IMG/VR virus record: IMGVR_UViG_3300020162_002836
Location: 1-21,156 of that record
Direction: 5' to 3' (one strand)
DNA length: 21,156 nt
Source of the DNA: a virus
Below the pieces are notes generated by a model, which saw nothing but the letters and a program-made list of their open reading frames with translations, did no database searches and was not told the origin of the DNA. The position numbers and the translations under genes are program-made. Of the stretch, positions 1-21,156 are shown one piece after another; the first letter of the stretch is position 1; each line of letters opens with the position of its first letter.

Positions 1-913
1 CTAATCGACGATGTCCTAGATTCTTTATTAATTCAGTAAACCTAGATATTGAGAATCTTTGAGAAAGACTTGCCTCCATTGTGACGTCAACAAAATTATT
101 ATTGAATATCTTACCTAATTCAGTTAAATTTAGGTCAAGTAATTCAGTCACATCAAACTTTAGATGTTTCGGTGAAAGTGTGTTAGGGACGAATTTTTCT
201 TTTATTTTTGTGTTAGAAAGATCTAGCACATAAAAGCCTTTTTCATTGCCTCTATCCCCACGGTCCATTTCAAATGGAGTTCCAACATAAAGAACATTAC
301 CGCTTTCCTGACGTATATGAATGTGGCCTGAGTAGATTCTCTTGAATCCTTTAATATCTTCTTGTTCTAGTCCATGTTCAAGCTTAGTTGCTTTATTCAA
401 GCTAAAGCCTTTAAAGTCAGTGTGACAAAATACATAGTCAGATGAAGAGTTTTTAGAGATAACGTCTTTTAAAGAATCTAGATTTTCTATCCAAGGTAAC
501 ATTAAAAAATTATGATTGCCCATCTTTAACTGAGCAGGTTTATCAAATATATGAAAGTTGTCAAAAATCCTATCAAATCCCTCTAAGGAATGAGTATCTG
601 TTCTATCTTTGTAGTAAACATCATGATTTCCAAGTATGACATAAACTCCTTTCTTAAACTTTTTAGCGAAGGTCTCAGCAATCTTTATGGAAAGCTTATA
701 GATTCGAGTATTAGTAGATTCTCGTACGTGATTCCAGTCTCCAACTTGAACTAGGATGTCGGTTGCTGGATCAAAGCCTTCTTCGTCTACTTGATTAAGG
801 AAAAAGTTTATTAAATAGTCTTGTTGTATTTCTGACCATTCTAATGAGTTGTTTCTTAAACCTAGATGTAGGTCTCCGAGTACAAATATTTTCCTAACTT
901 TTTCTAATATCAT
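1..913 (-). CDS. 47: Recombination endonuclease subunit gp47 (SbcD/Mre11-type), 3' end cut by window
   Basis: My translation of the minus strand from the ATG at 913 stays open to the window edge for 304 residues. All metallophosphoesterase motifs of the Mre11/SbcD family are visible in order: GDLHLG (about residues 13-18), GDWNH (58-62), GNHD (95-98), CHTD (163-166) and GHIH (196-199). These residues bind the two metals of the nuclease site. In T4, gp47 pairs with the gp46 ATPase to resect DNA ends for recombination-dependent replication. T4 gp47 is about 339 aa, so only some 35 residues should be missing. The start overlaps the stop of the 75-aa gene upstream as ATGA, indicating translational coupling. 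gp46 would be expected just beyond the left edge. Family assignment is firm; the T4 symbol is by family and context. Confidence 0.93.
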   Translation of the reverse strand, partial: MILEKVRKIFVLGDLHLGLRNNSLEWSEIQQDYLINFFLNQVDEEGFDPATDILVQVGDWNHVRESTNTRIYKLSIKIAETFAKKFKKGVYVILGNHDVYYKDRTDTHSLEGFDRIFDNFHIFDKPAQLKMGNHNFLMLPWIENLDSLKDVISKNSSSDYVFCHTDFKGFSLNKATKLEHGLEQEDIKGFKRIYSGHIHIRQESGNVLYVGTPFEMDRGDRGNEKGFYVLDLSNTKIKEKFVPNTLSPKHLKFDVTELLDLNLTELGKIFNNNFVDVTMEASLSQRFSISRFTELIKNLGHRRL

Positions 914-1137
914 AGTTGATTAGCTAACTTGTCCAAGTCTATTACTCTAAGTATGCTTTTAAGTTTAGCTAAGGCTTCATCTAATTCAGTAGGGGTAGTA
1001 AATGAATACGTTTGAGTCGTAACACCAGATGATACTATTAAATCGGTACCTGGTGAGCCGATTGCCTCTATACTGTATACATTATCTAGATTCAAGTAAA
1101 TAGAACCAGTCGAGTGAGTTAGCTTGATAAAAGTCAT
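910..1137 (-). CDS. Small beta-rich hypothetical protein (75 aa), FlbD-like pattern
   Basis: The function is not known. The product has an N-terminal beta-strand pattern (FIKLTHSTGSIYLNLDNV, then a SIEA strand, a turn, and LIVSSG). It ends with a helix containing DEALAKLKSI. This spacing resembles small proteins of the FlbD type, where an I-x-LT strand, a Gly turn and a Y/F-x-LN strand precede a strand-turn-strand hairpin. The similarity is judged by eye and is weak. No Cys, membrane segment or signal peptide is present. It sits between the 184-aa gene (1 nt away) and gp47 (4-nt ATGA overlap), so it is co-translated with the nuclease and may be an accessory protein. It is real as a gene because of the tight packing; its role is unassigned. 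Confidence 0.75.
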   Translation of the reverse strand: MTFIKLTHSTGSIYLNLDNVYSIEAIGSPGTDLIVSSGVTTQTYSFTTPTELDEALAKLKSILRVIDLDKLANQL

Positions 1138-1138
1138 A

Positions 1139-1693
1139 TTAGTGTATCTTTTTTTTTTGCATTTTGCCGTCTAAGAAATTGTATTTTTTATCTAATTCAA
1201 TTAACAATAACTCTTGAGCATCGGTGTCTAGGGAATCAAATATCTTCTTGTAATCAAAACCTGAAAAAGAAGAAATTGCTTCTAAGACATAAATTGGGCT
1301 ATAGAAGCTGGTTGTGCCTTTTGATTTATCTAAAGAATTATGAATCTTATTAAAGATTACACTTATTTCTTCCTTAGCAAACTTGTTTTTAAAGGTTAGT
1401 GATTCATCTATTTTATGAAAAACTTTGTTATTTAAAAAATCGTCGCTTTTTATAAAATCAAATATTCCATCTAAAATAAACTTAGCTTCTAAATTCTCTT
1501 CATATTCATAGACGTCCTTTAAGTAAGAGTCAGAATAGTCGGCTACTACCGATATTTTTTTAGAAAACTCATATTCTTCGGTTTCTTTTAGACCTTCACC
1601 AGTATTATACCGATTGTTAAATATTTTATCTTCTTTGTGTATTAACTCATCTGAGTCGTTTACGTTTTCGTTTGTTTCTTCATCATTTGACAT
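1139..1693 (-). CDS. Acidic hypothetical protein (184 aa) between gp41 and gp47
   Basis: I do not recognise this protein. The first 25 residues are strongly acidic and Asn-rich and look disordered. The rest reads as a mostly helical domain, with hydrophobic helices around residues 70-85 (KFILDGIFDFIKS) and 130-165 (VLEAISSFSGF and AQELLLIELDKKY). The C-terminus is a short basic tail (KMQKKKIH). No catalytic motif or zinc ligand set is visible. It lies 15 nt downstream of the gp41 helicase gene and 1 nt upstream of the 75-aa gene, so it belongs to the replication operon. The start is preceded by an A/T-rich leader without Shine-Dalgarno sequence. A helicase or nuclease accessory role is possible from context only. 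Confidence 0.8.
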   Translation of the reverse strand: MSNDEETNENVNDSDELIHKEDKIFNNRYNTGEGLKETEEYEFSKKISVVADYSDSYLKDVYEYEENLEAKFILDGIFDFIKSDDFLNNKVFHKIDESLTFKNKFAKEEISVIFNKIHNSLDKSKGTTSFYSPIYVLEAISSFSGFDYKKIFDSLDTDAQELLLIELDKKYNFLDGKMQKKKIH

Positions 1694-1708
1694 TAAAATT
1701 AATTATTT

Positions 1709-3196
1709 TTATATTGATGCAAAAAGAGAGTCATAATCTTCTTCTAAGTTAACAACTGTGCTGTTTTGCTCTTCTATTTTTTTATCTATTTCTTGATATT
1801 CTGTGCGAAGTTCATCTGCCATTCTAGTTACTTCTTCATCGTCGCTATAGAACTCGCTGTTTATTCCAGACTCTTCAGTGAGTCTAAAAAAGTCCTTTTG
1901 CATACTAAAAAACTTATAGCTTTCTTCATACCCATTATCTCGATTAGCTATCACTTTTATCTTCATTCTGCTTTCTAATGGACTCCGCATTAGTCCAAAA
2001 AGAGAATCTACTGTGTGTATTAGACCAAAGGATTCAGCAACTGACTCCATACCTAAATCAAAGTTATCTACGTCCTCTCTTCGTATTTGAGTTGCGCTGA
2101 TAATACACCATTCATTTCTCATTGCTACACCTCTAAGCTCTTCAGAAATAGCCTTTATTTTTTCATAAAGTCCATTTTGATCCTTAATTGGTCTAAGTAA
2201 GTTTAGGTAATCAACTACTATTACTTTAAACTTCTTGTTCATCTTCTGTTCAAGTCGTAAGAAATAGTTTTCTATATCAATAGCAGTAGCTCCACCAGTT
2301 GGAAACTCCTTAACTATTAATTCGCCTATCGTTCTACCGCTGTCCTTAAGTGCTTGAATTTTATTTTGAATTAGCTTAGTTGCATTTTCATCTGTAATTT
2401 TAGCATAGTCTTCGCCGGGTATATTCAGGATATTTGAACCTATCCTTTTCATGTATGCACGATCAGCAAGCTCAACAGTTACTAAACCAGTAACGTTTCC
2501 AGTCAAAAAGGATCGAGCTGCTATATTACCTAGAACCATTGACTTACCTACTTTAGGTCGACCTTGGAAAACTACTAATGCTTTTGAATTCCAACCGCCT
2601 CCTTGAACTTTATCTAAAAAACTAAAACCTGTCGGGCTTCCGCTTTTAGAAATTTGAATATGAGAATCAGGATTAAAGAAATTAAGACCAGTGTCTCCAC
2701 TTGAAAAATTGATCGCTAATTTATTACTAATATCGTTTCTTACTTTTTGTGAAATCTGATCAATATTGTCTGGATCAATGGCAGTAGTCTTTAAATATGT
2801 GAAAAGATCAGCAACAGTCAAGTTAAGGTTTCTAAGAAGTATAAAAGACCTTACGTACTTATAGAGATAATCATAATTACACTCACTTAGTGAAAATGCA
2901 TATAGGTCTTCAAACTCTGCTTCTGAAACTGAATAGTTAAGTAGTTCTAAGTAGGTTCTTAATTCTTTTGGATTTGGTATCTTTTCATATTCTTTAAAAA
3001 ACTTAAGAGCAGCTTTGAAAGATTCTTGGCGTATATCATCGTTAAAATAACTAGGCCTAAGCATCGGCATTAGTTCTTCTTTTCTTAGCGAGTCGTGACT
3101 ACTTGGCTTAATATCATTAACATCATTTCTGGTGTTAAGTACAAAGTTCCAAACCATTTTCTCTAACGAGTCAATATTTTCAGTGAAATCAATCAT
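1709..3196 (-). CDS. 41: Replicative DNA helicase gp41 (DnaB family)
   Basis: This is a hexameric 5'-3' replicative helicase that unwinds the fork ahead of the phage polymerase. The 495-aa product has a helical N-terminal region (about 1-160) and a RecA-fold C-terminal domain. Walker A is GRPKVGKS at residues 212-219. The DnaB-type VELADRAYMKR segment (about 241-251) follows, and Walker B is VIVVDYLNLL at 325-334. A sensor-like SATQIRRED motif follows. T4 gp41 is about 475 aa, so the length is normal. The C-terminus is acidic and probably flexible. The start overlaps the end of the upstream small gene by 8 nt. Gene order uvsX, small gene, 41 matches the T4 order uvsX-40-41. No separate primase (gp61) is visible in the window. 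Confidence 0.95.
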   Translation of the reverse strand: MIDFTENIDSLEKMVWNFVLNTRNDVNDIKPSSHDSLRKEELMPMLRPSYFNDDIRQESFKAALKFFKEYEKIPNPKELRTYLELLNYSVSEAEFEDLYAFSLSECNYDYLYKYVRSFILLRNLNLTVADLFTYLKTTAIDPDNIDQISQKVRNDISNKLAINFSSGDTGLNFFNPDSHIQISKSGSPTGFSFLDKVQGGGWNSKALVVFQGRPKVGKSMVLGNIAARSFLTGNVTGLVTVELADRAYMKRIGSNILNIPGEDYAKITDENATKLIQNKIQALKDSGRTIGELIVKEFPTGGATAIDIENYFLRLEQKMNKKFKVIVVDYLNLLRPIKDQNGLYEKIKAISEELRGVAMRNEWCIISATQIRREDVDNFDLGMESVAESFGLIHTVDSLFGLMRSPLESRMKIKVIANRDNGYEESYKFFSMQKDFFRLTEESGINSEFYSDDEEVTRMADELRTEYQEIDKKIEEQNSTVVNLEEDYDSLFASI

Positions 3197-3521
3197 TTAT
3201 TTGATAAAAGTGTTTTAGTGCGTTTTTTGTAAAAAATATAGACTCCCCTTTTGATATTAATAATTCGTCCTTTAATAAAGCCTTTAGATATTGAACTATC
3301 TCTTCCTTAAAAGTTTCATCTTTAATTCTGTCACTAAATACGTACTTTAGTGATTTAGAAGAAAATTTAAAAGAACCCATATCAAGATCCTTTGCTTTAG
3401 TTGCATATACTCTAATTAAATATTGAGATATCTCAAATATAGGATAATACTTATCTCTCATGGAATCTTCTCCATGTAAACCAAGATAATATTTTATAGG
3501 TAGGTCTTCTCTAAGCAGCAT
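3189..3521 (-). CDS. Small hypothetical protein (about 110 aa) between uvsX and gp41, possible winged-helix fold
   Basis: Function is unassigned. The reading frame has four candidate ATG starts, at 3557, 3536, 3530 and 3521. I chose 3521 (MLLREDLPIKYY...), which gives an 11-nt overlap with the uvsX stop. The upstream starts would only read through the acidic UvsX tail codons in another frame. The C-terminal half (FKEEIVQYLKALLKDELLI, then a strand pair ending in FFTKNALKHFYQ) reads like helix-turn-helix plus wing, suggesting a winged-helix nucleic-acid or protein-binding fold. It overlaps the gp41 start by 8 nt and so is probably made at a fixed ratio to the helicase. In T4 this slot holds gene 40, a membrane-associated head-vertex protein, but no membrane segment is seen here. 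A helicase-loading role is an alternative from position alone. Confidence 0.75.
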   Translation of the reverse strand: MLLREDLPIKYYLGLHGEDSMRDKYYPIFEISQYLIRVYATKAKDLDMGSFKFSSKSLKYVFSDRIKDETFKEEIVQYLKALLKDELLISKGESIFFTKNALKHFYQIND

Positions 3522-4713
3522 CGTCGTCATCTTCATCAGTAAGATTTGATAACTCATCGTTCTCTAGAAGATCGATCTCAGCTTGAGTTTCTGGAAATTT
3601 AAAAGTTGGTTTGATTACTTTTGCATCAAGTTCTTTTAAAACATCATTTGTGAATAATTTACCAGTAAAGAAATCCTTTAATGGAACTAATTCACCGCTA
3701 TGTCGAATGACGTAGCTTTTTCCTAGCTTCTTAGGTAAAAAATAAAATTTCTCTCCACCTACCTCAAACTCAGAACAAATAGACTGTTCGTCTGCTTTTA
3801 GTTTTAAGTATTCCTTTTCAGTAAGTTTATTACCTCGACCTGCTCCGCAGTTTTCCCAACTAACAAATTGTTCTAGTCCAACATATTGATTCATTCCTTT
3901 ATGGAAAGAAATGTGGAACTCTATATCAATAGGTTTTGCAAGACGGTTTTTTCTGGTTTTAGATCGAACTATAATTCCAGTTGTGGTCTTGGCTTCGTCT
4001 CTTAAAGTACCTTTACTTAACATAAGGATGATTGATGCAGAGAATTCTGGACCTCCGCCACCAGACATACCTTTTGGTGTGTACTGATCCATTGAAGCAT
4101 ATGTGTGATTGGTAAAAATGAAAGGAACTTTTAGGTTAGAAAGATCTAAAGTAAAAGACTTAAACATTGCTCTTAGTTCTTTAGAGCGAAGTCCCATGTC
4201 TGCTGCATTCTTACCTGCATCCATGTCTCTCTTACTTTTATCAGTATCTAACATGCCTACTGAATCTACTACGATCGCTGCCTTTAAGCCGGTCGTCTCT
4301 TTCATAGTATCAATAAAGTCATTTATAAAGAATTTAACTTCGCTAATTAGACCTATTCGTAAATATTTTAATTTTTCAAGATCTACTCCAAACTTTTCAT
4401 AGTCGGATCGATCGATTGCTCCCTCAGTATCTATGTAAAATACAAAATAATCTTTCTTTTGTAGTTCCCTAACTGCATTTAAGCATAGAAAAGTTTTACC
4501 TGATCCTGAATCTCCAGCAATACCGATACTTCTAGTGTTTGGATAGCCTCCAAATAATGAACCTGATAGCTGAGCATTAAGTAAGTAGTTTCCAGTTGGG
4601 ATATATTCATCTATATCTGAAAAACCCATTAAAGTAACTTTAGACTTTACTTTTTTCTCTAATATGTCATTGAATTTGTTAAACGCTGAAATTGCGTCTT
4701 TTGAACTTGCCAT
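3511..4713 (-). CDS. uvsX: UvsX recombinase (RecA/Rad51 family)
   Basis: This is the ATP-dependent strand-exchange protein for recombination-dependent replication and repair. The 400-aa length is close to T4 UvsX (about 391). Walker A is GDSGSGKT at residues 67-74, and the strand FVFYIDTEGAID (90-101) carries the conserved TEG. Walker B is AAIVVD (145-150), followed by SVGML. The FTNHTYASM segment (about 200-208) matches RecA motif 4. The MSGGGGPEF segment (216-224) corresponds to the DNA-binding loop 2 region. The C-terminus is very acidic (a DEDDDD stretch), as in T4 UvsX. The start has an A-rich leader with no Shine-Dalgarno (AAAAGAAAATAAAAAACT before ATG). The gene lies 40 nt after the Nudix-like gene in the same operon. 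Confidence 0.95.
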   Translation of the reverse strand: MASSKDAISAFNKFNDILEKKVKSKVTLMGFSDIDEYIPTGNYLLNAQLSGSLFGGYPNTRSIGIAGDSGSGKTFLCLNAVRELQKKDYFVFYIDTEGAIDRSDYEKFGVDLEKLKYLRIGLISEVKFFINDFIDTMKETTGLKAAIVVDSVGMLDTDKSKRDMDAGKNAADMGLRSKELRAMFKSFTLDLSNLKVPFIFTNHTYASMDQYTPKGMSGGGGPEFSASIILMLSKGTLRDEAKTTTGIIVRSKTRKNRLAKPIDIEFHISFHKGMNQYVGLEQFVSWENCGAGRGNKLTEKEYLKLKADEQSICSEFEVGGEKFYFLPKKLGKSYVIRHSGELVPLKDFFTGKLFTNDVLKELDAKVIKPTFKFPETQAEIDLLENDELSNLTDEDDDDAA

Positions 4714-4753
4714 AGTTTTTTATTTTCTTTTACTATAGAAACTATAAATAGTT

Positions 4754-5302
4754 CTATTCTGAGATATAAGAAAGAAGTAAAAGAGTGCAGGCAAGTACTA
4801 AGGAATCGGTGATTTCACCGTTCATTACTCTACTTAATCTAGTCTTGTCTAGTGAGTGCTTATTCGTAGAATTAGAAAGAGTAAAACCAGTAGGGTCTTC
4901 TGAATATGGGTTTAGATTAACTGCGTATGCATGATAAGTCTTTTGAAATGGAGCTCCGTGTTGTACTTTACCTATGTAATAGATGTCGTTGGGCTCTACT
5001 TTTTTTAATCCTAATTCAACTTCCATACAAGAGATTAGAGAGTCATGATAAGTATCAAACTCATCAGGAACAAGAGTCTTAGTGATACACTTTTTATTTG
5101 GTGAGTCCAAAATATGATCGTAAAATCCATGAAGATATATGTTTTTAATTTGGCCACTCTCATTTGTATCAAATGGAATTATGCAAATTGAATCACTTTG
5201 AGCAACGACTCTCCTAAAATCTCCAGCTTCTCCTTTGAAGCTTACGACTTTGTACTTATCGTCTACATAATCTTCTTTTCTTATTACGTGTTCTTTATTC
5301 AT
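4754..5302 (-). CDS. Nudix-fold-like protein with degenerate Nudix box (182 aa)
   Basis: The layout resembles a Nudix domain. Two strands carry VVAQSDSICIIPFD and QIKNIYLHGF (about residues 31-60). A loop with a Pro-Asp-Glu follows, then a helix with SCMEVELGL (about 90-98) in the place of the Nudix helix, then YYIGKVQHGAPFQKTYHAYAVNL (about 106-130) like the GK...P...E..YFYVA segment of Nudix hydrolases. The canonical box GX5EX7REUXEEXGU is not intact: the REUXEE positions keep only scattered Glu residues. It may therefore be an inactive Nudix fold or an unrelated protein. The C-terminus contains a hydrophobic helix (SLVLACTLLLLSYI), possibly buried or membrane-seeking. The start overlaps the upstream gene's stop by 8 nt. 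The assignment is by eye and tentative. Confidence 0.7.
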   Translation of the reverse strand: MNKEHVIRKEDYVDDKYKVVSFKGEAGDFRRVVAQSDSICIIPFDTNESGQIKNIYLHGFYDHILDSPNKKCITKTLVPDEFDTYHDSLISCMEVELGLKKVEPNDIYYIGKVQHGAPFQKTYHAYAVNLNPYSEDPTGFTLSNSTNKHSLDKTRLSRVMNGEITDSLVLACTLLLLSYISE

Positions 5303-5903
5303 GAATTTCGGTAAAATTTATACCGCTCGGCGTAGTTTGTTTTTCTTCAAAAAGCTTGGCGATAGATTCTTTGACTACTGTTTTATTTATCACTCTAAAA
5401 ACATAGTCGGTGAGTTCGTCCATAAATTTATTCTTGTCTTTAGCATTTGAATAAAGCATAGCTAAAAAATTCTGATCAGGAAGCTTAACAGTAACGCCTA
5501 AACCTATTTCACGGTCCTCAGAGTCAAACATTTCAAACATGCTGGCAACTTGCTGAGTCGGTTGAGCCTGATTACCATTTTGAGTAAACGATTGAGGATT
5601 ATTAGTAGAAACAGGTTGAACTTTAGGCTTATTTACTGGTCGAGCAGGACCAGCAATAGATTCTACTTCAGCTCTACTTAACGGCTGCATGTCCTCAGTC
5701 AACATAAAAAGAGAAGAATTTAGGTGCTCAGTATCTATTGAAGAGCCATCATCAAAGATAGCAAAAAAACGATTACCTTTAGGTTCTATTTTTTTACAGT
5801 GAACTACCTTTCCAAGTAGTTCAGGTCGAGGTGTTTTTATCCATTGGAACTTTTGACCACCAAAGTTCTCCATTAACTGAATGAGTCTTTCTTCGTTAAA
5901 CAT
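5295..5903 (-). CDS. Hypothetical two-domain protein (202 aa) with Pro/Gln-rich linker
   Basis: This protein is not recognised. The frame is open further upstream, to 6017. I place the start at 5903 (MFNEERLIQL) because it follows a typical A-rich leader and lies 19 nt after the preceding stop, while the longer version would overlap the upstream gene heavily with Lys/Leu-rich shadow sequence. Residues 1-75 look like a small beta barrel (LLGKVVHCKKI, RFFAIFDDGSSID, SSLFML), reminiscent of SH3/Tudor-like folds. Residues 85-120 are a Pro/Asn/Gln-rich disordered linker. Residues 121-190 form a second unit with a strand pair and an acidic helix. No enzyme motif is visible. It sits between gp43A and UvsX in the replication operon. 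Confidence 0.78.
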   Translation of the reverse strand: MFNEERLIQLMENFGGQKFQWIKTPRPELLGKVVHCKKIEPKGNRFFAIFDDGSSIDTEHLNSSLFMLTEDMQPLSRAEVESIAGPARPVNKPKVQPVSTNNPQSFTQNGNQAQPTQQVASMFEMFDSEDREIGLGVTVKLPDQNFLAMLYSNAKDKNKFMDELTDYVFRVINKTVVKESIAKLFEEKQTTPSGINFTEIHE

Positions 5904-5922
5904 AATATTGTTATTATTTTTT

Positions 5923-6213
5923 TTATTGCTCAAATAATTCTTCCATAGTGGAAGCATTTTTAGTCTTTTCAATAGCTTTTTGAAAATCATCTTCAATAAA
6001 TTTTTCTTGAGTTCCATCAGTTACTGTTGTTAAACCAAATGTAGAAAATGGACGAGCTGCAACTGGTGTAGATAAAACTTCTGCTGCTCGAGCTTCGCTT
6101 TTTAAACCTTCTAACTTCTTTCTAATGTCCTTTATGTGTTGAACAGAGGGTTTGTTTTTACAGGCATCAAGAAGGCCTTCTAACCAATTTGTAAATCTTT
6201 CATTTGAATTCAT
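5923..6213 (-). CDS. Hypothetical helical protein (96 aa) downstream of gp43A
   Basis: The function is not known. The product has an N-terminal helical hairpin (about residues 5-48, with Lys/Glu-rich helices HIKDIRKKLEGLKSEARAAE). A short Pro/Thr-rich hinge follows, then a C-terminal helix ending in MEELFEQ. There is no zinc site, membrane segment or catalytic motif. It starts 8 nt after the stop of the truncated polymerase gene and is in the -1 frame relative to it, with no stop codon in between (see the shift-prone site at 6228-6234). It carries none of the missing polymerase motifs B and C. It is probably a small accessory protein of the replication operon. Confidence 0.72.
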   Translation of the reverse strand: MNSNERFTNWLEGLLDACKNKPSVQHIKDIRKKLEGLKSEARAAEVLSTPVAARPFSTFGLTTVTDGTQEKFIEDDFQKAIEKTKNASTMEELFEQ

Positions 6214-6221
6214 ACTATATT

Positions 6222-7649
6222 TTATTTTTTTAAATTTTTAATGTTTTTTATCTCGCCTTGAGTTTTTATCCGCTCGTTGTATAACTTAGTTAATATAGAT
6301 CGAGCAACAGAATCAGTTTTTCCGCTAAATGCTGTGTTATTTTTAGTGTGTATATCTTTTTCATCAAGTTTGATTTCGTCTAACTTTCCAATATATGTAT
6401 CTGGAGATATATTAAACTGTATCTGTATGTTAGGATACATTGATGAAAAGTCATAGCACGCAATTGCACCATAATATCCTGGAACAGGGTCCTTTACGTA
6501 TGCACCCTCATATGTAGCATTAATGTCATTTGTTTCTCCCCAAGGAAGCTTCATCATTTTTAAGTTCTTGTTTAGAAACTCTCGACACATAAGGACCTCA
6601 GCTATGTAAACTGGACTAAATACTTTGTTGATTTCTACTTGTGCAACATTTGCCATTGAAAAGGCAACGTCTAAAATAGAAAGCTTGTCCTCTATCAACT
6701 TAACTAAGATAACGTCGATTACGTTGTACATAGTAAACAAATAAACATCTTTTTGAAATTCCATAAAGGAGTCATATTTGTGTTTAAGTTTAGCTGTTCC
6801 TAAAACTAGTCCTGAAATATAGTCTAGTTTATAGTTTTCAATTACTTTGTACGGTTTAAGTTTTTCAAAGACTTGCATGTAATCTAAAACACCTAGGTGA
6901 GTAGGAACCTTTACTTTTGAAAAAGTAGTTTTAGTTGGCATGTTTTCTACTGGATCAATATTGATATTTTTTGCTCTATTCATTAGGTATTTCCAGTCAA
7001 ATTCAGTAACATTCCAGCCCGTAACAAAAGAAAGGTGAGGCATGACTTTGTGAAAAAAGAATTCCATCAGCTCTTTCTCAGTAGTAAAAAACTTATATTT
7101 GATCTTAAAGTCTTGTTCAAATAGGCTAGCATCTTCTGGTTTAAGAGGTACTGTCTTTTTAAAATATTCATTAACTTCTTTTTCCATTCTATCTATTTGA
7201 CTTTGATCCAATCCATCAGGTTGATCTTCAGCAGTTAACATAGATAGTATATAAGTTACATTGTCTTCATTACAAAAAGATATTAGACCTACTGGCATTT
7301 TAGCTTTTTCTGGTTCTGGAAAGGAATCATCTATCAACTTAATCTCAATATCAAGATAAGTCTTCTTAGGATAGTTATCAAAATTATAAATGAGCTCAGT
7401 TTCTTCAGGTGTAAACTTTTCTTTAATTAGCTCCTGTATTCTAAATTGATTGACCCACTGCCCTTGTGTTGAGCTCTTCTTTATGTACTTGCCATTCCAA
7501 TTTCTAGTAGTAGTTGGCGACGTTGACTCTACCCAATTAAATACTTCATGGTCAACTAACCGTTTTTTAATAAAATCAATCTTTCCTTTATCATTATAAT
7601 AAGAGATCATTAATTGGTTGTCATGAGTTACTTCAGAACCTACTATCAT
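6222..7649 (-). CDS. 43A: DNA polymerase gp43, N-terminal half only (exonuclease domain plus palm motif A); split polymerase
   Basis: This is the front half of a T4-type family B replicative polymerase. The N-terminal domain is followed by the 3'-5' proofreading exonuclease. Exo I is LDIE (D100, E102), Exo II is NVTEFD (N213-D218), and Exo III is YNVIDV (Y308, D312). The palm begins with GAYVKDPVPGYYGAIACYDF and motif A, DFSSMYP, at residues 400-406. The protein then ends after a fingers-type helix (YNERIKTQGEIKNIKNLKK) at residue 475. T4 gp43 is about 898 aa, so motif B (K-x3-N-S-x-Y-G) and motif C (DTD) are absent here and appear in no other frame in this window. Aeromonas T4-like phages are known to carry split 43A/43B genes, so this is probably functional with a partner encoded elsewhere. 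The start overlaps the zinc-ribbon gene as ATGA. Confidence 0.93.
   Translation of the reverse strand: MIVGSEVTHDNQLMISYYNDKGKIDFIKKRLVDHEVFNWVESTSPTTTRNWNGKYIKKSSTQGQWVNQFRIQELIKEKFTPEETELIYNFDNYPKKTYLDIEIKLIDDSFPEPEKAKMPVGLISFCNEDNVTYILSMLTAEDQPDGLDQSQIDRMEKEVNEYFKKTVPLKPEDASLFEQDFKIKYKFFTTEKELMEFFFHKVMPHLSFVTGWNVTEFDWKYLMNRAKNINIDPVENMPTKTTFSKVKVPTHLGVLDYMQVFEKLKPYKVIENYKLDYISGLVLGTAKLKHKYDSFMEFQKDVYLFTMYNVIDVILVKLIEDKLSILDVAFSMANVAQVEINKVFSPVYIAEVLMCREFLNKNLKMMKLPWGETNDINATYEGAYVKDPVPGYYGAIACYDFSSMYPNIQIQFNISPDTYIGKLDEIKLDEKDIHTKNNTAFSGKTDSVARSILTKLYNERIKTQGEIKNIKNLKK
6228..6234 (-). other. Possible -1 slippery heptamer TTTAAAA just before the gp43A stop
   Basis: In the gp43A frame the last codons read AAT TTA AAA AAA TAA, so TTTAAAA sits exactly in the X XXY YYZ register of -1 frameshift sites. 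The -1 frame stays open from there through ATA AAA TAT AGT into the ATG of the 96-aa gene, so a shift would give a fusion. No strong downstream stem or pseudoknot is obvious. The A/T-rich leader alone could produce this match by chance. Confidence 0.25.
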
Positions 7650-7861
7650 ACTTTTGGTTTAAACATTTCATTAACGTGTCCACAACTAGAGCAAACAATT
7701 ACTGGTATAGGAACTATCGAGTCTTGATCAGAGCCAGTCATAAATCTAGAAACTTTTTTAATCATTAATTTTTCTTCAAACGTAGTACTTTTACACTCAT
7801 CACATTCTAGATAAGGGACCTCAGCAAGGTTTACGTTTAATTTTTGTTTTTCGTTTTCCAT
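7646..7861 (-). CDS. Zinc-ribbon protein (71 aa) coupled to gp43A
   Basis: This small protein has two CxxC knuckles, CDEC at residues 20-23 and CSSC at about 57-60. They are separated by a strand-rich segment (KLMIKKVSRF and VPIPVIV), which is the layout of a zinc ribbon. It contains no enzymatic motif. Zinc ribbons of this kind act as nucleic-acid or protein-binding modules; what this one binds is unknown. The stop overlaps the polymerase start as ATGA, so the two are translated in tandem, which suggests a replication or transcription role next to the polymerase. It lies 12 nt after the dUTPase gene. It does not resemble the T4 factors gp33 or gp55 by eye. Confidence 0.82.
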   Translation of the reverse strand: MENEKQKLNVNLAEVPYLECDECKSTTFEEKLMIKKVSRFMTGSDQDSIVPIPVIVCSSCGHVNEMFKPKV

Positions 7862-7873
7862 TTTTTTAATTTT

Positions 7874-8341
7874 TTAATAGCCTCGAGCTTGACGATCTAT
7901 GTTTTCTTTATTTTTTGCCATGTACATGTTATACATTTCTTGCGGCGTCATCCCAATTGAGATAGCCATATTCATGAAAAAGTGTAGAATGTCTATTATT
8001 TCAAATTTACACTCAAGTTGATCACGTTCAGTTAGATCAGAAAATTTTAAGTTATCATACTTAATATAGTCTTTTTTCCAATACTTCCAAACTGCACTTC
8101 CGCCGCCGTCTTCTATTCCGCCTAGTGCATCAGTTGCTTCATGAATCTCATCCAATAATGCATGAGTGTTTGAGTGCCAAAAATGCATAACTTCCCTAAG
8201 TGACATTTTAGAAAAATCGTGACCGTAAACATTGGTTTGAGTGTCCCTTTGAAGATTTAAGATATCGCCTAACGTATCACTACTTTTAGTGTAAAGATCA
8301 ATGATCTCAAGACTAGCACATTGATTATCAGTATTTGCCAT
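7874..8341 (-). CDS. All-alpha dUTPase/dCTPase (T4 gp56-like NTP pyrophosphatase, MazG superfamily)
   Basis: This enzyme hydrolyses dUTP (and possibly dCTP) to the monophosphate plus pyrophosphate, keeping uracil out of phage DNA and feeding thymidylate synthesis. The 155-aa product is helical and carries the metal-binding signature of dimeric all-alpha dUTPases. The first acidic motif is EIHEA at residues 65-69 (with D71), and the second is EIIDILHFF at 114-122 (E114, D117), followed by MAISIGMTPQEMYNMY. The C-terminus NIDRQARGY resembles the conserved basic tail of the family. It is the first gene of the long minus-strand replication unit and faces the tail sheath gene across a 115-bp divergent region. 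Whether it also acts on dCTP, as T4 gp56 does, cannot be told from sequence. Confidence 0.87.
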   Translation of the reverse strand: MANTDNQCASLEIIDLYTKSSDTLGDILNLQRDTQTNVYGHDFSKMSLREVMHFWHSNTHALLDEIHEATDALGGIEDGGGSAVWKYWKKDYIKYDNLKFSDLTERDQLECKFEIIDILHFFMNMAISIGMTPQEMYNMYMAKNKENIDRQARGY

Positions 8342-8456
8342 TTTATAATATTTGATATATTATACTGCTAAATAGATTAAGGATCTAGTAAATTTATCGC
8401 TTTTTAGAATTTAGCTATGCCTAGATAGATAAATAATTAAAAATATTTTAAAAGAA
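8342..8456. other. Divergent intergenic region between early (minus) and late (plus) units
   Basis: This 115-bp A/T-rich spacer must hold promoters for both directions. On the plus strand it contains the late-promoter-like word at 8426-8437. On the minus strand I found no convincing sigma-70 or Bacteroidota TAnnTTTG element. A TATAAT-like stretch (about 8360-8365, minus strand) is present but has no clear -33/-35 partner. No hairpin terminator or ORF is seen. Confidence 0.5.
8426..8437 (+). promoter_or_regulatory. Putative late promoter (TAGATAAATAAT) for tail sheath/endolysin
   Basis: The word TAGATAAATAAT contains GATAAATA (8428-8435), a one-base variant of the T4 late promoter TATAAATA and a fit to the NATAAATA form described for cyanophages. 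It ends 19 nt before the sheath ATG, giving a very short leader. The same 12 bases occur at the same relative place upstream of the internal-protein cassette at 17276-17287. Recognition would be by a phage gp55-type sigma factor not present in this window. Confidence 0.62.
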
Positions 8457-11456
8457 ATGGCAGAACCAAGAGTAAACTTAAACAATTATAAGTCTAGTGG
8501 TGTCTATACCATTGAGATAGACGCTAGTGAGAACGTAGTATTGCCTCTTACTACTGGTAGATTAGTGGTTGGATCTAGTAAAGTAGGGCCTTTCAACACA
8601 GTTGTGTTAATTAATGATATTCGAACATTAAGAGCAGTATTTGGAGATATTGACCCTAAATTAGAAAAAGCAGGAAGCTTCTTCCATAGAACAATTGAGG
8701 TTGCGCTTAGAGAAGGACCAGTTTTTGCATTAAATGTGATACCTTTAGACGCTGAAGAAGATCCATTACTTAATTCTGATCAGTCTTATTATACTACGTT
8801 TAATACTGAATCGACTACTAATAACAATAATTCTTTACCTGATCAATGGCCAGCTGTTGATTTCTTTAATAGAAGAAGATTGTGGTTCGCTAGCCCTGAC
8901 GAATTAAATAAAGTTAAAAACCTTTCTCTAGGAGATGATTATATCAACAATCCTGGAGGATTCGGTAATACTACTGCTACTTCAAACAAAGTATTATCTT
9001 TTGTTAATTTAGGAAACTCTAACTCTACTTTATGGACTAGACGAGCAAGCATAACTGGTTATGACATTACTGCAAAAGAGTGGTATTCAACAATAGGCGG
9101 AGGAAATTCTATTGAGTTTCCTAATTTCGTTCACCCTGATGATTTTATTTCAGACTATTTTGTTGAGGTGATTGTTATTAATGGAGATTGGTCAAACTAC
9201 TTAAGATTATCTAAAGATCCAACATACAGTCAGTTCTTTACTGAAGCTGGTCTTAGATCGGACAAATCAGCTGACTTCTTTGCATTAAGAGAAATAAAAG
9301 TAATTAGCAGAACAATTGGTTCTTTGATCCCAGGATTTAGAGATCAGTCTGGAAACACAGTCTCTATAGACGCGTTAATGAATAGAGTTTTTGCTAGCAC
9401 AGGTATACTTTGTGCACTTGATGCAGAAAAACTAGAGCTTATTAACTTAGAGTCTAACTCGTTTGTTGATTCTGATGTTGAAACACATAGAATAGACTTA
9501 ATTGGTCACGGTTTTGATGAATTAGATTCACAAAATACTCATACTGCAGATGATGGTGGATACGATATAACAGGTTCACCGTTAATTTCAGCGGACGCTA
9601 CGCCTTTACTTGATGTATTAAGTTACTCTAGACCAGCTGACTATAATTTAATATTTACCATAAACAATAATCCAAGTGTAAATACCTTGAATGAAGTTGA
9701 CTTCTTAGCTGGATATAATGATTCACCAGCAGCAACTCCAGTTGCGCTAGGAGACACTTATTTAGTTAGCCCTGCAAGCGGTGACGAATATCTTGCAGCT
9801 ATTGAAGGTAGTAAATTATATCAAGCGTATGCCAAAGGATTCCTAAGAACGGGAGATGAGATGGTGGATGGAACTAATACTTATTACATAAGAACAACTG
9901 ATAATTTAATTAGTGGAGGATTTAATTATGTAAAAATAGCAACATATCAAGACACAACGTTATTGAATCAAGTTAATACTAATTATTATACTGGTCCAAA
10001 TTCAGAAGATTATATTAAGATAATACTAGATGATGGTGAAGACTTTAAGAATACTTTTGACTTAACTGACACTGGCTTCTTTACTAGTTATGATGTACAA
10101 CAGCCTAATAAGATAGTTTTAGGTATTAATACGTTAAATGCTGTTAATAAAGCTAAAATAAATGAATTTATTAAGGTAAATAATTTTATTAAAGCTAAAG
10201 TGGTTGGATCAGTAAGACCTCGCTTATTAAAAATAATATCAGTGTCTTCGGTTGAGGAATTAAGTCCGTATACTTTAACTTACACAGTTACAACAATGGC
10301 ACCTACAGTAGATGATGTTATTGGTCTTGACGTAGATAATCTTGAATTAAAAGTTTATAAAGGCATCTATAATTTTGTAACTGAATTAAAGGGTCAAAAC
10401 TTAGGTTCTTTTAAAATAAGAGATGCTAGTTTACCTAACGGTACATCAGATAGACAAGCAAGTATATTGAGCTATTTGTTTCAATACACTTCTATTCCAG
10501 AAGCACTTGCAAATGGTGAACTTATTGACTTTAGATATGTAGTTGACTCATATGAAGGTGAGATATCACGTAACTCTAAATATTATTTAGCTAAGTTAGC
10601 TGCTATGCATGGACAAGCAATGGCATTGTTAAATGCACCGTCTATTAGACAGTTTGAAAAATCAGTTGTTCCTAGTTTTATCAATCCTACAAATAAATTA
10701 GTTTCTTCAGAGTACATCTCAACAGGTGGTAACTTATCTTTAAATCCAGAATTTACATTTAAGTTTGCAGAAGAAGACATTAATGGAATTCCACTTTCGT
10801 CTTATGCAAATTATACGTTCCCTAACTTGATTGTTAGAAGTGGTTCACGAAACATATCTGTTCCACCAGCTGCTTATATTTCTAACTTGTATGTAAAAAA
10901 ATTCAAGAACGGAACTCCTTTTTTAATTGTTGCTGGAGGAAAACGAGGAGCAATTAACGATCCTGAATTAGTTGGAATTGAATATGACTTAACTGATTCT
11001 GACCGAGATTATTTAGAGCCTGCTGGTTTTAATTTAATTGTAAAGAGAAGAGGATTTGGAACTATTTTATTTTCAAACAATACTGCTTACCAGAGAATCA
11101 ACTCTGCACTTAATAATGCTCACGTTAGAGACAACTTGTCTACTATTGAAAGAGATATTGAGCGAATTTTGTTTAATTTCTTATTTGACTTTAACGATGA
11201 GATTACACGATTAAGAGTTAGAACAATTGTTGAAAACTACCTTGACTCTGTGATAAACGCTAGAGGTATTAGTACATATGAAGTAATATTTGATAACTCA
11301 AACAATACAAATGAAGTTATTTCAGCAAATTCAGCAGTACTAGACATAAGAGTAGACTTCCCAAGAGGAATTCAAAAGTTTATTAACCGTATTACTATAA
11401 CTAGAGTAGGAGGAACATTAAGCTCAGATGCAACCGGATTTATCCCAAGCTTCTAA
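8457..11456 (+). CDS. 18: Contractile tail sheath protein (gp18-like), unusually long (999 aa)
   Basis: This protein forms the contractile sheath around the tail tube. The N-terminus has the sheath signature: YKSSGVYTIEID near residues 12-23, then LVVGSSKVGPFN and DIRTLRAVFGD, followed by AGSFFHRTIEVALREG and FALNVIP (to about residue 100). The C-terminal core is also typical (NDEITRLRVRTIVENYLDSV, then VDFPRGIQKFINRITITRVGG near the end), with the conserved AMHGQAMALLNAPSIRQFE region in the second half. T4 gp18 is about 659 aa. The extra length lies in the middle (roughly residues 105-640), which reads as Asn/Ser/Thr-rich beta domains likely to decorate the outside of the sheath. The leader is A-rich with no Shine-Dalgarno site. 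The gene is led by a late promoter motif and followed after 17 nt by the endolysin, not by a tail-tube gene. Confidence 0.93.
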   Translation: MAEPRVNLNNYKSSGVYTIEIDASENVVLPLTTGRLVVGSSKVGPFNTVVLINDIRTLRAVFGDIDPKLEKAGSFFHRTIEVALREGPVFALNVIPLDAEEDPLLNSDQSYYTTFNTESTTNNNNSLPDQWPAVDFFNRRRLWFASPDELNKVKNLSLGDDYINNPGGFGNTTATSNKVLSFVNLGNSNSTLWTRRASITGYDITAKEWYSTIGGGNSIEFPNFVHPDDFISDYFVEVIVINGDWSNYLRLSKDPTYSQFFTEAGLRSDKSADFFALREIKVISRTIGSLIPGFRDQSGNTVSIDALMNRVFASTGILCALDAEKLELINLESNSFVDSDVETHRIDLIGHGFDELDSQNTHTADDGGYDITGSPLISADATPLLDVLSYSRPADYNLIFTINNNPSVNTLNEVDFLAGYNDSPAATPVALGDTYLVSPASGDEYLAAIEGSKLYQAYAKGFLRTGDEMVDGTNTYYIRTTDNLISGGFNYVKIATYQDTTLLNQVNTNYYTGPNSEDYIKIILDDGEDFKNTFDLTDTGFFTSYDVQQPNKIVLGINTLNAVNKAKINEFIKVNNFIKAKVVGSVRPRLLKIISVSSVEELSPYTLTYTVTTMAPTVDDVIGLDVDNLELKVYKGIYNFVTELKGQNLGSFKIRDASLPNGTSDRQASILSYLFQYTSIPEALANGELIDFRYVVDSYEGEISRNSKYYLAKLAAMHGQAMALLNAPSIRQFEKSVVPSFINPTNKLVSSEYISTGGNLSLNPEFTFKFAEEDINGIPLSSYANYTFPNLIVRSGSRNISVPPAAYISNLYVKKFKNGTPFLIVAGGKRGAINDPELVGIEYDLTDSDRDYLEPAGFNLIVKRRGFGTILFSNNTAYQRINSALNNAHVRDNLSTIERDIERILFNFLFDFNDEITRLRVRTIVENYLDSVINARGISTYEVIFDNSNNTNEVISANSAVLDIRVDFPRGIQKFINRITITRVGGTLSSDATGFIPSF

Positions 11457-11473
11457 AAATTATTTAAGAGAGA

Positions 11474-12289
11474 ATGCTATTAAAAGTAGGAAGTACAGGC
11501 GATGATGTCGTAAAATTACAGAAAAAGCTAGGAGTTGATCCAGTCGGTACATTCGGTCCAAAAACTGAAGCTGCTGTCAAAGATTGGCAAAAAGCCAATG
11601 GACTGACGGCAGATGGTCTAGTAGGAGATGCTACTTGGAAAAAAATGTTTGGTGAAGTTAGTGAATCAGTAACGCCGGTATCGGTTGGTTCAATTAACTT
11701 AGAAAAACTTAAGGGTCATATTCCTGATACAGTACTAGCTCAAATACCTGAGATAGTTAAGAAGTTTAACTGTAACACAAATTTAAGACTGGCTCATTTC
11801 TTAGCTCAATGCGGACATGAGTCTGGCGGATTTAAAGCGGTTTCTGAGAACCTAAACTATAGCGCAAAAGGCTTGCTTGGTACTTTCCCTAAGTATTTTA
11901 ATTCGACAACAGCTTCTCAATATGAAAGAAAGCCTGAGATGATTGCATCTAAGGTATATGGAGGAAGAATGGGGAACGGTGCAGAGTCAACCAAAGAAGG
12001 TTATAAATTTAGAGGAAGAGGTTATATTCAATTAACGGGTAAATCTAACTATACAAACTTTAGTAAGTTTATTGGAGAAGATACTGTAGGTAATCCTGAT
12101 CTAGTTGCTAATAAGTATCCTTTAGCATCAGCTGCATTCTTTTTTGATTCAAATAAGCTATGGACAATTTGCGATAAGGGAGCGGATGATGCAACAGTTA
12201 CTGCAGTAACTAAAAGAGTAAATGGTGGAACTCTTGGACTTGCAGATAGACTTTCTCACTTTAAAGAGTATTACAGTTATTTAAGATAA
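11474..12289 (+). CDS. Endolysin: N-terminal PG-binding domain plus GH19 (chitinase/lysozyme) catalytic domain
   Basis: This 271-aa enzyme cleaves peptidoglycan glycan strands for lysis. Residues 1-60 are a PG_binding_1 domain (VGSTGDDVVKLQKKLG, VGTFGPKTEAAVKDWQ, GLTADGLVGDATW). Residues 75-271 form the GH19 domain. Its signature includes AHFLAQCGHESGGF (E116, the likely general acid), SENLNYS (E125, the likely second acidic residue), and YKFRGRGYIQLTGKSNY (177-193). There is no signal peptide, so export would need a holin or packaging into the virion. The start at 11474 is 17 nt after the sheath stop and is preceded by a purine-rich AAGAGAGA. The gene shares the late transcript with the sheath. 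Its stop is only 1 nt from the stop of a convergent gene. Confidence 0.93.
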   Translation: MLLKVGSTGDDVVKLQKKLGVDPVGTFGPKTEAAVKDWQKANGLTADGLVGDATWKKMFGEVSESVTPVSVGSINLEKLKGHIPDTVLAQIPEIVKKFNCNTNLRLAHFLAQCGHESGGFKAVSENLNYSAKGLLGTFPKYFNSTTASQYERKPEMIASKVYGGRMGNGAESTKEGYKFRGRGYIQLTGKSNYTNFSKFIGEDTVGNPDLVANKYPLASAAFFFDSNKLWTICDKGADDATVTAVTKRVNGGTLGLADRLSHFKEYYSYLR

Positions 12290-12290
12290 C

Positions 12291-12569
12291 TTATTTTTCT
12301 TCTATTAGTGTAGTCTCTAAAAATTTATCACTTTGATCTTGTAGATACTGTATTCTTTGTAATAAAATATCTTTATCTTCTTTGCTTGTCTGTTTCATAT
12401 AGGCTTCCTGTTCTTCACATTGCTTTTGCCAAAAACTAACACGCTCTTCCATCATACGATGTTGGTAGTATATCACACCTAACATAAGGATAATCACAAA
12501 AGATTGTTCTTTGAGTTTAGCTAAAAAAGTATCGGTAAAGCCTGAAGACATGGTGGTTTTATCTGACAT
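12291..12569 (-). CDS. Single-pass membrane protein with coiled-coil tail (92 aa)
   Basis: The product has a short polar N-terminus and one hydrophobic segment at about residues 23-36 (SFVIILMLGVIYYQ). A long Glu/Gln/Lys-rich helix with coiled-coil character follows to the end (from about residue 40). This N-terminal anchor plus coiled coil is the architecture of Rz-type i-spanins and of several small phage membrane proteins. The gene lies next to the endolysin but on the opposite strand, at the end of the gp32-rnh-groES unit (12 nt after groES). That placement argues against a simple lysis cassette. No lipobox or second spanin gene was found nearby. Function unassigned; a lysis, lysis-inhibition or membrane-anchoring role is possible. 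Confidence 0.75.
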   Translation of the reverse strand: MSDKTTMSSGFTDTFLAKLKEQSFVIILMLGVIYYQHRMMEERVSFWQKQCEEQEAYMKQTSKEDKDILLQRIQYLQDQSDKFLETTLIEEK

Positions 12570-12581
12570 TTATTTTATTTT

Positions 12582-12881
12582 TTATTCAAACTCTTCAAGA
12601 GAGATATCATCAGGGCTATCTAGAATACAAATAAGCTCATTTGCCATAATCATATAATGTTTTTCACCTTTATAGTAGAGCTCCATTCCAGCATATCGGT
12701 TGAATAGGACTAGGTCACCTGATTTAACTAACATAGGGTTGTTTGTTGAGCCGTCTCCACAAGCAACAATAGTTCCAACATTTGGCTTCTTAACTGCTTT
12801 TTCAGGAAGTAGGATTCCGTGAGTTGTAGATGTCTCTTTATCTCTAGGTTTTACTAAAATTCTTTCGTATAGAGGTTTCAT
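12582..12881 (-). CDS. groES: GroES-type co-chaperonin
   Basis: This 99-aa protein matches bacterial GroES across its length. It starts with KPLYERILVKPRDKE and has a mobile loop centred on HGILLPEKA (residues 21-29). The barrel strands VGTIVACGDG (35-44), SGDLVLFNRYAGMEL (54-68) and HYMIMANELICIL (75-87) follow. The loop, with the hydrophobic ILLP tripeptide region and the following KKPN, looks like that of Bacteroidota GroES (I/L-I/L-P then acidic/basic AKEKPQ). It would cap host GroEL, in the role T4 gp31 plays when folding the major capsid protein gp23. The C-terminus carries an extra acidic extension (DSPDDISLEEFE). The start overlaps the upstream rnh... unit boundary: the rnh stop at 12878 and this ATG form ATGA. 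Confidence 0.93.
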   Translation of the reverse strand: MKPLYERILVKPRDKETSTTHGILLPEKAVKKPNVGTIVACGDGSTNNPMLVKSGDLVLFNRYAGMELYYKGEKHYMIMANELICILDSPDDISLEEFE

Positions 12882-14014
12882 ATGGTTGATAATTTATTTT
12901 TTAAATTTGTAAATTCTTTATAATTAAAAGTAGTAGTTGAGTATGAAGCAAAGAACTCTTCTAGTGAGTTCCTGATTTCATCTGGGAATACTTGAGTAGA
13001 AAGACGAGTTAGTCTAATATTAAAAATTAAGTGTTCCCTGATTTCATCTAATTTATTTGTGTCTGTTGCTTTGGTTATTAAATGAATTTGATTTGTAGTT
13101 TCATTAATAAACTCAGTATTAAGTGAGTCTAAACTAGACATAATAGAGTCTCCAAACTTTTCTGATAGGTTTAAAATAACTTTTTGAGACCTAGATGGAG
13201 TAAGATTAGTTATTCTTGGGATATTATCTGACTTGTCACCTAAAAAAACTTTAGTTAAGACTTCGTCAATTAAGTCTACTTTATGCTCAACATAATCCTT
13301 GTTTTTAAGGTTAGCTATTACTTTTTCGATACTTGATCCACTAATATTGTCCATGCTTAAAGAAAAGAAGTTATCTTCCTCTGTTTCAGCAGACTGTGGA
13401 ACTAGTTGAGATGGGATAAAAAGCCTCTTGTGTTTTGCCATTTGTTTAGGAACAATTAAAAGAACGTTTTTGTGTGATATGCCAGTCAATTGTTTTAGGT
13501 CTTGATCTACTGAATAAATTAGCACATCTTCATTTGTTACTTCACAAAGGTATGCAATTATATCGTCTCCTTCAGTTCCTTTAAATCTATATTGATTAAT
13601 GCCACACTGATCAACTAGGTGTGGCATTATAACCTGTTGAAAATAATCAAAGAATAAGTATTGAAACTCATCATATTTTCTAGTCCCTTTGTATTTAAAC
13701 TCTTGGGGAGCTGATGTTGTTTTAAAATCATAGCTCTTAAAGAAGTTGTTAGTATACTCTTTTCTCCAACTTTTAGAATCAAAAACTATATGAACTTCGG
13801 TTGGAGGAGTAGAGGTAGCTGATATTAAAGAATTAAGATAAGTAAAACAAAAGTTTCTAAATGAGATTCTTACTTTATCCTTTAACTTAAATCCATCTTC
13901 TAATAAGTCTTCAACATAATAAACTTCGCTTATTAACTTGTCTCTTAACGTGACTGATTTAGTCACACTGATTGCAACATTAATAAATGCATTACCGTCT
14001 ATTATTAGATTCAT
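12878..14014 (-). CDS. rnh: RNase H / 5'-3' exonuclease (T4 Rnh, FEN1-like)
   Basis: This is a structure-specific 5' nuclease that removes RNA primers and adjacent DNA from lagging-strand fragments. The acidic metal-binding set of the family is present: D6 in IIDGNAF, D79 in VFDSKSWRKEY, then E148/D150/D151 in KGTEGDDIIAYL, and D170/D172 in IYSVDQDL. The helix-3-turn-helix segment is FLGDKSDNIPRI (about 257-268, with D260 and D263). A basic arch region (EFKYKGTRKYDEF, 105-117) precedes the second acidic cluster. The length is 378 aa against about 305 for T4 Rnh; extra residues lie around 205-245 and at the C-terminus. It follows the 95-aa gene by 1 nt and overlaps groES by 4 nt. Confidence 0.92.
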   Translation of the reverse strand: MNLIIDGNAFINVAISVTKSVTLRDKLISEVYYVEDLLEDGFKLKDKVRISFRNFCFTYLNSLISATSTPPTEVHIVFDSKSWRKEYTNNFFKSYDFKTTSAPQEFKYKGTRKYDEFQYLFFDYFQQVIMPHLVDQCGINQYRFKGTEGDDIIAYLCEVTNEDVLIYSVDQDLKQLTGISHKNVLLIVPKQMAKHKRLFIPSQLVPQSAETEEDNFFSLSMDNISGSSIEKVIANLKNKDYVEHKVDLIDEVLTKVFLGDKSDNIPRITNLTPSRSQKVILNLSEKFGDSIMSSLDSLNTEFINETTNQIHLITKATDTNKLDEIREHLIFNIRLTRLSTQVFPDEIRNSLEEFFASYSTTTFNYKEFTNLKNKLSTI

Positions 14015-14015
14015 C

Positions 14016-14303
14016 TTAGTCTTCTGATTTTTTCTCTTGGTCTGACGAAGTTTTACGCAATGTCCTAATTGCAGCAGCTAATGTCTCTGCCTCAAGTAGA
14101 CCATACGATCCTTTCTTTTGTGCAAAATTAGCAGACGCTACTAAAACATATACTGCTTGATCTGGAGTAAGGTTATGAATAAATTTTTCATAAGCAGCGT
14201 CATCTTTGTAACCGATTATTCCAAATAGTATGTTATTTGGATCATGCTGCTCAACCTGAGCAGCATTATCTGTTTTTTCAATTTCTATATTTGTCTCTTC
14301 CAT
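14016..14303 (-). CDS. Hypothetical acidic protein (95 aa) between gp32 and rnh
   Basis: The protein is not recognised. Both ends are acidic and probably flexible (residues 1-22 and 83-95). The middle is a compact helical domain: NNILFGIIGYKDDAAYEKFIHNL, DQAVYVLVASANFAQKKGSYGLL, then AETLAAAIRTLRK. The gene lies 2 nt after gp32 and 1 nt before rnh. In T4 the interval between 32 and rnh holds genes 59 (helicase loader), 33 (late co-activator) and dsbA, so this single small gene occupies that slot. It does not look like any of the three by eye. Tight packing and uninterrupted coding make it a real gene; its role is open. Confidence 0.78.
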   Translation of the reverse strand: MEETNIEIEKTDNAAQVEQHDPNNILFGIIGYKDDAAYEKFIHNLTPDQAVYVLVASANFAQKKGSYGLLEAETLAAAIRTLRKTSSDQEKKSED

Positions 14304-14305
14304 GA

Positions 14306-15340
14306 TTATAGATTTTTAAATAATGAGTCGTATTCGTCATCTTCTGAACCACTAGCATTATCAAAGATTGAGGTTTGCGAGCTAGGCTTAGGTTCACTAG
14401 AGAAAACTAATTTCTCTGAAGAATCAGCGGTTGGGTTAGAAGAAGGAGCTGGTGTATTTACGTGTGTATTACCAGATAATTTACTTCTCACTAAGTCATT
14501 CATCTTAGTGTCTTTACTTCTTTCTAGAACCATATTAAGGATCTCCCTTTGTGGAATAGCTGCAACAAGAGCTTCAGCTACTCTATTAAAGTCTTCTTCT
14601 TTCCATTCTTGGTGATAATATTCATCTAGGGTTGGGCTGTGTTTTGTTAAAAACTCAGTGACTAATTTAACTGATTTTTCGTTATTCTCAACAACTACTT
14701 GCTTATCTCCTATTTTAAAAACTAATGGAGTTATTTCGTCCATGAACTTGCACTTACTCCAATCTCTAAATTCTTTAGTCTTTTTACCAACAACACAAAA
14801 GAAGTCTTTACCTTCCAATAGATGATATGGATTTACTTTTTTAGATAGTGACATTCCATCGACTTCTTCAGGATTAACTGCTTGATCAATTAGCATATCA
14901 ATTTGATTTCTAAATTTGAATATTTTAAGATGACCTTCAAGTTCAGGTCGTTGTGGATCTTTTTTAATGTAAACAATAGAATGGTGAGTGTACCATCTAG
15001 AAAAACGAGAATCAATGTCTTTAATTAAATCGGGTTCTTCTTTTCTTAGTGATCTTAAAACTGATTCAAGAGTCCATAGGATCGAAGGTTGGCTAACATT
15101 TGATGGACAATCAATAATCACTGACTCTTTAGTTAGTGGGTTCCAAAATTTAGCGGAGTACTTTGTGTACTTGCTTTTAGTTTTGTCTAATAAGTAAGGC
15201 ACGAATCTGAAAACTGACTTATACGAACCGTTGTGTGCGTTCGGGTCTGGGTCATAAACTTTTTCGTCTACTTTTCTACTGTTCGAGGATGCTTTTTGCT
15301 TAGAAAAAGTATCTTCTGGTAAATCAAAGAAATCTGTCAT
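14306..15340 (-). CDS. 32: Single-stranded DNA-binding protein gp32, apparently without the zinc site
   Basis: This is the T4-type ssDNA-binding protein that coats template DNA and organises the replisome. The 344-aa product has an N-terminal basic segment, an OB-fold core beginning at SVFRFVPYLLDK (about 42-53), and the conserved ENEGK-like region here as KKDPQRPELEGHLKIFKF (126-143). A Ser/Pro/Thr-rich linker (about 285-325) leads to a strongly acidic tail ending in EDDEYDSLFKNL, the protein-interaction tail typical of gp32. T4 gp32 binds zinc through His and a C-x9-C-x2-C cluster; here only isolated Cys residues occur (about 78, 182, 197) and no CxxC, so the zinc finger seems lost. It is the first gene of its unit and lies downstream of a strong terminator. 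Confidence 0.92.
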   Translation of the reverse strand: MTDFFDLPEDTFSKQKASSNSRKVDEKVYDPDPNAHNGSYKSVFRFVPYLLDKTKSKYTKYSAKFWNPLTKESVIIDCPSNVSQPSILWTLESVLRSLRKEEPDLIKDIDSRFSRWYTHHSIVYIKKDPQRPELEGHLKIFKFRNQIDMLIDQAVNPEEVDGMSLSKKVNPYHLLEGKDFFCVVGKKTKEFRDWSKCKFMDEITPLVFKIGDKQVVVENNEKSVKLVTEFLTKHSPTLDEYYHQEWKEEDFNRVAEALVAAIPQREILNMVLERSKDTKMNDLVRSKLSGNTHVNTPAPSSNPTADSSEKLVFSSEPKPSSQTSIFDNASGSEDDEYDSLFKNL

Positions 15341-15408
15341 AGTAATTTTTTTTATGTTTATTTTTATAATTATACTTAGTTTAAGTTAATAGTTTTACAT
15401 AACATACA
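15341..15408 (-). promoter_or_regulatory. Leader region that should carry the gp32 promoter
   Basis: This A/T-rich spacer follows the hairpin terminator and leads into gp32 on the minus strand, so transcription of gp32 and its downstream genes must begin here or read through. A TATAAT word is visible on the minus strand (about 15365-15375) but no convincing upstream partner element. The ribosome-binding segment is purely A/T-rich (AAAAAAAATTACT before ATG), with no Shine-Dalgarno. Confidence 0.3.
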
Positions 15409-15434
15409 AAAAATGCCTCAAAAGAGGCATTTTT
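15409..15434 (-). terminator. Rho-independent terminator after the Hc1-like gene (bidirectional)
   Basis: An 11-bp perfect stem (AAAAATGCCTC / GAGGCATTTTT) closes on an AAAA loop. On the minus strand it lies 20 nt past the stop of the Hc1-like gene and runs straight into a T tract, a classic intrinsic terminator. The A/T arms make it work in either direction. It insulates the gp32 unit from the genes upstream. Confidence 0.9.
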
Positions 15435-15454
15435 ACTAAAATAAAAAAATTAGA

Positions 15455-15727
15455 TTAAGCAGGTGTCTTGGTTGAGTCTACTAGTTGTTGACGTAAGCCT
15501 TTAGCTCCTTCTTGAATCTTAGTCATTTCAGACTTAATTGCTGGATGCTTGATCGCTTTGCGAACATCTTGCATTTTTTTCTTAAGTCGATTACCTGCGC
15601 TTCTAACACCTTTTACGTAAAACTTTTGAGCATCTTCCTCAGCGGATTCGATGATCTCAAGAATTGGTGAAAAGATTGTTGTTTGTGCGTTGATAATATC
15701 AGCTTTTAATTTTTCAAAATCATTCAT
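15455..15727 (-). CDS. Histone H1-like DNA-binding protein (Hc1-type)
   Basis: The 90-aa product contains SAEEDAQKFYVKGVRSAGNR (residues 28-47) followed by LKKKMQDVRKAIKH. This closely parallels the core of Bacteroidota Hc1/histone H1-like proteins, in which SAE-x-DA-x-KFYEKGN-x-AAGTR is followed by a basic helix. The chain is helical and basic in its C-terminal half (many Lys/Arg from 44 to 80), as expected of a small nucleoid or phage-DNA binding protein. It stands as its own unit: 45 nt separate it from the leader-bearing cassette, and it ends at a strong hairpin terminator. It may compact phage DNA, compete with host nucleoid proteins, or be packaged. The family call rests on my memory of the motif. 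Confidence 0.78.
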   Translation of the reverse strand: MNDFEKLKADIINAQTTIFSPILEIIESAEEDAQKFYVKGVRSAGNRLKKKMQDVRKAIKHPAIKSEMTKIQEGAKGLRQQLVDSTKTPA

Positions 15728-15772
15728 AATACTTTATTTTTAATATATCTTACTATGATAAAGAAGATAGTT

Positions 15773-16525
15773 TTAAATAGAATTGATTATATTATCAACG
15801 TTTGATGAAAATTTTGCATTTGGATAAAGCTCGATTGCTTTTTTTACCCAAGAAACCATCGTTTTATTAAATTCAGCTCTACTTATATAGTCAGACTTAA
15901 GAAACGGCTCTAAGTAATCGTAAAACAATTCATCTAATGGTCTGTCTTCTTCTTGTGAACGAGTATACATCCCTACGACATTAGACTCTATCTCTTCAGG
16001 TAGAATAAAATATTTGCTGCTTTTTTTAGAAGCTTTTCTCTCATGTTCAGTAGAAACATGAACATTAGAATGGTCTCTGTTTATACCAGTCTGGTCTAAA
16101 TGATTGGTCTCATGAGCAAGTGCATCAATTAATTTATAGTAAAGTTTAGAATAGCATATAGGTTCAGTGTTAGGATTGATGATTATATGAATTTCTATTT
16201 TAGGTACCAACATATTTGTATGGTTCAGCTTCATTTTAGCATCTAACATATAACCGTTTTCTTCAAAATTTAGTTCTTCCCAAGGAAGACTATTAAAGTG
16301 TGAGTCGTGTTTAGGATTAGAGTCAGTATCTCGTCTAACATAAAGAATTAGATCAAAAATAAAAGGTTTGGTAAACTCCATTCCGCTAAAGACTGTGTAT
16401 TCTCTACTTTTAGACTTTTTAGAATCACGTATCTTATCTATTAACTGATGAGCAGTTGACTTAATAAACTGAAGTTCAGCGTCTTCGCTTTCATTAATGA
16501 ACTCTATGAATGACATCGCTTTCAT
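15773..16525 (-). CDS. Putative head-packaged zincin metalloprotease with capsid-targeting leader (250 aa)
   Basis: Residues 138-142 read HETNH within LIDALAHETNHLDQ, a HExxH zinc-protease motif on a helix. Downstream, LPEEIESNVVGMYTRSQ (175-191) offers E178/E180 as a third zinc ligand, the arrangement seen in several small phage and bacterial zincins. The beta-strand segment PKIEIHIIIN (108-117) before the helix also fits a zincin fold. The N-terminus MKAMSFIEFINE resembles the T4 internal-protein leader (for example MKTYQEFIAE). It ends in I-N-E, the (I/L)-x-E pattern cut by the gp21 prohead protease. I infer an internal head protein injected with the DNA. The substrate is unknown. The start overlaps the preceding gene as ATGA; a second ATG lies three codons later. 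Confidence 0.82.
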   Translation of the reverse strand: MKAMSFIEFINESEDAELQFIKSTAHQLIDKIRDSKKSKSREYTVFSGMEFTKPFIFDLILYVRRDTDSNPKHDSHFNSLPWEELNFEENGYMLDAKMKLNHTNMLVPKIEIHIIINPNTEPICYSKLYYKLIDALAHETNHLDQTGINRDHSNVHVSTEHERKASKKSSKYFILPEEIESNVVGMYTRSQEEDRPLDELFYDYLEPFLKSDYISRAEFNKTMVSWVKKAIELYPNAKFSSNVDNIINSI

Positions 16526-17013
16526 TTTTTGAACCTAACAAAAGTAACATTGATTGCATTAGTAGTAGGTTCACCGTCTTGTGTAAATACTACCTCTATT
16601 GGAGTATCTTTCTTTCCAAAAACATCAGTAGTTACTGCATTTTTTAATTTTTCTATAAAAGTCATGTCTGAATCAGAGATATTTGAACGAGTGCCTTTTA
16701 TTATGTTTATTAGGTTTTTTTTCTTTATTTCAAGATCTGGGTCAGTGTGTTTTTGTTTGTCGGTAGAAGTAACATTTGATTTTACCCAAGTATCTAAGTC
16801 AACTTCGGTAGTAGAAAAAGTATTATACTCAATAACTACGCTTCCGTCTGGGTATTTTCTACGACGTACTCCTTCATCACTACTGTCTCCAATAAAGGTA
16901 AATAAGTATCTCTTAGCTGGAGCAGGAGTAGCACCTGGAGCACCTGGATCTCCAGGCATAGCTGGAATTTCTTGTTCTACTAAATATCGGGTATATGTCT
17001 TTAAATACTTCAT
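16522..17013 (-). CDS. Putative internal head protein with capsid-targeting leader and Gly/Pro/Ala linker (163 aa)
   Basis: The function is not recognised. The N-terminus MKYLKTYTRYLVE carries the aromatic/hydrophobic leader pattern and ends in L-V-E at residue 13, a candidate prohead protease site. A Gly/Pro/Ala-rich stretch follows (about residues 16-33, with collagen-like PGDPGAPG spacing). Then comes a mixed alpha/beta domain with strands YLFTFIGDS, GSVVIEYNTFSTTEVDLD and PIEVVFTQDG, ending NAINVTFVRFKK. After cleavage the mature protein would start at QEIPAMPG. It is coupled by ATGA overlaps to the gene on each side, so the three products are likely made together late in infection. A long frame on the opposite strand over the same bases is a shadow. 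Confidence 0.75.
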   Translation of the reverse strand: MKYLKTYTRYLVEQEIPAMPGDPGAPGATPAPAKRYLFTFIGDSSDEGVRRRKYPDGSVVIEYNTFSTTEVDLDTWVKSNVTSTDKQKHTDPDLEIKKKNLINIIKGTRSNISDSDMTFIEKLKNAVTTDVFGKKDTPIEVVFTQDGEPTTNAINVTFVRFKK

Positions 17014-17261
17014 TTCTTGCTAGCAAAATTGCCGTAATTTTTAAACATGTTGCGATTGATCATTTTAGGTTTAGCTTCTTCGTATTTAGAATTTACCATA
17101 AGACCTATTACTACACTATCGTTTTTTTCTATGGTTTTATATCTGATTCCTCTATATAAGAACTCATCATCGTCTTTCAACCTATCGAATTCCTTATCCA
17201 TTTGTTTAACAAATTCTGGATCTCTATTTTCAAATATAAATTCGCTAAAACTAGGAAGCAT
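17010..17261 (-). CDS. Putative internal head protein with capsid-targeting leader (83 aa), first of the cassette
   Basis: The N-terminus MLPSFSEFIFE has the SF-x-EFI-x-E pattern of T4-like capsid-targeting sequences, with a candidate cleavage after I-F-E (residue 11). The mature part is small, charged and probably alpha/beta: FVKQMDKEFDRLKDDDEF, then RGIRYKTIEKNDSVVIGLMVN, and a basic tail (KPKMINRNMFKNYGNFASKK). No known domain was recognised. It starts 14 nt after the conserved late-promoter word at 17276-17287 and its stop overlaps the next gene as ATGA. The small size and basic tail would fit a DNA-associated internal protein, but this is inference. Confidence 0.72.
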   Translation of the reverse strand: MLPSFSEFIFENRDPEFVKQMDKEFDRLKDDDEFLYRGIRYKTIEKNDSVVIGLMVNSKYEEAKPKMINRNMFKNYGNFASKK

Positions 17262-17275
17262 GGCAAACGGTTTTT

Positions 17276-17287
17276 ATTATTTATCTA
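17276..17287 (-). promoter_or_regulatory. Putative late promoter (TAGATAAATAAT) for the internal-protein cassette
   Basis: On the minus strand these 12 bases are identical to those at 8426-8437 upstream of the tail sheath gene, and again contain GATAAATA. They end 14 nt before the ATG at 17261. An A-rich tract (AAAAA) follows shortly after in both copies. The cassette is therefore predicted to be transcribed late, separately from the nrd genes upstream. Confidence 0.62.
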
Positions 17288-17309
17288 AAAGAGATATAGA
17301 ATATACTCT
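17287..17309 (-). terminator. Possible weak terminator after nrdA
   Basis: On the minus strand AGAGTATA, a TTC loop and TATATCTCT can pair with one bulged base, and the hairpin runs into TTTT. It lies 47 nt past the nrdA stop and directly before the late promoter word. It is A/U-rich and short, so its strength is doubtful. Its position between early-type and late-type genes is what makes it worth noting. Confidence 0.35.
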
Positions 17310-17356
17310 ATTTAGGAAGCCATCTTAAATATTCGCGTGATGTATTAGCTGAGCGA

Positions 17357-19162
17357 CTACCCGTCGCAAGATAAGCAGTCAATGGTAGCACGAGCAGCAA
17401 TGTCTCCTCTAAGTACTGATTCTGTTCTCATGTAGTATAGTGTCTTAACTCCTAAGTTATATGCTTCGAGATGAACCTGATTAATAAATTTAGGCTCAGC
17501 TTCAGTTGGAAAAGCTAAGTTTAAGGAAACTGCCTGATCAATATATTGCTGTCTGATTCCAGCCTGTCTCACTAATTCAAGTTGATTGATCTCCTTAAAG
17601 GTAAGATATACGTTTTTAAGTTGAATATAATTATCTTGTTCAATAAGAGTAAGCTTTGCTCGTTTAGAAGAAGTTATTGGATTTGATGTTTCTCCAAGTT
17701 TAACCCAATAGTTATCTAAGCAGTCTAGTCCTTGAACAGAGCCTCCATCTTGTAATATCTGGTTCCAAGTATCATCAGTGTTATATCCAATTTTATCTAA
17801 AACCTTTTCTAGAGTAGGGTTCTTACGAATAAAAGTTCCTTTAGCAGTCTGTTCGGTAAAAACGTTTGCTGCCCACGGTTCAATACCAGCAGAAACATTA
17901 CCTGCAAGCTTTGAATTTGAAACAGTTGGTGCAATTGCTCTTAAGTGAGTGTTTCTCATTCCTGTACCAGCGCACCATAAAGGCTCTCCTAATTCTCTTG
18001 CCATATCTCTAGACGCTTGTTCACTCTCAATTTTTAATTGCGAAAATATCTTTCTTGTCTCAAACTGGGCAGTTAATGAATCAAATGGGATATTTTTGTT
18101 TTGTAGATAAGTATGCCAGCCCAAGACTCCTAAGCCTAGTGCTCTACCTTTTTGAGCAGATCTGACTGCATTATCAAATCCTCTCATGTATTTTGCTCTT
18201 TGAATAAACTCATCAAGAACTCCATCTAAAAACCAAGTAGCTGTGTAAATCAGGTCAGAATCTTTCCACTCCTCATATCTTGCAAGGTTTAGGGAGGAAA
18301 GACAGCAGACAAATGAGTGGTTTTCATCAGTATGTAGGGTGATTTCACTGCAGATATTTGTCATATACACCTTAAGTCCATTCTTCTTATATGCTTCTGG
18401 ATTCTGGCGGTTAATGTTACCTTTATACATGATATATGGTTCTCCAGTAGACTTTCTTTTCTTAAGGACTGCTGTCCAGCGTCTTCGGGCTTCTTTGTCA
18501 CCTTGATCCAATCTATTCATGAAATCGTCAGAAACTACGACACATTGGTGAAGGCTTAAGCACTGACGATTCATATCTCCTCGTGGCTCTCTGATCTCTA
18601 ACCAGTCCCAAAAGTCTCCATGTTCAATATCAATATTAACTGATGCAGCTCCTCTTCTGACTGAGCCTTGATTTGTAGCAAGAACAGCTGAATCATATAT
18701 CTTGCAGAATGGAACTACTCCATCTGATGTTCCATTTTGTGAAATTACTGTACCTGCGGGTCTGATTTGATTTACTCCTATTCCTACTCCTCCGCCATGT
18801 TTAGCAAGAAGCATCATTTCTAGATTCTTACTACCTATATCTACTATTGAGTCAGCCACGTCTATTCCAAAACATGAAATAGGTAGACCACGCTCAGTGC
18901 CGGTGTTTGAGAAAACAGGTGTTGCTAAGTTTAACCAACCTTTCCACATATAATCAAAAAACTTTGAAGCTAATTCTGGTTTTTTAAGTCGCTTAGCTAC
19001 AGTAGTAGCAACTCGCCAATAAGCGTCCTTTGGAGTCTCACCTTCAAGTAAGTATCCTCTAGAAACGGTTTTGACGTAAACTTCAGTATTTGCCCAAACT
19101 GGGAAGTGTACACCTATTTCCCATCCTAAATGTTCTCCTTGATTAATCTCTGTGTCTTCCAT
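17357..19162 (-). CDS. nrdA: Ribonucleoside-diphosphate reductase, large subunit (class I, NrdA)
   Basis: This is the catalytic R1 subunit, which reduces ribonucleotides to deoxyribonucleotides for phage DNA synthesis. The 601-aa product lacks the N-terminal ATP-cone regulatory domain of longer NrdA proteins. Active-site residues are in place: C97 in PISCFGID, the N269/C271/E273 set in MTNICSEI, and C286 or C287 in SFVCCLSSLNL as the partner of C97. The radical-transfer tyrosines Y576/Y577 lie in TLYYMRTES, and the C-terminal redox pair is CLSC (596-599). The HGGGVGIG and RRGAASVNIDIEHGDFWDWLEIR segments are also typical. It lies 21 nt downstream of nrdB, the reverse of the T4 order. Without the ATP cone, overall activity control by dATP is not expected. 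Confidence 0.95.
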   Translation of the reverse strand: MEDTEINQGEHLGWEIGVHFPVWANTEVYVKTVSRGYLLEGETPKDAYWRVATTVAKRLKKPELASKFFDYMWKGWLNLATPVFSNTGTERGLPISCFGIDVADSIVDIGSKNLEMMLLAKHGGGVGIGVNQIRPAGTVISQNGTSDGVVPFCKIYDSAVLATNQGSVRRGAASVNIDIEHGDFWDWLEIREPRGDMNRQCLSLHQCVVVSDDFMNRLDQGDKEARRRWTAVLKKRKSTGEPYIMYKGNINRQNPEAYKKNGLKVYMTNICSEITLHTDENHSFVCCLSSLNLARYEEWKDSDLIYTATWFLDGVLDEFIQRAKYMRGFDNAVRSAQKGRALGLGVLGWHTYLQNKNIPFDSLTAQFETRKIFSQLKIESEQASRDMARELGEPLWCAGTGMRNTHLRAIAPTVSNSKLAGNVSAGIEPWAANVFTEQTAKGTFIRKNPTLEKVLDKIGYNTDDTWNQILQDGGSVQGLDCLDNYWVKLGETSNPITSSKRAKLTLIEQDNYIQLKNVYLTFKEINQLELVRQAGIRQQYIDQAVSLNLAFPTEAEPKFINQVHLEAYNLGVKTLYYMRTESVLRGDIAARATIDCLSCDG

Positions 19163-19183
19163 TTTATTTTCTTTAATTTGATT

Positions 19184-20191
19184 TTAACTAAATAATGAGT
19201 CCTCGTCCCAGTTTTCGTTTTCTCCTGCCTTTGCATAGTCAGTAGATCTAATTGCAAAGAAATCAGTATGTGTGTGTCCACCAGTAAGATGATAAAACCA
19301 GTCTAAGTTAGATGCAGCAGCCTCATCATAATCGAATATTGATTCATATCCTAATTCTACAAGCTTCTCATTTGCTCTCTTCTTGATAAACTCCTTTAAA
19401 TCAGTGGCTGTTAGGTTTTCAAGGTCTCCCATTTCAAACATTTTATCAATGAATTTAAGTTCCATTTCCACGATTAACGCAGCTGCTTCTTCTACTTGAA
19501 CTCTAACACTACTTCCTAGTTCTGGAAAATCTTCGCACATGTGTCTAAAGAGTTGGCAACCCATCTTTGAGTGTAAAGATTCGTCTCGAACTGACCATTT
19601 CATCTGTTGACCTACGCCTTTAAGTAAGTTTCTCATTTGAAAAGAATAAAGAACTGCAAATGATGAATAGAGTGATACACCCTCAGCAAATGCGGAAAAT
19701 ATAGCTAGTGATCGTGCAACATCCTTGCGCGCATCAGTTGACTTTGCAAGATCTTCATGGGTATAATCGTTAGTTGTTTTTACTAGGAATTCAAATTTTT
19801 CAGCAATAGTAGGCTCATGTAAGAAAGCTTTGAAATCTTCAAGGCCTAGGGTCTCGTTAAGATATGAGTATGCAGTTGCATGGATTGTTTCTTGTGAACC
19901 AAACATCATTGCCATTTGTCTTATTTCGTGTTTAGGAAACCACTTAGTAACTAGACCCGTCCAGTAATCTGAGACTGCACATTCAGTTTGAGCAAAACCC
20001 AATAAAATATTCCCAACTAGGTTTTTTTCAGCTAGTGTTAATTTTTCATGCCAGTCCTTAACATCTCCTTGCATAGAGATCTCCGTATGTAACCAAAAAG
20101 CTTGTGCTTGTTTTAACCAGCCTTCAGTATAGTATACTGGGTATTCAAAAGGCTTATACTCAATTCTTTCTTGGAACATTTTTGATGACAT
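19184..20191 (-). CDS. nrdB: Ribonucleoside-diphosphate reductase, small subunit (class I, NrdB)
   Basis: This ferritin-fold R2 subunit generates the radical used by NrdA. The 335-aa sequence shows the metal and radical residues: E101 and H104 in QETIHATAY with the candidate radical tyrosine Y108, E170 in FAEGVSLYSSF, and E204/H207 in RDESLHSKM. The first ligand position falls in FAQTEC, where I read E70; in class Ia and Ib proteins this is usually Asp (for example QTD), while Glu at this place is known from class Ic. The C-terminus ends NWDEDSLFS, an acidic tail of the kind that docks on NrdA. The leader is A-rich (AAAAAAAATAATAACT before ATG). It is the first gene of the nrd unit. Confidence 0.95.
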   Translation of the reverse strand: MSSKMFQERIEYKPFEYPVYYTEGWLKQAQAFWLHTEISMQGDVKDWHEKLTLAEKNLVGNILLGFAQTECAVSDYWTGLVTKWFPKHEIRQMAMMFGSQETIHATAYSYLNETLGLEDFKAFLHEPTIAEKFEFLVKTTNDYTHEDLAKSTDARKDVARSLAIFSAFAEGVSLYSSFAVLYSFQMRNLLKGVGQQMKWSVRDESLHSKMGCQLFRHMCEDFPELGSSVRVQVEEAAALIVEMELKFIDKMFEMGDLENLTATDLKEFIKKRANEKLVELGYESIFDYDEAAASNLDWFYHLTGGHTHTDFFAIRSTDYAKAGENENWDEDSLFS

Positions 20192-20340
20192 AGTTATTAT
20201 TTTTTTTAGACAGCACAGCTTTACTATTAGTTATGCTAATTGTTATATTTTTTTATAAGAATTAATCGTTAGATTGATAACTGAATTAAATTCTAAGTTA
20301 TTTATTTGAGCTAAATTGTAGATGGTCGTAAGTTTAAAAA
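20192..20340. other. Intergenic region between the S1-domain gene and nrdB
   Basis: This 149-bp A/T-rich spacer has no ORF. It should hold the end of the S1-domain gene's transcript and the nrdB promoter. A weak inverted repeat (20279-20299, AACTGAATT with bulged AATTC/AGTT partner) has no proper loop or clear T tract on the minus strand. An AATAAATA word (minus strand, near 20299-20306) resembles the late motif with one change but is about 100 nt from nrdB. No confident promoter is seen. Confidence 0.4.
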
Positions 20341-21156
20341 TTACTGAACAAGCTCTTCGGTAAACTCAAATTTTAGGTTCTTGCTGATTGGATCAACTTT
20401 TGAAACCTTAACATAAGGATAAAGATTGATGTTCTTTTCAAGATCTGTACGCTTCAATGTAACTTCAAAATTTTCACCGTCTACCTCTATTGATATAGAA
20501 TTGTTCTTAGAATCAACAGTATACACAAAACTTCTATTTTCAGTTCTATCTCTTAATTTTTGCCAAGCTAATTTTTCAGAGTTAGTGTTTTCAGGAGAAA
20601 GCGTAAATACAATTCTATACTGACCTTTTTTAGATGTTATGTCTTTAATATACACGTCTAATTTATCACCGGTTTTAAAGGATGATTTTATTTTTCCATA
20701 ATCACTAAATTCAGAACTATGAACTAGTCCTGTGAAGTATTCGTCTATTTCAACAAAGATTCCAAAATCATAAGGCTTACTAGTTAAGATTCCAGAATAT
20801 GGAATATTGAAGTGTAAGTTCTCAATCATAATAGGCATTGAGCTTGTGATGTATTTCTTATGAGAAAGAATAAATAAATCGTTTGATTGATCATAATTAT
20901 CTACCATAACAAATAAAGTTTTACCTAACATGTCATTAAAGTTATAGACAACATTTGCTGCAGCATGAGAGCCTGGGATAAAGCATTCAACTTCGTTATT
21001 GTATAGGGCAAGGTATCCACCTTTTATTAATTTAATAATAGTTACTTCAAACCATGTATTGTTTTTAAGATGATCAAATAAGTCATACTTATAAGAAACT
21101 GCAAGTGCTTTTTTCTCAGAACCAAAGTTTTCACCGTGTGCATTTGTTTTATATAG
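20341..21156 (-). CDS. Tandem S1-domain RNA-binding protein, 5' end cut by window
   Basis: The frame is open from the window edge to the stop at 20341, giving 271 visible residues; the internal Met at 20931 is not the true start. Two S1-type OB folds are visible. The first reads FEVTIIKLIKGGYLALYNNEVECFIPGS, then a loop and MLGKTLFVMVDNYDQSNDLFILSHKKYI. The second reads YSGILTSKPYDFGIFVEI, FTGLVHSSEF and FKTGDKLDVYIKDI, ending YRIVFTLSP. The GIFV-(D/E) and GLVH-x-SE motifs of the second are classic S1 signatures. Ribosomal protein S1 and relatives bind A/U-rich mRNA leaders. A further domain follows (about 190-271). In this phage, whose genes lack Shine-Dalgarno sites, it may influence translation or RNA stability. 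The missing N-terminus could hold more S1 repeats. Confidence 0.87.
   Translation of the reverse strand, partial: LYKTNAHGENFGSEKKALAVSYKYDLFDHLKNNTWFEVTIIKLIKGGYLALYNNEVECFIPGSHAAANVVYNFNDMLGKTLFVMVDNYDQSNDLFILSHKKYITSSMPIMIENLHFNIPYSGILTSKPYDFGIFVEIDEYFTGLVHSSEFSDYGKIKSSFKTGDKLDVYIKDITSKKGQYRIVFTLSPENTNSEKLAWQKLRDRTENRSFVYTVDSKNNSISIEVDGENFEVTLKRTDLEKNINLYPYVKVSKVDPISKNLKFEFTEELVQ

Follow-up and report, generated by a model that had tools for sequence, protein, structure and literature searches.

We propose that three adjacent genes of a T4-like phage encode internal head proteins of the T4 type, which would be cut by a prohead protease, and that one of them is a metalloprotease injected into the host. 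The short N-terminal leader that the three predicted proteins have in common resembles the repeat unit of a putative scaffold found in relatives. We assign this reading a probability of roughly 70%.

The cassette and its surroundings

The window, that is, the whole stretch of DNA analysed, covers 21,156 bases and represents part of the genome of a T4-like phage. It encodes a RecA/UvsX-type recombinase, a DnaB-like helicase, a B-family DNA polymerase, a gp32-like SSB, a 5'-3' exonuclease, NrdA/NrdB and the gp18 tail sheath. Because the isolates closest in NrdA are Flavobacterium and Cellulophaga phages, the host is probably a Bacteroidetes bacterium. The 21-kb fragment contains no protease, scaffold or capsid gene. 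The evidence on protease and scaffold given below is drawn from relatives, in which gene 3 codes for a protein 37-56% identical to the one in the window. The cassette and the neighbouring genes that enter the argument are as follows:

6222-7649, minus strand: B-family DNA polymerase gene, 475 aa
8457-11456, plus strand: tail sheath gene (gp18), 999 aa
15455-15727, minus strand: histone H1-like Hc1 protein (PF07432, E 1.9e-8)
15773-16525, minus strand: cassette gene 3, 250 aa; leader MKAMSFIEFINE (16490-16525), followed by SE
16522-17013, minus strand: cassette gene 2, 163 aa; leader MKYLKTYTRYLVE (16975-17013), followed by QE
17010-17261, minus strand: cassette gene 1, 83 aa; leader MLPSFSEFIFE (17229-17261), followed by NR and a small body

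The cassette lies on the minus strand, flanked by nrdA and the histone-H1-like gene, and the latter, situated between the gp32-like gene and the cassette, is kept in relatives at 71-86% identity. The sheath gene runs on the opposite strand within the replication block and has a late-promoter-like element of its own; at 999 aa its product is very long, T4 gp18 having 659 aa. The 475-aa polymerase gene covers the exonuclease but only the beginning of the polymerase domain, and because the same length recurs in two relatives (G001 and G005), the polymerase seems to be split.

The three reading frames are linked by ATGA in two 4-base overlaps, as the initial annotation had described. All three predicted proteins begin with the pattern aromatic-xx-aromatic-(I/L)-x-E and continue into bodies that look unrelated; since the motif is kept in homologues of all three genes, the likeness goes beyond chance. 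The leaders end in IFE (residues 9-11, gene 1), LVE (11-13, gene 2) and INE (10-12, gene 3), so that the (I/L)-x-E ending stands as first annotated, while its span is residues 9-13 and not 10-13. None of the three proteins could be assigned to a family by searches of Pfam, PHROGs, NCBIfam and PDB sequences. An antisense frame of 164 aa (16529-17023, plus strand) overlies gene 2; judged by conservation it is mechanical, the conserved frame being that of gene 2. Because of this frame a simple gene caller skipped genes 1 and 2, which makes the leader counts for the window too low.

Conservation and spread of the leader

Gene-3 homologues were gathered from viral contigs, and 50 of the 51 distinct ones carry the leader, with body identity down to about 32%. 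The leaderless relatives that the initial annotation had named as counter-evidence thus amount to a single protein, L166, whose neighbouring gene 2 has the leader. In every leader found P1 is Glu and P3 is I, L or V, with P2 varying, a constancy that is partly set by the search pattern, which restricted P1 to E/D and P3 to hydrophobics; in pattern-free alignments E12 of gene 3 and E13 of gene 2 are invariant.

A nine-residue leader profile was trained on the leaders of relatives, with the 176-kb genome G001 left out. In G001, 16 of 215 genes exceed the 1-in-1000 profile threshold near the N-terminus (3.2 expected from reversed sequences), and a stricter cut-off leaves 10 leader genes against 0.6 expected. 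The 348-kb jumbo contig G007 (L046, L077-L095), which encodes a distant gene-3 homologue, has 24 leader proteins against 1.9 expected. The suggestion that other proteins might bear the same leader is therefore borne out elsewhere in relatives' genomes, where it precedes a Nudix hydrolase, a protein with a peptidoglycan-binding domain and a tyrosine-phosphatase-like protein. The profile found none among the 118 genes of the crassvirus phi14:2, a flavobacterium phage, and none among the 229 genes of the isolated Flavobacterium phage immuto. Immuto proteins (L096-L098, L002) have a different common N-terminus, MENFDLKKFLVENKL / M(E)NFDLKKFLVENKLTxNS, possibly the head-targeting leader of that isolate. 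As a control, ipII and ipIII came out at the top of 19 T4 proteins with a score of 11.0. The cleavage site of T4 gp23 after residue 65, AFGSFLTE/A, also matches the leader pattern; 65 residues are removed from this protein (PMC9958956).

A late-promoter-like element before gene 1

The region upstream of the cassette contains an element of which one further copy, outside the cassette, serves as a comparison point:

17271-17285, minus strand: late-promoter-like element GATAAATAATAAAAA (GATAAATAATxAAAA type) before gene 1, by pattern match
8428-8443, plus strand: second late-promoter-like element, before the gp18 sheath gene

The GATAAATA core ends 16 nt 5' of the gene 1 start codon. The pattern GATAAATAAN{0,3}AAAA matches the window only at these two places, with 0.05 matches expected. 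A GATAAATAA stretch followed by an A-run closely resembles the core of T4 late promoters, TATAAATA. The element is kept 5' of the first leader gene in relatives, and in G001 the core precedes 42 of the 98 genes that have an upstream gap, mostly ending 15-22 nt before the ATG. Within the replication block of G001 just three units have it: the cassette, the sheath gene and a 155-aa gene. The cassette is therefore probably a late unit placed within a block of replication genes.

A putative prohead protease fused to a repeat region in relatives

A gp21-type protease, for which the initial annotation advised a search, was found in relatives, the window fragment itself having none: PF03420 (Peptidase_S77, the T4 gp21 family) matched above its curated cut-off in 9 of 20 relatives' contigs and in 0 of 14 control genomes. 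Most of the 11 contigs that gave no S77 match are probably fragments. This explanation is not obvious for the 348-kb jumbo contig, in which PF03420 had no match despite its about 24 strong leader-tagged proteins. The immuto protease, used as a query, matched nothing in four other contigs, a result that is uninformative because there was no positive control among them.

All nine S77 proteases form the N-terminal part of a fusion protein of about 650-660 residues, in which tandem 14-residue repeats, for example VNYQDYLSTKVNES and INYAEYIKENVNNS, make up the middle. Each fusion contains 8-10 copies of the leader motif, compared with about 0.2 in shuffled sequence, and among the proteins of G001 the fusion has the most internal leader-profile matches (8, with 0.6 expected). 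In G001 a gp23-like capsid gene adjoins it, and because the repeat region is located between protease and capsid gene we infer that it is the scaffold. Repeats of this kind were not seen in T4 gp22, and a search of open-licence papers turned up no account of this cassette, nor of a scaffold whose repeats correspond to a targeting sequence.

Could the N-terminal motif instead be a general amphipathic interaction motif, serving for example in a tail, at a membrane or in a replication complex, with a likeness to T4 that is convergent? The motif is short and one homologue (L166) does without it, as this would allow. On the other hand, nine relatives have multiple copies of the motif in their protease-scaffold fusion, the profile ranks T4 ipII and ipIII first, and P1 Glu and the I/L/V at P3 stay constant while P2 changes. 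We consider the amphipathic motif very improbable. The capsid-targeting leader proposed in the initial annotation gains from the S77 proteases of relatives, the other tagged proteins, the late-promoter-like element and the scaffold repeats, and head packaging of the cassette proteins is well supported by these sequence comparisons, though inferred.

Gene 1 as a variable slot and gene 2 as a linked partner

Orthologues of gene 1 in relatives are 71-89 aa long, and the first slot of the cassette is variable, some relatives adding or substituting other leader-tagged cargo. The added or substituted protein is tyrosine-phosphatase-like in L029/L030 and a Cys-rich protein of 139-142 aa in L037, L039, L041 and L042. 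By analogy, the slot resembles the internal-protein loci of T4 in being a place of exchangeable cargo; the internal proteins of T-even phages are diverse, with the targeting sequence as their only common part (PMC3012670).

In an alignment of 27 gene 2 sequences the leader is kept and E13 is invariant. The leader is followed by a Pro/Gly/Ala-rich linker of freely variable length and then by a folded alpha/beta domain. The AF2 model has a mean pLDDT of 76, with values below 50 in residues 1-29 (leader and linker). Of 50 loci, 48 have gene 2 immediately 5' of gene 3, and therefore the two proteins probably act together. A fold search with the gene 2 model returned homologous phage proteins only. 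Its weak PDB-sequence match to CPAP/Sas-4, which spans 18 residues at E 0.15, was rejected as non-significant.

Gene 3 as a predicted metallopeptidase

Two features of the 250-aa protein point to zinc binding:

16100-16114, minus strand: HETNH, gene 3 residues 138-142, predicted zinc-binding/catalytic motif in helix 125-145 (alignments, AF2)
15992-15994, minus strand: E178, proposed third zinc ligand (gluzincin type) in helix 176-193 (alignments)

The HETNH motif, already recognised in the initial annotation, is invariant in 27 aligned homologues. H138, E139 and H142 of the HExxH motif and E178 are invariant even in homologues of 25-27% identity, in a distant alignment that took in the homologue from the jumbo phage and, from immuto, the C-terminal domain of a protein of 907 aa. 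For the downstream ligand, which the initial annotation placed in the segment PEEIES, we propose E178, which is invariant in near and distant alignments; its neighbours E177 and E180 are lost in distant relatives. The AF2 model (pLDDT 83, pTM 0.84) is of low confidence in leader residues 1-12. Comparison with PDB chains by VIA-align placed gluzincins in nearly all top rows, as weak matches with a best Z of 4.5 and 7-11% identity, and Foldseek found no PDB match to the model at E < 0.001. The zincin call is supported by the invariance of HExxH and E178 and by a weak fold likeness to gluzincins, and gene 3 probably encodes a zinc metallopeptidase of the gluzincin type. Kinship with anthrax lethal factor was rejected, its VIA-align Z of about 3.5 being general gluzincin background.

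An alternative is that gene 3 encodes a degenerate zincin, packaged as a structural or binding protein that has no catalytic role. It would fit with the weak fold matches and with the search of 84,980 prokaryote species genomes, in which no relative of the gene 3 zincin was found at the sensitivity used. However, H138, E139, H142 and E178 stay invariant at 25-27% identity, and the domain occurs in quite different phage proteins; such four-residue invariance across divergent proteins is unlike what lost catalysis would give, and we regard degeneration as improbable.

The 907-aa immuto protein (L002:17673-20396, P0001), annotated as NadR, carries a gene-3-like C-terminal domain. By eye it comprises a nucleotidyltransferase, an NMN adenylyltransferase and two HExxH domains, the second of which is preceded by the leader-like SFSDFIE. 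From this sequence it looks like a head-packaged polyprotein. In both distant homologues, those of immuto and the jumbo phage, the leader-like site (SFSDFIE, RFNNFLNE) is internal and lies immediately before the metallopeptidase domain, as would be expected if cleavage frees the domain.

A packaged metallopeptidase need not act on the host. The leader could be a packaging and cleavage signal for an enzyme that works in the prohead or virion, in head maturation, on core debris or in trimming tail or neck proteins. Probable late expression and co-packaging with a scaffold that needs degradation would suit such a role, and gene 2, linked as it is in nearly all loci, could be its substrate or regulator. 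Against this, the clearing of the core is already explained by an S77 protease whose cleavage motifs match, the cassette lies in a swappable slot outside the head-gene block, and the tyrosine-phosphatase-like cargo adjoining it in relatives is host-directed in its chemistry. A role inside the head is in our view unlikely, and action on the host is the reading that we follow below.

A proposed mechanism

We hypothesize that the cassette is transcribed late, together with the virion genes, and that each protein is directed into the prohead core by its N-terminal leader, which has the pattern aromatic-xx-aromatic-(I/L/V)-x-E and a length of about 11-13 residues. Since the putative scaffold in relatives consists of tandem repeats of the leader motif and is fused to the protease, the leader would most likely work by its likeness to one such repeat. 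Next, the S77 protease would cleave leaders and scaffold repeats alike behind their Glu. This would remove the scaffold and leave the mature proteins free within the head, from which they would pass, along with the DNA, into the next cell. Directly after entry the gene 3 metallopeptidase (HExxH and Glu178) would act on a host protein, with the gene 2 product as a near-obligate partner that perhaps serves it as chaperone, inhibitor or substrate adaptor, and the gene 1 product as swappable cargo. For targeting sequence (CTS), core assembly, cleavage and ejection there is precedent in T4 (PMC3012670, PMC5694885, PMC9958956, PMC7411985).

In its fullest form the hypothesis is a code of scaffold mimicry: each leader would equal a single 14-residue repeat, co-assemble with the core and be set free when protease cuts break the scaffold down, those cuts being the same for both, so delivering a metalloprotease, its partner and swappable enzymes. 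We advance this form tentatively, as a possibility at somewhat less than even odds. The motif common to leader and scaffold could alternatively reflect protease specificity alone, with no docking. The N-terminal site of T4 gp24, KINELLRE/S, is without the aromatic pair that leaders and scaffold repeats have, and docking is therefore mildly favoured.

Comparison with known systems

Like the M1-type gluzincins (the aminopeptidase N fold group), gene 3 is predicted to combine a HExxH helix with a downstream helix that bears an invariant Glu; its match to them reaches only Z 4.5 at 7-11% identity, outside any Pfam, NCBIfam or PDB-sequence family. In SPN3US and phiKZ, many head-packaged ejection proteins are cut after a short x-x-E motif (PMC5694885, PMC7411985). 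Their propeptides are mostly longer than 100 residues and end in an AXE-like motif, whereas those predicted here have about 11-13 residues and an aromatic pair.

With T4 gp21 and gp22 nine relatives have in common a PF03420 protease and, in G001, an adjacent gp23-like capsid gene. Unlike in T4, protease and putative scaffold are a single protein, and this scaffold, unlike gp22, repeats the leader motif. We know of no settled answer to the question of how the core recognizes the CTS in T4, and a scaffold built of leader-motif repeats would be a simple and testable one.

A further parallel is with T4 IPI, IPII, IPIII and Alt, otherwise unrelated proteins with the same kind of short N-terminal leader (the CTS) and the same hydrophobic-x-Glu ending. 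T4 internal proteins are likewise exchangeable cargo, and a gp21-family protease is likewise present in the group. The leaders are far more numerous than in T4, with at least 10 in G001 and about 24 in G007. As a rule for reading the genomes of uncultured phages, the leader lists candidate injected proteins; here these candidates are a Nudix hydrolase, a phosphatase-like protein and the predicted metalloprotease together with its near-obligate partner. Unlike that of T4, the cargo includes a predicted metallopeptidase and, in relatives, Nudix and phosphatase-like proteins. To our knowledge no head-packaged, host-injected metalloprotease has been described in T4-like phages; if active, the gene 3 product would represent a novel type of tool for takeover or counter-defence.
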